DNA from: Psychroflexus lacisalsi
GTDB taxonomy: Bacteria; Bacteroidota; Bacteroidia; Flavobacteriales; Flavobacteriaceae
Direction of reading: 5' to 3'
Length of the DNA stretch: 64,000 nucleotides
Assembly (NCBI RefSeq): GCF_020164495.1
Contig: NZ_JAIQYZ010000001.1
Coordinates: 1,116,001-1,180,000 of the forward strand
The notes beneath the pieces were generated by a model. The model did no database searches and had not been told where the DNA came from. It worked only from the letters and a program-made list of their open reading frames with translations. Within the stretch, counting starts at the first letter, position 1, and each line of letters opens with the position of its first letter. The position numbers were made by a program, and so were the translations under genes. This document shows positions 1 to 64,000 of the stretch, piece after piece.

Positions 1-1
1 A

Positions 2-607
2 GGGATCGACTCTAAAAAAATTCAGGAAACGATAGACGTCTATCAAAATGCGACGGAGATTGAAGAAAATTTTGCCATGAGCTCAGGGTTAAATCTGTCA
101 CCACTTCATCTCAATAATAATTCTCAGGTGCAACATTTAATAGATAGACTTCTTCAAACTTTTACCAGCGGTCATAAATCCAAAGATGCCCTCTTGGATG
201 TTATGATCAAGGAATTGATTTTACGCTTACTGCAAACTAATGCAAGAGCAGCTCTGCTGGATGAAACGTCTTACCTTTTTGATAATAACAGAATGGCGTT
301 TGTTTTAAAATATATTCGAGAACATTTTAAAGAAGAGATAAGTGTTGATACTCTTGCAAATAAGGCCTGCATGAGTTCATCTCATTTTTACAAAACTTTC
401 AAAAACACTTTAGGTGAAACACCTATGGAATACCTTAACGGAGAACGATTGAAACAGGCAAAGAAAATGATAAGATCTACTAATCATAAGCTTTCAGAAA
501 TTGCTTTTTCCTGTGGGTTTAATAGTTCTAGCTATTTCAATACACAATTCAAAAAGCAAGAAGGCATGACGCCAAGCCAATTCAGAAAATCCATTTTAGG
601 ATATTAG
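2..607 (+). CDS. AraC-family transcriptional regulator, 5' end outside the window
   Basis: The reading frame is open from base 2, so the gene begins upstream of the window. The first in-window ATG (77) is internal, not a start. The last 100 or so residues form a typical AraC DNA-binding domain with two helix-turn-helix units: a first one around the SVDTLANKACMSSSHFYKTF segment, and a second around LSEIAFSCGFNSSSYFNTQF ending in the family's TPSQFR tail. The visible N-terminal part is helical and could be the end of a ligand-sensing domain. It reads toward the CstB-like gene 116 bp downstream and might regulate it, but nothing in the sequence proves this. The ligand is unknown. Confidence 0.85.
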   Translation, partial: GIDSKKIQETIDVYQNATEIEENFAMSSGLNLSPLHLNNNSQVQHLIDRLLQTFTSGHKSKDALLDVMIKELILRLLQTNARAALLDETSYLFDNNRMAFVLKYIREHFKEEISVDTLANKACMSSSHFYKTFKNTLGETPMEYLNGERLKQAKKMIRSTNHKLSEIAFSCGFNSSSYFNTQFKKQEGMTPSQFRKSILGY

Positions 608-723
608 TTTTTAAAAAACTGATATTTATCATATTCATTTCATTATTAGATCATAATGTAACTTTTGTTTCTTTAAACATTATATGCATCAGCTAATTTA
701 GCTTCATAATAAAAAAATAAATT

Positions 724-2139
724 ATGAAAGTTGAACAAATTTATACAGGATGTATTGCTCATGCAGCATACTATGTTGAAAGTAAAGGTGAAGCGGCTAT
801 TTTTGACCCCTTAAGAGAAGTCCAGCCTTATATTGATAAAGCCAATGAGGATAATGCAAACATTAAATACGTTTTTGAAACTCATTTTCATGCTGATTTT
901 GTCAGTGGTCATTTAGATCTTGCAAAAAAGACTGGAGCAGACATTGTTTTTGGTCCTACGGCTAAGCCAAGTTTTGAGGCTCTTATCGCCAAAGATAATC
1001 AGGAGTTCAAAGTTGGTGATTATACTATAAAGGCAATACACACTCCAGGACATACTATGGAATCTACCACTTACCTTTTGATTGATGAAAAAGGTAAAGA
1101 GCATGGAATCATAACTGGAGATACCTTATTTATCGGTGATGTGGGCAGGCCAGATCTTGCTCAGCATGTCATTGCAGACCTTACAGAAGAAAAGTTAGCG
1201 GCACACCTGTATGATTCGCTTAGAAATAAAATAATGCCGCTATCCGATGATTTGATTGTTTATCCAAATCACGGAGCAGGGAGCGCCTGTGGCAAAATGA
1301 TGAGTCAGGAAACTACTGATACACTGGGTAATCAAAAGAAAACCAACTATGCTTTGCGTCCGGATATGACCAAAAAAGAATTTATCAAAGAATTGTTGGA
1401 TGGATTGGCACCACCTCCTGGCTATTTTCCTAAAAATGTTCTGATGAATATCCAAGGTTATGAAAGCATTGATGATATCATAAATAGGGGAGAACAGCCT
1501 TTAGAACCGAATGCTTTTGAAGCTGCAGCAAATGAAACTATGGCTTTAATACTAGACACCAGAGAAGCCAAAGATTTTCATAAAGGATTTATTCCAAATA
1601 GTGTCAATATTGGTTTGGACAATAACTTTGCTCAGTGGGTAGGAGAATTGATTCCAGACATCAAACAACAAATTCTTTTGGTTACAGATCCTGGTAAAGA
1701 AGAGGAAAGCATAATACGTTTAGCAAGAGTAGGCTACGATCACGCTATAGGATATTTGAAAGGGGGTATGGAAGCTTGGAAAGATTCAGGTAGAGAAATT
1801 GATAAGGTGGATAGAATCACCGTAGAAGAATTAGAAAAAAGGATTAAGTCTAATTCTGCAAAAGTTTTTGATGTGAGGAAGAAAAGCGAATATCAATCTC
1901 AGCATATTCAGGGAGCAGAAAATACACCTTTGAATGAACTGAATAAGCATTTAGCAGAATTTCCCAAAACTGAATTTATCATTCACTGTCAGGGAGGCTA
2001 TCGAAGCATGATAGCCGCTTCCATATTGAAGCAACGCGGAATTGATAATGTGGTGGATGTGATAGGCGGTTTTGATGAAGTTTTAGAGAATAAAGAGATT
2101 CCTAAAACTGACTATGTTTGTCCTTCAACACTCTTATAA
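724..2139 (+). CDS. CstB-like persulfide dioxygenase/sulfurtransferase (MBL + two rhodanese domains)
   Basis: 471 residues. Residues 1-230 are a metallo-beta-lactamase fold with HFHADF (H54, H56, D58), H110 in HTPGH and D133 in TGDTLF. The Phe after D58, where dinuclear hydrolases have His, fits the mononuclear-iron persulfide dioxygenase branch. Residues about 265-355 are a rhodanese-like domain with Asp-Pro-Gly where the active-site Cys loop should be, so it is probably non-catalytic. Residues about 365-465 are a second rhodanese with an intact loop, HCQGGYRS (C422). MBL, pseudo-rhodanese, active rhodanese is the layout of staphylococcal CstB, which oxidises thiol persulfides and makes thiosulfate. 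The nearby bacilliredoxin suggests bacillithiol persulfide as a substrate; that is inference. Confidence 0.85.
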   Translation: MKVEQIYTGCIAHAAYYVESKGEAAIFDPLREVQPYIDKANEDNANIKYVFETHFHADFVSGHLDLAKKTGADIVFGPTAKPSFEALIAKDNQEFKVGDYTIKAIHTPGHTMESTTYLLIDEKGKEHGIITGDTLFIGDVGRPDLAQHVIADLTEEKLAAHLYDSLRNKIMPLSDDLIVYPNHGAGSACGKMMSQETTDTLGNQKKTNYALRPDMTKKEFIKELLDGLAPPPGYFPKNVLMNIQGYESIDDIINRGEQPLEPNAFEAAANETMALILDTREAKDFHKGFIPNSVNIGLDNNFAQWVGELIPDIKQQILLVTDPGKEEESIIRLARVGYDHAIGYLKGGMEAWKDSGREIDKVDRITVEELEKRIKSNSAKVFDVRKKSEYQSQHIQGAENTPLNELNKHLAEFPKTEFIIHCQGGYRSMIAASILKQRGIDNVVDVIGGFDEVLENKEIPKTDYVCPSTLL

Positions 2140-2158
2140 AATCTATAAGATCCTAAAT

Positions 2159-2190
2159 AAAAAGAGCTCCAATTTATTGGAGCTCTTTTT
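2159..2190. terminator. Bidirectional terminator between the CstB-like gene and cysH
   Basis: A perfect 14-bp inverted repeat (AAAAAGAGCTCCAA and its complement) around a TTTA loop. A-runs on one side and T-runs on the other let it serve both converging genes. It starts 19 bp after the CstB-like stop and ends 1 bp before the cysH stop. Confidence 0.85.
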
Positions 2191-2191
2191 A

Positions 2192-2881
2192 TTAAAGATG
2201 TAAACCACATTCTGTTTTGGGATTGTTATTCCATCTACCACTTCGGTCTTTTCCAGGCACTGTGCAGTGTTTACAACCTATAGAATGATAACCTTTACTT
2301 ACCAAAGGATGAAAAGGTAGATTGTGTTTTTTTATAAAACTATCCCTTTCCTTTTTACTTACATCTAAAAGGGGATAGAACTTCAAAATTTCCCCTCTTT
2401 GCTCAAAAATATCCAGAGATTCCCTGTGATCGCTCTGCCATTCCATTAAGCCAGAAACCCAAACGGTGTACTTTTCTTTAATGGCTTCCAAGGGTTTTAC
2501 TTTATTGATAGAGCAACAGAAATCTGGATTTTTGGTCCAGGTTTTATCTTTGGTAGTAAATTCATGTTCTCGCTTTGGAGCAGTTAATGATTTCACATTC
2601 AAATGATAGGTTTCTGTGAGTTGTTTCTTGTATTTTATAGTTTCATCAAAATGATACCCCGTATCTATAAAATATATAATCTGGTCTGTATTGACTTCAG
2701 AAAAAAGCTTTAGTAAGAAAGCCGACGTAGCTGCAAAAGAACTAGTGACCATAACTTCACCCTGATCAAAATCATCGTATAGGTTTCTAATACGATCAAC
2801 TATACTTAAAGATTTATATTTTTTATTTAGCTGTTTTATTTCTTGACTGGAAAGTATTCTCTTTTCTATAATTTCACTCAT
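2192..2881 (-). CDS. cysH: Assimilatory APS/PAPS reductase CysH, iron-sulfur type
   Basis: 229 residues of the PAPS-reductase (PP-loop) family, which reduces adenylyl sulfate to sulfite in sulfate assimilation. The CC pair at 122-123 and CxxC at 203-206 are the four 4Fe-4S ligands that mark the iron-sulfur branch, which usually prefers APS over PAPS. The C-terminal ECGLHL holds the catalytic Cys (C225). The substrate-binding TSSFAATSAFLL and the DTGYHFDET loop are present. The gene stands alone, convergent with the persulfide dioxygenase gene and divergent from the bacilliredoxin gene. No other cys genes are in the window. Confidence 0.9.
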   Translation of the reverse strand: MSEIIEKRILSSQEIKQLNKKYKSLSIVDRIRNLYDDFDQGEVMVTSSFAATSAFLLKLFSEVNTDQIIYFIDTGYHFDETIKYKKQLTETYHLNVKSLTAPKREHEFTTKDKTWTKNPDFCCSINKVKPLEAIKEKYTVWVSGLMEWQSDHRESLDIFEQRGEILKFYPLLDVSKKERDSFIKKHNLPFHPLVSKGYHSIGCKHCTVPGKDRSGRWNNNPKTECGLHL

Positions 2882-3007
2882 TCTATCTCTAGATATTTTA
2901 ACTTTGCGAATATAAGTAACTGATTATATTTTGCCTTTATTTAGTAATGATAACTTTAATTGGAGAATTAAATCACCACTTATATTTTCACTTTTAAAAT
3001 TAAACAT

Positions 3008-3415
3008 ATGGGTTTTTTCGACCAGCTTTTTAATACAAAACCGACTCAAAGCGAAAACACTACTAAAGCCAGTAATTTTACCTGGAGAACGCTTGAGGAC
3101 ATCACACAGCTTAATGCCTTAGAAAAGCTCTCTGAGGAAAAATTAGTTGTGATTTTTAAGCATTCTGTGACTTGTGGTATAAGTAATATGGTGTGGCATC
3201 AGTTTCAAAACGAAATTGATTTTAATAACGACTATATTGAAATGTTATATCTAGACCTTCTGGCACATCGGGATATTTCAAATGAAATCACAAGACGTTT
3301 TCAAGTTTTACACCAATCTCCTCAAATTCTTGTTATTAAAAATGCCGAAGTCCTGCATCATGCTTCACATTCGGCAATTCATATTTCAGATATTAAGCGA
3401 TTTCTGCCAGAATAA
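3008..3415 (+). CDS. ytxJ: YtxJ/BrxC-type monothiol bacilliredoxin
   Basis: 135-residue thioredoxin-fold protein with the motif TCGIS at 55-59 (C56), matching the TCPIS-like active site of the YtxJ/BrxC family. These proteins reduce mixed disulfides between proteins and bacillithiol. No signal peptide, so cytoplasmic. The ATG at 3008 is used because it gives the family's usual N-terminus (MGFFDQLF); an overlapping frame starting at 2931 is a shadow. It implies that the organism makes bacillithiol, but no bshA/B/C gene is in the window. Confidence 0.85.
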   Translation: MGFFDQLFNTKPTQSENTTKASNFTWRTLEDITQLNALEKLSEEKLVVIFKHSVTCGISNMVWHQFQNEIDFNNDYIEMLYLDLLAHRDISNEITRRFQVLHQSPQILVIKNAEVLHHASHSAIHISDIKRFLPE

Positions 3416-3418
3416 TTA

Positions 3419-6400
3419 TTACTGGATTATAAGTTTTCGGGTTGTCGATTGTTGACCATGTGAAAGTCTTACCAAATAAACTCCTGTCGATAGAGAGCTT
3501 GTATTAATTTTCAATTCTGAATTTGATACTGGTTCACTTGAAACATTTACCTTTTGACCTGCCATTGAAAATAATTCGATATCAACATCACCATTAAATG
3601 TATTCTGATGCTTTAAGTAAACAATTCCTGTTGATGAAGGATTTGGGTATAATTGAATATTATTATAATCTAATTCATTATCCTGAATATTAAGTGTTTC
3701 AGGTTCAAAAGCGAGTTCAAACCTATCTGAAGCAACAGATTCTGAAATAGAACTATCTACATTAAAATCAATTTCGTTATCTCCGTTTTCAAGTTCAGTA
3801 GTTTCTTCAGTATAGTTGTCTTTTAAGTAGATCTTGAAATTCTCTATATCGGTGACTTCAACTAGCATAGTATATTCCTGGCTAGTATAGTTCCCAATCC
3901 AGAATTTCAATGTTTCATCAACCTCTGGAAAACGTCTTCTTTCTATAGCCAGATAACTTGTTTCATTTGCTAGAATGCTGAAGGATTCTTCACTATTCCA
4001 TAATTTTGTAGCATCAAATTTGTTGACTTCGTTTATAAAGTTATCATTCAATTTAAATCTTACGCCGTCAACAACCTGATTGTCTTTTTTTCTTATTAAA
4101 GTTAAATCTATCTTGCCAATCTGTTCTGGAACACTAAAAACTTCATTCGAAGTTATACTGTTAGTTTTATGCTCCTCTTTAAAAACTAATGTTGGAGGAT
4201 TTTGATCATCTGCAGTTGGAGATGTTTTGAGAAACACAGATTGGTTCGGCTGAATATATCTAAAATCTTCTTCATTTGATGAAGTAGTACTTTTTACAGA
4301 TGGAATGTATTCTACGGGTTCTGACTCCAAATCTACAGTAACATATCCTCCTCTTGTTTGTAGTTTTGGAGTCCAGGCGTAATAAGATTCTTGATTTAAA
4401 TGTGAAGAACTCTCCTTTAAAGCTTTCTTAAGATCGACTTGAGCTTGGTATGGATTCCCTAAAAGTGTAAAACCATCAGGAGTTTTGTTTAATTCTTGTG
4501 AAACATCAACATTTCCAGTCACAATCTCTCCAGTGCTTCGCAAAGTTGTAGATCCAGTGTATGCTGAGTTACTAGAATAAATATTGGTGCTTCGGTCACC
4601 TCTTATAAGAATGCTATAAGATTTTCCCACTTCTAGTTTTTGATCAATTGTATTTGTAATGGCCTCCCAGCTTCCAGAATCTAAATTCCATGTAAACATG
4701 GAAGAATTTCCAGTAAGTGAAGCATCTAATCCATTTTGACCTGATTTGTTTCCAGTAATGTGTGTTCCGTAGCTTGGATTAGGATTTTTATTAGAATTAT
4801 AATTATTCACAGTGTTATTCACCCCTTCTTGCCAGTCATCGTTTATAGATCCAATTGAATTAACAGATGAACTTAAATATCTATAAGCTCTGTTAGAAGA
4901 AGGTAGATAACGTTCGATTCTTACAGCTCCAATGATTTTACTATTACCCTTAACTTCAGAAAGTATAGCTGTTTGATCAGAATCCGATTTGAAAGTGATT
5001 AAATTATTGTCAGGAGTTTCGGATAGATAACCTGTTATCAAATTACCATCTACCAATTCAATATTCTTGAAGATATCTATATTTCCTTCCAAAAGTTCAA
5101 CGTTGTCTTTTTTGTTATCGATAATCAACGAACCAATTTCAGTTGTATGTTTAAAACTTAAAGTTTGAGTTTGTTTACCTTTCATCTCGATAGAACCTTC
5201 ACGAGAGTTAAATTCTCCTTCAATTTTTAAATCCCCTTCAATTTCTAAAACATTTAGGTTAGTTAGCTTTGCATCTGGATTTACAAAGACACTTTTTACT
5301 TCCAATTTTTTATTTATAATCGGTTGGTTCTGAGTTTTTAGAATAAGGATATTATTTTTCTTTTTTATATTTCCAGACCAGTTATTTTTATTATTAGTGT
5401 CAGAAGATTCTTTCCCGAGCCAGATGACAACCTTACTGTCATCTTCATTTTCTTTATCAGAAATATTTCCGGTCAAGTTCCAGTTATCTGGTAAATCGTT
5501 TAAATCTTCTATAAAAATACTACTTGGATCTATAGCAATTATTTGTCCTCCATAACCTCCAGCGTCATCAATTTTCAGAATGTTATTTCCAAAATCAGTA
5601 AAAATTTCTCCAGATAATGTTAGATCTTCAAATGAAGCTTCCCCCATAAATTTCAAACGAGCGTTTTCTTTGATCTGTGTATCTTCATCAAACACTAGTC
5701 CCTGGTTGGCTTCTAAATACCCTTTCTGCAAATTCACATCACCATCGATTTCTAGAAAACCGTAAGCTATTAACTTAGCATCATCACTGTCACTTGCGTA
5801 ATCTTCACCGAACTCGGCTTCGTCATAGAGCTCAATCGTTCCTTTATTCATTACATTTTCCTCAAATTCAGATTCACCTGAAATAGATAAGGTACCACTA
5901 TTATTTGTAGAGCCTTTAATCTTAACATCGTTATCAGCAATAAAACTACCAGAATTGGTTAGTGATTTTTCAATTTCAACTTCACCTCCAAATTTAACTG
6001 TTCCATTATTATCAAAATCTCCATCAAATTCAAAATCATCCAAAACTTCAAATGACATATATTCTCCAATAATGATTCGATTTTGTTTTATTTCTAATTC
6101 TGATTCTGAATCACTAAAAAGATTTCCTGAATTGAAATTGCTATAACCTTCAATTTTAAGTTTTGCGTCGTTTAAATTTTTAATAAAACCTCCATCAAAA
6201 TTAAATTTAGATTCCATTTTTCCATAATTAATTACGGAAGAACTTTGATCAAGAATTAATTCATGATCGTATTCAAACTCACCGTAATTATAAATGGTTT
6301 TAGATTCTTCAAATTCTAAACCATCTGATTCAAATTTGACGTCTTCACCAATACATAAAGTGACATTGTTTCCAAGTTTTTTCCAATTGAGCTCGAAGTC

Positions 6401-6574
6401 AAAGTCCCCTTTGAAACATATAGTCTTATTTTTTGATTGATCATAAGTAGCATAGGGAAAATTTTGATCCTCACCTGTAATAGTTATATCACAATCACAG
6501 TCATTTTCTATAGTCTGAGCAACACTAGATATACTTAAGCTTAAACTAAGTATTAAAAGTAAAAATTTACCCAT
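3419..6574 (-). CDS. Large secreted/surface protein with T9SS type A sorting domain
   Basis: 1051 residues. A signal peptide (residues 1-19, ending SSVAQ) is followed by roughly 330 residues of short acidic repeats. Each pairs a GTxxxxGEAEFE-like strand with NNSG/NKGT turns, which looks like a stacked beta-helix. The middle (about 380-750) is less repetitive. The last 80 or so residues are a type IX sorting domain: LYPNPSSTG, then LFSMAGQKV, LSTGVYLVRL and a basic end RKLIIQ. It should therefore cross the outer membrane by T9SS and be anchored or released. Asp, Glu, Asn and Ser are very abundant, which suits a marine extracellular protein. No catalytic domain is recognised; adhesion is a guess. 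PorT, part of this secretion system, lies at 39.3-40.0 kb. Confidence 0.9.
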   Translation of the reverse strand: MGKFLLLILSLSLSISSVAQTIENDCDCDITITGEDQNFPYATYDQSKNKTICFKGDFDFELNWKKLGNNVTLCIGEDVKFESDGLEFEESKTIYNYGEFEYDHELILDQSSSVINYGKMESKFNFDGGFIKNLNDAKLKIEGYSNFNSGNLFSDSESELEIKQNRIIIGEYMSFEVLDDFEFDGDFDNNGTVKFGGEVEIEKSLTNSGSFIADNDVKIKGSTNNSGTLSISGESEFEENVMNKGTIELYDEAEFGEDYASDSDDAKLIAYGFLEIDGDVNLQKGYLEANQGLVFDEDTQIKENARLKFMGEASFEDLTLSGEIFTDFGNNILKIDDAGGYGGQIIAIDPSSIFIEDLNDLPDNWNLTGNISDKENEDDSKVVIWLGKESSDTNNKNNWSGNIKKKNNILILKTQNQPIINKKLEVKSVFVNPDAKLTNLNVLEIEGDLKIEGEFNSREGSIEMKGKQTQTLSFKHTTEIGSLIIDNKKDNVELLEGNIDIFKNIELVDGNLITGYLSETPDNNLITFKSDSDQTAILSEVKGNSKIIGAVRIERYLPSSNRAYRYLSSSVNSIGSINDDWQEGVNNTVNNYNSNKNPNPSYGTHITGNKSGQNGLDASLTGNSSMFTWNLDSGSWEAITNTIDQKLEVGKSYSILIRGDRSTNIYSSNSAYTGSTTLRSTGEIVTGNVDVSQELNKTPDGFTLLGNPYQAQVDLKKALKESSSHLNQESYYAWTPKLQTRGGYVTVDLESEPVEYIPSVKSTTSSNEEDFRYIQPNQSVFLKTSPTADDQNPPTLVFKEEHKTNSITSNEVFSVPEQIGKIDLTLIRKKDNQVVDGVRFKLNDNFINEVNKFDATKLWNSEESFSILANETSYLAIERRRFPEVDETLKFWIGNYTSQEYTMLVEVTDIENFKIYLKDNYTEETTELENGDNEIDFNVDSSISESVASDRFELAFEPETLNIQDNELDYNNIQLYPNPSSTGIVYLKHQNTFNGDVDIELFSMAGQKVNVSSEPVSNSELKINTSSLSTGVYLVRLSHGQQSTTRKLIIQ

Positions 6575-6587
6575 TTAATTTTTTTTG

Positions 6588-6595
6588 CAAAAATA
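6588..6595 (-). promoter_or_regulatory. Putative -7 element for the T9SS cargo gene
   Basis: TATTTTTG on the minus strand fits the Flavobacterium -7 consensus TAnnTTTG, 13 bp upstream of the start codon at 6574. No clear -33 TTG at the expected spacing, so the call rests on one element. Confidence 0.4.
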
Positions 6596-6912
6596 TAGTA
6601 CAATATTAAAACTGTATTGTTTATAATTGATCTCATATATTAATAATTGCTTTTGTGGAGTTAATGTTTTACAAATGAATATGTTGAAATGTCAGTTTTT
6701 GTAGTACATGTACTACTATAACGATTTCGTAAGGAAAGTAAATAGCCTTGATTTAAAGTAAATAAATAAAAAAAAGCAATTTGGAAAAACTATAGACAAA
6801 TAGGACGGTCTTATAGTTTGAGATATGAAACACCAATACGACTATAATAATTTGAAATCATGTACATGGGATATGAAACAACTTTAATTTAAATTGGTCC
6901 AAAATTTTAATT
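6596..6912. other. Non-coding gap with a 16-bp palindrome and an 11-bp direct repeat
   Basis: No convincing ORF or RNA gene. It contains a perfect 16-bp palindrome at 6701-6716 (GTAGTACATGTACTAC) and two copies of GATATGAAACA at 6822-6832 and 6870-6880, 48 bp apart. Either could be a protein-binding site for the divergent T9SS-cargo or ankyrin gene. Confidence 0.5.
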
Positions 6913-7380
6913 ATGAACAACACAGACTTATTAAAAGCAGTCAAGAATCAGAAATTAAATGAAGTAAAAGATATTCTTAAGCACAATTCATTTCAAATTA
7001 ATATGAAAGATGAAAGAGGTTTCACTCCATTACTTTATGCAACTTACACGGATAATGTCCAAATTGTTAAAATATTACTTGAGTATAATCCAGATGTCAA
7101 TACTCAAGACGTGACTGGTAATACGGCACTAATGGGTGTGAGTTTTAAAGGAAATCTTGACATGGTTAGCTTGTTATTAAGCAATGATGCTGATATTAAC
7201 CTAACCAATAATAAAGGCGCTACAGCGCTTATCTATGCAGTATGTTTCAATAGACCTGAAGTTGTAAAGTTACTGATAGAGCATAATGCAGATGTATCAT
7301 TAAAGGATCAGGATGGACTCACTGTTAAAGATCATGCAGAGAAATTAGGCTTTGAAGAGATTAAAGATATTCTTCAGTAA
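6913..7380 (+). CDS. Small ankyrin-repeat protein
   Basis: 155 residues consisting almost entirely of four to five ankyrin repeats. Recurring GFTPLLYAT, GNTALMGVS and GATALIYAV segments are each followed by VxLLLxxxADxN. No signal peptide or membrane segment, so probably a cytoplasmic protein-binding module. It sits tail-to-tail with the rhodopsin gene and shares the intervening hairpin. The partner is unknown. Confidence 0.85.
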   Translation: MNNTDLLKAVKNQKLNEVKDILKHNSFQINMKDERGFTPLLYATYTDNVQIVKILLEYNPDVNTQDVTGNTALMGVSFKGNLDMVSLLLSNDADINLTNNKGATALIYAVCFNRPEVVKLLIEHNADVSLKDQDGLTVKDHAEKLGFEEIKDILQ

Positions 7381-7396
7381 GATTAAGACAAAAAAA

Positions 7397-7422
7397 AAGC
7401 CGAATCATGAATGATTCGGCTT
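7397..7422. terminator. Hairpin terminator between the ankyrin gene and the rhodopsin gene
   Basis: AAGCCGAATCAT and its complement around a short loop. A run of A on the plus-strand 5' side becomes the U-tract for leftward transcription, so it serves mainly the rhodopsin gene, whose stop lies 20 bp away. It may also end the ankyrin transcript. Confidence 0.8.
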
Positions 7423-7442
7423 AAATATTAAGGTGAATAATA

Positions 7443-8198
7443 TTAGTCTTTAGAAGAATTTACTGCTAAAGAAAATACTACTAAACCAAATCCAATCTTA
7501 TTCACTGCATCACCAATGTTATAAACAACGTTCATAGACATTTGAGCTGCATCAATATCAGATACTAGTTGTAGTCCAAATAGACCACCTTCAGTACCCA
7601 AAATGTAACCTAAAGGATATATTGCCCATCCTACAAGTACAAACCAACATAAGATGTTGTGTGCTTTTAGTACTTGCCCACCTGCGGATACAGCCAATTT
7701 CTTAGCTTCTCCAAACCAGACAATGTAAACAATAATGAAATAAGCAATACCGGATGCAAGACCCCAAACCCATTGCATTGTTGGATTACCAATAGCGATT
7801 GCTTCTCCAAAGTAACCAGTTACAAGCATTACTACTGACCAGAAAATTAATTTCCACATCAATGATTGCTTAGCACCAGCAACTCTTAAAATTAAGAAGA
7901 ATTCAACACACATAAGTGGTACTGTTAAGACCCAGTCTACATATCTAAAAAATGTAGGCGACTCTCCAACTTGATCCCAATAATCTCTCATGTAGAAGTA
8001 ATGAACTGCTGCAATGAAAGTAATTAATCCGGAGACTAATACTGATGTTCTCCATTTTTTATCAAACTGACTTAGTGATAAAAAGAAAAAGGCAGAAGCG
8101 GCCATCATAGCCATACTACCTACGAAAAAAGTAAAACCAACATAATCGTCATTTGCGATTTTCGATACGTCGGCCAATAAGTACATAAATGTTCTCAT
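7443..8198 (-). CDS. Proteorhodopsin, light-driven proton pump (green-type, Met at the tuning site)
   Basis: 251 residues, seven transmembrane helices. Helix C carries the proton-pump triad D88 (acceptor), T92 and E99 (donor) in RYVDWVLTVPLMCVEF. M96 sits at the spectral-tuning position (105 in the original proteorhodopsin), as in green-absorbing flavobacterial forms. H66 in helix B is the usual partner of the acceptor Asp. K234 in helix G (DAVNKIG) should bind retinal. G146 in helix E lines up by eye with the glycine that lets xanthorhodopsin-type pumps dock a carotenoid antenna. Divergent from blh, which makes its chromophore, with 96 bp between the two start codons. Confidence 0.97.
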   Translation of the reverse strand: MRTFMYLLADVSKIANDDYVGFTFFVGSMAMMAASAFFFLSLSQFDKKWRTSVLVSGLITFIAAVHYFYMRDYWDQVGESPTFFRYVDWVLTVPLMCVEFFLILRVAGAKQSLMWKLIFWSVVMLVTGYFGEAIAIGNPTMQWVWGLASGIAYFIIVYIVWFGEAKKLAVSAGGQVLKAHNILCWFVLVGWAIYPLGYILGTEGGLFGLQLVSDIDAAQMSMNVVYNIGDAVNKIGFGLVVFSLAVNSSKD

Positions 8199-8226
8199 AG
8201 CATTAAATAATTTAAGTTTGTTTATC

Positions 8227-8234
8227 CAAATGTA
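8227..8234 (-). promoter_or_regulatory. Putative -7 element of the rhodopsin promoter
   Basis: TACATTTG on the minus strand matches TAnnTTTG and lies 28 bp upstream of the rhodopsin ATG, giving a predicted leader of about 20 nt. A clear -33 TTG is not visible. Confidence 0.45.
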
Positions 8235-8280
8235 GGAATAAATTAAACATGAAATTTTACTTTTAGAAAAATTTTTGAAT

Positions 8281-8288
8281 TATTTTTG
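8281..8288 (+). promoter_or_regulatory. Putative -7 element of the blh promoter, almost at the start codon
   Basis: TATTTTTG matches TAnnTTTG and ends 6 bp before the blh ATG at 8295. If it is used, the transcript starts at or next to the start codon, making the message nearly leaderless. Confidence 0.45.
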
Positions 8289-8294
8289 CAATAT

Positions 8295-9191
8295 ATGAAT
8301 GATTATAAACAGAAATTCTATAATTACATAATTCTCTTAACCCTTTTCGCAGTTGGCGCAACCGAAATCTTTTCACAAGACCTTCAGTATGTTATAGCCT
8401 TATTGGGAATCTTTAGCTTCGGTATTTTGCACGGTTCCAATGATCTTTTTGTGATAGAGAAATTAAACCAAAACGATAAACAAAAACAATTTTTGAAATC
8501 ACTCTTCATCTACTTAGCAGTAGTCTTAGCCTTTGTCGTGGTCTTTTATGTTGTTCCCTTATTTGCTTTAATTGCTTTTGTACTTATTAGTGGTTATCAT
8601 TTTGGAGAACAACATTTTCACGCTAAAATCTCCGATCAATCTTCGATTTTAGCGTCTTTTTTTTATTTATGTTACGGACTTTTAATTTTGTTCCTCCTTT
8701 TGTATTTAAACCTGGAAGAGGTAATTGTGATTATAAAAGACATGACTAGTTACACAGTACCTGATTCTCTATTCCTCATTGTATTAATAGCTTCATTTGT
8801 CTTAAGCCTAACCCTATTTTACTTTAACTCAGTAAATAATCCTGAGTTAAAATCCTCAGCCTTAGTCAATGTATTGTATTTGGTCATGTTTACAGTACTT
8901 TTTTATTTGAGCGACGTGGTGTGGGGATTTGCTGCATATTTTGTCCTTTGGCATAGTATTCCTTCACTAAAGGATCAAGTGAACTCACTTTACGGTAAAT
9001 TTCATTTTAAAAATTTCATGAAATACTTTAAAAAAGCATTTCCATACTGGCTTGCTTCAATTTTAGGTATGGTAGTAGTAGTTTGGTTATTTAAAGACAC
9101 CAAAAATTTTCTGTCCTTGCTTTTCGCTTTCATTGCCGCAATTACTTTTCCTCATGTATTTATTATGAGAAAATTATTTGATCGCCATTAG
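8295..9191 (+). CDS. blh: Blh, beta-carotene 15,15'-dioxygenase (Brp/Blh family)
   Basis: 298 residues, polytopic membrane enzyme that cleaves beta-carotene into two retinals for the adjacent rhodopsin. The His clusters that hold the catalytic iron are visible: GILHGSND near residue 45, SGYHFGEQHFH near 110, LWHSIP near 220 and FPHVF near 287. I use ATG 8295; a TTG nine bases upstream would overlap the -7 element. No carotenoid (crt) genes are in the window, so beta-carotene must be made elsewhere. The stop overlaps the stop of the convergent ABC ATPase gene by 4 bp. Confidence 0.93.
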   Translation: MNDYKQKFYNYIILLTLFAVGATEIFSQDLQYVIALLGIFSFGILHGSNDLFVIEKLNQNDKQKQFLKSLFIYLAVVLAFVVVFYVVPLFALIAFVLISGYHFGEQHFHAKISDQSSILASFFYLCYGLLILFLLLYLNLEEVIVIIKDMTSYTVPDSLFLIVLIASFVLSLTLFYFNSVNNPELKSSALVNVLYLVMFTVLFYLSDVVWGFAAYFVLWHSIPSLKDQVNSLYGKFHFKNFMKYFKKAFPYWLASILGMVVVVWLFKDTKNFLSLLFAFIAAITFPHVFIMRKLFDRH

Positions 9192-9997
9192 TCGTCTTGG
9201 ATTCTCATTCTAAAAGTTTTACTGACTTCATCAAAGACAATGAAATCAGCTGGGAATAAAGTTTTAAAAGCACCCTTTTGAATTAATTCTGAAGGAGTTC
9301 CAAAATCAACTTTTCCTTTATCGATTAGTATGATTTTATCACAAAGCTGAAGCGCCAAATTGATTTCGTGAGATGCAAAAAGAATGCTTTTTTGAGAGGT
9401 TTTCACTATGGTCTTAAGCAGTTGTAGGACATAGGCTTTATGAAACATATCGAGATGTGTGGTGGGTTCATCCATTAATATTAATGGTGTATCCTGAGCC
9501 AAAGCTCTCGCGATCAAGACTTTTTGAAATTGACCGTCACTTAAGGAATCGCACAATTTATCTTTCTTCTGAATTAAATCCACCTGACTTAATGCTTTAT
9601 TGACTTTTTCAACATCTATTTCGCTCAACTGTCCCATCCAATTGGTGTAAGGATGTCTTCCTAAAGCAACCAGCTCCATAACAGTCAGTTGTCTTGATAC
9701 TGGTTCATTGGTTAAAACGAGACTTAGATATGAGCCTAAATTTTTATCATGAAGCCCTGATAATAACTGATTATCAATTTTTACTTCTCCAGACAAGGCG
9801 GGAATTTGACCCGAAAGCGTCTTAAGCAAAGTCGACTTACCGGAACCGTTTATACCTATTAAAGCTACAAGCTCTCCTGTTTTGATTTCAAAATTAATCG
9901 CTTCAGCAACAGAAATTACGCTTCTTTTTTCTTTGTAACCAAGGTTTAAAGAAGAAGCTGAAAGCAAAATTTTACTTTGATTAAATTCAGAAGACAT
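9188..9997 (-). CDS. btuD: ABC transporter ATPase, probable cobalamin importer subunit BtuD
   Basis: 269 residues of the FecE/BtuD family. Walker A GINGSGKST at 48-56, signature LSDGQ at 152-156 (Asp replacing the common Gly), Walker B LILMDEP at 172-178. It should energise import through the permease encoded 1 bp upstream. Last gene of a btuF-btuC-btuD operon. B12 rather than siderophore is inferred from the neighbouring cobalamin riboswitch, btuB and BtuG-like gene; the ATPase itself cannot tell the substrate. Confidence 0.8.
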   Translation of the reverse strand: MSSEFNQSKILLSASSLNLGYKEKRSVISVAEAINFEIKTGELVALIGINGSGKSTLLKTLSGQIPALSGEVKIDNQLLSGLHDKNLGSYLSLVLTNEPVSRQLTVMELVALGRHPYTNWMGQLSEIDVEKVNKALSQVDLIQKKDKLCDSLSDGQFQKVLIARALAQDTPLILMDEPTTHLDMFHKAYVLQLLKTIVKTSQKSILFASHEINLALQLCDKIILIDKGKVDFGTPSELIQKGAFKTLFPADFIVFDEVSKTFRMRIQDD

Positions 9998-9998
9998 A

Positions 9999-11024
9999 TT
10001 AAAAATTCAGTTTTCGTTTTCTTAGTAACAGCCATATGACCACAGGAGCTCCGAATATGGAAGTGACAGCGTTTATTGGTAATGTACTCTCAGTTCCTGG
10101 TAGTTGAGCAATAATATCACACAGTAGCATCAATATTGCTCCCCCAAAAATGATACTTGGTAATAAAACTCTATGATCATTGGTGGGAACGAGTTGTCTT
10201 ACCAAATGCGGTACGGCCAAGCCAACAAAGGCTATTGGCCCAGCAAATGCAGTAGCACTTCCAGCTAAAATAGAGGTTGAAACTATAATTAAAATCCTGT
10301 TTTTTTTCAATTGAACTCCCATGCTTTTGGCGTAATTCTCACCGAGCAATAAAGCATTGAGATTTTTGAGACAAAAGACAGCAAAGCTTAATCCGATAAA
10401 CCAACAAAGGGATAAAATTCCAACTTCCTTCCAGGATAAATTACCTAAACTTCCAAAAGACCAGAATATATAAAGTTGAAGTTCATTGGAGCTGCTGAAA
10501 TATGCCAAAACACTCACTATTGCGGAGGTAAGGCTTGCTACCATCAATCCTATAATAAGTAAAGTCATTGTGTCTTTTACTCTTTGTGCAGTGGAGAGCA
10601 CAGCCAACATGACAAGTAGACTTCCGCCACTGGCCGATAGAATAATAGCCCATTTTGAATACAAAAACTCCCCTAAAAAACCTGATAATAAACTTGCGCC
10701 CATGATCAAAAAAGCCACGCCTAAGCTTGCACCACTACTCAATCCAAGTACATAAGGTCCAGCCAATGGATTTCTAAATAGAGTTTGCATCAAGAGACCG
10801 CTCACAGAGAGACCAGAACCAATTAGGATGGCGGTTATAGTTTTTGGGAGTCGATAATTTACAATGATATATTCCCAGGTTGAGTTCTCGATCGATAAAC
10901 CAAACAAGCTTTTAAAGATATCCTCAAAAGGAATTGATACCGACCCTAAAGATAGACTCATAACGACCCCGACGAGCAACACGATAAATAAAAGGAAATG
11001 GTTTATAAAGGATTTACTCAACAC
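9999..11024 (-). CDS. btuC: FecCD/BtuC-family ABC transporter permease
   Basis: 341 residues, about ten transmembrane helices, BtuC/FecCD family of the inner-membrane permeases for B12, haem or siderophores. Family motifs present: GAxLSVSGLLMQTLFRNPLA-like segment near residue 75, GLSSGAS near 95, FVGLAVPHLVR near 270 and the late LPI(N)AVTSIFGAPV near 320. Its start overlaps the end of the binding-protein gene by 11 bp, so the two are translationally linked. B12 specificity is inferred from context. Confidence 0.82.
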   Translation of the reverse strand: MLSKSFINHFLLFIVLLVGVVMSLSLGSVSIPFEDIFKSLFGLSIENSTWEYIIVNYRLPKTITAILIGSGLSVSGLLMQTLFRNPLAGPYVLGLSSGASLGVAFLIMGASLLSGFLGEFLYSKWAIILSASGGSLLVMLAVLSTAQRVKDTMTLLIIGLMVASLTSAIVSVLAYFSSSNELQLYIFWSFGSLGNLSWKEVGILSLCWFIGLSFAVFCLKNLNALLLGENYAKSMGVQLKKNRILIIVSTSILAGSATAFAGPIAFVGLAVPHLVRQLVPTNDHRVLLPSIIFGGAILMLLCDIIAQLPGTESTLPINAVTSIFGAPVVIWLLLRKRKLNF

Positions 11025-12150
11025 TCAAGGGCTTAAAAAAAGTGAATTCTTCATTTTCTAAAAGTTCCGGATGGAAAATTTTCACTAAATCCTTTAGGAT
11101 TAAATCTGGTCGGTTTGGGCCTAATTCATAAAATAAAACACCACCAGTCTCTCCAGTTATTCTGGCCATCGTATATATATTCTTTTCTTGAAAAGCCTCA
11201 AATTCCTGATAGTGAATATTGCTTTCTAAAAGCTGAGGGTAGGAAGTAAACTGACCTGGAGATATCCAGAATTCTGCATTTTGAGCATCTTGCAAAACGG
11301 TTTCAAAAGAGTAAGCAGCACTTCCTTTCCCTTCGGTATTTTTGTAGATATAATTTGCATTAGCATCTTTAAAGAATTGTGCCTGCCAGCTTGTGCCATA
11401 AGGCAGATACCAGCGATCTTGGTGCATAGCACCAGAAATAACCGTAGGTTGGTCTGAGATTTTAGAAGCTATTTTTTTTACTGAATTGTAAGTGGATTCT
11501 ACCTGATTAAAAGATTGAATTGAAGCCTCCAACTCACCTAAAAAGACACCAAAAAATTTGATCCACTCAGCTTTGCCTAAAGCATCATTTTCCAGCCAAT
11601 CTCCATTGTAAACAACAGGTATTCCTGAATTTTGTATCTGGTTCAAAGTTTTATTTTGTCCTTCAACAGCAAAACTGAATACCACATCAGGTTGGACCGA
11701 AAGTAGAACTTCAGTATTGAGGGATTCATTTTTCCCCAACTCTTTTATATTCCCATCATTAATCATTACTCTAGCTTCTTTTGAAGAGATATAGTCGAGG
11801 TTTGGAAAACCGACTAATTGATCTAATTTGTCTAAAGTTATCAATGAAGGAATGTGAGTTGTAGAGGTAGTCACTAGACTTTTTATGGGTAATTGGATCA
11901 AAACATCGTAAGTAATGTTATCAGGAATTTCACCATTTTCATTAATCAATAGGTATACTATATCCTTTTTAGCATTTTGCCAAGGGGAGTGAACCGTCAC
12001 CTTAGCGAATTCAGGATACTCGTGGATTTCAAATCCATTGGCATATTCTATTTCAACTTCAGTGTAGTTTTGATTGTCATTAGATGATTCATCTACTTTT
12101 TTACACGCAAAAAAACATGAAATGATAATAAAAACTAGTAATGGCTTCAT
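11014..12150 (-). CDS. btuF: Lipoprotein ABC substrate-binding protein, probable BtuF
   Basis: 378 residues. A lipoprotein signal peptide ends in FFAC (C16), so the protein is membrane-anchored, presumably on the periplasmic side. The rest is a two-lobed class III binding protein: an N-lobe segment around LDQLVGFPNLDYIS, NESLNTEVLLSVQPDVVFS near 150-190, and a long linking helix. First gene of the operon delivering ligand to BtuC/D. Divergent from btuB, from which it is separated by a 358-bp region holding the B12 riboswitch. The riboswitch lies on the other strand and does not precede this gene. Confidence 0.8.
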   Translation of the reverse strand: MKPLLVFIIISCFFACKKVDESSNDNQNYTEVEIEYANGFEIHEYPEFAKVTVHSPWQNAKKDIVYLLINENGEIPDNITYDVLIQLPIKSLVTTSTTHIPSLITLDKLDQLVGFPNLDYISSKEARVMINDGNIKELGKNESLNTEVLLSVQPDVVFSFAVEGQNKTLNQIQNSGIPVVYNGDWLENDALGKAEWIKFFGVFLGELEASIQSFNQVESTYNSVKKIASKISDQPTVISGAMHQDRWYLPYGTSWQAQFFKDANANYIYKNTEGKGSAAYSFETVLQDAQNAEFWISPGQFTSYPQLLESNIHYQEFEAFQEKNIYTMARITGETGGVLFYELGPNRPDLILKDLVKIFHPELLENEEFTFFKPLSVE

Positions 12151-12167
12151 TCGATTTAATGTTTTGA

Positions 12168-12175
12168 CAAAAGTA
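12168..12175 (-). promoter_or_regulatory. Putative -7 element of the btuFCD operon
   Basis: TACTTTTG on the minus strand matches TAnnTTTG and is 17 bp upstream of the btuF ATG. The predicted leader is about 10 nt, too short to carry a riboswitch, so btuFCD seems not to be under direct riboswitch control. Confidence 0.5.
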
Positions 12176-12262
12176 TGATTATTTATTCTGAATCTAATCC
12201 ATCAAAATTTTAAGCATTTAAAAATTCTAGCTACAAAATGAAGGCTTTCTTTAAGAAATGTA

Positions 12263-12270
12263 TACTTTTG
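12263..12270 (+). promoter_or_regulatory. Putative -7 element of the btuB promoter
   Basis: TACTTTTG, identical to the element on the opposite strand in front of btuF. It predicts transcription starting near 12276, just before the first conserved riboswitch bases, which supports it. Confidence 0.55.
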
Positions 12271-12280
12271 CATTGCATTT

Positions 12281-12508
12281 TGGTTCTCAAAGGTTATTTT
12301 AACTTTTGAAGATTAAAAGGGAATTCCGTTAAAATCGGAAGCTGTTCCCGCAACTGTAAGCTTAGTACACAATAGATGTACGCTTTATTCCTCAACTTCG
12401 TACCCACTGTTCTTCGGAATGGGAAGGTTGAATAAAGACGCAAGCCAGGAGACCTGCCTCGATGCTTAATTTAAAACGAAGACTTTCGGGATAAAAGTCA
12501 AGTGGTGT
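12281..12508 (+). ncRNA. Cobalamin (adenosylcobalamin) riboswitch
   Basis: The conserved B12 riboswitch core is clear: a GGGAA segment, then GAAGCTGTTCCCGCAACTGT around 12340-12358, a long variable hairpin (12361-12440), and the B12 box GCCAGGAGACCTGCC at 12444-12458. The 3' part includes GACTTT-CGGGAT-AAAAGTC, an expression-platform hairpin that ends just before the btuB start at 12509. Binding of B12 would be expected to block translation or extension and so shut off btuB and the propeller lipoprotein gene. Confidence 0.95.
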
Positions 12509-14344
12509 ATGAAGTACTCAATAATTTACAGTGCCTTGGCGTGTTTAATAACAACGCTATGTTACTCACAGTTGGATTCCATTCAGAAATTGGATGAAGT
12601 GTTTGTAGTTGACCGTCAAATCAAAAGGTTTTCTACAGGACAAGTCTTGCAATCCATTTCCAGCAGAGCTCTGCAGGAAACTCCAGGCTTGCTGACTGAT
12701 GTTTTGCAGGAAAATACGCCTATTTTCTTTAAGCAAAACGGCTATGGTATGGTTTCGTCGCCTAGTTTTAGAGGGACAACTGCCCAACAAACTGCCGTGG
12801 TTTGGAATGGATTTAATATCAATTCACAGTTCAACGGACAAACTGATTTCAATACCCTGTTGGTCGATGGATTTGATGAACTCTCCGTAAGACCAGGTGG
12901 TGGAAGTGTAATCTATGGAACAGGAGCTATTGGAGGGAGTATTCATTTAAAAAATGAATTAAAATTTAATGGTGAAACCAATGTAAACTTAAGTGCCAGA
13001 GCTGGAAGTTTTTCAACCTTTCAGAATTTATTAAAAGCTTCAACGTCTAGTGATAACTGGAGTTTATCGGTTGCTTTGTCCAGAATCTCTTCTGAAAATA
13101 ATTACGACTGGCCTGAAACTGATCGACAAAATATTAATGGGCAGTTTGAACATTATAATGCCAACTTAAGTTTATCTCGAAAATTAGACCAAAACAATCG
13201 AATTACTTACCATGGGATGTATTTTAATGGAGACAGAAATTTTTCTTTGGTCTTCCGATCGGATACTCCTTCCAACTATGCAAATGAAGATCATCGACAC
13301 ATGTTGGAGTGGGAGAGTCGATTTTCTGAAGTGAAATCAGTTTTCAAACTCGCGTATTTTGATGAGTTTTCCGAATATACTGCTAACGTGAATACTCCCA
13401 GACCAACCGGAGCTACCGCTCAAAAAGCTCTTGCCCGGTATAGCTTGTTTTATACCTACAACAATTTTGATTTTAATGTGTTGAGTGAGTATAATTATAG
13501 TACTGCAGATGGAGATAATGTGCTTTCAGAAAGCAGGACGATTGCCAGCTTTGCATTTTTAAGCAAATACCATTGGGATGATCTTACTGCAGAACTTAGC
13601 GTTCGACAGGAATATTCTGATGTCTATGACAGCCCATTTTTATTTAGTTCTGGCCTCAATTATGAATTTTCAAATCATGTGGCGGCAAAAGTAAACGTAT
13701 CCAAAAACTTTAGAATACCCACTTTCAATGATTTATACTGGGAGGGTAGTGGGAGAACGGATTTGTTGCCAGAAACCTCCAATCAAGCAGAAGCTTCACT
13801 AATTTTTTCGGACACCAAAGAAAAATATCAGTTATCCTTTACGGGATATTACAATGACATTACCAATTTGATTCGTTGGATTCCAAATACAGAAAACATC
13901 TGGCAACCCGAAAATGTCGATGAAGTCGAGACCTATGGATTGGAAGCGAATTTCAGAAGTCAGCTTCAGTATGGTGAGCATAAGTTGAGAATTAATTCCT
14001 TGTATGCGTATACCATTTCTGAGAACAAACAGACAGGCTTTCAACTGACGTATGTACCTAAGCACCAGTTTAAAAATAATCTAACTTACGAATTCGGTCG
14101 ATTTTCAACTAAAGTTCAAAATTTATATAACGGCGAAGTTTTTACCAGAGCAAATAATAGTGAAGGTGATATTTTGGAAGATTATATGCTTTGGAACGCC
14201 AGCGTTTCTTACTTATTCCCTGAATTACTAGATTTAAAATTATCATTTCAAGTGAGGAACATATCAGATACACCTTATCAAACTGTAGAAAACAGACCCT
14301 TGCCGGGAAGGCATTTTTTTATACAAACACAACTTAATTTTTAA
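12509..14344 (+). CDS. btuB: BtuB-type TonB-dependent outer-membrane cobalamin receptor
   Basis: 611 residues. Signal peptide (about 1-20), a TonB-box-like LDEVFVV near 28-34, a plug domain (FRGTTAQQTAVVWNG and LSVRPGGGSVIYGTGAIGG), then a 22-strand-type barrel ending in the usual aromatic C-terminal strand (HFFIQTQLNF). The short length without an N-terminal carboxypeptidase-like extension matches BtuB rather than SusC proteins. The start codon lies immediately behind the B12 riboswitch, which makes cobalamin the likely ligand. The BtuG-like gene follows after 12 bp. Confidence 0.92.
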   Translation: MKYSIIYSALACLITTLCYSQLDSIQKLDEVFVVDRQIKRFSTGQVLQSISSRALQETPGLLTDVLQENTPIFFKQNGYGMVSSPSFRGTTAQQTAVVWNGFNINSQFNGQTDFNTLLVDGFDELSVRPGGGSVIYGTGAIGGSIHLKNELKFNGETNVNLSARAGSFSTFQNLLKASTSSDNWSLSVALSRISSENNYDWPETDRQNINGQFEHYNANLSLSRKLDQNNRITYHGMYFNGDRNFSLVFRSDTPSNYANEDHRHMLEWESRFSEVKSVFKLAYFDEFSEYTANVNTPRPTGATAQKALARYSLFYTYNNFDFNVLSEYNYSTADGDNVLSESRTIASFAFLSKYHWDDLTAELSVRQEYSDVYDSPFLFSSGLNYEFSNHVAAKVNVSKNFRIPTFNDLYWEGSGRTDLLPETSNQAEASLIFSDTKEKYQLSFTGYYNDITNLIRWIPNTENIWQPENVDEVETYGLEANFRSQLQYGEHKLRINSLYAYTISENKQTGFQLTYVPKHQFKNNLTYEFGRFSTKVQNLYNGEVFTRANNSEGDILEDYMLWNASVSYLFPELLDLKLSFQVRNISDTPYQTVENRPLPGRHFFIQTQLNF

Positions 14345-14356
14345 AATTTAGATTAC

Positions 14357-15409
14357 ATGAAACAGTATTCAAACTTATTTTTATTGCTCTTATCTATCCT
14401 CATCTTATCCTGTAACAGTGATGACGACAACAATGAGCCTTTTATTCCGGATGGAGATTATTTTGATGGAACGCTTATTTTAAATGAAGGAGGGTTCTCA
14501 GGGAGCTCTTCGGTTTCTTTTATTTCGAATGACCTCAGTGAAGTAGAAAATTCTATTTTCGAGAATACTAATGCCGATCAAAATGTTGGGTTATTTCCTC
14601 AATCTATATTTTTTGATGGTGATAGAGCTTTTATCATCTCCAATGGTTCAAATAAAATTAGTGTAGTCAATCGATTTACTTTTGAATTGTTAGAAACTAT
14701 AGATGACGACTTAAATGTCCCACGGTATGGAACTGTTCTTAATGGGAAAGTTTATGTCACAAATCAGGCTGCTTTTGATTCAGATCAAGATGATTTTGTA
14801 GCAGTTATTGACCTTGAAACTCTGCAAGTAGAAGAAACGGTCTTAGTAGGAGCTGTAGCAAACCATATAGTAAATACAAATGGAAATGTTTATATACAAA
14901 ATCCTTCCCTCTTTGGTAGTGAAAATCCAGTTAATAGTATTTCTGTTTTTAATCCTTCAAGCAATAGCATTGACGACGTAATACAGGTAGGTGATGATTT
15001 AAATTCTTTAAAAGCTTTCAATAATAAAATTTATGCTCTAGATGATGATGGTGTGAAAATCATAAATACAGCAAATTTTAGTATTGAAACAAGAATTAAT
15101 AAACCTGAAAATTTGATATCTCTCAATAATTTAAGGATTGAAAGCGGACAGATGTATTACACCTCTGGAACAGCAGTTTATTCTTCTTCTCTTTCTTCAA
15201 CTGAATTATCATCAGAAGTCATTTTTGATTATGAAAGTGAATTTGCTAATGGAACACTTTATGGATTTGATATTCATGATGGTCAATTTTATTTGGCAGA
15301 TGCTGCTGACTTTGCCTCTAACGGTACAGTTTTTATTTATTCTTCTTCCGGAGATTTATTAGCCGATTTTACAGTTGGTTTGGCTCCGAACAGTTTTTAT
15401 TTTCAGTAA
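14357..15409 (+). CDS. BtuG-like surface lipoprotein, beta-propeller cobalamin-binding candidate
   Basis: 350 residues. The lipoprotein signal ends LSC (C19), followed at once by SDDDNN, an acidic patch typical of the Bacteroidota surface-export signal. The body is a YncE-like seven-bladed propeller with recurring VxNRFTFELLETI, VIDLETLQVEETV, ISVFNPSSNSID and IINTANFSIE repeats. Bacteroides BtuG is such a propeller and forms a lid on BtuB with extremely tight B12 binding. Position 12 bp behind btuB under the same riboswitch supports the same role here. The assignment rests on fold and context. Confidence 0.8.
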   Translation: MKQYSNLFLLLLSILILSCNSDDDNNEPFIPDGDYFDGTLILNEGGFSGSSSVSFISNDLSEVENSIFENTNADQNVGLFPQSIFFDGDRAFIISNGSNKISVVNRFTFELLETIDDDLNVPRYGTVLNGKVYVTNQAAFDSDQDDFVAVIDLETLQVEETVLVGAVANHIVNTNGNVYIQNPSLFGSENPVNSISVFNPSSNSIDDVIQVGDDLNSLKAFNNKIYALDDDGVKIINTANFSIETRINKPENLISLNNLRIESGQMYYTSGTAVYSSSLSSTELSSEVIFDYESEFANGTLYGFDIHDGQFYLADAADFASNGTVFIYSSSGDLLADFTVGLAPNSFYFQ

Positions 15410-15430
15410 TTCTTTATCCTCTCTTTATTA

Positions 15431-15460
15431 ACAGCTTTATACAGAAATGTATAAAGCTGT
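15431..15460 (+). terminator. Terminator of the btuB operon
   Basis: ACAGCTTTATA and its complement TATAAAGCTGT around an 8-nt loop, followed by TTTCATTT, 21 bp after the lipoprotein stop. Confidence 0.75.
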
Positions 15461-15529
15461 TTTCATTTAGAATGTATTCTATTAACATAAAATTTGTAAT
15501 TTCGAATTTGTTACCTCCAACTCTCAAAC

Positions 15530-16816
15530 TTGCTAAAACGACTAAAAACGCTGTTACAACAATCCACTTTTTTGAAAGTAAGTTCTTTCAACAGTTTTTC
15601 AGTGGTTTTAAAGATGATTACTGGTTTAGGAGTATCAAAGCTTACAGCTATTTATTTAGGACCACAGGGACTTGCTCTGATAGGAAACTTAAGAAATGGT
15701 CTAGAATTATTTCATAAATTTTCAAGCGGTGGTTTAGCCAATGCAGTTGTGAAATATTCTGCAGAAAACAAATCCAACCCTAAAGCATTTTCTTCGTTCA
15801 TGTCAACATTAATTTGGTTTGGATTAATTGCTTGTATAATAACTATGAGCATTATTTTTTTCTTTTCTGAATTTATTAATGAGTTCATTTTTGATTCAAG
15901 AGATTTTGTTTTCATTATTCGTGTTATGGCTCTTGTTTTGCCTTTACATGTAATGAATATTTATCTAATTTCATTTTTGAAAGGCTTTAGCGAGTTCAAT
16001 AAAGTGATCAAAATTAATATTGCCTCTCATATCTTAAATCTTTTACTTTTTGGAATTTTAATTTTTATAATAGATTTAAAAGGAGCTTTATTGGCTGTAG
16101 TTTTGGTTCCTTCGGTAATGCTTCTTTTTACATTGTATCATACAAAAATTCACTTTGGAACACTTTCATCATTTTCTTTAAGTGAATTTTCATCTCCAAT
16201 GCTTAAAAATTTAAGTCAATTTGCATTTATGTATTTAATTTCTGGTGTGAGTTTTCCTTTGGTATTCTTAGGAATTAGAAATTTTTTGATAAATAACATA
16301 GGAGAAGTAGGTGCTGGCTACTGGGAGTCTACAATACGAATTTCAAATTATTACTTATTATTTGTATTATCATTATTGAACTTATATATATTGCCAAAAT
16401 TGGCAGAAGCCCAAACTAAATTGCAGTTTAGAGAAATCATTTTATCTTTTTATAAACAGATATTGCCTTTTTTTATATTGGGATTGGTCTTGGTATATTT
16501 ACTTAGAGATTGGATTGTGCGACTTATTTTTTCAGAAGAATTTTTGCCAGCTACAGACTTGTTTTTTTGGCAAATGCTAGGCGACTTTTTTCGAGTATTA
16601 GCCTTAGTCATGGTCTATCAGTTTCATGCTAAAAAAATGATGTGGCACTATATTTTAACCGATTTGTTTTTAGCTTTAGGCTTATATTTTTCAGCATTAT
16701 TTTTAATTCCTAAAGTCGGATTGGAGGGCGTAGTGATAGGACACGCACTTACTTACTTCTTATACTTTATTTTAATTTTAACCGTTTTTAGAAAGGCTTT
16801 GATAATGGAAAAGTAA
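15530..16816 (+). CDS. Wzx-type O-antigen/polysaccharide flippase
   Basis: 428 residues, about twelve transmembrane helices, polysaccharide-transport (MATE/Wzx) superfamily. It should flip lipid-linked oligosaccharides across the inner membrane. The hallmark N-terminus, KVSSFNSFSVVLKMITG and IYLGPQGLALIGNLRN, is complete only if translation starts at the TTG at 15530. There is no ATG upstream before the in-frame stop at 15497, and the first ATG lies inside helix 1. First gene of a tightly packed rightward operon; its stop overlaps the next start (TAATG). Confidence 0.88.
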   Translation: MLKRLKTLLQQSTFLKVSSFNSFSVVLKMITGLGVSKLTAIYLGPQGLALIGNLRNGLELFHKFSSGGLANAVVKYSAENKSNPKAFSSFMSTLIWFGLIACIITMSIIFFFSEFINEFIFDSRDFVFIIRVMALVLPLHVMNIYLISFLKGFSEFNKVIKINIASHILNLLLFGILIFIIDLKGALLAVVLVPSVMLLFTLYHTKIHFGTLSSFSLSEFSSPMLKNLSQFAFMYLISGVSFPLVFLGIRNFLINNIGEVGAGYWESTIRISNYYLLFVLSLLNLYILPKLAEAQTKLQFREIILSFYKQILPFFILGLVLVYLLRDWIVRLIFSEEFLPATDLFFWQMLGDFFRVLALVMVYQFHAKKMMWHYILTDLFLALGLYFSALFLIPKVGLEGVVIGHALTYFLYFILILTVFRKALIMEK

Positions 16817-17625
16817 TGACCTCAGAACCAACATTAGAAATACTTATCTCCACGATGAACAGGAAAGATCTTAACTTCCTGAAAGCAATCTTTACTTATC
16901 ATCAACCGATAGATTTTCTTATTTTGATAGTGAATCAAACTAAACTGAAAGAAGATTTAGTTTCTGATGAGGATAATATTCGTGTGATCAATTCCAGAGA
17001 GTTTGGCTTAAGTAAAAGTCGTAATCTTGCTATAGAAAACTCAATTGGAGATATTTTGGTTATCGCTGATGATGATATAGAATATTTACCAAATTTTAAA
17101 AAGACCATTTTGGAAGCCTATGAGAAGTATAACCAAGCGAGTTTAATTTCTTTTCAGTATTTGGATAAACATAGTGCATTGAGTAAAATATATCCTAAAA
17201 AAGAAGGATATATCAAACATACAAAGCAATATTTGTCATCTGTAGAAATGACTTTTAAAGCAAGTCACATCCAAGAGCATAAGCTGAGATTTAATGTTGA
17301 TTTTGGACTTGGTGCTAAATTTGTTTGTGCAGAAGAACAGCTTTTAAGGCATGAGGTTATTTCTCGGGGTTTAAAAGTGGTTTTTGTAGGAACACCGATT
17401 TTGATTCACAAAGGAAAAACCTCTGCTTCAGATATGGGGAGGCCAAATTTGATAAGAGCTACCACAGCCTATAAGTATTTAGTTTATAAAAATTGGGCCT
17501 ATATTTGGCTGTTTAAGTACGTTTTTTTTCTTTATAGGCACGATTGTATACCTTTTGTAGATATGCTAAAGGCTTATCGATACGGTCAAGAAGGAATTTT
17601 AGAGATCATAAGAACCAATAGATGA
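16816..17625 (+). CDS. Family-2 glycosyltransferase
   Basis: 269 residues, GT-A fold. It begins with a LEILISTMNRKD strand and has the metal/nucleotide motif ADDD at 84-87 after GLSKSRNLAIENS, the usual LSxSRNxAI helix. A later His-rich stretch (ILIHKGKT) is near the acceptor side. No membrane anchor is obvious, apart from hydrophobic aromatic segments near 230-245. Start overlaps the flippase stop by one base, and the end overlaps the next gene by 4 bp, so it is one operon. Sugar and acceptor are unknown. Confidence 0.87.
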   Translation: MTSEPTLEILISTMNRKDLNFLKAIFTYHQPIDFLILIVNQTKLKEDLVSDEDNIRVINSREFGLSKSRNLAIENSIGDILVIADDDIEYLPNFKKTILEAYEKYNQASLISFQYLDKHSALSKIYPKKEGYIKHTKQYLSSVEMTFKASHIQEHKLRFNVDFGLGAKFVCAEEQLLRHEVISRGLKVVFVGTPILIHKGKTSASDMGRPNLIRATTAYKYLVYKNWAYIWLFKYVFFLYRHDCIPFVDMLKAYRYGQEGILEIIRTNR

Positions 17626-19220
17626 ATCAAAAGTTTAAGTTAATAATCTTATGGATGTTTCCACTATTTGCCTCGTTATTCCTTCAAGGATTAAGCTTTG
17701 GTTGGAATAGAGTAGTTTTAGGTAATTCGCTTGAAAACTTTTTCACTCTTCTTATTCTATTATCTTTACTACTACTTTTAACTGCTAAAACCAGGAAGAT
17801 TGTTCAATACCTTTTCTATGTGTTATGGACTCTCAGCTGTCTCATAGAGACTATTTACTACTACATTTTCAAAGCAAACCTAAGTGCTTCTTCCATATAT
17901 ATATTGCTAGAAACTAATCTTGCAGAGTCCAAAGAATTTTTTGAATTCTATCTTAGTCCTTCCATATTATTAATGGTAATTGGATATTTAATATTTATCA
18001 TCTTATTTTTTGTTAATGGTCTTATCTTAAATATTGATGTATCGAATTTTAAAAGAAAGTTATTGCCATTTTTCACTCTTATCTTATCTGTAGTTTTCCT
18101 TTTAAAAACCGGATACATTCAATACAACTTTGCATTCTTGACTTTGAAATCTATCAAAGAATATATAGTTGAATACAAAGAAATTGACTCATTCAATATC
18201 GATAAATCTATAGTAGATATTAAAGGCTTCTCTTTCAACGATAACTTAGAAAAAGCAACTTTTGTACTTATACTCGGAGAATCTACTACAAGAAGCCGGT
18301 TGAGTCTCCATGGATACTCTAGAAATACAACGCCATATCTTAAGAGCATTCAAAGTAATTTGAAGGTTTACGATAATGTCATTAGCCCCAATGCATTTAC
18401 AATAGGTTCTCTTAGAAAAGTGTTGACCTTGAATGGATTAAGTGATGCAAATGATTTTTCAATTATTCAATTAATGAATCAAGCAGGTTTTAAAACCTTT
18501 TGGATATCCAATCAAAGACCAATTGGAGAGTACGAAAGTTTGGTTACAAAAATTGCATCTGCAAGCGATGTTTACAAAATTAAAAATACAGCTCTTGATG
18601 GAAGTATTACACCACACGATGAGGTGTTAATTCCTTTATTTGAAAAGGCGCTAGATGATGATGCTCCTTTGAAATTTATTGTTTTACATCCTCTCGGAAC
18701 ACATATGAAGTACTCGGATAGGTATCCAGAGGCTTTTCAAAAATTTAAAGGTGAGAGTCCGTCAAATTTTAAAAATGTTCGAGCACAACAATTGTCTAAT
18801 GATTACGATAATGCGATACTGTATCATGATCATTTTATAGAACAGATTCATAAGCAACTACAAGTCTTAGAAGAACCCTCCTATATGATTTATTTTTCAG
18901 ATCATGGCGAAGAGGTTTTTACTGACATAAATTTTGCAGGGCACATGGATGATAATCCGACAAAATCCATGTATGAAATTCCTTTCTTTCTTTGGACAAA
19001 TTCTAAATTTAAAGTTATTATACCTTTGGCTAACAACCTTAAATTACCATATTCAATACAATATTTTATGCATAGTTTCTCGGATTTAAACGGAATCAAA
19101 TTCGAGGAATTTGATTCTAGTAAAAGCATTTTTTCTGAAGATTTTAAAACTCAAAAACGAATCATAGCCAACGATATCGACTACGACTTATATTTTGAAA
19201 ATACATCACAAAATAATTGA
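17622..19220 (+). CDS. Phosphoethanolamine-transferase-like membrane sulfatase-fold enzyme
   Basis: 532 residues. Five transmembrane helices lie in the first 170 residues, then a periplasmic alkaline-phosphatase/sulfatase-fold domain. GESTTRSRLSLHGYSRNTTP (from 219; E220 a probable metal ligand) matches CptA/EptA-type transferases. T260 in NAFTIGS is the likely nucleophile, and HPLGTH near 348 and FSDHGEEVF near 427 supply further metal ligands. Enzymes of this family put phosphoethanolamine on lipid A or core sugars. The operon with a flippase and a glycosyltransferase fits surface glycan decoration. The donor is not proven. Confidence 0.85.
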   Translation: MNQKFKLIILWMFPLFASLFLQGLSFGWNRVVLGNSLENFFTLLILLSLLLLLTAKTRKIVQYLFYVLWTLSCLIETIYYYIFKANLSASSIYILLETNLAESKEFFEFYLSPSILLMVIGYLIFIILFFVNGLILNIDVSNFKRKLLPFFTLILSVVFLLKTGYIQYNFAFLTLKSIKEYIVEYKEIDSFNIDKSIVDIKGFSFNDNLEKATFVLILGESTTRSRLSLHGYSRNTTPYLKSIQSNLKVYDNVISPNAFTIGSLRKVLTLNGLSDANDFSIIQLMNQAGFKTFWISNQRPIGEYESLVTKIASASDVYKIKNTALDGSITPHDEVLIPLFEKALDDDAPLKFIVLHPLGTHMKYSDRYPEAFQKFKGESPSNFKNVRAQQLSNDYDNAILYHDHFIEQIHKQLQVLEEPSYMIYFSDHGEEVFTDINFAGHMDDNPTKSMYEIPFFLWTNSKFKVIIPLANNLKLPYSIQYFMHSFSDLNGIKFEEFDSSKSIFSEDFKTQKRIIANDIDYDLYFENTSQNN

Positions 19221-19226
19221 ATAGAT

Positions 19227-20162
19227 TTATCCAAAAGCTGTTAGATACATACCTCTTTTCATTAATAAAACTTGAATGGTTTTTAAGAATCTCAAAAATA
19301 AGGGAGGTAACTTCAACAGAAATTTTTGTTTATTATTAAGATGTAGAGGGTCTATTTCTGAAATCACTTTTTTCCACAATATATCCCCCTCTAGTTTACA
19401 TCGAATTACCAGAGCATATCTATTGATGTCAAGATAATTTTTTAAAGACGGATGTTGCCTCTCTTCTAATTTATATTTAGAAATAAAGTAAAACCGATCT
19501 GAATTGTATTTAGATTTAGCTAAGTTGTTTTCGCTGTCTTTGTAATATCGCATGCCTACTTTTGGTTGAAAGGCTACTGAGAATTTTAAAGCGGCTCTAG
19601 CAAAAAAATCTAAATCCTGAGCTGTTCTCAATCTTACATCAAAAGGACCAATCACTTGAAACTTGTCTTTACTGAAAGCGGCAGATGAGGTCCAAATAAT
19701 AGGGTTGACTAAGCTAGCTTCAAAATAATTATCAATAATTTGAGGACTTTCTCTTAAATTAATATTGAAATCTGCTTTTCTGGTGGTTTTGTTCTGCATT
19801 ATAATTTCATAAGCATCGCAATAAACACCTGCATTTGGAAACAATTCTATAAGTTGCTTTAGCGAACTTAGATGATGCGGATACCAATAATCATCTGCAT
19901 CTAGTAAGGCAATGTATTGGCCTTTGGCTTTTGTAATGCCATTATTTCGCGCAGCAGAAACCCCTTGGTTTTTCTGTGAAATCACTCTTATCCGTGAATC
20001 TTTTATGGTGTTAACTTTCTCTAAGCTATGGTCTGTAGAACCATCATTTATTACAATCACTTCAAAATTTTTATACTCTTGTTTTAATACACTATCTAAA
20101 GTTTTTAGAATATAATTTTCTTTATTAAAAAGAGGGATAACAATTGAAAAGAAGTAGTTCAT
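19227..20162 (-). CDS. Family-2 glycosyltransferase
   Basis: 311 residues with a textbook GT2 N-terminus: FSIVIPLFNKENYI, VINDGSTD at 38-44, VSAARNNGI near 68-76 and the DADD motif at 88-91. Probably cytoplasmic and acting on a lipid-linked glycan. Second gene of a two-gene leftward operon (start overlaps the previous stop by 4 bp). It faces the transferase gene on the other strand with only 6 bp between stops and no hairpin. Confidence 0.9.
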   Translation of the reverse strand: MNYFFSIVIPLFNKENYILKTLDSVLKQEYKNFEVIVINDGSTDHSLEKVNTIKDSRIRVISQKNQGVSAARNNGITKAKGQYIALLDADDYWYPHHLSSLKQLIELFPNAGVYCDAYEIIMQNKTTRKADFNINLRESPQIIDNYFEASLVNPIIWTSSAAFSKDKFQVIGPFDVRLRTAQDLDFFARAALKFSVAFQPKVGMRYYKDSENNLAKSKYNSDRFYFISKYKLEERQHPSLKNYLDINRYALVIRCKLEGDILWKKVISEIDPLHLNNKQKFLLKLPPLFLRFLKTIQVLLMKRGMYLTAFG

Positions 20163-21043
20163 CGCCTGTTGATTTTACAGAAATAGCCCAATTTATAGAT
20201 ATTGAACAAAGTCAAATTGTTTCTATCTGATGTCAACCCATTTCGGATCTTATTCTCGAAAAAAATAAATAACTGAGAAATAACTACTTCAAGCTTAAGC
20301 GATTTAATTTTTTCATAGACTTTCAATAATTGAATTTCTTTGGCAGGAATTAGTTTAGAATTATAAATGGTTTTTAAATTTATTAAAGCCCTCTCAGTTT
20401 TATCAACAAAAATTGAATTTTCATCTATGTCTTTGTGAATAACAGGGTTATCTATATGTTCAACATGGCTTCGTCTTTTTTTCAACTCATATGCAAATAA
20501 AGTGTCTTCATAGCCATATTTGGTAAGAATTTCATTAAATCTTATACACTGAAAAAGCTCTTTTTTAATGAGCAGATTGTTTGTTAATGTTGATAAATAA
20601 GGCTTTCTTAAGCGTTCAATTACTGTTTTGTCTTCTTTATAAAACCCATATTTCCACCGGAGTTTATTAGTTTTTTCTTTTATATATTCATGTCTTCTAC
20701 CCCCATATATAGCTTCAGTTTCTTGAGAAACTGCAGATAAGTAGGTAGATAAAAACTGATCAGTTTTGGGTAAAACATCACAATCTAAAATAAGGAGATA
20801 TTCGTAATTGGCATGTTTGGCCAACAGGTTTATGATTCCACTTCTACCTAAATTGCGTTCTAGATAATCGTAATTTAGATTATATTTTTGAGCTGTTTTT
20901 TTATTTTTTTCAATATAATGACTAGAATGATCATCAAAAGCTATAATCTCTACAGTATTATCTAGATTATTTATTTGTTTTTTTAATTCTACAACTAATT
21001 GAGTAATATCAAAATTATAAATAGGAATAAGAATAGAGAGCAT
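20159..21043 (-). CDS. Family-2 glycosyltransferase (divergent)
   Basis: 294 residues. LSILIPIYNF at the start, FDDHSS at 36-41 in place of the usual NDGS, NLGRSGIINLLA near 64-75, and the metal motif DCD at 87-89. The shape resembles galactosyl/N-acetylgalactosaminyl-type GT2 members. First gene of the leftward operon. Intergenic DNA upstream (21044-21137) has no clear promoter motif by eye. Substrate unknown. Confidence 0.85.
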   Translation of the reverse strand: MLSILIPIYNFDITQLVVELKKQINNLDNTVEIIAFDDHSSHYIEKNKKTAQKYNLNYDYLERNLGRSGIINLLAKHANYEYLLILDCDVLPKTDQFLSTYLSAVSQETEAIYGGRRHEYIKEKTNKLRWKYGFYKEDKTVIERLRKPYLSTLTNNLLIKKELFQCIRFNEILTKYGYEDTLFAYELKKRRSHVEHIDNPVIHKDIDENSIFVDKTERALINLKTIYNSKLIPAKEIQLLKVYEKIKSLKLEVVISQLFIFFENKIRNGLTSDRNNLTLFNIYKLGYFCKINRR

Positions 21044-21137
21044 TATTGAGTTTGATAGTTAAGTTCACTATAATATTTATCGCAAAATCAAAATTTTTAG
21101 TCTAGGCAATTATTTATTTATACTCTTTTTTTAAATT

Positions 21138-23270
21138 TTATTCTGGAACAGGAAACCCTCTATCTCGCATTAAAGCGTCAATTTCCGCGTCTCTACCCCT
21201 AAACTGTCTATAAGCCTTTGCTGGATCTATGGCATTTCTTGGTGCGAAAAGAAACTTTACTAATTTTTCGGAAAGATCTTCATCATAAAACCCACCATCT
21301 ACTTCAGCAAATGCTTCTGCAGCATCAGAAGTCAATACGTCGGCCCACAGGTAACCATAGTAACCTGTGGCATACCCTTCACCAGAAAACACATGCCCAA
21401 AGTGAGGACTTCGATGGCGCATGACGAGCTCCTCTGGCATCTTTAATTCGTCTAAAGTTTCTTTTTCAAAAGTTTTAGGATCAATCTCACTTGGATTTGT
21501 GGTATGGTATTTCATATCCATAATGGCTGAAGCCAAAAATTCTGTAGTGGCAAAGCCTTGATTGAATTTTGATGCTTTTTTGATTTTCGCTATCAATTCT
21601 TCTGGCATAGGTTGGCCAGTTTCGTAATGTTTTAGATAATTATTAATGACTTCATCGGTATAAATCCAACGTTCCAGTAGCTGTGATTGAAATTCAGTAT
21701 AATCTCTCACACCACCATTTAAGGTCGGATACTTAACGTCAGCACTCAAAAAATGAAGTGCATGACCAAATTCATGAAAGAAGGTTTCAGCATCATCCCA
21801 TGATACTAACACGGGCTCACCCTCTGCTGCTTTTACGAAGTTGGAATTGTTGGAAGCCAGGACATTGGTTTCTCCATCGTAGCTTGTATAAGATCGGTAA
21901 GTGGTTGCCCAGGCTCCGGAGCGCTTCCCTTTTCTTGCATAAGGATCCAGGTAAAAAAGACCAATATGTTCACCATTAGATTTGCTGGTGACTTCATAAA
22001 CTTTTACATCTTGATGAAAAACAGGGACACTGCCGTCTGTAATTTCAGAAAATTCAAAGTCAAAAAGTCTGCCTGCTACATAAAAAATAGCATCCGTAAG
22101 GTTGTCTAAAACCAAGTATTCTTTAACTTCTTCAGAATCCAAATCATATTTTTCTTGTCTTACTTTTTCTGCGTAGTAGCGGTAGTCCCAGGCTTCTATT
22201 TCGATTCCAGCGTTTTCTTTATTAGCTACTTCCTGCATGTCCTCAACTTCTTCTTCAACTCTGGCAATTGCAGAAGGCCAAACGGCCATCAGTAAATTCA
22301 TAGCATTTTCTGGATTTTTCGCCATTCTGTCTTGAAGTCTCCATTGTGCATAATTGTCATATCCTAAGAGCGCTACACGTTCATCTCTTAGCTTTAGAAT
22401 TTTCTTTATCAATTCATTATTGTCGTACTCATCATCGTTATCGCCTCTGGAATAATAATTTCTCCAAACTTTCTCTCGTAATTCTCTTTCATCAGAATAG
22501 GTCAGGAAAGGATCCATTGAAGATCTTGTATTTACAATTGCATATTGCTCTGGTTGTCCTTGTCGTTCTGCTTCTTTTTTAGCTGACCTGATAAATGAGT
22601 CTGATAATCCGCCTAATTGATTCTCATCCAAAAATGTCACGTAATTCTCTTCGTCGTGAAGTATATTATTTGAAAAATCAGTGTAAAGTTTGGACAATTC
22701 TTTATTGATTTCAGCATACCTCCCTTTTCCTGCAGCATCTAAATTAGCTCCATTCATTTCGAAAGATTTGTAGACCAATTCTACTACACGTTGTTCTTGA
22801 CGCTCTAAGTTGTCTTCCAAGCTATTGTCGTGGACTGTTTTTATTCTCTTAAAAAGCTCCTCATTTTGAAGAATTTTAGACTGGTAATCTGATAATTTTG
22901 GTGATAATTTTTGCTGAATATCTCTAAACTCTTCGGAAGATAAATTACTACTCCAGATTCCATAATACGTATAAACTCGGTCTACCAGTTTACCGGCTCT
23001 TTCCAAAGCTTCTATGGTATTTTCAAAAGTAGCTGGTTCACTAGAGTTCGCTATGTCTTCTATTTCTGATAAATGATTTCCTATCGCTTGATCCATTGCA
23101 GGTTCAAGATCCTCAAGTTGCATGGATTCAAAATTTGGAACTCCTTCATAAGGACCATCCCATTCTTTAAGAAGTGAATTTTCTGTCATTAAACTGTCTT
23201 TTGCTTTTTCCTTATATGCTATACTTAATGTAAGCAAACTTAATATGATAAGTTTCGAATGAATTTTCAT
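21138..23270 (-). CDS. M3-family zinc metallopeptidase (Dcp/oligopeptidase A-like)
   Basis: 710 residues. The zinc motif HEFGH lies at 499-503, with the third Glu ligand expected about 25 residues on. The large helical N-terminal half and the late GYATGYYGYLWADV loop are typical of peptidyl-dipeptidase/oligopeptidase A. The N-terminal signal reads LLTLSIA-Y-KEKAKDS: everything looks like a lipobox except that Tyr (TAT) replaces the lipidated Cys, which a single base would restore (TGT). Export may still occur by a normal signal peptidase, or the anchor is lost. Stands alone between the glycosyltransferases and ftsE. Confidence 0.92.
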   Translation of the reverse strand: MKIHSKLIILSLLTLSIAYKEKAKDSLMTENSLLKEWDGPYEGVPNFESMQLEDLEPAMDQAIGNHLSEIEDIANSSEPATFENTIEALERAGKLVDRVYTYYGIWSSNLSSEEFRDIQQKLSPKLSDYQSKILQNEELFKRIKTVHDNSLEDNLERQEQRVVELVYKSFEMNGANLDAAGKGRYAEINKELSKLYTDFSNNILHDEENYVTFLDENQLGGLSDSFIRSAKKEAERQGQPEQYAIVNTRSSMDPFLTYSDERELREKVWRNYYSRGDNDDEYDNNELIKKILKLRDERVALLGYDNYAQWRLQDRMAKNPENAMNLLMAVWPSAIARVEEEVEDMQEVANKENAGIEIEAWDYRYYAEKVRQEKYDLDSEEVKEYLVLDNLTDAIFYVAGRLFDFEFSEITDGSVPVFHQDVKVYEVTSKSNGEHIGLFYLDPYARKGKRSGAWATTYRSYTSYDGETNVLASNNSNFVKAAEGEPVLVSWDDAETFFHEFGHALHFLSADVKYPTLNGGVRDYTEFQSQLLERWIYTDEVINNYLKHYETGQPMPEELIAKIKKASKFNQGFATTEFLASAIMDMKYHTTNPSEIDPKTFEKETLDELKMPEELVMRHRSPHFGHVFSGEGYATGYYGYLWADVLTSDAAEAFAEVDGGFYDEDLSEKLVKFLFAPRNAIDPAKAYRQFRGRDAEIDALMRDRGFPVPE

Positions 23271-23280
23271 GAATTATGGT

Positions 23281-23970
23281 TTATTGCTGTTGTTGTTTCT
23301 GGACGACTTCAAAAAGACGTTGTCCATCGCATTTTATAGTTTTCGAAGGATATTTTAATAACAAGGCATAATCGTGAGTGGCCATTAGAATGGTGTTACC
23401 GTTGGCGTTAATTTCTTGCAGAACCTGCATCACTTCTACAGAGGTTTGCGGATCGAGGTTCCCCGTGGGTTCATCAGCTAGAATGAGTTCAGGATCATTT
23501 AGTAAAGCTCTGGCAATGGCAACTCTTTGTTGTTCTCCACCGGAAAGTTGGTAAGGGAATTTAAAACTTTTAGTTTTCATTCCTACCTTATCCAGAACTT
23601 CATCAATTTTTTGTTGCATTTTCGATTTGTCTTTCCAGCCTGTAGCTTTCAATACGAAAATCAAATTTTCACTTACATTTCTATCATTTAGTAGCTTAAA
23701 ATCCTGGAAGACAACCCCAAGTTTTCGCCTCAAAAATGGAATCTCTTTATCTTTAAGATCCTTTAACTCGAATCCTACAATTTGCCCAAAGCCACTTTTT
23801 AATGGTAAATCTGCATAAAGTGTTTTCATAAAACTACTCTTTCCAGTTCCTGTTTTACCTATAAGGTAAACAAATTCACCTTTTTTAATTTCGATATTTA
23901 CATCAGATAAAATAAGAGTTTCCCTCTGGAATATACTGGCGTTGTTAAGTTCAAGAATGGTTTCGGTCAT
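23281..23970 (-). CDS. ftsE: FtsE-type cell-division ABC ATPase
   Basis: 229 residues from the ATG at 23970, preferred over an in-frame start 54 bp upstream because [13 protein letters not shown] is the normal family beginning. Walker [10 protein letters not shown] at 38-46, signature LSGGEQQ at 142-148, Walker B LILADEP at 162-168. FtsE with the membrane protein FtsX controls peptidoglycan hydrolysis at the septum. No ftsX lies beside it here. The M3 peptidase gene follows 10 bp downstream on the same strand. Confidence 0.87.
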
Positions 23971-24090
23971 ATGGATTACTAGAAAAAAATTTGAGCCTAA
24001 ATATAGGATTATTTCGTTGAGCAAGAAAAAATCAATTTCATAATCATCATAATTAAAATTAAGGCTCAGCGTTATATGTATATATAATTT

Positions 24091-24098
24091 TATCTTTG
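24091..24098 (+). promoter_or_regulatory. Putative -7 element for the large TPR gene
   Basis: TATCTTTG fits TAnnTTTG and lies 26 bp before the start codon at 24125. A -33 element is not evident. Confidence 0.4.
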
Positions 24099-24124
24099 AT
24101 TTATACTTAATAAACCGTCTTAAA

Positions 24125-27100
24125 ATGCCTAAAATTTTCTTTTCAATTATTTTTATAGCCTTTACATCAGTATATGCACAGCAAAGTCAGCAGAAAGTAG
24201 ATGTGATTGGTGAATACCAAGAAGCAATAAATTTTTTCAATCAGAACCAATTTGAAATTGCGATTAAAACATTTCGAAGAATTTATCCAGATATTGAAAG
24301 TGATCAGTTAAAATCAAATATTGATTATTTTCTTGCAAAATCAGCAATTGAACTTGGCCAACCGCAGGCTGATGAGATGATGGAAAAATTCATTAAAAAT
24401 AATCCTACAAGCTTAAAAACCAACAAAGCTTATTTAGAGGTTGGTAATTATTATTTTCAGAATAAAGATTTTAATAAGGCAAATAAGTGGTTAAGTCAGG
24501 TTAATACAAGTTCTTTATCAAGAGACGAACTTAAGACCTACCAATTCAATTATGGGTACACAAATTTCAGAACAAAGAATTATAAAAAAGCTCAGCAATT
24601 ATTTGATAATGTAAGAAATGACAAAGAGTATGGAGCTCAAGCTAAATACTATATTGGTTTCATTGCATATGAAGAAAATGAATATGAATCTGCTTCAGAA
24701 TTATTTGATGAGGCTAGGAGGGAAGGTGTGAAAGGAAATAACATTTCTTATTTCCAAAGCGATATGAATTTCAAATTGGGAAATTTTGAAAAAGCTATCG
24801 AATTGGGTCTTGATCAACTGAAAAAATCCAATGCCAGAGAGCGTTCACAACTTAATAAAATCATAGGTGAAAGCTATTTTAATCTGAAGCAATACCCTGA
24901 AGCGATTCAATATCTTAAGGAATATAGAGGGGATAGGGGAAAGTGGAATAACACGGATTACTACCAGCTTGGTTATGCTTATTACGAAACTGGGGATTAT
25001 GAATCTGCAATCGATGAATTTTCAAAAATTTTAGACGGACAGGATGCAGTTGCTCAAAATGCTTATTATCACCTAGCTAAATCTTATTTGAAAACAGATA
25101 AAAAAACTCAGGCGCTCAATGCTTTCAAGAATGTTACTGAAATGAACTTCAATGATGAGCTGAAGAAAGATGCTTATTTGAATTACGCAAAGCTGAGTTA
25201 CGAGATTGGGAATCCATATAATTCGGTTCCAGAAGTACTTCAGTCCTACATGGAAAAATATCCTGATTCTGGTGACCTAAATGGTATCGGTGATCTTCTC
25301 ATTGATTCTTACCTCACTTCCAAAAATTATGAGAAAGCAATTTCAATGCTAGAAGGTTCCAGAGATTACAACAATAAAGTTGCTTATCAAAAAGTATCAT
25401 ATTATTATGGAATCGAACTTTTCAAGGACAACCAACTTCGTGAAGCAAAAAAGTATTTTAATAAATCTTTATCCCAGCGCCTAGGTTCAGAATATACTGC
25501 TAAAGCAACTTACTGGAAGGCTGAAGTTGATTATGCTTTAGCTAACTATAATGAAGCTCTAGTTGGTTATAAAGAATTTAAAGGAATGTCTACAGCAAAA
25601 AACCTTCCTGAATATTATTCAATAGATTATAACATAGCATATTCCTATTTTAAAACTAAAAGCTATAGATTATCCACTTCATTCTTTGAGAATTTTATTA
25701 AAGTTGAAAGACCATCACAACGACTTCACGATGCACATGTAAGATTGGGAGATGCTCATTTTGCTCTGGGAGAGTACTGGCCAGCTATGGAATCTTACAA
25801 TAATGCAATTGCAATGACGGAATACAAGAGCGATTATGCTTTTTTTCAGAAAGCATATAGCTACGGATTTGTAGATAGAAATGAACAAAAAATTCAAAAT
25901 TTGAACTTGTTTGTCGAAAATTACCCAAGTTCCATTTATGTAGATGATGCTTTATACGAGCTTGGAAACACGTATGTTGCCGAACAAAAAGATGAATTAG
26001 CCATTAAGGCTTACCAAAGAATTCTATCTAATTATTCAATGAGCTTGTATTATCCTCAAGCCCTTTCAAAACAGGCCTTGATTTATTATAATCAAGAGAG
26101 TTACAATGAAGCCCTAGGAAAATTCAAGCAATTAGTAAAAGAATTTCCAAATTCACAAGAGGCTTTACAAGCTGTACAAACTGTTCGTTTGATCTATATT
26201 GATTTAGGCGAAATAGATCAATATGCAAGCTGGGTTAATACTTTAGATTTTGTGGAAGTGGCAGATTCAGATATTGAAGAAGCGACTTATGAATCGGCCG
26301 AAAACAAATTTCTAGATAATGATACTCAAAAGGCCATTTCAGGATTCAAAACTTATTTGAAAGAGTTTCCAAATGGGAAAAATAGTTTGAGGGCAAATTT
26401 CTATTTAGCTCAGTTGCTTTATAATGAGGAAAATTTTCAAGAATCTTTGCCGTATTACAAAGCTGTAGTGAATAGTCGATCAAGTGAATTTACAGAAGAA
26501 TCGCTGAGAAGATTGTCACAAGTCTATTTATCCAATGAAAATTATGATGAAGCTATAGAAAGCTTATCCAGATTGGAAACTGAAGCTAGCTTTTCTCAAA
26601 ACATACTTTTCGCCCAATCTAATTTAATGAAAGCCTATTATGAAATCGAAAATTATGACAGAGCACTTATCTATGCTGAATTAATTTTGTCTAAAGATGT
26701 AAAAGATGAAGAAATATTAAGTGACGCCAAGCTATTTATTGCCAGATCTTCGCTGAAGGTTGGCGATGAAAAACGTGCGGAATCTGCATATCAAGACGTT
26801 TCTGAAATAGCAACAGGAAAGCTAAAAGCCGAAGCTCTCTACTACGATGCTTACTTCAAAAATAAATCAGGTGACTATAAAGCATCGACAGAGGTAGTTC
26901 AAGACCTTACAAAAAATTATTCCAGATACAGAGACTTTGGAGTTAAGGGATTGTTGTTGATGGCGAAAAACTTCAATGCTTTAGGGGATAATTATAATGC
27001 TACATACATTCTTGAGAACATCATAAAGAACTTTGAATCTTTTCCTGAGGCAATATCTGAAGCTCAGCAATTGTTGAAGAGTATAAAAGCCGAAGCATCA

Positions 27101-27136
27101 GAAACTAATTCTTCAGTAGAAATAGATCAAAACTAA
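24125..27136 (+). CDS. Large periplasmic tetratricopeptide-repeat protein
   Basis: 1003 residues. A signal peptide (1-19, ending VYAQ) is followed by TPR-type helical hairpins along almost the whole length, for example NTDYYQLGYAYYETGDYESAI near 275, VDDALYELGNTYVAEQKDEL near 605 and FYLAQLLYNEENFQESL near 760. The composition is rich in Tyr, Asn and Lys. No enzymatic domain. It probably acts as a periplasmic or envelope scaffold. Single-gene unit ending at a strong bidirectional terminator. The partner is unknown. Confidence 0.9.
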   Translation: MPKIFFSIIFIAFTSVYAQQSQQKVDVIGEYQEAINFFNQNQFEIAIKTFRRIYPDIESDQLKSNIDYFLAKSAIELGQPQADEMMEKFIKNNPTSLKTNKAYLEVGNYYFQNKDFNKANKWLSQVNTSSLSRDELKTYQFNYGYTNFRTKNYKKAQQLFDNVRNDKEYGAQAKYYIGFIAYEENEYESASELFDEARREGVKGNNISYFQSDMNFKLGNFEKAIELGLDQLKKSNARERSQLNKIIGESYFNLKQYPEAIQYLKEYRGDRGKWNNTDYYQLGYAYYETGDYESAIDEFSKILDGQDAVAQNAYYHLAKSYLKTDKKTQALNAFKNVTEMNFNDELKKDAYLNYAKLSYEIGNPYNSVPEVLQSYMEKYPDSGDLNGIGDLLIDSYLTSKNYEKAISMLEGSRDYNNKVAYQKVSYYYGIELFKDNQLREAKKYFNKSLSQRLGSEYTAKATYWKAEVDYALANYNEALVGYKEFKGMSTAKNLPEYYSIDYNIAYSYFKTKSYRLSTSFFENFIKVERPSQRLHDAHVRLGDAHFALGEYWPAMESYNNAIAMTEYKSDYAFFQKAYSYGFVDRNEQKIQNLNLFVENYPSSIYVDDALYELGNTYVAEQKDELAIKAYQRILSNYSMSLYYPQALSKQALIYYNQESYNEALGKFKQLVKEFPNSQEALQAVQTVRLIYIDLGEIDQYASWVNTLDFVEVADSDIEEATYESAENKFLDNDTQKAISGFKTYLKEFPNGKNSLRANFYLAQLLYNEENFQESLPYYKAVVNSRSSEFTEESLRRLSQVYLSNENYDEAIESLSRLETEASFSQNILFAQSNLMKAYYEIENYDRALIYAELILSKDVKDEEILSDAKLFIARSSLKVGDEKRAESAYQDVSEIATGKLKAEALYYDAYFKNKSGDYKASTEVVQDLTKNYSRYRDFGVKGLLLMAKNFNALGDNYNATYILENIIKNFESFPEAISEAQQLLKSIKAEASETNSSVEIDQN

Positions 27137-27154
27137 TAGTCAATTAGTTCATAT

Positions 27155-27189
27155 CATACAAAAAGCCCTCACTGAGGGCTTTTTGTATG
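27155..27189. terminator. Bidirectional terminator between the TPR gene and rpoD
   Basis: A near-perfect 17-bp inverted repeat centred on 27172 (CATACAAAAAGCCCTCA and its complement), with AAAAA and TTTTT inside the arms, so it can stop transcription from either side. Confidence 0.88.
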
Positions 27190-27215
27190 AATTACTGATT
27201 TTTAAATCAAAAATT

Positions 27216-28079
27216 TTACCCTAAATAAGTTTTAAGGATTGTGCTTCTCGATGTGTGTTTTAATCGTCTTACGCCTTTTTCTTTAATTTGACGAACACGT
27301 TCTCTGGTAAGACCAAAGGTCTCACCAATTTCTTCTAGCGTCATAGGCTGTTGATTCCCTAAACCAAAATAAAGTCTTATGACATCAGCTTCTCTTGTAG
27401 TTAAGGTTTCCAGTGCTCTTTCAATCTCCGTTTGAAGTGACTCATGTAACAGACTATTTTCAGGATTTGGAGATTCTCCAAATTTTAAAACATCATATAG
27501 ATTGGAATCTTCACCTTCAATAAGGGGAGCGTCCATTGATAAGTGACGGCCAGAATTTTTTAGGGATTCTTTTACATCATTTACAGTCATTTCCAATTCT
27601 TTTGCAATTTCATCCGGACTTGGAGGTCTTTGATGACGTTGTTCCAAAATTGCAAAGGTCTTGTTGATTTTATTGATAGAACCAATTTTGTTCAGTGGAA
27701 GTCTAACCACTCGCGATTGTTCTGCCAATGCTGAAAGTATGGATTGTCTGATCCACCACACAGCGTAAGAAATGAATTTGAAACCTCTGGTTTCATCAAA
27801 GCGTTTAGCAGCTTTTATCAATCCAAGATTTCCCTCATTTATAAGATCGGGTAGGGTAAGACCCTGGTTTTGGTATTGTTTAGATACCGATACCACAAAC
27901 CTTAAGTTTGCTTTTGTTAATTTCTCAAGTGCAAGATCGTCTCCAGCTTTGATTCTTTGAGCTAATTCAACCTCTTCTTCAGCTGTAATTAAATCTACTT
28001 TTCCAATTTCTTGGAGATACTTGTCTAGGGATGCAGTTTCTCTGTTGGTAACCTGCTTGGTAATTTTAAGTTGTCTCAT
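27216..28079 (-). CDS. rpoD: Primary RNA polymerase sigma factor RpoD
   Basis: 287 residues, the short form usual in Bacteroidota. Region 1.2 ([19 protein letters not shown]), region 2 with the [15 protein letters not shown] and [15 protein letters not shown] core segments (-10 recognition and melting), region 3, and region 4.2 helix-turn-helix [20 protein letters not shown] near 247-266. It lacks the long region 1.1 of proteobacterial RpoD. This class of sigma factor reads the TTG/TAnnTTTG promoters noted elsewhere in the window. Confidence 0.96.
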
Positions 28080-28190
28080 TTAGATATATCCTCGATTATC
28101 ATTTTATCTACACATCATTTTACGATGTGAAGACAAGAAATGTTACAGCAGTCTTTAAAAAAATCTTCATGTTAATATCTTTGATACAAA

Positions 28191-28223
28191 AAAAGCCTGC
28201 TTATGATTGATAAGCAGGCTTTT
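28191..28223 (-). terminator. Terminator of the proCBA operon
   Basis: AAAAGCCTGCTTAT and its complement around a 5-nt loop, with the A-run giving a U-tract on the minus strand, 24 bp past the proA stop. Confidence 0.85.
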
Positions 28224-28247
28224 AAAAACTGAAATAATTTTTTAAAA

Positions 28248-29447
28248 TTATTCTCTTATATGACCATCACCCCAAACGTAATATTTGTTTGTGACTAATT
28301 GTTTAAGTCCTAAAGGACCTCTGTGGTGGAGTTTATCTGTAGAGATGGCAAGTTCTGCACCAACTCCCATTTGTCCACCATCTGTGAATCGTGTGGATGC
28401 ATTTTGATAGACAGCTGCACAATCAATTTGTTGCATGAAGTTTAAAGCCAACTCATTATTTTCTGTGATAATAACTGATGAATGACCTCCTGAGTATTTA
28501 TTTATTTTTTCGACTGCTTCATCGAAAGAATCCACTGAACTTAAAACAATTTTCATTGCTAAAAATTCTTCTCTCCAGGTATCTTCTGTAGGAAGTGTTG
28601 GGTAGTCTATGATTTCTTTTACCTTACTATCGGCAAGAATTTCAACATCATACTCATTGTCCAACGTGTCAGCAAGATCTTTAACTTTAGCTTCAAAATC
28701 TGGTAGATTTGAATCTATAAGTACTTTATCTAAAGCATTACATCCAGAAATTTTATCGGTTTTAGCGTTTATAATCACTTTTTTAGCAATATCCCAATCC
28801 GCATCTGGTGCAACATAGAGGAAATTATTACCTCGACCACTTATCAGTACAGCGCATGTAGCTGTTTTCTTGACAAAATCTATAAGTTTTTCACCACCTC
28901 TTGGAACAATTAAATCCATTTTTTCTGGTGGATTACTTAAAAATTCTCTGGTTTCTTCTCGGTTGAGGTGAAGCAGTTTAATCCAATCTTTAGACAATCC
29001 ATTTTCTTCTAAAGCTTGATGCCAACATTCTTCAAGAATAATATTACTGTGATTAGCTTCTTTACCACCTTTAAGGAAAATTTTATTATTGGCTTTAAAA
29101 GCTAAAACTGCAGCCTCAATAGTCACATCAGGTCTGGATTCGTAAATAATCATTATAGTTCCAAAAGGATCCGTTTTATTTACGATTTTTAAGCCTGTAT
29201 CTAAAGTTCTTTCAGAAATAGTGTTTCCTACTGGATCTCCCTGCTCTTTTACTTCCTTGATAGCTTGTATCATACCATCAACCTTTTTTTGGTCAACAAT
29301 CAATCTATCATAAAGGGCTTGATCATCTCGATTGAATGACTCTAGGTCTTTTTTATTCTCTTCGATGATTTCATTTCTTCTTTTATCTATAATTGTCATC
29401 ATAGATTGAAGAACATTATTTTTTGTTTTAGTATCTAATAATTTCAT
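28248..29447 (-). CDS. proA: Glutamate-5-semialdehyde dehydrogenase ProA
   Basis: 399 residues, the second enzyme of proline synthesis: reduces glutamyl-5-phosphate with NADPH to glutamate semialdehyde. Family landmarks: YESRPDVTIEAA near 103-114, LKGGKEANHSN near 125, VPRGGEKL near 180 and the nucleophile region ISGCNALD near 235-242 (Cys). Last gene of proC-proB-proA; 13 bp follow the proB stop. Confidence 0.95.
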   Translation of the reverse strand: MKLLDTKTKNNVLQSMMTIIDKRRNEIIEENKKDLESFNRDDQALYDRLIVDQKKVDGMIQAIKEVKEQGDPVGNTISERTLDTGLKIVNKTDPFGTIMIIYESRPDVTIEAAVLAFKANNKIFLKGGKEANHSNIILEECWHQALEENGLSKDWIKLLHLNREETREFLSNPPEKMDLIVPRGGEKLIDFVKKTATCAVLISGRGNNFLYVAPDADWDIAKKVIINAKTDKISGCNALDKVLIDSNLPDFEAKVKDLADTLDNEYDVEILADSKVKEIIDYPTLPTEDTWREEFLAMKIVLSSVDSFDEAVEKINKYSGGHSSVIITENNELALNFMQQIDCAAVYQNASTRFTDGGQMGVGAELAISTDKLHHRGPLGLKQLVTNKYYVWGDGHIRE

Positions 29448-29460
29448 TTCAATTTATTTT

Positions 29461-30255
29461 TTAGACAGTAAATTTTGTACCGACTTCTTTGCCTTCGAGT
29501 ATGTCAATAATGACATTCTCTTCTTTACCATTGGCTATATAAGTGGGTATGTTTTTACTTGCCGTCATTTTTGCAATTTTAAGTTTAGACTCCATGCCTC
29601 CTCGGCCTTCGCCTTCTCCTTTTTCATTTTCTTGAACGTATTTCTCAACGTCATCGTGCACACGTACATGTCTTAGTAATTCTGAATCTTCATGATCTGG
29701 ATGACCAGTGTATAAACCATCAATATCGGTTAGCATAATAAGCATATCTGCTCCAACTAACTCTGAAACTAAACTTGCTAATTCATCATTGTCAGAAAAC
29801 ATTGACATGGACAAAGACACTGCATCATCTTCATTTGCTATAGGTATAATGCCTTCGGTCAATAGACCTTCATAGCAATTGATCATATTTTCGCGATATT
29901 TTCCAGGAGCAAAGTCCCTTTTAGTCGCCAAAATTTGTCCACATCTCATACCAAAATCATGAAACATCGTGTAGTAATGTCTCATCATTCGAGGTTGACC
30001 CACCGATGAATATACCTGGCGTCGTGTTGTTTTATCTTCAGACAAGCATGAACCAATAACTTCTTTACCAGCAATGGCAGAACCTGAAGAGACTAGAATC
30101 GTAATTATATCTCTTTCATAGAGGTATGCGATTTGTCTTACTAAGTTTTTCAGTATTGGTCCTACAATTCTATTGTTGGTGTTGGTCATTACGTTTGTTC
30201 CAACCTTAACTACTATACGTTTCGAATGCATGTCTTCTAAGTTTAAATTATTCAT
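29461..30255 (-). CDS. proB: Glutamate 5-kinase ProB, short form without PUA domain
   Basis: 264 residues from the ATG at 30255. Two codons upstream (TTG, GTG) are also open but less likely. The kinase begins RIVVKVGTNVM, with VSSGSAIAGKEV near 57-68, NENDAVS-like ANEDDAVS, and GGMESKLKIAKM. It phosphorylates glutamate to start proline synthesis. It ends after the amino-acid-kinase domain, so the C-terminal PUA domain of the E. coli enzyme is absent. The start codon overlaps the proC stop by 8 bp, implying translational coupling. Confidence 0.93.
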   Translation of the reverse strand: MNNLNLEDMHSKRIVVKVGTNVMTNTNNRIVGPILKNLVRQIAYLYERDIITILVSSGSAIAGKEVIGSCLSEDKTTRRQVYSSVGQPRMMRHYYTMFHDFGMRCGQILATKRDFAPGKYRENMINCYEGLLTEGIIPIANEDDAVSLSMSMFSDNDELASLVSELVGADMLIMLTDIDGLYTGHPDHEDSELLRHVRVHDDVEKYVQENEKGEGEGRGGMESKLKIAKMTASKNIPTYIANGKEENVIIDILEGKEVGTKFTV

Positions 30256-31051
30256 CACCAAGTTCTACTGCTCTATTAAATGCGGCATATGCAGCATCTT
30301 GAATAAGCTGTTTAACATTATTGTCATCCATAGAGTCTAGAGCTGCTCTTGTTGTGCCACCTTTAGAAGCTACTCGATCCATCCATTTTTCAGGAGTTAG
30401 ATCTGATTCATTAAATAAGTGAACAGCGCCTTCGAAGGTATTGCTCACCAATATTTTTGAATCATTATCAGAGAATCCCATTTTTTTTGCTGCTTCCAGC
30501 ATAGAAGCCATAAAATAAAATATGTAGGCTGGACCGCTACCAGAGATTCCAGTAGACTTATTGATAAAATCTTCATCTTTCACTCTAATGGATTGTCCTG
30601 TGGTATCCAAAAGATTTCTAATCATCAAAAGCTCAACTCTAGACACTTCTTTTGACTCTGTGTAGGAAGTCACACCTTTACCCACTTTTGCAGGAAGGTT
30701 TGGCATTGTTCTAACCACTTTTTTTACATTCAAACCATTTTGAATATTTTCAATTGTAACCCCTGCCATCAATGAAACAAATATTTGTTGATCATTGATC
30801 ATGGGTTTCATCTTTTCAAACAAATCTTCACTATGGTAAGGCTTTACTGCTATGAAGACTACATCTGCACTTGGTAAACAATCTTGCAGATTGTCGAAAG
30901 TGTCATAATAGCTAACTTCACTTAGCTTATCTAATAATTCTTTTGATATATCATATATCATTAAATTTTTTCTGTTCAGTAATGGGGATTTTGCCATTCC
31001 TTCAGAGTAGGTTAACCCCATATTACCTGCTCCAATAACTAATACTTTCAT
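30248..31051 (-). CDS. proC: Pyrroline-5-carboxylate reductase ProC
   Basis: 267 residues. N-terminal Rossmann fold VIGAGNMGLTYSEGM near 4-18, VKPYHSEDL near 70, then MPNLPAKVGKGVT and the STGISGSGPAYIFYFM and VASKGGTTRAAL signatures. Catalyses the last, NAD(P)H-dependent step of proline synthesis. First gene of the proCBA operon. The unusual order puts the last enzyme of the pathway first. Confidence 0.95.
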   Translation of the reverse strand: MKVLVIGAGNMGLTYSEGMAKSPLLNRKNLMIYDISKELLDKLSEVSYYDTFDNLQDCLPSADVVFIAVKPYHSEDLFEKMKPMINDQQIFVSLMAGVTIENIQNGLNVKKVVRTMPNLPAKVGKGVTSYTESKEVSRVELLMIRNLLDTTGQSIRVKDEDFINKSTGISGSGPAYIFYFMASMLEAAKKMGFSDNDSKILVSNTFEGAVHLFNESDLTPEKWMDRVASKGGTTRAALDSMDDNNVKQLIQDAAYAAFNRAVELGDE

Positions 31052-31250
31052 TTTATTTTTTTAAAGATTTATAAAAAATAATTTTACTATTTAGTGCAAT
31101 GATTATGCATAATAACTAATTTACGGGAATTATCTTTTTATTTTGTATTATTAAACATGTTTTAAGAGAAATCGTGTTTTAATACCAAAAAAGATAAACA
31201 AAACCGAGAATTATTCTATGAAATTTTGTCAGTTGCGCTAGTTTGTCAGT

Positions 31251-31284
31251 AAAAAAAAACGGCTTAGAATTTTCTAAACCGCTT
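31251..31284 (-). terminator. Terminator of the rpsO-pnp unit
   Basis: An imperfect stem (CGGCTTAGAA against TTCTAAACCG) with nine A on the plus strand forming the minus-strand U-tract, 20 bp past the pnp stop. Confidence 0.8.
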
Positions 31285-31303
31285 TGTGATTATTTAACCT
31301 AGA

Positions 31304-33460
31304 TTAAGATTTAGTATCCTCATCTTCTTTTTTCGGGCTTCTTTCAGGCTTTGATAGAAGTGCTTTTCTAGATACCTTAGGTTTTTTAGTCCTAGGATCA
31401 ACTCCGAAATATTTCACATCCATAACGTCTCCTAATTTTACAACATCAGCAACATTTTCTGTGCGTTCCCACGCAAGTTCAGAGATGTGAAGTAAGACCT
31501 CATTTCCTGGTGCATCATTATATTCAACTACAGCTCCAAAGTCTAGGACTTTTACTACTGTAACTTCATAAACGCTACCTTTCTCCGGTTTGAAGGTGAC
31601 AGAATCAATCTTTGCAAGAACTTTGTCAATTCCTTCTTGTTTTGTACCAAGAATTTCAACTATACCTTCTTCAGTTACAGGATCCTCATTGATTACTATT
31701 TCTGTTCCAGTAGTTTTTTGTAATTCTTGAATGACTTTACCTCCAGGTCCTATCAATGCACCAATAAATTCATTTGGAATTCTTCTGGTGATAATTTTTG
31801 GAGCATGAGCTTTTACAGTTTCATTTGGTGTTGCAATCGTATCTGTAAGTTTTTCTAAGATATGTAATCTACCAGCTCTGGCTTGTTGTAAAGCTTTTAC
31901 TAAGATTTCATAAGGTAAACCTTTTACTTTTATATCCATCTGGCATGCAGTAATACCATCTGCTGTTCCTGTCACTTTAAAATCCATATCCCCCAGGTGA
32001 TCTTCGTCACCTAATATGTCTGAAAGTACAGCATGACGATCGCCATCAGAAATTAATCCCATAGCAATACCAGAAACGGGCTTAGTCATCTTGATACCAG
32101 CATCCATCATAGCCATAGTTCCGGCACAAACCGTTGCCATAGAAGAAGACCCGTTAGATTCTAAAACTTCAGAAACAACTCTTACAGTGTAAGGATTACT
32201 TTCTGGAATCATACCTTTTAAAGCACGTTGTGCAAGGTTTCCGTGTCCAATCTCTCTTCTTGATGTTCCTCTTATTGGATAGGCTTCACCAGTACAGAAA
32301 GGAGGGAAGTTATAATGTAGATAGAATGTCTCTTCACCTTGGTGAGTAGGCATGTCTATAGTGTTAGCTTCTCTGGAAGTACCAAGTGTTACAGTAGCCA
32401 AAGCTTGTGTTTCACCTCTGGTAAAGATTGCAGATCCATGGACTGAAGGCAAATAATCAGTTTCACACCAGATAGGTCTGATTTCGTCTGTCTTTCTTCC
32501 ATCGAGTCTTAAGCCTTCTGCAAGAGTAAGCTCTCTTACTGCCTCTTTTTCTACAGCATAAAAGTATGTTTTGATAAGTTTTTCATTTTCTTCCAATTCT
32601 TCTTCAGAAAACAAAGCTAAAACTTCATCTTTTACTGCTGAAAATGCTTCACCACGGTCTCTTTTGCTGTGACCGCCTTTAGCAATTTCATATATTTTAT
32701 CATAAGCTAGATCGCGAACTCTTTTTTTGAAATCTTCATTATCTTCTGCAACAGCAAATTCTCTTACTGGTTTTTTACCAAAAGCTTCAGCTAGTCTTAA
32801 TTGAGCTTCGACTTGCTTTTTGATATGTTTGTGAGCAAATTGAATGGCTTCAGCCATTTCCTCTTCAGAAATCTCTTTCATTTCGCCTTCTACCATCATC
32901 ACAGAATCCATAGAAGCACCAATAATCATATCGATGTCTGATTCTTTAAGCTGGCTACGGCTTGGATTGATAATGAATTCACCATTTATTCTTCCGACTC
33001 TTGCTTCAGAAATAGCTGTTTCAAAAGGAATGTCAGAAAGCTGAATTGCTGCAGATGCAGCAAGACCTGCCAAGGCGTCTGGCATGACTTCTTCGTCGTG
33101 AGACATCAACTGAATCATCACTTGTGTTTCAGTTCTGTAACCATCAGGGAAAAGAGGTCTTAATACACGATCAACTATTCTCATAGTAAGGACTTCACCA
33201 TCGCTTGGTCTGGCTTCTCTTTTGAAAAAACCACCTGGATAACGTCCAGCCGCTGCAAATTTTTCTCTGTAATCTACTGTTAATGGAAAGAAATCCATCG
33301 TGCTCTCCTTGTAAGAAGAAACAACTGTACAAAGCAACATAGCATTGCCCATCTGGACAACTACGGAACCGTGTGCTTGTTTTGCTAATTTACCAGTCTC
33401 AAGTTTGATTTCTCTACCGTCACCGAGATCGATAATTTCGCTAAATGTTTTTGGAATCAT
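31304..33460 (-). CDS. pnp: Polynucleotide phosphorylase Pnp
   Basis: 718 residues. Two RNase PH-like cores (first about 10-230; second about 320-550 with the GRKTDEIRP and [15 protein letters not shown] signatures), a KH domain near 557 onward ([16 protein letters not shown]) and a C-terminal S1 domain (about 625-695). A 3'-to-5' phosphorolytic exoribonuclease of the degradosome type. Follows rpsO as in many bacteria. A small CGTTC/GAACG hairpin sits in the rpsO-pnp spacer at 33546-33559. Confidence 0.97.
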
Positions 33461-33572
33461 AGTAATGATTTTAAGGTTATACGTTTTTTCTTAAGTAAAT
33501 GTCGTTGTGTTGTTGTTTAGAAAAAAATGTAAAACCAGTGGAAGTCGTTCTAAGGAACGCTTTTAAACTAAA

Positions 33573-33594
33573 AAAGGGGCAAAATTGCCCCTTT
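33573..33594 (-). terminator. Terminator or attenuator behind rpsO
   Basis: AAAGGGGCAA-TTGCCCCTTT hairpin directly after the rpsO stop, with T-tracts on both strands. It lies between rpsO and pnp, so partial read-through may set pnp levels. Confidence 0.8.
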
Positions 33595-33598
33595 AATT

Positions 33599-33868
33599 TT
33601 ATTTTCTTAATCCTAATTCTTTTACAATTGCTCTGTACCTCATAATGTCTTTCTTCATGAGGTAGTCAAGAAGATTTCTTCTTTTACCAACCAATTTAAC
33701 CAAAGATCTTTCAGAATTATAATCTTTTCTATTTGTTTTAAGGTGTTGAGAAATGTGCTCAATTCTTTGAGTCATTAATGCAATCTGTCCTTCTGCAGAA
33801 CCAGAGTCTTTCTCGTTCTTACCATGTTTAGCAAATAATTTGCCCTTTTCTTCTAGTGTTAAGTACAT
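33599..33868 (-). CDS. rpsO: 30S ribosomal protein S15
   Basis: 89 residues, the full normal length. Carries the conserved LMTQRIEHISQHLKTNRKDYNSERSL rRNA-binding core (about 30-56) and the RRNLLDYLMKKD segment. Binds 16S rRNA early in 30S assembly. Located between accD and pnp. Confidence 0.98.
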   Translation of the reverse strand: MYLTLEEKGKLFAKHGKNEKDSGSAEGQIALMTQRIEHISQHLKTNRKDYNSERSLVKLVGKRRNLLDYLMKKDIMRYRAIVKELGLRK

Positions 33869-33968
33869 GCCAATATTATTTCAATAATTTTTATGCTAGA
33901 ATAGATTTTCTATTCGATCGCGCAAAAATAGCTTTTTAAAATTAAATAGAATATCAATTCTCAAAAAA

Positions 33969-34829
33969 TTACGCTCTTACCGGCTCATTCATAATAAGAT
34001 CAATATAAAGATTGATTTTATGCTTGAGCTCCTTTCTGTGAGAGATAAAATCTAAAAATCCATGTTCTTTTAGAAATTCTGAAGATTGAAACCCATCAGG
34101 CAAATCTTTTCCAGTCGTATCTTTCACTACTCTTGGACCAGCAAAGCCTATCAAGGCACCTGGTTCTGATATGTTAATATCTCCAAGCATTGCAAAAGAA
34201 GCTGTTGTACCTCCTGTTGTAGGATCTGTACATAACGATATGTAAGGTAACTTTGCTTTTGCAAGCTGCGTGAGTTTTATAGAAGTTTTTGCTAATTGCA
34301 TTAAGGATAATGCTGCTTCCATCATCCTTGCGCCACCAGATTTTGAAATAAGGATCAAAGGGCACTTATTAGCAATAGCATGATCTACAGCCCTTGCAAT
34401 TTTTTCGCCTACAACAGACCCCATGGATCCGCCGATGAATTTGAAATCCATTGCTGCAATAACCACTTTTTTACCTTTAGATTTACCAATACCAGTTCTT
34501 ATAGCGTCATTAAGGCCAGTTTTCTCTTCGACCTCTTTCAATCTATCCTTATACTTTTTAGTATCTTCAAACTTTAAAGGGTCTTTAGATTTTAACTTAC
34601 TATCCAGTTCTTCAAATTTTCCGTTATCGAATAGAATGTCAAAATATTCTGCACTTCCTATCCTGACGTGGTAATCATCTTCAGGACTTACAAAAAAGTT
34701 CTTTGCAAGTTGTTCTGCATCGATTATTTTACCTGTTGGAGATTTATACCATAAGCCTTTTGGGACGTCTTTTTTGTCCTCAGTTGATGTTTGGATACCT
34801 TTTTTCTTTCTCTTAAACCAAGCTGCCAT
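33969..34829 (-). CDS. accD: Acetyl-CoA carboxylase carboxyltransferase beta subunit AccD, without zinc ribbon
   Basis: 286 residues. The crotonase-fold transferase domain is intact: [20 protein letters not shown] near 129-148, [18 protein letters not shown] near 164-181 and [13 protein letters not shown]. It transfers the carboxyl group from biotin to acetyl-CoA together with AccA (not in the window). The N-terminus ([16 protein letters not shown]...FFVSP) aligns by eye with the region that normally holds a Cys4 zinc ribbon, but all four Cys are missing. Follows fbaA by 17 bp on the same strand. Confidence 0.94.
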
Positions 34830-34846
34830 AAATTATAGGTGCTAAA

Positions 34847-35914
34847 TTATAATGTGTTGATATTATTTAGATCTTTAAAGGCTTTCTCTAATCTTGTGAT
34901 GAAAGTAATTTCGCCTTCTCTTAACCATTTTCTTGGGTCGTAATATTTTTTATTAGGAACACCATCTCCATCAGGATTACCTATTTGGGTAGATACATAT
35001 TCTTTTTTACCGATCATGTAATCTCTTATGCCTTCTGTAAAAGCATATTGTAAATCAGTATCAATATTCATTTTGATAACTCCGTAACCTATAGCTTCTT
35101 GAATTTCTTCAACAGTAGAACCACTTCCTCCGTGAAATACAAAATCGATGTGGTTATTTTCTACTTTAAATTTTTCAGAAACGAATTCTTGTGAATTTTT
35201 AAGAATTTTCGGCGTAAGTTTTACATTTCCTGGTTTGTAAACTCCGTGAACATTTCCGAAGGCTGCAGCGATTGTAAACTGATCTGAAACTTTGCTCAAT
35301 TCTTCATATGCATAAGCAACTTCTTCAGGTTGAGTATACAGTTTTGAAGAATCTATATCTGTATTATCAACACCATCTTCTTCACCACCTGTAACACCAA
35401 GTTCAATTTCTAGTGTCATTCCCATCTTTTTCATTCTTTCAAGATAGGTTTTACAAATTTCAATGTTTTCTTCAATAGGTTCTTCGGACAGATCGATCAT
35501 GTGAGAGCTGTAAAGAGGCTTCCCATGAACCTTAAAGAATTTCTCACCTTCATCTAATAAACCGTCAATCCAGGGCAATAATTTTTTCGCACAATGGTCT
35601 GTATGAAGAATAACAGTAGCTCCGTAAGCTTCTGCTAAATCGTGAATATGTTTTGCGCCAGTTGCAGCTCCTTTGATTGCGGAAAGTTGGTTTTCATTAG
35701 ATAAACCTTTACCAGCATTGAACTGAGCACCACCATTAGAAAATTGAATTATAACTGGTGAATTTAATTTGGCTGCTGTTTCAAGAACTGCATTTATAGT
35801 ATTAGATCCTACAACATTAACTGCTGGGAGAGCGTAATTATTTTCTTTAGCATGCTGAAAAATGGCTTGCACTTCTTTTCCTGTTGCTACACCTGGTTTG
35901 ATATTGTGACTCAT
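34847..35914 (-). CDS. fbaA: Class II fructose-bisphosphate aldolase
   Basis: 355 residues, class IIA zinc-dependent aldolase of glycolysis and gluconeogenesis. The HTDH motif at 104-107 gives the catalytic Asp (D106) and a zinc His (H107). The FVFHGGSGS phosphate-binding loop lies near 258-266 and NIDTDLQYA near 285. Middle gene of a leftward run tamL-fbaA-accD. Confidence 0.96.
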   Translation of the reverse strand: MSHNIKPGVATGKEVQAIFQHAKENNYALPAVNVVGSNTINAVLETAAKLNSPVIIQFSNGGAQFNAGKGLSNENQLSAIKGAATGAKHIHDLAEAYGATVILHTDHCAKKLLPWIDGLLDEGEKFFKVHGKPLYSSHMIDLSEEPIEENIEICKTYLERMKKMGMTLEIELGVTGGEEDGVDNTDIDSSKLYTQPEEVAYAYEELSKVSDQFTIAAAFGNVHGVYKPGNVKLTPKILKNSQEFVSEKFKVENNHIDFVFHGGSGSTVEEIQEAIGYGVIKMNIDTDLQYAFTEGIRDYMIGKKEYVSTQIGNPDGDGVPNKKYYDPRKWLREGEITFITRLEKAFKDLNNINTL

Positions 35915-35968
35915 AATCTTGTATTTAATTAGTAATTCGAAGGCGTAAATTTAAGAAATATTAATCTA

Positions 35969-38524
35969 CTAAAACGGATAATTGATTCCGAAGTTAAAAA
36001 CCACATTGTTGAAATTGTAGTCTTTAAACCATTTTGAACCCTCATTTCCAGGATTATATGTTTTAAAACCTAAGTCCATTCTGATGACAAAGAATTCTAT
36101 ATCATAGCGTAAACCAAAACCAGATGCAATAGACAATTCGCTTAAATCTTGTAAGCCATCAAAGGTAGCGGCGGGGTCCTCCACATTGTCGAAAACATTC
36201 CAAATATTACCTGCATCTATAAATAAGGCACTATTCATATTCCCGAACAAATTGAATCTATATTCAGCATTAAAAGACAATTTAAAATTGGCTTCATTAA
36301 AATCGTTGACGGCATTGGTACTTCCAGGACCTAGATCGTAAGGCCTCCAGCCTCTATTATCATTAGGACCACCACCAAAAAAACTTCGCGGAAAAGGAAT
36401 AGAATTAGCATTTCCATACGGTATTGCTATTCCTCCATAAGCACGAGTTGCAATTACCTGTTGGTTGCCTAAATCCCAATGTTTAATAAAGTTGAGCTCT
36501 GTTTTAACATATTGTGAGTATTGAACTCCAAAAAGCCTGTAATTTCCAGCTTCTGTTTCATCAAGTTGTAATTGATCTGCGAATAAAGAAAGTAAATTCC
36601 CCGCCCATTCAATTTTTCCGCGAAACTGAGAAAAATCTTCATCGTAGATATCTCGTCTAGAACTATAATCGTATGTGAAATTTGAGGCGACAATAAGATT
36701 GTTTTCAGTCAATCTCTCTCTTCTTTCAATAAGTGAATTAGCGATCTGTTGGTCTTCGCTGTTTAAATTTATACCTTGATTTCGGATATCCCTTATAAAC
36801 CCCTGAGTTCCCTCTGGAATTATTAAATCCAGTTGGCCTTCAGGATTTTCGAAAAGAAAATCTGGGTTTACGTCGCTAATATTATTTCTTGAAATCTGAT
36901 TTAATTCTGAATATGAATTTCTAAACACATTGAAGAAATTTTCAGCATTCAAATTGTTGACAAATTGAATATTCATCAAATCAAATTGATATGAGGTTCT
37001 GTCCTTTGGTTTCCAGCGGTAGCCAAAAGTCGCATTAAGGTTTCTCCTATCCAATCCAATATTTTGTTGAGTGCTAAAACCAACACTTGCAGTAGTGAAA
37101 GGGGACATGGTGTTTTTGATAATAGATTTTGAAGAGAATGGAAAAATGATTCTTGGAAAATTTAATCTTAAATCTGCACCATATTCCAAAATATCTAGAA
37201 ATTGATCTTCTGAATTTCCTAGATCTCTTGAAGACCCAAAATTTCCTCTTCCAGAAAGTTCAAGAGTTTCAGCTCCTCTAAAAATATTTCTTGATAATAC
37301 TGAAGTGTTGAATCCAATACCAAATTGCTGTATGTTGCTTTGACTTAAATCAACACTGAAGTTTGTGGAAAATCTTTCTTTCGGAGTGAGTAAAATATTT
37401 GCTATTAAGCCGACACCAGTGGAGTCTCTGGGATCTTCCTTGTAAAGTATATTGGGATACTTAAAAATACGAGTTTCAGAAATTCTGTTGTTGGTTCTTG
37501 TTCTGTCAATGTCCCTATAAATACTATCTTTTTTTATAAAAATAAAATCTGATAACACTTTTGGATTTAATTTTAAATTACCAAAAGAATAAATATTTGC
37601 ATTTTTATATCTTACCGAATCTTCAACCTGAGTAGAAACTCCATCATAATCTGCAAAAACATTGACTTCACTTATTCTATGGACTTTAAATGGAGTAGAG
37701 GCCACAGTATCAGCTACATCTACTAGTCGGTTTTGTATGTTGAGTTCAAGATTTATTTTTTGATTATTATCGAGCGTATCCGCATAAAAAGAAATGAATT
37801 CTTTTTCAAAATGATAGAGCCCATGATTTCTAAAGTAGGTACTTATATAATCCCTGTCGTTATTAAACTCTTCAGTATTATATGGTTTACCAACTTTTAT
37901 CTTATTGTTTTTCTTTATAAGTTGATACAGTGAATCTGCTTTGGGTGATTCTATATTCTCTGAAATATTATCGATAACGTACAAGCTTCCAGGTTTGACT
38001 TTATATTCAACTTCTACAGTTTTTGTTAATGAGTCTCTATTGATTTCATAATTAGCTTCTGCATTAAACCATCCGTGATTCCAATACCATGATTCTAGTC
38101 TTCGCAAAGATGTTTTTGTCTTATTTTCGTCATACAGCGCTGGTGGTTCTCCAGTTTTTTTGATGGATTCATTGATGTTTACCCATGTTTTTTTAAGTTG
38201 GATAACCTGTCTTCTGGATAATATTGATACCAGTCGATCCTCTCTTTTCTCCTTTTTTGCAACCCAATTGACAAAGCGCTTCTCTGGATTGGATTGAGCA
38301 AGATTATAGATTTGTAATTTAAGAGGAAAGCCAAGAAGTTTCGAATTTACTTGCTGGGAAAGTTGTCTGGAGATCTCATTATTATTCACTAGAGTATCAC
38401 CACTTGAAATGCTTTGTTTACTGATTAAAAACTCATCACCCTTAAGTTTTCTTGTGACGTCACAAGAGGAAAAGAAGAATAGTATTAAAAGAATTAATGG
38501 TAGTTTTGTGAGTTGGTAATTCAA
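35969..38524 (-). CDS. tamL: TamL-like lipidated BamA/TamA-family outer-membrane protein
   Basis: 851 residues. Lipoprotein signal with C21 (FFFSSC), periplasmic POTRA-like repeats in the first half (for example YKVKPGSLYVIDNI, GKPYNTEEFNNDRDYI), then an Omp85 barrel ending in FNFGINYPF. The barrel contains SFFGGGPNDNRGWRPYDLGPG, the conserved L6-type (V/I)RG-like loop region. In Bacteroidota, TamL is the lipidated partner of TamB in the assembly of envelope proteins. tamB is not in the window. Confidence 0.88.
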   Translation of the reverse strand: MNYQLTKLPLILLILFFFSSCDVTRKLKGDEFLISKQSISSGDTLVNNNEISRQLSQQVNSKLLGFPLKLQIYNLAQSNPEKRFVNWVAKKEKREDRLVSILSRRQVIQLKKTWVNINESIKKTGEPPALYDENKTKTSLRRLESWYWNHGWFNAEANYEINRDSLTKTVEVEYKVKPGSLYVIDNISENIESPKADSLYQLIKKNNKIKVGKPYNTEEFNNDRDYISTYFRNHGLYHFEKEFISFYADTLDNNQKINLELNIQNRLVDVADTVASTPFKVHRISEVNVFADYDGVSTQVEDSVRYKNANIYSFGNLKLNPKVLSDFIFIKKDSIYRDIDRTRTNNRISETRIFKYPNILYKEDPRDSTGVGLIANILLTPKERFSTNFSVDLSQSNIQQFGIGFNTSVLSRNIFRGAETLELSGRGNFGSSRDLGNSEDQFLDILEYGADLRLNFPRIIFPFSSKSIIKNTMSPFTTASVGFSTQQNIGLDRRNLNATFGYRWKPKDRTSYQFDLMNIQFVNNLNAENFFNVFRNSYSELNQISRNNISDVNPDFLFENPEGQLDLIIPEGTQGFIRDIRNQGINLNSEDQQIANSLIERRERLTENNLIVASNFTYDYSSRRDIYDEDFSQFRGKIEWAGNLLSLFADQLQLDETEAGNYRLFGVQYSQYVKTELNFIKHWDLGNQQVIATRAYGGIAIPYGNANSIPFPRSFFGGGPNDNRGWRPYDLGPGSTNAVNDFNEANFKLSFNAEYRFNLFGNMNSALFIDAGNIWNVFDNVEDPAATFDGLQDLSELSIASGFGLRYDIEFFVIRMDLGFKTYNPGNEGSKWFKDYNFNNVVFNFGINYPF

Positions 38525-38538
38525 ATGTGTGATGTTTT

Positions 38539-38546
38539 CAAAAATA
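38539..38546 (-). promoter_or_regulatory. Putative -7 element of the tamL-fbaA-accD unit
   Basis: TATTTTTG on the minus strand matches TAnnTTTG, 14 bp upstream of the tamL ATG. The tamL and trmH start codons face away with only 31 bp between them, so the two promoters must overlap. Confidence 0.4.
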
Positions 38547-38555
38547 TAATTTCAA

Positions 38556-39305
38556 ATGCTCAGCAAAAATCAAATTAAACTTATAAAAAGTTTGAACAAA
38601 AAAAAGCATCGTTTAGAGCACGGTCTCTTTGTTACTGAAGGTGTAAAAGTAATCAAAGAATTTTTAAAAAGTTCATTCAAGCTTAGAGCATTATATTCAA
38701 TTGCTGATATATTTCATATTGAAGAAGGAGAAAGTCATATTATCTCAAAAAAGGAGTTGGATAAAATCACAAATCTTAAAACCTCACAAACTGCTTTAGC
38801 GGTATTTGAAATTCCAAAACCTGAGGCACCTTCATATCATCCGCAGCTTACACTTGCTCTTGACGGGATAAGAGACCCCGGAAATTTAGGCACAATCATT
38901 AGGATGTGTGACTGGTTTGGAATTGAGCAATTGATCTGTTCACCTGATACTGTAGATTGCTTTAATCCCAAAGTAGTTCAAGCCACCATGGGCTCTTTGA
39001 CAAGAGTAAATATTATTTATGTTGAATTGAATTCCTACTTATCCACTACTTCAACTCACACGTATGGAGCTTACATGGAAGGAGCCAATGTTTATGAATC
39101 CCAATTAATAAGTGGAAATGCAGTGATAGTTTTGGGTAATGAAGCCAACGGAATAAGTTCTGAAATTCAATCTCATATAGATGAACGAATATCAATCCCA
39201 AGTTACGGGCAATCCAAAGGAGCTGAGAGTCTCAATGTAGCCATGGCTGGATCTATATTGCTAAGCGAATTTAGGAGAAGAGGATTTATTGAAAAAGGAA
39301 GTTGA
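38556..39305 (+). CDS. TrmH/SpoU-family RNA 2'-O-methyltransferase
   Basis: 249 residues. An N-terminal substrate-binding domain (KHRLEHGLFVTEGVKVI near 17-33) and a C-terminal SPOUT knot with the three motifs: LDGIRDPGNLGTIIR near 107-121, IVLGNEANGIS near 190-200 and IPSYGQSKGAESLNVAMAGS near 212-231. Methylates a ribose in rRNA or tRNA; the exact target cannot be told. Its 3' end overlaps the 3' end of porT by 20 bp. Confidence 0.92.
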   Translation: MLSKNQIKLIKSLNKKKHRLEHGLFVTEGVKVIKEFLKSSFKLRALYSIADIFHIEEGESHIISKKELDKITNLKTSQTALAVFEIPKPEAPSYHPQLTLALDGIRDPGNLGTIIRMCDWFGIEQLICSPDTVDCFNPKVVQATMGSLTRVNIIYVELNSYLSTTSTHTYGAYMEGANVYESQLISGNAVIVLGNEANGISSEIQSHIDERISIPSYGQSKGAESLNVAMAGSILLSEFRRRGFIEKGS

Positions 39306-40005
39306 TAAAAATCCCTCTTGTTTTTACAGATTCAATATTTGAGGTATAAGGGCTCGTAGTTAAAGGATCAATATCAGAGTCATCTCTCACTAATTCATTA
39401 CCCATTCCAAAAACACCTCTTATCGAAGGTGTAAATTTAAAATACTCAAAATAAAAATCTATTCCGAAGCCAATCTCATAATAGTAGTTATTGGTTTTCA
39501 TTCTGAACTGGCCAGCCTCATTATCCTGAGGATTATCTTCATTACTGGATAAATTTGTAGACACTGAAGCACCACCAATGATAAACGGCTTAAAATTATT
39601 AATCCGTTTTGCTGAAAACTTTAAAAGTAAAGGAATGTGTATATATGATGAATTAACATCTCTTATTTGACCATTTTGCAATGGATTAAGAGGATCATCA
39701 TCTGGAAAAGTAAGACTTCTATTAGCAAAAACAACACCTGGCTCCAATCTTAGATCCAAATAGTCATTGATTCTTAAATTTCCTATTAATCCAACGTTGA
39801 AACTCGGATTTTTGTCTACTTCTATATCTTCCCCCTGTTCTTTGTATTTGATTTGAAAATCATAAGCATTGAATCCCAAGAAATAGCCCCAGGACCAGCG
39901 TTTTTTGTCAATATTCTCCTTGTTAAGTACTTTTTCTTTATTGAAGAGTTGAGCATTCGAAAAATTAAAGCTAAACAGGAAAACAAATAGAAAAATAAGC
40001 CTCAT
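39286..40005 (-). CDS. porT: PorT (SprT), type IX secretion outer-membrane beta-barrel protein
   Basis: 239 residues. Signal peptide ending SNAQ, the RWSWGYFLGFNAYDF segment after it, about eight outer-membrane strands and a terminal aromatic residue pattern (GIFINFLFQ). PorT/SprT is required for T9SS assembly and gliding in Flavobacteriia and is commonly found beside ubiE, as here (2 bp apart). It is consistent with the T9SS cargo gene at 3.4-6.6 kb. Confidence 0.82.
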   Translation of the reverse strand: MRLIFLFVFLFSFNFSNAQLFNKEKVLNKENIDKKRWSWGYFLGFNAYDFQIKYKEQGEDIEVDKNPSFNVGLIGNLRINDYLDLRLEPGVVFANRSLTFPDDDPLNPLQNGQIRDVNSSYIHIPLLLKFSAKRINNFKPFIIGGASVSTNLSSNEDNPQDNEAGQFRMKTNNYYYEIGFGIDFYFEYFKFTPSIRGVFGMGNELVRDDSDIDPLTTSPYTSNIESVKTRGIFINFLFQ

Positions 40006-40007
40006 AA

Positions 40008-40739
40008 TTATTTTTTAGATGCAGAATATATTGTTGAAACACCAAAGGTTTGTGGGTGGTTTTCTACATCTGTAAACCCGATTTTCTTTAAAATATTGTT
40101 GAATTTTTCTCCGTAGGGGAAAACAGAAGCACTTTCGCTCAAATATTGATACGCACTCTTGTCTTTTGAAAACAACTTTCCTATTGAAGGGAGAATATAA
40201 TTAGAATAAAGCTTATAGCCCTGCTTGAAGGGAAACTTGGTAGGTACAGAAGTCTCTAGAATGACAAAAATGCCATTAGGTGAAAGTACCCTATAAATTT
40301 CTGAAAGCCCTTTTTCTAAATCTTCAAAATTTCTAACTCCAAAAGCTACAGTGATGGCGTCGAAGGTATTATCAGAATAAGGTAGGTTTTCTGAGTCTGC
40401 CTGGACCATTTCTATACGGTGGTCTAAGTTTTTTTTATTGATTTTATTCTTCCCAACTTGCAACATACCAGCTGAAATATCAAGACCAATAATCTTTTCA
40501 GCATTAGAATCGGCCATAGCGATTGCAAGATCTCCGGTTCCTGTAGCTACATCAAGAATGTATTTTGGATCTGTCTTTTTGACCATGTTAATGAGTTTTC
40601 TTCTCCATTTCTGGTCAATACCAAAAGAAATCACCCGATTCAGCCCATCATAATTTTCTGAAATATTGTCGAACATCTGTTCAACTTGTTTTTTTTTCTC
40701 AAGTTCAGAATCCTTGTATGGCTTAACATTCTTGCTCAT
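40008..40739 (-). CDS. ubiE: Demethylmenaquinone methyltransferase (UbiE/MenG)
   Basis: 243 residues from the ATG at 40739 ([10 protein letters not shown]), the family-typical start. A longer frame reaching 40787 would intrude on the trkA promoter. SAM-binding [16 protein letters not shown] near 60-75, [15 protein letters not shown] near 128-142 and the class signature YxxLSESxxxFP near 200. Last step of menaquinone synthesis. Same strand and 2 bp upstream of porT. Confidence 0.93.
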
Positions 40740-40826
40740 GAAATTTTTTTCGCGAAGATACATCTTCTTAGGAATACACTTTATCAATAATACCTCTCTT
40801 AATACTTCTTTTTTAATTTTTTACTT

Positions 40827-40834
40827 TAATTTTG
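40827..40834 (+). promoter_or_regulatory. Putative -7 element of the trkA promoter, almost at the start codon
   Basis: TAATTTTG matches TAnnTTTG and ends 5 bp before the trkA ATG at 40840, the same arrangement as at blh. Confidence 0.45.
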
Positions 40835-40839
40835 TTCTC

Positions 40840-42189
40840 ATGAAAATAATCATTGCAGGTTCAGGAGAGGTAGGATTTCATTTGGCAAAACTATTCTCTT
40901 ATGAGTCACACGCTATTACTCTTATTGATTTAGATGAAGAAAGGCTGGAATACGCTAATAAGCATCTTGACATTAAAACTTTATTAGGAGATGCCACTTT
41001 GCCTAGCACTTTAAAAGAGGCAGATATTGTAAATGCAGATATGTTAATCGCTGTTACCTCCTGTCAGTCCATCAATATTTCAGTCTGTGTTTTTGCAAAA
41101 CAAATGGGAGCGGGGAGGACAGTAGCTAGGGTTTCCAACCAAGAGTTGCTAGATGTCGATGATATTATTGACCTAAAAGCTTTAGGAATAGATGAAATGA
41201 TCTCTCCTGAGGCATTAGCTGCAAATGAGGTAAAAATGCTTCTAAATCAATCGGCATTTACGGACACCTTTAAGTTTGATGATGGAGCTTTAACGATGAT
41301 GGGACTTACCCTAAGATCCAAAGCACCTTTCATTGGAAATACTGTTCAGGAAGCTGCAGATATTTTCCCTGGATTACATTTTGTACCTATTGCCCTTCAA
41401 CGTTATGGAACTCAATACACCATTATTCCACGTGGTGATACAGAATTTATGAGAGGCGACAGAGTTTACTTTATCACTGATGCAGAGGGTGTAGAAGAAC
41501 TTTATAAGTTGACTGGTGCAGAGAAGCGATCCATCAAAAAAGTTATGATTCTTGGGGGAAGTAATATTGGAAGGACTTTAGCAAAGGATCTTTGTCGAGA
41601 AAATTTTTCAGTAAAGGTGATTGAGAAAGATCACAAAAAAGCCTTAGACTTAGCTAATATACTCCCAGATGCTCTCGTTATTAATGCTGATGGTAGGGAT
41701 GTTGAAATTTTAAAAGAAGAAAATATTAGCAAAATGGATGCTTTTGTTGCTGTTACAGAAGATTCTGAAACTAATATCATCACTTGTCTGGTCGCCAATT
41801 CCAAAGGAGTTAGAAAAACAATTGCCTTGGTAGAAAATATGGATTACTTTCAACTTAGCCATTCTATCGGGATACACTCTCTGGTAAATAAAAAATTATT
41901 GGCTGCCAATAGTATTTTTAGATACTTAAGAAAAGGTGAGATTATTGCCATGACAAAGCTTAACAATATGAATGCAGAACTGCTTGAATTTGTTGTAAAA
42001 GCAGATTCAAAAGTAACAAACAGTAAAATCGTAGATATTAATTTTCCCAGGACTGCTGTAGTAGGTGGCGTTATTCGGGATGGAAAAGGAATAATTGCAT
42101 TGGGGGACTTTAAAATACGGGAAGGAGATAGAATTGTGGTATGTACATTACCCAAATCTATCAAAAGTGTAGAAAATTTATTCTGTTAA
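40840..42189 (+). CDS. trkA: Trk potassium uptake regulator TrkA
   Basis: 449 residues from ATG 40840 (MKIIIAGSGEVGFHLAK). An in-frame extension to 40666 is antisense to ubiE and rejected. Two tandem RCK units each have an NAD-binding Rossmann fold (IIAGSGEVG near 3-11, MILGGSNIGRTLAKD near 237-251) followed by a TrkA-C ligand domain. Cytoplasmic gating ring for TrkH, encoded right after it. Confidence 0.94.
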   Translation: MKIIIAGSGEVGFHLAKLFSYESHAITLIDLDEERLEYANKHLDIKTLLGDATLPSTLKEADIVNADMLIAVTSCQSINISVCVFAKQMGAGRTVARVSNQELLDVDDIIDLKALGIDEMISPEALAANEVKMLLNQSAFTDTFKFDDGALTMMGLTLRSKAPFIGNTVQEAADIFPGLHFVPIALQRYGTQYTIIPRGDTEFMRGDRVYFITDAEGVEELYKLTGAEKRSIKKVMILGGSNIGRTLAKDLCRENFSVKVIEKDHKKALDLANILPDALVINADGRDVEILKEENISKMDAFVAVTEDSETNIITCLVANSKGVRKTIALVENMDYFQLSHSIGIHSLVNKKLLAANSIFRYLRKGEIIAMTKLNNMNAELLEFVVKADSKVTNSKIVDINFPRTAVVGGVIRDGKGIIALGDFKIREGDRIVVCTLPKSIKSVENLFC

Positions 42190-42190
42190 G

Positions 42191-43687
42191 GTGTCGAATT
42201 TGAATTTTAAAATCATAGCTCATATCATGGGAGTTCTCCTCGTATTCAACGGAGGATTCATGATTATTCCTTCTGTATATAGCTGGATAATTGATGAAGC
42301 GGTTGCACTGGATATTGGTGTTTCTGCTTTGATTTCAATTTTTGTTGGCCTTTCAGCAATGTTCGCTACAAGACATCATGAAAAAGATATTACTCAAAAG
42401 GAAGGTTATCTTATTGTAAGTCTTGGTTGGTTATTTATGGTATTGAGCGGTATGCTTCCGTATGTTATATCTGGTGAAATAATTGGTATTGAAAACAGTT
42501 TTTTTGAAACCATGTCTGGCTATACGACTACAGGGGCTTCCATTTTAAATGACATAGAAGTTTTGCCAGAAGGTATATTACTATGGAGAAGTTTTACACA
42601 CTGGATTGGTGGTATGGGAATTATTGTTTTGGCAGTGGCTATTCTACCTTTATTTGGAATCGGAGGTATGCAGTTGTTTTCAGCAGAATCTCCCGGACCA
42701 AGTGCTGATAAAGTAAAGCCGAAGATAGCAGATACTGCAAAGCGGTTGTGGCTTATTTATTTTGGATACACCGTATCAGAAGCTATATTATTGAAAGTTG
42801 CTGGAATGGGATGGTTTGATGCTACAAACCATGCATTAAGTACATTGTCAACAGGAGGATTTTCGACAAAAAACGCTAGTCTTGCTTACTGGAATGACTC
42901 TCCTATAATTCAATATATCATTATTTTTTTTATGTTTTTGGCAGGTACTAACTTTGTGGTGAGTTATTATGCTTTTAAAGGTAAAATTCAAAATGTACTT
43001 CACAATGAAGAATTTAAATGGTATTTCTTTTTTATTCTTGGTTTTACAATTATAACGTCATTTTCCATTTATTTTTTAGCAGATACAAGCCTATCTAGCA
43101 TAGAGTATCCAATGGTCTTGGGTCAGGCTGAAAGTGCATTTCGTCATGGCGCTTTTCAAGTTCTAGCCATTATAACAACTACGGGTTTTGTAACCGCAGA
43201 TTACACTTTATGGACACCGCTACTCACTATTTTGTTTTTTGGTCTCTTTTTCTTGGGGGGGTCAGCAGGATCTACTTCTGGTGGCGTGAAAGTCATTCGA
43301 CATTTGATTATGATAAAAAATGGCTTTCAGGAATTTAGAAGAATATTACATCCCAATGCAGTATTGCCAGTTCGTTACAAGGGTCATTCCGTAGATCAAA
43401 AAATCGTCTACAATATTTTGGGATTTTTCATCTTATATTCTTTGTCCTTTATCGTCGGAGCTGTCGTGTTTGCTGGCACAGGCCTAGATTTCGAATCAGC
43501 GATTGGTGCTTCAGCTTCATCATTGGGAAATATAGGGCCTGCATTTGGGGATTTAAGTCCTGTTGATAATTACAATTCACTTACAGTTTTTGGTAAGTAT
43601 TGGAGTTCATTTTTGATGTTAATTGGCCGGCTTGAACTTTTTACAGTGCTTATTCTTTTTACACCTTACTTTTGGAAGAATACCTAA
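42191..43687 (+). CDS. trkH: Trk potassium channel/transporter TrkH
   Basis: 498 residues, four membrane-pore-membrane repeats. Filter segments are visible: YTTTGAS near 112, STGGFSTKN near 218, TTTGFVTAD near 326 and a final ASSLGNIGPAFG near 434. GGSAGSTSGGVKVIR marks the gating loop. Starts at GTG 42191, one base after the trkA stop, so the two are co-translated. Takes up K+ with TrkA. Confidence 0.95.
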   Translation: MSNLNFKIIAHIMGVLLVFNGGFMIIPSVYSWIIDEAVALDIGVSALISIFVGLSAMFATRHHEKDITQKEGYLIVSLGWLFMVLSGMLPYVISGEIIGIENSFFETMSGYTTTGASILNDIEVLPEGILLWRSFTHWIGGMGIIVLAVAILPLFGIGGMQLFSAESPGPSADKVKPKIADTAKRLWLIYFGYTVSEAILLKVAGMGWFDATNHALSTLSTGGFSTKNASLAYWNDSPIIQYIIIFFMFLAGTNFVVSYYAFKGKIQNVLHNEEFKWYFFFILGFTIITSFSIYFLADTSLSSIEYPMVLGQAESAFRHGAFQVLAIITTTGFVTADYTLWTPLLTILFFGLFFLGGSAGSTSGGVKVIRHLIMIKNGFQEFRRILHPNAVLPVRYKGHSVDQKIVYNILGFFILYSLSFIVGAVVFAGTGLDFESAIGASASSLGNIGPAFGDLSPVDNYNSLTVFGKYWSSFLMLIGRLELFTVLILFTPYFWKNT

Positions 43688-43689
43688 AA

Positions 43690-43718
43690 AAAAATCTGCT
43701 AAATTTTAGCAGATTTTT
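43690..43718. terminator. Bidirectional terminator between trkH and the 486-residue protein gene
   Basis: AAAAATCTGCTAAA and its complement around a single base, flanked by A- and T-runs, so it serves both converging genes. Confidence 0.85.
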
Positions 43719-43742
43719 CGATAATTAATTTTCAATTTATGA

Positions 43743-45203
43743 TTAATAGCCGACTTGCTCGGTTGTTTTTTTATACTCTCGTTGAAACAATTCTTGTTCT
43801 TCGATCATTTTTGCAGTTTTTTCAGGAACTGCTTTTTGCCATCCTTCTTCGCCGTTGGAAATTTTTTGTAAAATATCCCTAGAAAAATAGCCTAGTATCT
43901 CTTCGTCATAGTTTTCTATATCTATAACTCGTCCGTTATATTTGAAGAATTTGTACAATTCTTTCATTCTAGGATGAACCTTAAGATTATCACTGTTGGT
44001 TATTTTTCCTGTCTTAGGATCTTTGTATGGATATAAATAGACTCTTAAGTCTTTAAAGAAAAGCTTACCAAATGCTTCTAGAATACCTCCACTAAGATGT
44101 CGGTAATATTTTTCATCAAATATATCGATGAGATTATTCACTCCCATGGCAAGAGCCATTCTTTCTTTTGTATAATTAGAAAAATATTCAACAAGCTTGT
44201 AGTATTCTTGAAAGTTTGAAATCATTACTGTGTGACCTAATGCGCAAAGCAATTTAGCCCTATCCATAAAATCTTCTTCGTTGATTTCTCCTTCAGATCT
44301 TAAATTGGAAAGAGTAATTTCAAAAACTGGTTGAATATTTTCTTCTTTTACCTTCTTTTCTTTTTTGAATAATTCCAAAGCGGTATCAAAAATATCCATA
44401 TTCACTTTAGTCACAGGCCTAAAACTTCCTCTTAAGGCTAAGATGTTTTTTTTGTAAAGTGCTTTGGCTGGCAGAATATTATTTCCATCTGGTGAAAACA
44501 TTACAGCTTCCGTCATTCCATTTTTAACTAACTGTAGACTCATAAGTCTATTGTCAACGTCTTTAAAAACAGGTCCGGAAAAATTAATGGTGTCAATTTC
44601 TATTTGATCTTTATGTAAATGGTCGTAAAGTTCATTTAAAATTTGCTTCGGATTATTATGTGCGTAATAAGCCGCATAAATAAGGTTAGTTCCTAAAACT
44701 CCTAAAGTATTTTGTTGAAGTCTTGCGTCATTCTCTTTGAAACGAATATGCAAAACAATTTTATTATACTCAGATTTTGGTGTAAGTTGATATTTAATAC
44801 CAACCCAACCGTGACCTTTATATCGCTTAGCAAAGTCGATGGTAGCTACTGTATTGGCGTAAGTAAAAAAGAGTTTATTAGGATGTTTATTTCTTTGTAT
44901 TCTTTCTTCAATAAGCCTGGTCTCGTGATTAATCATTTTTTGAAGCCTACTTTCAGTAACATAACGTTTGTCTTCTTCTATACCATAGATGGCATCACTA
45001 AAATCTTTATCATAAGCACTCATGGTCTTGGCGATGGTACCAGATGAACCTCCAGCTCTAAAGAAATTTCTTACGGTTTCTTGTCCAGCACCTATTTCTG
45101 CAAATGTGCCATAGATGTTTTCATTTAAGTTGATTCTGAGGGCTTTGTCTTTTATCGAAAGTGCGCTTTCAAAATCTTTGTCACCCATTATAGTTATTGA
45201 CAT
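43743..45203 (-). CDS. Conserved Bacteroidota protein of unknown function, 486 residues
   Basis: A soluble-looking protein without signal peptide or membrane helices. N-terminal landmarks: KALRINLNENIYGTFAEIG, GQETVRNFFRAGGSSGTIAKT and SAYDKDFSDAIYG; then a large mixed alpha/beta body with GNNILPAKALYKKNILALRG and VTKVNMDIFDTALELF. I recall close relatives in many flavobacteria, where database names vary and seem unreliable. A TonB-receptor label would not fit, because there is no signal peptide or barrel pattern. I assign no reaction. Single-gene unit, divergent from the MBL hydrolase gene. Confidence 0.85.
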   Translation of the reverse strand: MSITIMGDKDFESALSIKDKALRINLNENIYGTFAEIGAGQETVRNFFRAGGSSGTIAKTMSAYDKDFSDAIYGIEEDKRYVTESRLQKMINHETRLIEERIQRNKHPNKLFFTYANTVATIDFAKRYKGHGWVGIKYQLTPKSEYNKIVLHIRFKENDARLQQNTLGVLGTNLIYAAYYAHNNPKQILNELYDHLHKDQIEIDTINFSGPVFKDVDNRLMSLQLVKNGMTEAVMFSPDGNNILPAKALYKKNILALRGSFRPVTKVNMDIFDTALELFKKEKKVKEENIQPVFEITLSNLRSEGEINEEDFMDRAKLLCALGHTVMISNFQEYYKLVEYFSNYTKERMALAMGVNNLIDIFDEKYYRHLSGGILEAFGKLFFKDLRVYLYPYKDPKTGKITNSDNLKVHPRMKELYKFFKYNGRVIDIENYDEEILGYFSRDILQKISNGEEGWQKAVPEKTAKMIEEQELFQREYKKTTEQVGY

Positions 45204-45287
45204 AAGTAGAAATTTTATGAAGTCTTAAACAGTTTTTAAACTCTAAACAAATGTAATTAATACTCCTAGCTTAAGAAAAAAAAACTA

Positions 45288-45295
45288 TAGTTTTG
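45288..45295 (+). promoter_or_regulatory. Putative -7 element before the MBL hydrolase gene
   Basis: TAGTTTTG fits TAnnTTTG and is 16 bp upstream of the TTG start codon at 45312. Confidence 0.4.
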
Positions 45296-45311
45296 TATCA
45301 AAAATAACGTT

Positions 45312-46073
45312 TTGAAGATAACTTTCTTAGGTACAGGCACATCCCAAGGTGTTCCAATTATAGGTAGTGAACATCCGGTATGTTTAAGCAAAGATCCAAA
45401 AGATAAAAGATTGAGGGTATCTGTCCTTCTGGAGTGGGATAATTATTCTTATGTAATAGATTGCGGCCCGGATTTTAGACAGCAAATGATAACCAATGAG
45501 GTTAAAAAAATAGATGGCATTTTGTATACGCACGAACACAATGACCATATGATCGGTCTCGACGACGTGCGACCTTTCTATTTTAGACAAGGCAATATTT
45601 CTATATACTGTCACAAAAGGGTTCTAAAAAACCTTAAGCATAGATTTGCTTATGTGTTTGAAACTGAAAACAAATATCCTGGAGCTCCTACTATGGATGT
45701 AAATATCATAGATGACTCTCCTTTTACAATTGGAAATAAAGAGGTTATACCAATGAACGTTTATCATCCAGAACTTCAGGTATACGGGTTTAGAATAGGT
45801 GACTTTGCATACGTCACCGATGCTAAAGTTATTCCGGATAAGGAATTAGACAAACTTAAAGGTGTAAAAACTTTAGTCCTGAATGCTTTAAGGAAGGAGG
45901 AGCATAGATCTCACCTTAATTTAGAACAAGCCATAGATTTGGTTAATTATCTTAAACCAGAAAAAGCTTATTTCACACATATAAGCCATCACATGGGATT
46001 TCACGAAGAGGTCCAGAAAGAACTTCCGGAAGGAATATTTTTAGCATACGATAATCTACAAATTAAAGTCTAA
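45312..46073 (+). CDS. MBL-fold metallo-hydrolase, PhnP/RNase Z-like branch
   Basis: 253 residues. Begins MKITFLGTGTSQGVPIIG, the family's standard N-terminus, which requires the TTG at 45312 as start codon. Metal motif THEHNDHMIGLDD near 74-86, YVTDAKV near 174 and ISHHMGFHEEV near 225. Relatives are phosphodiesterases, including PhnP and cyclic-nucleotide or RNA hydrolases; the substrate is not evident. The stop overlaps the start of a 49-codon ORF by one base. Confidence 0.88.
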   Translation: MKITFLGTGTSQGVPIIGSEHPVCLSKDPKDKRLRVSVLLEWDNYSYVIDCGPDFRQQMITNEVKKIDGILYTHEHNDHMIGLDDVRPFYFRQGNISIYCHKRVLKNLKHRFAYVFETENKYPGAPTMDVNIIDDSPFTIGNKEVIPMNVYHPELQVYGFRIGDFAYVTDAKVIPDKELDKLKGVKTLVLNALRKEEHRSHLNLEQAIDLVNYLKPEKAYFTHISHHMGFHEEVQKELPEGIFLAYDNLQIKV

Positions 46074-46222
46074 TGGCAAAAAATTTATATCTATACCTGT
46101 TCGTTCTAAGTGCGCTGATTGCAGTTTTTTTATACTTCAATAGTAAAAGAATTATCGATGATCAAGAAAATACAATACGTGAGCTCAACGCTAAAATTGA
46201 AAAATTAGAAAATAAGAAATAA
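46073..46222 (+). CDS. 49-residue membrane microprotein with coiled-coil tail
   Basis: The ATG overlaps the MBL stop (TAATG). Residues 3-22 form one transmembrane helix (NLYLYLFVLSALIAVFLYF), followed by a charged heptad-like tail (IRELNAKIEKLENKK). The design resembles small septal or envelope proteins such as FtsB/FtsL, but the size is too short to claim membership. The overlap with a real stop and the good membrane/coiled-coil pattern support expression. Confidence 0.65.
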   Translation: MAKNLYLYLFVLSALIAVFLYFNSKRIIDDQENTIRELNAKIEKLENKK

Positions 46223-46284
46223 ATTTTTCATAATTAAGCCAATGTTCTAAATTGATTTTAGAAATTAGTAAAAATTCTAAAATC

Positions 46285-47397
46285 ATGAATATCAAAGCAT
46301 TTTCTTTATTACTCTTTTGTGTTGGTTTTTTAGCCTGTGCACAAGAAGACACTACAATAGAAACTTTAGAAAACGATTACTCCCACGAAGTGATTATCGA
46401 TAACATTGATATCGCTTGGGGTATGGATTTCTTTAAAGATGGCAGCTTTTTAGTAACTTCTAAAGATGGGCAGTTATTTTATCACAAAAACGGAAACACT
46501 TCTAAAGTTGCAGATGTCCCCAATGTTTACAATCGTGGACAGGGAGGACTTTTGGACGTAAAAATTCACCCAGAATATCCAGATAAACCTTGGATTTACT
46601 TAACTCATGCTTCCACTCAGGTGGATGAAGAAGGTGGCCATACGGCACTGGTCAGGGCAGAATTTAAAGATGGTCAGGTTTCCAATATGAAAACATTATA
46701 TAAGGCAGGACCAAATACTACAAAAGGGCAACATTTTGGTAGCAGACTAGAGTTCGATAAAGATGGATACTTATTTATGTCTATCGGAGAACGGGGAGCT
46801 AGAGAGGTTAACCCACAAGATATTACCAGAGATGGAGGTAAAATTTATAGATTTAATGAGGATGGATCTATTCCTGAAGACAATCCATTTTATATGTTAG
46901 AAAATTCGAAAAAAGCTATCTATTCCTATGGACATAGAAACCCACAAGGAATGGAAATTCATCCAGAGACAGGAGAGATTTGGGTTCATGAACATGGACC
47001 TAGAGGTGGAGATGAAATTAACATCATAAAGAAAGGTGCAAATTATGGGTGGCCAATAATAAGCTATGGCATTAATTATAACGGAACAGAATTCACAGAT
47101 AATACTACTATGGCAGGGATGGAGCAACCATTTTATTACTGGGTACCATCAATTGCGCCAAGCGGAATGACGTTCGTCACTTCAGATAAGTATCCAGAAC
47201 TTAAAGGTAATTTGTTGGCAGGCTCTCTGAAATTTCAATATTTAGAGCACGTTGCTTTTAACGATAATGGTGTTCAAAAAAGAGAAAAATTATTAGATAA
47301 GATCGGTAGAATTAGAAGTGTTGAGCAAAGCCCAGATGGTTTTATTTACGTAGGAGTTGAAGGAATTGGTGTTGTGAAAATGCTACCAAAATCTTAA
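46285..47397 (+). CDS. PQQ-dependent aldose sugar dehydrogenase-type lipoprotein
   Basis: 370 residues from ATG 46285. A TTG 33 bases upstream would put a charged tail before the signal. Lipoprotein signal ends FLAC (C18). The body is a six-bladed glucose/sorbosone-dehydrogenase propeller: LDVKIHPEYPD near 90, GQHFGSRLEFDKDGYLFMSIGER near 150, YSYGHRNPQGMEIHPETGEIW near 215 and HEHGPRGGDEIN near 237. Oxidises sugars in the periplasm and passes electrons outward, most simply to the cytochrome encoded 2 bp downstream. Cofactor assignment is from the family. Confidence 0.88.
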   Translation: MNIKAFSLLLFCVGFLACAQEDTTIETLENDYSHEVIIDNIDIAWGMDFFKDGSFLVTSKDGQLFYHKNGNTSKVADVPNVYNRGQGGLLDVKIHPEYPDKPWIYLTHASTQVDEEGGHTALVRAEFKDGQVSNMKTLYKAGPNTTKGQHFGSRLEFDKDGYLFMSIGERGAREVNPQDITRDGGKIYRFNEDGSIPEDNPFYMLENSKKAIYSYGHRNPQGMEIHPETGEIWVHEHGPRGGDEINIIKKGANYGWPIISYGINYNGTEFTDNTTMAGMEQPFYYWVPSIAPSGMTFVTSDKYPELKGNLLAGSLKFQYLEHVAFNDNGVQKREKLLDKIGRIRSVEQSPDGFIYVGVEGIGVVKMLPKS

Positions 47398-47399
47398 TT

Positions 47400-47843
47400 A
47401 TGAAAATATACGTTATACCTCTTCTCTTAATTTTTGGTTTCTTTATAAATACTGAGGAAGATAACACTTCAATTATTTATACGCCAATCACCCAGGAAAA
47501 AGATCTTCAGCAAAGTATTAAAGATGGAAATGCAATCTATTCTGACTTTTGCATCAGATGTCACTTAGCAAAAGGAGAAGGCATTGATGACATATATCCA
47601 CCATTAGCTGATTCTAATTGGCTTTCAGAAAAAAGGAAAGAAAGTATTAAATCCGTAAAATATGGTTTGAATGGTGAAATTGAAGTTAATGGAAAAACTT
47701 ACAACAATAATATGTCTTCTATGGGCCTTACCGATAGAGAGGTTGCAGATGTGATGAATTATATCATGAACAATTTCGGAAATGAAAAGAGAGAATTAGA
47801 ACAGGTCACTCTAGACGAAGTTTCAAATATATCTGAAGACTAA
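47400..47843 (+). CDS. Small periplasmic c-type cytochrome
   Basis: 147 residues with a signal peptide and one haem-binding CIRCH at 51-55. The distal ligand is probably a Met in NNMSSMGLTD near 103-107. Follows the dehydrogenase gene by 2 bp, so it is the likely electron acceptor for it. Confidence 0.9.
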   Translation: MKIYVIPLLLIFGFFINTEEDNTSIIYTPITQEKDLQQSIKDGNAIYSDFCIRCHLAKGEGIDDIYPPLADSNWLSEKRKESIKSVKYGLNGEIEVNGKTYNNNMSSMGLTDREVADVMNYIMNNFGNEKRELEQVTLDEVSNISED

Positions 47844-47875
47844 AGAAATATTACAAATAGTATAAAAATAAAATT

Positions 47876-48880
47876 ATGAAAGCAGCACAGATCAAAGAAG
47901 CAGGAGGAGAGTTTCATATTGTAGATATAGAGAAACCAAAGCCAAAAGCCAATGAAGTGCTCATCAAAGTGGAAGCATGCGGAATATGCCATTCTGATGC
48001 TTTTGTAAAAGATGGAACTTTTCCAGGGTTGGAATATCCTAGAGTTCCAGGACACGAAGTTATTGGTACCGTGGAAGCAGTTGGCGATCATGTAAATATT
48101 TGGAAAAATAATCAAAGAGTAGGAGTAGGATGGCATGGTGGTCATTGTTTTGAATGTGAGCAATGTCGAAGAGGAGATTTTATTGCATGTCAGAATGCCA
48201 AGGTTAGCGGGATTTCTTACGATGGAGGCTACGCAGAATACATGTGTGCTCCTCAAGAAGCTCTAGTTGCAGTTCCTGACGAATTGAGTTCAGAAGAAGC
48301 CGCTCCATTGCTTTGCGCAGGAATTACGGTGTATAATGCTTTACGAAACTCAGGAATAAGAGCTGGCGATCTTGTGGCTATTCAGGGAATCGGTGGACTT
48401 GGACATTTAGCCGTTCAATATGCAAATAAAATGGGAATGCGAACTGTAGCTTTATCTACCAGTGATGATAAAAAAGAACTGGCAGAACAATTGGGAGCAC
48501 ATCATTTTATAAATGCTAAATCTGAAAATGCAGCCGAAAAACTTCAGGAGTTGGGAGGTGCAAGGCTTATTTTAGGAACTGCTCCTAGCGGAAAGGCTAT
48601 GACATCAGTTATTGGCGGTTTGGGTGTCGATGGAGAATTACTAATGGTTGGAGCAACACCAGAAGCGGTTGAAGTTAATCCCATGGAAATGCTGATGGGA
48701 AGAAAATCTGTCAAGGGATGGCCAAGTGGTATTCCGACAGACTCTGAAGATACACTCAATTTTAGCGTGCTATCCAATACAAAACCAATGATAGAAGAAT
48801 ACAAATTGGAAGACGTAAAGCAAGCTTATAATAGGATGATCAATAACGAATCAAAATTTAGAGTGGTTTTAAAACCATAA
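47876..48880 (+). CDS. Zinc-dependent medium-chain alcohol dehydrogenase
   Basis: 334 residues. Catalytic zinc ligands C35 (in EACGICHSD) and H60 (PGHEV), structural zinc Cys 91, 94, 97 and 105, and NAD-binding GIGGLGHLAVQYANKMG near 173-189. Related to AdhP/YahK-type dehydrogenases. Located 32 bp behind the cytochrome gene and ending at a strong terminator, so probably co-transcribed, although this enzyme is cytoplasmic. Confidence 0.92.
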   Translation: MKAAQIKEAGGEFHIVDIEKPKPKANEVLIKVEACGICHSDAFVKDGTFPGLEYPRVPGHEVIGTVEAVGDHVNIWKNNQRVGVGWHGGHCFECEQCRRGDFIACQNAKVSGISYDGGYAEYMCAPQEALVAVPDELSSEEAAPLLCAGITVYNALRNSGIRAGDLVAIQGIGGLGHLAVQYANKMGMRTVALSTSDDKKELAEQLGAHHFINAKSENAAEKLQELGGARLILGTAPSGKAMTSVIGGLGVDGELLMVGATPEAVEVNPMEMLMGRKSVKGWPSGIPTDSEDTLNFSVLSNTKPMIEEYKLEDVKQAYNRMINNESKFRVVLKP

Positions 48881-48898
48881 CTTATTTTTAAATAGCTT

Positions 48899-48935
48899 AA
48901 AAAACTCCTCATTAATTTTCAATGAGGAGTTTTTT
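48899..48935 (+). terminator. Terminator of the sugar/alcohol dehydrogenase operon
   Basis: AAAAAACTCCTCATT and its complement around a 7-nt loop, ending in a run of T, 18 bp after the alcohol dehydrogenase stop. Confidence 0.88.
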
Positions 48936-49177
48936 TGTTTTGAAGAATACAGAATCTTTTTTCTGATAATTTAACTAGTTTTTATTTTGAATAATTTTTA
49001 GTAAAAGTGCCATTCTAAGATTTATTTTAAGCTGAATTGTCTTTATTTTAATAATTCTTCAAATTGAAGAAAAACAACTGAATATTTTTCTCAAACAAAA
49101 TAAATTGATCGTCATTTGTAAGATGTTTTAACTATTTTTAACTAAAAATTCTTAGTCCGAAACCAAAAAAACAAGCT

Positions 49178-51628
49178 ATGGACGTATTAAAATTTGGAGG
49201 ATCTTCAATGGGAAATTCTAAAAACATAACCAAGGTTATGGATATACTAGAGAGTTATTCCCAAAAAGAGAAAGTTGTTTGTATCGTATCAGCAGTAGGT
49301 GGAATTACGGATAAATTACTAACTGCCGGGGAATTAGCACTCAACAAAAATGAAGACTATGTTCTTGAATTTGAAAAAATTAAAGCTATTCATTATACTC
49401 TATTATCTGAATTGATTCCTTCAGAAAATGAAGCTGCAAAACGCTATTTGGATAACGAACTGAATTATCTCAAGAATCTTCTGGATGGGATATATCTTAT
49501 CAATGAGTTGACGCCCAAAACTTCAGATAAACTAGTAAGTTTTGGAGAATTGATGTCTTCTTATATCATTACAGAAGCTATTAAATTAAGAGGTATTGAT
49601 GCGCATAGAAAAAATGCTCAGGAGTTGATTGTAACAAACTCCATATTTACCAAAGCAGATGTCAATTATTTGGCAACCAATAAAAATATACAAGATTATT
49701 TCAAAAGTAATTCACATACACTCACGATTTTACCGGGATTTGTATCAAAATCTAACATTGGAGAAATAACAACTCTTGGTCGAGGAGGTTCCGACTTTAC
49801 AGCTTCAATAATTGCAGCCGCTCTTAAAGTAAAGCAATTGGAAATCTGGACAGATGTGAGTGGGATGTATACGGCTAATCCAAAATTGGTAAAACAAGCT
49901 TCACCCATAGAGGAATTGTCCTACCAGGAAGCTATGGAATTGTCTCATTTTGGAGCAAAAGTGCTGTTCCCTCCAACAATTCAACCCGCTTTAGACTCAG
50001 AAATCCCTATTTTGATTAAAAATACGTTGAAGCCTAATGAGAAGGGAACTTTAATAAAAACAGAATCCGAAACTGATTCTAAGAAAAAGAGTGTCAGCGG
50101 AATTTCGAGTGTAGATGACATTGCTTTACTGACTTTGCAAGGAAATGGAATGATTGGTATTCCTGGCTTTTCCAAACGCTTGTTTGAAGTTTTAGCCTTA
50201 GAAAAAATAAACATTATCTTTATTACTCAGGCTTCATCAGAACATTCCATTTGTTTCGGAATTTCAGAACATGATTCTGAACTCGCGGCAACCGCCGTAG
50301 ATGGAGAATTTGAATATGAAATTTCCACGAGAAAAATAAAACCTGTTATTGTAGAAACTGACATGTCTATTGTAGCGTTGGTGGGAGATAATATGAAAAA
50401 CCACCAAGGCATTAGCGGTAAAATGTTTAGCGCTTTGGGAAAAAACAATATTAATGTAAGGGCAATCGCTCAGGGGGCTTCAGAAAAAAACATCTCTGCT
50501 GTGATCTTTAAAAAAGATGTAAAAAAAGCATTGAATTCTCTTCACGAAAGTTTCTTTGAAGTCAAAACTAAACAGCTGAATGTTTTTATCACAGGTGTTG
50601 GAAATGTAGGGGAACGCCTATTGGCACAAATTCATCAGCAAAGTAAATTTTTGAAGAAAGAATTACACATTAACCTAAGAGTCATTGGGATATCCAATTC
50701 AAAGAAAATGTATTTTGATGAGGATGGAATCCATCTAGAAAACTGGAAGGAGTTACTCTCTAAGGGAGAACCTGCTTCCTTGAATGCCTTTTTAGAGAAA
50801 ACGACAGTATTGAATAAACGCAATAGTATTTTTGTTGACATTACAGCCAGCGAAGCCGTTTCAGATATGTATGCGGACTATCTGAAACACAGTATTTCAG
50901 TCATAGCTTGTAACAAAATTGCGTGTTCCAGCAATTTTAAAAACTACAAGAATTTAAAAGATTTATCTAAAAAATACAACGCCTCATTTTTATTTGAAAC
51001 CAATGTTGGCGCAGGATTACCAATTATCGATACTTTAAATAATCTGGTCGCTTCAGGAGATAAGATCACCTCTATTCAAGCGGTATTATCTGGAAGTTTA
51101 AACTTTGTATTCAACAATTTCAGCAATGAGACCAAGTTTTTTGATGTGGTAAAAGAAGCCCAGGCTGAAGGCTTTACAGAACCAGATCCAAGAATCGATT
51201 TAAGCGGAGTAGATGTTGCCAGGAAAATTCTCATTCTGGCCAGAGAAAGCGGTTATGAAATGAATCTGGAAGACATTTCCAATGAATCTTTCTTAACCAA
51301 AGCCAATCTTGAAAGCGATACTGTAGACGATTTCTTTGAAACGCTTATTCATGATGAAAATCATTTTCAGAATTTGTTCGCCTCAGCCCAGAAGAACAAT
51401 TCTCAGCTGAAATACGTGGCTCAATTTAACTTAGGCAAGGCCAGTGTTGGATTGGAAGAAATTCCACAGGGACATCCATTTTATAATCTTGAAGGAAAGG
51501 ACAACATTGTGATGTTTTATTCTCAACGCTATCCAGAACAGCCGATTATAGTGAAAGGCGCTGGAGCCGGCGCAGATGTGACGGCTTCAGGACTTTTTGC
51601 CGATATCATACGAGTGAGCAATAGATAG
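49178..51628 (+). CDS. thrA: Bifunctional aspartate kinase/homoserine dehydrogenase ThrA
   Basis: 816 residues. Aspartate kinase (1-290: VLKFGGSSMGN, TTLGRGGSDFTA near 198, WTDVSGMYTANP near 226), two ACT domains (about 315-460; VALVGDNMKNHQGISG), then homoserine dehydrogenase (about 465-816: FITGVGNVGERLL, ETNVGAGLPIIDTLNNL, AEGFTEPDPRIDLSGVDVARK). Feeds aspartate into threonine synthesis; the ACT domains suggest feedback by threonine. First gene of thrABC; the 240-bp upstream gap has no clear leader peptide. Confidence 0.97.
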   Translation: MDVLKFGGSSMGNSKNITKVMDILESYSQKEKVVCIVSAVGGITDKLLTAGELALNKNEDYVLEFEKIKAIHYTLLSELIPSENEAAKRYLDNELNYLKNLLDGIYLINELTPKTSDKLVSFGELMSSYIITEAIKLRGIDAHRKNAQELIVTNSIFTKADVNYLATNKNIQDYFKSNSHTLTILPGFVSKSNIGEITTLGRGGSDFTASIIAAALKVKQLEIWTDVSGMYTANPKLVKQASPIEELSYQEAMELSHFGAKVLFPPTIQPALDSEIPILIKNTLKPNEKGTLIKTESETDSKKKSVSGISSVDDIALLTLQGNGMIGIPGFSKRLFEVLALEKINIIFITQASSEHSICFGISEHDSELAATAVDGEFEYEISTRKIKPVIVETDMSIVALVGDNMKNHQGISGKMFSALGKNNINVRAIAQGASEKNISAVIFKKDVKKALNSLHESFFEVKTKQLNVFITGVGNVGERLLAQIHQQSKFLKKELHINLRVIGISNSKKMYFDEDGIHLENWKELLSKGEPASLNAFLEKTTVLNKRNSIFVDITASEAVSDMYADYLKHSISVIACNKIACSSNFKNYKNLKDLSKKYNASFLFETNVGAGLPIIDTLNNLVASGDKITSIQAVLSGSLNFVFNNFSNETKFFDVVKEAQAEGFTEPDPRIDLSGVDVARKILILARESGYEMNLEDISNESFLTKANLESDTVDDFFETLIHDENHFQNLFASAQKNNSQLKYVAQFNLGKASVGLEEIPQGHPFYNLEGKDNIVMFYSQRYPEQPIIVKGAGAGADVTASGLFADIIRVSNR

Positions 51629-51651
51629 ATAAACCCAGTTACGTAAGCTTA

Positions 51652-52587
51652 ATGAATTCAACTAAAGAAATACATATATTTTCTCCTGGAACCGTATCTA
51701 ATGTGTCCTGTGGGTTCGATGTTTTGGGATTTTGTCTGGAAACTGTTGGTGATCAAATGATCGTGAGAACCTCGCCTGAAAAAGGCATCCGAATTACAAA
51801 AATTGAAGGCTTTGATTTGCCCTTCGAAACTAATAAAAATGTGGCCGGCGTTTCAGCTCAGGCGCTTATCGATGATTTAAAGCCAGATGTTGGTTTTGAA
51901 ATTGAAATCTACAAGCACATCAAACCTGGTAGTGGTATCGGAAGTAGCTCTGCAAGCGCGGCAGGAAGTGTTTCTGCCATCAACGAGCTGATGGGTAAGC
52001 CTTATAACAAAACCCAACTCACTCAATTTGCGATGAAAGGCGAAGCTGTAGCAAGTCAAAGTGAACACGCCGATAACCTCGCTCCCGCCATTTTTGGAGG
52101 CTTTACTTTAGTAAAAAGTCTCAGTCCATTAGAGATTCTTAAGCTTCCGGTACCAGATGATCTATACGCAACTATTATTCATCCTCAGATTGAAATCAAG
52201 ACCGCTGAAGCCCGCGCTATATTACCAAAAACGGTCTCTATGCAACAAGCAATAGTACAGTGGTCTAATGTAGGGAGTTTAGTCCATGCTTTGCATACAG
52301 AAGACTATGAACTGCTCAAACGATCTCTTCATGATGCGATTATTGAGCCTTATCGAAGTCAGCTCATTCCTCATTTTAATGAGATCAAAAAGGTAACTCT
52401 GGAATGTGGGGCACTCGGCACAGGAATTTCTGGCTCAGGTCCTTCTATTTTTGCCTTATCCAAAGGGGAATCTACTGCAAAAGCAGTGGAGCAAGCCATG
52501 AGAAAAGTATATGAAAACACAACCATTGACTTTCAGACTTATGTTTCAAAAGTAAATCATGATGGTATTAAAATCATAAATTCTTAA
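51652..52587 (+). CDS. thrB: Homoserine kinase ThrB
   Basis: 311 residues, GHMP kinase. N-terminal SPGTVSNVSCGFDVLGF near 11-27, ATP loop KPGSGIGSSSASAAG at 91-105, C-terminal GTGISGSGPSIFAL near 257-270. Phosphorylates homoserine. 23 bp after thrA and 3 bp before thrC, all one operon. Confidence 0.96.
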   Translation: MNSTKEIHIFSPGTVSNVSCGFDVLGFCLETVGDQMIVRTSPEKGIRITKIEGFDLPFETNKNVAGVSAQALIDDLKPDVGFEIEIYKHIKPGSGIGSSSASAAGSVSAINELMGKPYNKTQLTQFAMKGEAVASQSEHADNLAPAIFGGFTLVKSLSPLEILKLPVPDDLYATIIHPQIEIKTAEARAILPKTVSMQQAIVQWSNVGSLVHALHTEDYELLKRSLHDAIIEPYRSQLIPHFNEIKKVTLECGALGTGISGSGPSIFALSKGESTAKAVEQAMRKVYENTTIDFQTYVSKVNHDGIKIINS

Positions 52588-52590
52588 CTA

Positions 52591-53886
52591 ATGAATTTTT
52601 ATTCACTCAATAAGAAAGCTCCGCAGGTCACTTTCGAAGAAGCCGTGGTCAAGGGACTTGCGCCAGATAAGGGGCTTTATTTTCCAACTTCGATTGAACC
52701 GCTACCCAACTCATTTTTTGAGAATATCAAGCATTTGTCTTACAACGAAATTGCTTTTGAAGCCATTCGTCAATTTGTAAGTCCGGAAATTCCAGATAAC
52801 GAGCTCAAACAAATTATTGCTGAAACACTGAGTTTTGATTTCCCTGTGGTAAAACTGGATGAGAAACTATCATCACTTGAACTTTTTCACGGACCAACTA
52901 TGGCCTTCAAAGATGTTGGTGCTAGATTCATGTCCAGATGTCTCCGGTTTTTCAATTCCAAAGAGCAGAAAGATATGACGGTGTTGGTAGCAACTTCGGG
53001 AGATACAGGTGGTGCCGTAGCCAATGGGTTTCTTGGCATCAAGGGCATTAAAGTGGTTATTTTATATCCAAAAGGCAAGGTGAGTAAAGTTCAGGAAAAA
53101 CAACTCACCACCTTAGGGCAGAACATCACAGCTTTGGAAGTTGTTGGTGTTTTCGACGACTGCCAGGACATGGTAAAAACCGCTTTTCTAGACGAAAGTA
53201 TCACCGATCACGTCCAGATCACCTCTGCCAATTCTATCAATGTGGCGCGTTGGTTACCGCAGATGTTTTATTTTTTCTTTGCTTACAAGCAGTTGCATCA
53301 ACAGCATAAAAATATTGTTTTTTCTGTCCCAAGTGGTAATTTTGGAAACATATGCGCCGGGTTTATGGCCCAACAATTAGGCTTGCCGATTCATCATTTC
53401 ATCGCCGCGAATAACGAGAATCAGGTAGTGACTGAGTATCTCAAAACCGAAAATTACTCGCCAAAACCAACAGTTCAGACCATCAGTAATGCGATGGATG
53501 TAGGGAATCCGAGTAATTTTATCAGAATTCAGGAGATCTTCAAAAACGAATTCAAAGATTTGAAAAACAATTTATCCTCTAGAAGTTACTCCGACGAGGA
53601 AACTCGAGAAGGACTCAAAGAACTTTATAAAAATTACAATTATATCGCAGACCCACACGGGGCGATCGGTTATTTGGCTGCAAAAGATTATCTGAAATCC
53701 AATCCAGACACGCACTGTGTGTTTTTGGAAACCGCACACCCAACCAAATTTCTGGATACGGTAGAAGCGTCTATTCAAACCAAAGTCGACCTGCCACCCC
53801 AAATTAAAGCAGTTATCGATCAGAAGAAAAAATCCATTCAGATTTCTACTTATGAGGAGCTGAAATTTATTCTTTTGGGAAATTAA
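52591..53886 (+). CDS. thrC: Threonine synthase ThrC
   Basis: 431 residues. The PLP lysine is K107 in GPTMAFKDVGARF; VATSGDTGGAVANG near 132-145 binds phosphate, and SVPSGNFGNICAG near 247. Turns phosphohomoserine into threonine, the substrate of the IlvA encoded 6 kb downstream. Last gene of thrABC. Confidence 0.96.
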   Translation: MNFYSLNKKAPQVTFEEAVVKGLAPDKGLYFPTSIEPLPNSFFENIKHLSYNEIAFEAIRQFVSPEIPDNELKQIIAETLSFDFPVVKLDEKLSSLELFHGPTMAFKDVGARFMSRCLRFFNSKEQKDMTVLVATSGDTGGAVANGFLGIKGIKVVILYPKGKVSKVQEKQLTTLGQNITALEVVGVFDDCQDMVKTAFLDESITDHVQITSANSINVARWLPQMFYFFFAYKQLHQQHKNIVFSVPSGNFGNICAGFMAQQLGLPIHHFIAANNENQVVTEYLKTENYSPKPTVQTISNAMDVGNPSNFIRIQEIFKNEFKDLKNNLSSRSYSDEETREGLKELYKNYNYIADPHGAIGYLAAKDYLKSNPDTHCVFLETAHPTKFLDTVEASIQTKVDLPPQIKAVIDQKKKSIQISTYEELKFILLGN

Positions 53887-54216
53887 TTCTTCTATTTCTG
53901 TTGATTTTGTTACTGCAAACTTTAATTTTTTTAGACATCAAGCTTATAGGTTTAAAGTTCACTTGATCTCACGTCTTGAGTTTTAGATCTACCTGAAGGA
54001 GTTGATGAGCTAAAAATCTTTTAGATAAAATTTAAATATTCTATAAAATCTAATTTTTTTTCAGAATTGACTATCCCAAGATATATAAATTAAATTATTG
54101 ATTTTCAGATGTTTAATAGTTATTCTTCAGCATTGGATTTAACATGTAAATTTTCAAAGTAGGATCTAAACTTCAGTCAATTTTTAGTTTTGATGCTTTA
54201 CAATGAAAGCATTTCT
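53887..54216 (+). other. Non-coding gap between thrC and ilvD with a putative -7 element
   Basis: No ORF of note; I searched for an Ile/Leu/Val-rich leader peptide and found none. A TAGTTTTG at 54185-54192 fits the -7 consensus and lies 24 bp before the chosen ilvD ATG. No strong terminator hairpin is visible after thrC, so read-through from thrABC is possible. Confidence 0.5.
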
Positions 54217-55893
54217 ATGGAATTGAATAAATATAGCAAAACGGTGACTCAAGATCCAACTCAACCTGCGGCTCAAGCTATGCTCCACGCCATCGGTTTG
54301 ACTAAGGAAGATTTTTATAAACCTATTGTGGGGATTGCCAGTACTGGATACGAAGGAAATCCTTGTAATATGCACCTCAATGATTTGGCAAAATTGGCTA
54401 AACAAGGTACAGCAAATGAGGATATCGTGGGATTAATCTTTAATACCATAGGCGTGAGTGATGGTATTTCTATGGGAACTCCTGGAATGCGGTATTCCTT
54501 GCCTTCAAGAGATATTATTGCCGATTCTATGGAGACGGTAGTGCAAGCCATGAGTTATGATGGATTGATTACTGTAGTTGGTTGTGATAAAAACATGCCT
54601 GGTGCACTCATCGCTATGATTCGATTGAACAGACCTTGTATTATGATTTATGGTGGAACCATTGATTCTGGCTGTCACAACGGAAAAAAACTGGACGTGG
54701 TCTCTGCTTTTGAAGCCTGGGGAAGTAAGGTTGCGGGAACTATGCCAGAAGAAGAATATCAGAGTATTGTTGAAAAAGCCTGTCCGGGAGCTGGAGCTTG
54801 CGGTGGAATGTACACGGCCAATACTATGGCTTCATCTATTGAAGCATTGGGAATGACCTTACCCTATAATTCGTCTAATCCAGCTTTGAGTCAGCAGAAA
54901 AAGGATGAATCAGTGAAAGCTGGGGAAGCCTTAAGAGTATTATTGGAGAAGGACATCAAGCCTTCAGATATCATCACTAGGAAATCTTTAGAAAATGCCA
55001 TTAGGTTGGTCACCATTTTGGGAGGATCTACCAATGCAGTTTTGCACTTTTTGGCGATTGCCAGAGCAGCGCAAATCGATTTTACATTAACTGATTTTCA
55101 GAAAATAAGCGATAATACGCCCTTTTTAGCTGACTTAAAACCCAGCGGAAAATACCTGATGGAAGATTTGCACGAAGTTGGTGGTATTCCGGCTGTTCTG
55201 AAATATTTACTCAAAAAAGGATTGCTTCACGGAGACTGTATGACCGTAACGGGCAAAACTTTAGCCGAAAATCTCTTAGATGTTGAAGATCTCAAAGAAG
55301 GTCAGGAAGTGATAAAGTCAATTGAAGATCCGATCAAAATTTCAGGACACCTGAGGATGTTATTTGGAAACTTAGCAGAAGAAGGAAGTGTTGCTAAAAT
55401 CACAGGGAAAGAAGGATTAAAATTTAGAGGTAAAGCCAAGGTATTTGAAAGTGAGTATGAGGCTAATGATGGCATCAGAGATGGAAAAGTTCAAAAAGGA
55501 GACGTCGTTGTGATTCGCTATGAAGGCCCAAAAGGAGGGCCTGGTATGCCAGAAATGCTAAAACCTACAGCGGCTATTATGGGAGCAGGATTAGGTAAAG
55601 ATGTTGCTTTGATTACCGATGGACGCTTTTCTGGAGGGACTCATGGGTTTGTGGTAGGGCACATCACTCCTGAAGCTCAGGAGGGAGGGACACTTGCTCT
55701 TGTCCAAGAAGGAGATATCATCACTATTGATGCAGAAACCAATAGCATTAGTCTTGAGGTTTCTGATGATGAACTTAAGCAGCGTAAGCAACAATGGAAA
55801 GCCCCTGAGTTGAAATTTAAAAGAGGAGTGCTTTTTAAATATGCAAAAATGGTCAATTCAGCTTCAAAAGGTTGTGTGACTGATGAATTTTAA
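54217..55893 (+). CDS. ilvD: Dihydroxy-acid dehydratase IlvD
   Basis: 558 residues from the ATG at 54217 ([10 protein letters not shown]), the family-typical N-terminus; the more upstream TTG/ATG would overlap the promoter element. Iron-sulfur Cys in EGNPCNMH and [11 protein letters not shown], third Cys in [29 protein letters not shown] near 465 is the C-terminal signature. Makes the 2-keto acids for valine and isoleucine. First gene of ilvDBNCA. Confidence 0.96.
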
Positions 55894-55942
55894 AACTGAA
55901 AATGAATTAATGCAGAGTCAAATTAGTTGATAACTATGCCGT

Positions 55943-57676
55943 ATGAAAGAAATTGTGACCTTAGAAAAACAAACTGATACCATCGTTAAGGAAAAAATGT
56001 CGGGAAGTGAAGCTGTGATTAAATGTCTATTAGCAGAAGGGGTAAAGACCTTGTATGGTTATCCTGGAGGAGCCATCATGCCAGTTTATGATCAGTTACA
56101 TCAGTATCAGGATCAAATTCACCATGTGCTGGCTCGCCATGAACAAGGTGCAATTCATGCCGCTCAGGGCTATGCAAGAATTTCGGGCAAAGTGGGAGTC
56201 GTCGTGGCCACCTCGGGTCCCGGAGCTACCAACCTTGTAACTGGAATCGCTGACGCTCAGATAGATTCTACGCCTTTGGTATGCATCACAGGGCAGGTCA
56301 ATTCTAAACTACTAGGAAGCGATGCCTTTCAGGAAACAGATATTGTAGGTATTTCTACACCAGTGACCAAATGGAATCACCAAATTACCAAGGCTTCAGA
56401 TATTCCAGAAGTTTTGGCTAAAGCCTTTTATATCGCTAAAAGTGGTCGACCTGGCCCTGTTTTAATCGATATTACCAAAGATGTTCAATTTGAAGAATTT
56501 GATTTTTCATACCAGAAATGCATACAAATAAGAAGTTATAAGCCTGTTCCGGTTGCAGATGAGGAGAAAATACAAGAAGCGGCGGCTTTGATTAATTCGG
56601 CTAAAAAACCTCTGATTGTTTGGGGACAAGGCGTAATTTTAAGCGAAGCTGAAGCCATCTTCAAAGCTATGGTTGAAAAATCGGGAATTCCAGCAGCCTG
56701 GACAATTCTGGGAGCTTCCGCTTTACCGACTTCTCATCCTCTCAATGTGGGCATGGTAGGAATGCATGGGAATTACGGCCCTAATGTATTGACTAATGAA
56801 TGCGATGTGCTCATCGCCATTGGGATGCGTTTCGATGATCGAGTGACAGGGAACCTGAATTTTTACGCCAAACAAGCTAAAGTCATTCATTTTGAAATTG
56901 ATGCTGCTGAGGTGGATAAAAATGTAAAAGCCAATATTCCAATCATCGGAGATGCTAAAGTTAGTTTGACACAGCTTCTGCCTTATTTAAAAGAAAAAAA
57001 ACATACAGATTGGCATCAACGTTTTAAAGATTTGTATACTATTGAATACGAAAAAGTCATCAAAAACGATCTCCATCCCACCAAAGAAGGATTAACGATG
57101 GGCGAAGTGATCAAGGAAATCAATTTGCAAAGCAAAGGGAATGCTGCTATTGTGAGTGATGTTGGTCAGCACCAGATGATCGCTTGTCGCTACTCTGATT
57201 TTAATATCACCAAAAGTAATATTACGTCGGGAGGATTAGGTACGATGGGATTTGCATTGCCAGCAGCCATTGGCGCTAAAATGGCTGCCCCTGAGCGTGA
57301 CGTTGTCGCTGTCATTGGTGATGGTGGATACCAAATGACCATACAGGAATTGGGAACTGTTTTTCAGCAAAGAATTCCGCTTAAAATTGTAGTACTCAAC
57401 AACGAATTTCTGGGAATGGTAAGGCAATGGCAACAGTTGTTTTTTGACAAGCGTTACGCTTCAACTGAAATGACCAATCCAGATTTTGTTGCTATTGCTA
57501 AAGGTTATTATATAGATGCCAAAAAAGTCACAAAGCGATCTGAATTGAATTCAGCCGTCAAAGAAATGATGGAAACCGATGGTCCTTACTTTTTGGAAGT
57601 TTGCGTAGAAAAAGAAGGGAACGTGTTTCCTATGGTTCCGGCAGGGGCAAGTGTTTCAGATATAAGATTAGAATGA
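55943..57676 (+). CDS. ilvB: Acetolactate synthase large subunit IlvB
   Basis: 577 residues, thiamine-diphosphate enzyme. Catalytic E67 in ARHEQGAIHAAQGYAR, ATSGPGATNLVTGIADA near 88-104, GMRFDDRVTG near 293 and the ThDP motif GDGGYQMTIQELGT ending in VVLNN near 458-485. Condenses pyruvate units as the committed step of branched-chain synthesis. The regulatory subunit gene follows 1 bp later. Confidence 0.97.
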   Translation: MKEIVTLEKQTDTIVKEKMSGSEAVIKCLLAEGVKTLYGYPGGAIMPVYDQLHQYQDQIHHVLARHEQGAIHAAQGYARISGKVGVVVATSGPGATNLVTGIADAQIDSTPLVCITGQVNSKLLGSDAFQETDIVGISTPVTKWNHQITKASDIPEVLAKAFYIAKSGRPGPVLIDITKDVQFEEFDFSYQKCIQIRSYKPVPVADEEKIQEAAALINSAKKPLIVWGQGVILSEAEAIFKAMVEKSGIPAAWTILGASALPTSHPLNVGMVGMHGNYGPNVLTNECDVLIAIGMRFDDRVTGNLNFYAKQAKVIHFEIDAAEVDKNVKANIPIIGDAKVSLTQLLPYLKEKKHTDWHQRFKDLYTIEYEKVIKNDLHPTKEGLTMGEVIKEINLQSKGNAAIVSDVGQHQMIACRYSDFNITKSNITSGGLGTMGFALPAAIGAKMAAPERDVVAVIGDGGYQMTIQELGTVFQQRIPLKIVVLNNEFLGMVRQWQQLFFDKRYASTEMTNPDFVAIAKGYYIDAKKVTKRSELNSAVKEMMETDGPYFLEVCVEKEGNVFPMVPAGASVSDIRLE

Positions 57677-57677
57677 T

Positions 57678-58205
57678 ATGGAAGAAAATAAACCTTATAC
57701 AATTTCAATTTACACTGAAAATAATATTGGATTACTGAATCGTATTTCTGCTATTTTTCAGCGTCGACATATCAATATTGAAAGCATCAATTCTTCAGTT
57801 TCTGAAATTGAAAACATTTCAAAATGGACGATAGTTGTCGAGTTGACTGAAGAACGAATGAAGAAAATTATTGGTCAGATTGAAAAACAAGTAGAAGTGA
57901 TCAAAGCTTATTACCATAGAGAAGATGAGATCATTTACCAAGAATCTTGTCTGTTCAAAATAAAATCAGAATTGCTTTTTGAAGAGCGACAAATTCAAAA
58001 TATAATCAAAGAGAGCAATTCGAATATCGTAACAGTTAATAAAGAATTCTTTGTGCTGGAAAAGTCTGGCAGAACTGAAGAAATAGAACTTTTACACCGG
58101 GAATTAGAAGTTTTCGGAATTATGCAACTGACCAGATCAGGCCGCATTTCTGTTTCTAAAGAAGAAATGAAAATAAGTAAAATGCTCGAAGCATTTTCAA
58201 ATTAA
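57678..58205 (+). CDS. ilvN: Acetolactate synthase small subunit IlvN
   Basis: 175 residues. N-terminal ACT domain (about 5-80: [29 protein letters not shown]) and a C-terminal regulatory domain with the RSGRISVSK ending. Binds valine and feeds back on IlvB. Confidence 0.95.
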
Positions 58206-58216
58206 ACTATTTACAC

Positions 58217-59713
58217 ATGTCAAATTATTTCAACACATTATCGCTACGCCATCAGTTAGAGCAACTCAGTAAATGTAGATTCATGCATTCTTCAGAGTTT
58301 GAAGAAGGCGTTAAAGCTTTAGAAGGAAAGAAAATTGTGATTATTGGTTGTGGAGCACAAGGTCTGAATCAAGGTTTAAACATGAGAGATTCTGGCTTGG
58401 ATATTTCCTATGCCTTGCGACAGGCTGCTATTGATGAACAACGCGAGTCTTATAAAAGCGCAACCAAAAACAACTTCAAAGTAGGCACTTATCAGGAATT
58501 AGTGCCGGAAGCAGATCTGGTACTGAATCTTACTCCTGATAAGCAACACTCCAATGTCATCAAATCGGTGATGCCTTATATGAAAAAAGGATCAACCTTA
58601 AGTTATTCCCATGGCTTCAATATCGTAGAAGAAGGTATGAAAATACGAGAAGATATCACTGTGATTATGGTGGCACCGAAGTGCCCGGGAACTGAAGTCC
58701 GAGAGGAGTATAAAAGAGGGTTTGGGGTACCTACACTTATTGCTGTGCACCCGGAAAATGATCCAGAAGGTAAGGGTTTTGAACAAGCCAAAGCCTACGC
58801 AGTTGCTACTGGTGGGCATAGAGCTGGAGTTCTGGAGTCTTCATTTGTAGCTGAAGTAAAAAGCGATTTGATGGGGGAACAAACCATTCTTTGCGGACTT
58901 TTACAAACCGGTGCTATCTTATCCTTTGATAAAATGATTGAGGAAGGCGTGGAGCCTGGTTACGCCGCTAAATTGATTCAATTTGGATGGGAAACCATTA
59001 CCGAAGCTTTAAAACATGGTGGCATTACCAATATGATGGATAGATTATCCAATCCAGCTAAAATTAAGGCTTTTGAACTTTCTGAAGAATTAAAATCCAT
59101 CTTGAAGCCTTTGTTCGAAAAGCACATGGACGATATCATTTCAGGTCACTTTTCCAAAATGATGATGGAAGACTGGGCTAATGATGACGTTAATCTTTTG
59201 AAATGGAGAGCTGAAACTGGTGAAACTGCCTTTGAGAAAACAGAACTCACTTCAGATCATATTAAAGAACAAGAGTATTTTGATCATGGAGTTTTGCTTG
59301 TGGCCTTTGTGAAATCTGGTGTTGAGTTGGCTTATGAAACCATGGTAAGTGCCGGTATTATTGAAGATTCAGCCTATTATGAATCACTTCACGAGTTACC
59401 TTTAATCGCAAACACTATAGCAAGAAAAAAGCTATTTGAAATGAATCGGGTGATTTCGGATACTGCTGAATATGGATGTTATTTATTTGATCACGCTGCC
59501 AAACCTCTTTTAAGTGACTTTATGAAGTCCGTGGATTCCTCCGTTATTGGTAAAACTTATGCTGAAGGCCATGCTGTTGATAATATTGAATTAATTGAGG
59601 TTAATGATAAAATAAGAAATCACCCTATAGAAAAAGCGGGCAAGCGCTTAAGAATCGCAATGGTGGCCATGAAAGCCCTTAAAACAGAATCTAAAGAAAA
59701 AGTAACATTATAG
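58217..59713 (+). CDS. ilvC: Ketol-acid reductoisomerase IlvC, long (class II) form
   Basis: 498 residues, like the E. coli long form with a duplicated knotted domain. NADPH loop [10 protein letters not shown] at 44-53, Arg in YALR after beta-2, [20 protein letters not shown] near 149-168 and [13 protein letters not shown] near 217. Rearranges and reduces acetolactate and acetohydroxybutyrate. Confidence 0.97.
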
Positions 59714-59714
59714 A

Positions 59715-60980
59715 ATGGAAGTCGAGACTGCTTATTTACCAAAACTTGAAGACATCAGGAAAGCTGCAAAAAACCTTGAAGGTGTTGCTATTGTAACTCC
59801 TTTAAGTCAAAATTTACGCTATTCCAAACAATACGGATCAAATGTCTTTTTCAAAAGAGAAGATCTACAACAAGTGCGCTCTTATAAAATTAGAGGAGCT
59901 TATAATAAAATGTCTTCCTTATCTGATGAGGAAATGAGGAATGGAATTGTTTGTGCCAGTGCAGGTAATCATGCCCAAGGCGTTGCTATTTCCTGTAAAA
60001 TTTTAAAGATCAGAGGCTGTATTTACATGCCTTCACCAACACCAAAACAAAAAATTGAACAGGTCAAAATGTTTGGTGAAGAATTCATTGAAATTGTGTT
60101 AGTTGGCGATAGTTTCGATGATGCCTATGCAGCAGCAATGAAGCAGTGCCAGGAAGAAGGAATGACGTTCATTCATCCTTTTAACGATCCAAAAGTGATA
60201 GAAGGCCAAGCTACAGTGGGTCTGGAAATCTTGAATCAATCTGGTGATGATAAAATCGACTACGTATTTCTTCCAGTAGGAGGAGGAGGTTTAGCGTCTG
60301 GATTGTCATCCGTGTTTAAAAAGTTATCCCCGAGTACCAAAATTATAGGTGTGGAGCCTAAAGGTGCGCCGTCGATGTCCAATTCTATTAAGAATGATAA
60401 AAATATCGCTCTTGGTACAATAGAGAATTTTGTAGATGGTGCTGCTGTTAAGCGTGTTGGGGATTTGACTTTTTCGATAGCTAAAGAGAATCTTCATGAC
60501 ATGATCACCGTAGACGAGGGTCATATTTGTCAAACGATTTTGGATTTGTATAATAAAGAAGCTATCGTCGCCGAACCTGCTGCAGCATTGAGTATTGCAG
60601 CTTTAGAGCATTATGCTGAAGAGATCAAAAGCAAAAATGTCGTTTGCATCATCAGCGGGAGCAATAACGATATAACAAGAACTGCCGAAATCAAAGAACG
60701 AGCGATGCTATACGCCAATTTAAAGCATTATTTTATTGTAAAGTTTCCACAAAGAGCTGGAGCTTTGCGAGAATTTGTGGCTGAGATTTTAGGACCAACA
60801 GACGACATTACTTACTTTCAATATACGAAGAAAACCAACAGAGAGAATGGGGCTGCAGTTGTAGGATTGGAGCTCAAATTTCAATCGGATTTTGACCCGC
60901 TTGTTAAACGAATGAAGGACAACAAGTTTTATGGAGACTATTTGAATAACAAACCAGATTTATTTCAATTCTTGGTTTAA
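59715..60980 (+). CDS. ilvA: Threonine dehydratase IlvA, short regulatory form
   Basis: 421 residues. PLP lysine K58 in SYKIRGAYNKM, CASAGNHAQGVA near 75-86, PVGGGGLASGLSSV near 192, ISGSNNDI near 312. A single ACT-like regulatory domain from about 330, not the two of the E. coli enzyme. Converts threonine to 2-oxobutyrate for isoleucine. Last gene of ilvDBNCA, 1 bp behind ilvC. Confidence 0.95.
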   Translation: MEVETAYLPKLEDIRKAAKNLEGVAIVTPLSQNLRYSKQYGSNVFFKREDLQQVRSYKIRGAYNKMSSLSDEEMRNGIVCASAGNHAQGVAISCKILKIRGCIYMPSPTPKQKIEQVKMFGEEFIEIVLVGDSFDDAYAAAMKQCQEEGMTFIHPFNDPKVIEGQATVGLEILNQSGDDKIDYVFLPVGGGGLASGLSSVFKKLSPSTKIIGVEPKGAPSMSNSIKNDKNIALGTIENFVDGAAVKRVGDLTFSIAKENLHDMITVDEGHICQTILDLYNKEAIVAEPAAALSIAALEHYAEEIKSKNVVCIISGSNNDITRTAEIKERAMLYANLKHYFIVKFPQRAGALREFVAEILGPTDDITYFQYTKKTNRENGAAVVGLELKFQSDFDPLVKRMKDNKFYGDYLNNKPDLFQFLV

Positions 60981-61011
60981 CATAAAAATCATTAATAAGT
61001 TGAATTTTAAA

Positions 61012-61040
61012 TTGTTATAAGAATTATTAATTTATATTTG
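61012..61040 (+). promoter_or_regulatory. Two-element Flavobacterium-type promoter of the arginine operon
   Basis: TTG at 61012-61014, an 18-bp spacer and TATATTTG at 61033-61040 match the known -33 TTG / -7 TAnnTTTG layout with both parts present. Transcription should start near 61046, giving a leader of about 290 nt in front of the acetyltransferase gene. Confidence 0.6.
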
Positions 61041-61062
61041 GAATATGAATATCACTTATAAT

Positions 61063-61148
61063 ATTGTTGTTTTAAACATCCAGCCCATAAGGATGCCTCG
61101 TCGCCGTTAGTTTTTACTTACTAAAAGAATCTAGCGTCTCACAACAAT
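61063..61148 (+). promoter_or_regulatory. Candidate arginine attenuator leader RNA
   Basis: ATTGTTGT (61063-61070) can pair with ACAACAAT (61141-61148) to close a domain just after the predicted transcription start. Inside are a CATCC/GGATG hairpin (61077-61095) and a CGTTAG/CTAGCG pairing (61105-61110 with 61131-61136, one G-U). An alternative TTAGT/ACTAA stem (61107-61111 with 61120-61124) excludes the second pairing. The domain encloses the Met-Pro-Arg-Arg-Arg mini-ORF. Confidence 0.55.
61093..61110 (+). CDS. Arginine leader peptide MPRRR (candidate)
   Basis: ATG-CCT-CGT-CGC-CGT-TAG: five residues, three of them consecutive Arg, then stop. AAGG precedes the ATG. Its position in a long leader in front of an arginine operon is what a translation-sensing attenuator would need. 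A ribosome held at the Arg codons when charged tRNA-Arg is scarce would cover 61105-61110 and break the CGTTAG/CTAGCG stem. A chance origin cannot be excluded from one sequence. Confidence 0.55.
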   Translation: MPRRR

Positions 61149-61240
61149 TTTATTTATTTTGAAAACACCATATTCACATTTCGACAATTTAAATCATATC
61201 AATAATTCAATTGATGGGTTTAGTATTTCATTCTTTCGCC

Positions 61241-61267
61241 GCCCCTAGGGGCTATATCACTATATAG
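61241..61267 (+). repeat. Two adjacent perfect palindromes in the arg leader
   Basis: GCCCCTAGGGGC (61241-61252) is followed at once by CTATAT-CACT-ATATAG (61252-61267). Either could be an operator for a dimeric repressor or consecutive RNA hairpins, 68 bp before the first arg gene. No T-run follows directly, so they are not a simple intrinsic terminator. Confidence 0.5.
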
Positions 61268-61335
61268 AACTTAGATGAGTTCGGTTCTCTTCTCAAAAAT
61301 TTCACTTTTTTCTTTAAACTAATAAAATCAATGCA

Positions 61336-61956
61336 ATGAAGATTGTAATTGCTGATAAGTCTCATGCGGTTTACGCCAAAACCATTTGTGCAACCATTGA
61401 GGAAGCTGCAAAGGTTAGGGGGACTGGTATTGCCCAGCGCCAGCCGGAATATATTATTTCTAAGATGGAAAAGGGTAATGCCGTTATTGCCTTGGAAAGC
61501 GACAAGTTTGCTGGGTTCTGCTATATCGAAGCTTGGAGTCACAGCAAATTTGTAGCCAATTCAGGATTGATTGTTCATCCAGATTACAGAGATCAAGGTT
61601 TAGCTAAAAAGATCAAGAAAAAAATATTTGAACACTCCAGGCACAAATTTCCTGATGCTAAAATTTTTAGTATCACGACTGGACTTGCCGTAATGAAAAT
61701 GAATAGTGATCTGGGATATCGTCCTGTTACTTTTTCAGAATTAACCGACGATCAATCGTTTTGGAATGGTTGTCAAACTTGTAAAAACTATGATGTTTTA
61801 CAACGTACTAATCAAAAAATGTGTTTTTGTACAGGTATGTTGTATGATCCAAATCAAAAGCGAGAATCTTCAAATCTCAAAAAACCATTTGATAAAAAAA
61901 TCTGGAAACGATTAAAGAATATAAAGCTATCAATTTTAAAAAAGACCAAATCATGA
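61336..61956 (+). CDS. GNAT N-acetyltransferase heading the arginine operon (ArgA-like)
   Basis: 206 residues. GNAT core with VHPDYRDQGLAKKIKK near 80-95 as the acetyl-CoA loop. Then a Cys cluster, CQTC at 146-149 and CFC at 163-165, which could bind a metal, and a basic tail. Its place directly before argG and argC suggests N-acetylation of glutamate, the first step of arginine synthesis; Bacteroidota arginine operons often begin with such a gene. The classical ArgA kinase-like domain is absent. Overlaps argG by 4 bp. Confidence 0.82.
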   Translation: MKIVIADKSHAVYAKTICATIEEAAKVRGTGIAQRQPEYIISKMEKGNAVIALESDKFAGFCYIEAWSHSKFVANSGLIVHPDYRDQGLAKKIKKKIFEHSRHKFPDAKIFSITTGLAVMKMNSDLGYRPVTFSELTDDQSFWNGCQTCKNYDVLQRTNQKMCFCTGMLYDPNQKRESSNLKKPFDKKIWKRLKNIKLSILKKTKS

Positions 61957-63137
61957 AAAAATTAGTTTTAGCCTATAGTGGAGGTTTAGATACGTCTTAC
62001 TGCGCTTTGAGTTTATCTAAAGCTGGATACGATGTTCATGCTGTAAGTGTCAATACAGGTGGATTTTCTTCAGCAGAAATCAAAGAAATCGAAGAAAAAG
62101 CGCTTAAAATGGGAGTTTCATCCTATCATAATATCGATGCCGTGGCTTCATATTATGACAAAGTCATAAAGTATCTGATATTCGGTAATGTCTTAAAAAA
62201 CAATTCCTATCCTTTGTCAGTTAGCGCAGAACGAATTATCCAGGCGGTAGAAATTATTAAATATGCCAAAAAAGTAGGCGCTCAATATATTGCTCATGGC
62301 AGTACAGGTGCAGGTAATGATCAGGTAAGATTCGATATGATTTTTCAAACCTTAGCGCCAGAAATCGAAATCATCACCCCTATCAGAGATCAAAAATTAT
62401 CAAGACAAGAAGAAATTGATTATTTAAAATCTCATCAGGTGAACATGTCGTGGGATAAAGCAAAATACTCCATCAATAAGGGATTATGGGGAACCAGTGT
62501 TGGAGGTGAGGAAACCTTGACGTCTCATGAAGCTTTACCGGAGGCTGCTTATCCTTCTCAACTTCAAAATAATGAAATTGAAAAACTGGAACTCACTTTT
62601 GTAAAAGGTGAATTGGTTGCAGTGAATGGTGAAAAAAATAGCAAAGTCTTTCTTATTCAACAAGTGGAAAAGCTTGCTTCTGCATTTGCTATTGGTCGCG
62701 ATATTCACGTTGGAGATACGATTGTTGGCATTAAAGGGCGTGTGGGTTTTGAAGCTGCTGCAGCCCTGACTATAATCAAAGCACATCATTTGCTAGAAAA
62801 ACATACGCTCACCAAATGGCAACTTCAGCATAAAGATTTTCTATCCAGTTATTATGGCATGCATTTGCACGAAGGTTTGTATCTGGAACCCGTGATGAGA
62901 GATATTGAGGCCTTTTTAGAAAGCAGTCAAAAGAACGTATCGGGGACAGTTATTCTTTCACTCAAACCTTATCATTTTACACTAGAAGGCGTAACGTCAG
63001 ATCACGACCTTATGAATGCTAAATTCGGAAGTTATGGCGAAATGAATTCGGGATGGACGGCAGATGAAGCTAAGGGATTTATCAAGCTTTTTGCCAATTC
63101 AACTAAAATTTTTCATCAGGTCAATTCAGAAGTATGA
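61953..63137 (+). CDS. argG: Argininosuccinate synthase ArgG
   Basis: 394 residues. PP-loop LAYSGGLDTSY near 6-16, GSTGAGNDQVRF near 116-127, KYSINKGLWGTS near 170-181. Joins citrulline and aspartate with ATP. Starts in an ATGA overlap with the acetyltransferase and ends in an ATGA overlap with argC, so all three are translationally linked. Confidence 0.95.
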   Translation: MKKLVLAYSGGLDTSYCALSLSKAGYDVHAVSVNTGGFSSAEIKEIEEKALKMGVSSYHNIDAVASYYDKVIKYLIFGNVLKNNSYPLSVSAERIIQAVEIIKYAKKVGAQYIAHGSTGAGNDQVRFDMIFQTLAPEIEIITPIRDQKLSRQEEIDYLKSHQVNMSWDKAKYSINKGLWGTSVGGEETLTSHEALPEAAYPSQLQNNEIEKLELTFVKGELVAVNGEKNSKVFLIQQVEKLASAFAIGRDIHVGDTIVGIKGRVGFEAAAALTIIKAHHLLEKHTLTKWQLQHKDFLSSYYGMHLHEGLYLEPVMRDIEAFLESSQKNVSGTVILSLKPYHFTLEGVTSDHDLMNAKFGSYGEMNSGWTADEAKGFIKLFANSTKIFHQVNSEV

Positions 63138-64000
63138 TACACGTAGGAATAATAGGAGGTGCAGGATATACCGCCGGAGAGTTGATTCGATTGTTATTAA
63201 ATCATCCACAGGCTCATTTGGATTTCATTTTCAGCACATCCAATGCAGGGAACTTTATTAATCAAGTTCATCAGGATTTAGTTGGAACTACAAACTTGAA
63301 ATTTTCTTCTGAAATAAATTCAGAAGTAGATGTTGTGTTTTTGTGTTTAGGTCACGGAAATTCTAAAGCTTTTTTAGAGGAAAACTATTTTTCTGATCAA
63401 ACTAAAATCATCGATTTAAGTAATGACTTTAGACTTAAAGCTTCTACCAAATTTCAAGATAAAACCTTTGTGTATGGCCTTCCAGAACTGAATAAAATGG
63501 TTATCAAATCAGCTAATTGTATTGCTAATCCAGGATGTTTTGCAACGGCCATCCAGCTCGCACTTTTGCCTCTCGCTAAAGAACATCTTTTGCAAAACGA
63601 TGTGCATGTGAATGCGGTAACGGGAGCTACAGGAGCCGGAACTTCACCATCTGTCACAACCCATTTTGCCTGGCGAGATAACAATTTTTCGTCGTATAAA
63701 GTATTTTCACATCAACATCTGGATGAAATCTCTGAAAGCCTTATAGGACTTCAAAATGAATTCAATCACGGCATCAATTTCATTCCAAACAGAGGTAATT
63801 TTTCTCGAGGAATTTTTGCGTCTAGTTACACACATTTTGAAGGAACTCTGGAAGAAGCAAAGACGATTTATGAACAATTTTATGATGAAGCATGTTTTAC
63901 AATTGTATCAGAACAGGAACTTCATCTAAAACAGGTTATAAACACAAACAAATGTTTACTTCATCTTCAAAAGCATAAGAACAAACTGCTTATCACTTCT
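63134..64000 (+). CDS. argC: N-acetyl-gamma-glutamyl-phosphate reductase ArgC, 3' end outside the window
   Basis: 289 codons visible with no stop; full proteins are about 325 residues. Begins MIHVGIIGGAGYTAGELIRLL (NADP loop). The catalytic Cys is C135 in ANPGCFATA, and TGATGAGTSPS follows near 165. Reduces acetylglutamyl phosphate in arginine synthesis. In Bacteroidota, argD, argF and argB often continue beyond this point; that is expectation, not seen here. Confidence 0.94.
   Translation, partial: MIHVGIIGGAGYTAGELIRLLLNHPQAHLDFIFSTSNAGNFINQVHQDLVGTTNLKFSSEINSEVDVVFLCLGHGNSKAFLEENYFSDQTKIIDLSNDFRLKASTKFQDKTFVYGLPELNKMVIKSANCIANPGCFATAIQLALLPLAKEHLLQNDVHVNAVTGATGAGTSPSVTTHFAWRDNNFSSYKVFSHQHLDEISESLIGLQNEFNHGINFIPNRGNFSRGIFASSYTHFEGTLEEAKTIYEQFYDEACFTIVSEQELHLKQVINTNKCLLHLQKHKNKLLITS

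Follow-up and report, generated by a model that had tools for sequence, protein, structure and literature searches.

How the Flavobacteriaceae control arginine synthesis is a question without an obvious answer, because ArgR was not found in any of 100 family genomes. The same search (PF01316) was negative in the genome of Psychroflexus lacisalsi itself (0 of 1), and 9 of 14 controls, including a Bacteroides, were positive. The DNA analysed here, a stretch of 64,000 nt from that genome (the window), ends in an arginine operon, and the original prediction had placed an arginine-sensing attenuator in front of it. We compared this leader with the corresponding DNA of relatives.

The downstream genes had been correctly named as argA-like, argG and argC: a GNAT acetyltransferase gene, argG and argC were identified (Table 1). 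Beyond the window end, proC, argD, an N-acetylornithine carbamoyltransferase gene, argB, an argE-like gene and argH follow 3' of argC on the same strand, and the arg operon of this genome comprises nine genes. The GNAT gene was present in 98 of 149 family genomes, and upstream DNA was taken from all 98. Its start codon, in the window (61321–61368) and in 86 relatives, tends to sit in a small hairpin with the gene's own codons 3–6 (mean z -1.23 against shuffled upstream bases, 86 loci), so translational control of the first gene is possible. The upstream regions of ilv and thr in the window, read for comparison, gave no result.

Table 1. Features of the arginine leader and the operon start, in window coordinates
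Feature	Coordinates	Strand	Basis
Promoter (TTG, presumed element, 61012–61014; TATATTTG, 61033–61040)	61012–61040	+	Sequence; TATATTTG kept in 2 of 2 congeners
Leader ORF1 (21 codons and stop; MNITYNIVVLNIQPIRMPRRR)	61045–61110	+	Open frame from ATG 61045; includes MPRRR
Domain with 8-bp closing stem (61063–61070 with 61141–61148)	61063–61148	+	Covariation test, 34 loci
Hairpin C (last Arg codon and stop of ORF1, 61105–61110, with 61131–61136)	61105–61136	+	Complementary
Leader ORF2 (TTG start, 29 codons and stop; ends Phe-Phe-Arg-Arg-Pro-stop)	61159–61248	+	TTG kept in 2 of 2 congeners
Hairpin A (GCCCCTAGGGGC; contains ORF2 stop codon)	61241–61252	+	89.5% of cells paired; one pair changed on both sides
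Hairpin B (AGAACTTAGATGAGTTCGGTTCT)	61266–61288	+	92.4% of cells paired; 7 of 8 pairs changed on both sides
GNAT acetyltransferase, first operon gene	61336–61956	+	PF00583, E 6.3e-7; argA-like by position
argG	61953–63137	+	TIGR00032, 263.4 bits (cut-off 268.2, just missed); PF00764 and PF20979 exceed cut-off
argC (continues past window end)	63134–64000	+	

The promoter that had been claimed was found at TATATTTG. The TTG upstream of it is presumably a promoter element, an assignment made from general knowledge of Bacteroidota promoters. In the available passages on Flavobacterium psychrophilum, the promoter consensus is given as TAnnTTTG at -12 to -5 (PMC9723704). With this spacing the transcript is predicted to start at about 61045, that is, at the ATG of ORF1, which is apparently leaderless, with almost no 5' untranslated region. 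Of the 40 loci called tandem, 12 carry an exact TAnnTTTG at -12 to -14 relative to the first leader ATG, and of the 43 called single-leader, 18 carry one at -15 or -16; the remaining 12 of the 95 loci had no usable ATG, and near matches, seen by eye in more loci, are not in these counts.

A five-residue ORF, Met-Pro-Arg-Arg-Arg-stop, had been proposed at 61093–61110. The codons ATG CCT CGT CGC CGT TAG are present, but they form the 3' end of the 21-codon frame that opens at 61045. Both congeners examined (L116 and L120) retained ATG 61045 and TATATTTG; the ATG of 61093 was retained in L116 and replaced by TTA in L120. With this start codon lost in one of two congeners, MPRRR was rejected as a free-standing peptide.

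We found that the predicted 8-bp closing stem around this region is present and backed by covariation. Across 34 tandem-leader loci, whose arm sequences differ, arms from the same locus fitted each other better than arms exchanged between loci (0 of 2000 permutations), while two control regions gave 1537 and 480 of 2000. Its 3' arm ends 10 nt upstream of the ORF2 start. The inner pairings fared less well. CGTTAG, the final Arg codon plus stop that closes ORF1, is complementary to CTAGCG as described, but in relatives the pairing was only suggestive (133 of 2000 permutations); likewise TTAGT (61107–61111) complements ACTAA (61120–61124), but this competing stem is missing, by eye, from L120. 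Folded alone, the window leader had a z of -1.60 and 18 of 200 shuffles folded equally well, which is weak evidence.

The original observation was real, but its description stopped before the more conserved part of the leader, 61159–61288, although this lay within its coordinates. Here ORF2 is found, with only two Arg codons in the window. All 38 tandem loci that could be read keep its frame open for at least 29 codons, compared with 2 of 76 control (other) frames; two further tandem loci had no readable frame. In 37 of the 38, a start codon lay 24–31 codons upstream of the Arg pair (TTG in 18, GTG in 15, ATG in 3, and both TTG and ATG in one). In the tandem clade, GTA was considered as the start of a small ORF preceding RRxFPRRP and abandoned when TTG or GTG was found upstream.

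Two hairpins follow. Hairpin A (consensus CGCCC-GUAA-GGGUG) is made of the last ORF codons and, in most loci, the stop codon; its support consists of one double-change pair and variants such as L035 and L046. The linker behind it is U-rich, about 11–15 nt long and 57% T (84 loci). Hairpin B has a stem of mostly 6–7 pairs, a bulged A, two G:C pairs (GG:CC) and a UGNGU loop. Its core, AGGUGNGUCC, is nearly invariant, reading AGGTGAGTCC, AGGTGTGTCC or AGGTGCGTCC in 79 of the 89 rows on which hairpin B statistics were calculated (L044, L052, L088, L096, L097 and L098 left out; alignment A1 leaves out L096 and L098). This suggests that the core is read by something. Judged by eye, the core seems unlikely to pair with the Arg codons or the 16S tail: GATG/TTC variants keep the hairpin and break the other pairing. 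In 93 of 95 loci the core lay 57–114 nt upstream of the mapped gene start. L037 and L058 depart from the usual distance of about 65 nt: 183 and 260 nt separate their hairpin B from the gene start as mapped, with long AT-rich DNA between.

Covariation was measured in 46 sequences, chosen by the analyst from the 89 for building a covariance model. In these, 91.3% of cells paired against 84.4% in shuffles, and 8 of 13 pairs were changed on both sides. Double-change cells numbered 41, compared with 12.5 in shuffles, and sliding the partners destroyed the signal, which came mostly from hairpin B (7 of its 8 pairs).

The conservation check that had been proposed for Flavobacteriaceae relatives came out positive: Arg codons are widely kept upstream of the arg operon. 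The second element (an Arg-ending leader ORF with hairpins A and B) was found in 95 of the 98 fetched upstream loci, 86 by pattern and 9 with hand-placed hairpin B anchors (L026, L044, L047, L052, L082, L088, L096, L097 and L098). Neither approach found it in L053, L091 or L099. In L053 (genome G140), the 1000 nt upstream of the GNAT gene keep an ORF1-type leader (MRNLKNKIRCSVPGSPVRFRRRL), and ORF2, hairpin A and hairpin B are not recognisable there.

The covariance model matched 260 of 397 family genomes, in 165 of 237 genera, and gave no match in the other 137 genomes, nor among the 19 listed genomes of the large genus g128. In the genome of P. lacisalsi it found one strong site (61222–61292, E 4.8e-14), the next match having an E of 1.2. 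In a phylum sample 16 of 395 genomes matched, all 16 from the same family or genus.

Named genomes were also scanned with a DNA pattern that took no account of genes; this gave at least 119 stretches, at least 80 of them readable, with Zobellia, Maribacter, Cellulophaga, Winogradskyella, Tenacibaculum and Capnocytophaga among the genera in the record titles. Among the matches listed, the arg operon lay downstream in 78 of 80 readable stretches; the other two (L187 and L195) end too soon. In 77 of these 80 the GNAT gene was 48–105 nt downstream, and L190 had argG behind another first gene. argG was visible in 73, and the other 7 have less than 700 nt of downstream DNA. Sixteen genomes were searched again, giving additional matches of 17–26 bits, and 18 loci were viewed by eye; an arg operon lies behind L163 (21 bits) and behind L152 (71 bits), and the rest look like chance. 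In both (genomes G017 and G084, respectively) the first gene does not match this GNAT and argG comes next. The first gene of L163 matched PF00583 (E 4e-4), and that of L152 matched no Pfam family at 1e-3. The element therefore tracks the operon and not a single gene.

Most genomes have one leader, and the clade of the window has two in tandem. This clade comprises 45 rows with support of 99/93, from a tree whose bootstrap had not converged, and holds 36 of the 40 loci (among 95) in which ORF1, upstream of ORF2, was called. The four calls outside it (L023, L032, L085 and L086) are probably chance, and L018 and perhaps others inside it were missed by the filter. Single leaders usually start with ATG and commonly have 26–35 codons, with 10 loci lacking an ATG in the allowed range. 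In these leaders the ORF start pairs with the codons preceding the Arg run (stem E). For stem E and hairpin F, compared in 53 of 70 single leaders, a sequence's own partner fitted better than those of other leaders (0 of 2000 permutations for either; control 1981 of 2000); in the test of hairpin F the two windows share 6 nt. Single leaders also folded more strongly than synonymous shuffles (mean z -0.84, n = 65).

Taken together, a short ORF that looks translated lies between promoter and operon, and RNA structure overlaps its Arg codons (hairpin A and, in single-leader genomes, stem E just upstream). Clustered CGY codons lie within the 5' arm of a hairpin or abut it, and the ORFs lie at the predicted transcript start. 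This conservation, as judged from sequence comparison, gives strong support to an Arg-codon leader ahead of the arg operon. That part of the predicted arginine-sensing attenuator stands; the five-residue peptide and the switch as drawn are not supported. We consider it likely that the nine-gene arg operon is under cis-acting, ribosome-mediated, arginine-responsive leader-peptide control, and the conserved stretch is probably a built-in sensor which raises the pathway when arginine runs short.

The codons themselves bear on a first alternative, in which the Arg-rich peptide stalls its own ribosome at Pro-stop on sensing free arginine or a related metabolite, and not through starvation for Arg-tRNA. 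Arg-Arg-Pro-stop does end most leaders, residues such as HI and APVRPF are common to single leaders, and codon positions 1 and 2 vary less than position 3 (807 and 629 against 1139 differences, 126 pairs). Those shared residues, however, overlap the covarying arms of stems E and F. Codon counts were confined to positions -3 to -5, because the pattern used to pick loci fixes codons -1 and -2. Arg was found at -3 in 61 of 66 leaders and at -4 in 58 of 66, and Arg at -3, -4 and -5 was encoded by CGT or CGC in all 137 cases, compared with 20 of the 69 Arg codons counted in six genes of the window; at -10, 23 of 24 were CGY and one was AGA. This exclusive use of CGY indicates a constraint on the codons or the RNA. 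Nor is Pro-stop conserved: several leaders extend past it (among them RRTSVRV, RRTFVRA and RRPLGV) yet keep their Arg codons and hairpin A. CGY-only use and the variable stop position count against a pure nascent-peptide sensor, to which we give little credence.

We regard as similarly improbable a structured RNA, either a riboswitch or a protein-binding site, in which hairpin B senses and the Arg-rich ORFs are incidental or secondary. The near-invariance of the hairpin B core does exceed what a plain stem needs, but the conserved structure of about 25 nt is small for a ligand pocket. Such an RNA would also leave the open frame, the start codon and a frame-keeping 3-nt indel to be explained, as well as the clustering of Arg codons before arginine genes. 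That this is simply a conserved promoter and spacer which does not respond to arginine, with which the shuffle-like folding energy of the window leader would agree, is hardly credible given the covariation, the frame conservation and the operon specificity.

In the ribosome-mediated reading, scarcity of charged Arg-tRNA would stall the ribosome on the Arg codons, where it would cover the 5' arm of hairpin A and, in single-leader genomes, also the 3' arm of the closing stem E. The stall would keep these stems open and the operon would be expressed. With ample arginine the ribosome would terminate and leave, the stems would form and expression would fall. The model requires release of the ribosome before the decision, because a ribosome on the stop codon would also keep hairpin A open. 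No mutually exclusive stem pair was recognised among these leaders, and since stems E, F, A and B can all coexist, the switch is one that we infer. In the tandem clade ORF1 would be a second sensor upstream. Its closing stem has a 3' arm that stops shortly ahead of the weak TTG or GTG start of ORF2, so ORF1 translation may gate ORF2 translation.

Control could act on transcription (hairpin A and the U-rich linker serving as a weak terminator or pause site, or through Rho), on how the first gene is translated, or on decay of the RNA. The terminator/antiterminator switch that had been drawn was not borne out, as the window leader showed no terminator-like site and the competing stem was not seen in L120. 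A loose terminator scan from hairpin A to the gene was negative in 81 of 95 loci; of the 14 positives, 13 were hairpin A with its linker and one was hairpin B. Hairpin B was rejected as an intrinsic terminator, a T-rich tail following it in 8 of 95 loci and being absent from the other 87. A more specific picture, which we put forward tentatively, is a terminator-less attenuator in which leaderless Arg peptides decide whether hairpin A forms next to a constant hairpin B (with its bulged A, GG:CC and UGNGU) read by some factor, the whole serving as a family-wide stand-in for ArgR; one clade would stack two sensors, the first gating an ORF2 whose non-AUG start is selected. The absence of ArgR fits a leader acting as stand-in but is no proof of it.

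Attenuators of the trp/his type have a leader peptide rich in codons for the operon's own amino acid, with a terminator and an antiterminator. The arg leader shares the codon-rich peptide, whereas terminator and antiterminator are not established in it. Leaderless upstream ORFs occur in mycobacteria and in rhizobial trpL, where the leader ORF is at or next to the 5' end of the transcript; ORF1 would resemble these in position, though they concern other amino acids. Judged by the passages available, the nearest described case is Salmonella orf34 (SpeFL), a short ORF upstream of speF whose consecutive Arg codons sense arginine and where the position of the ribosome picks the RNA structure (PMC6386406). 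The short upstream ORF and the Arg codons are common to both. According to the same passages, however, the target there is ornithine decarboxylase and not arginine synthesis, the output is RNase G decay and Rho, and a single ORF begins 31 nt from the transcript start (PMC6386406); no sequence relation to the arg leader was seen. Within the same family, clues to leader-peptide attenuation before amino-acid operons are also reported for F. psychrophilum, in passages that name no operons (PMC9723704).

The arg leader did not match the Rfam family Bacteroid-trp (RF01692), which is listed in a table of PMC2864571. The GUCCY-hairpin motif of Bacteroidetes and Proteobacteria, listed in that paper too, is also a small hairpin and is likened here by name only: hairpin B reads GUCC followed, with few exceptions, by A or G, whereas the name of the motif implies a pyrimidine. 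No arginine leader peptide of Bacteroidota was recognised in the open-licence literature, and the arg leader would be a newly recognised form of ribosome-mediated leader-peptide control. One element, present in 165 of 237 sampled genera and placed before the whole arginine pathway in the window genome, offers an answer to how this pathway is controlled. It also lends itself to testing ribosome-coupled control in bacteria where Shine-Dalgarno pairing is seldom used, and has two oddities of its own, the conserved weak start codon of ORF2 and the hairpin B core.

Searches against Rfam 15 gave no match for the leader, neither at gathering score nor at E up to 1, and five loci searched at E up to 5 gave four weak matches, all below gathering score. 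The only window matches at gathering score lie elsewhere: a Cobalamin riboswitch at 12264–12475 on the plus strand (90.4 bits) and an S15-Flavobacteria ribosomal protein leader at 33866–33930 on the minus strand (58.8 bits).
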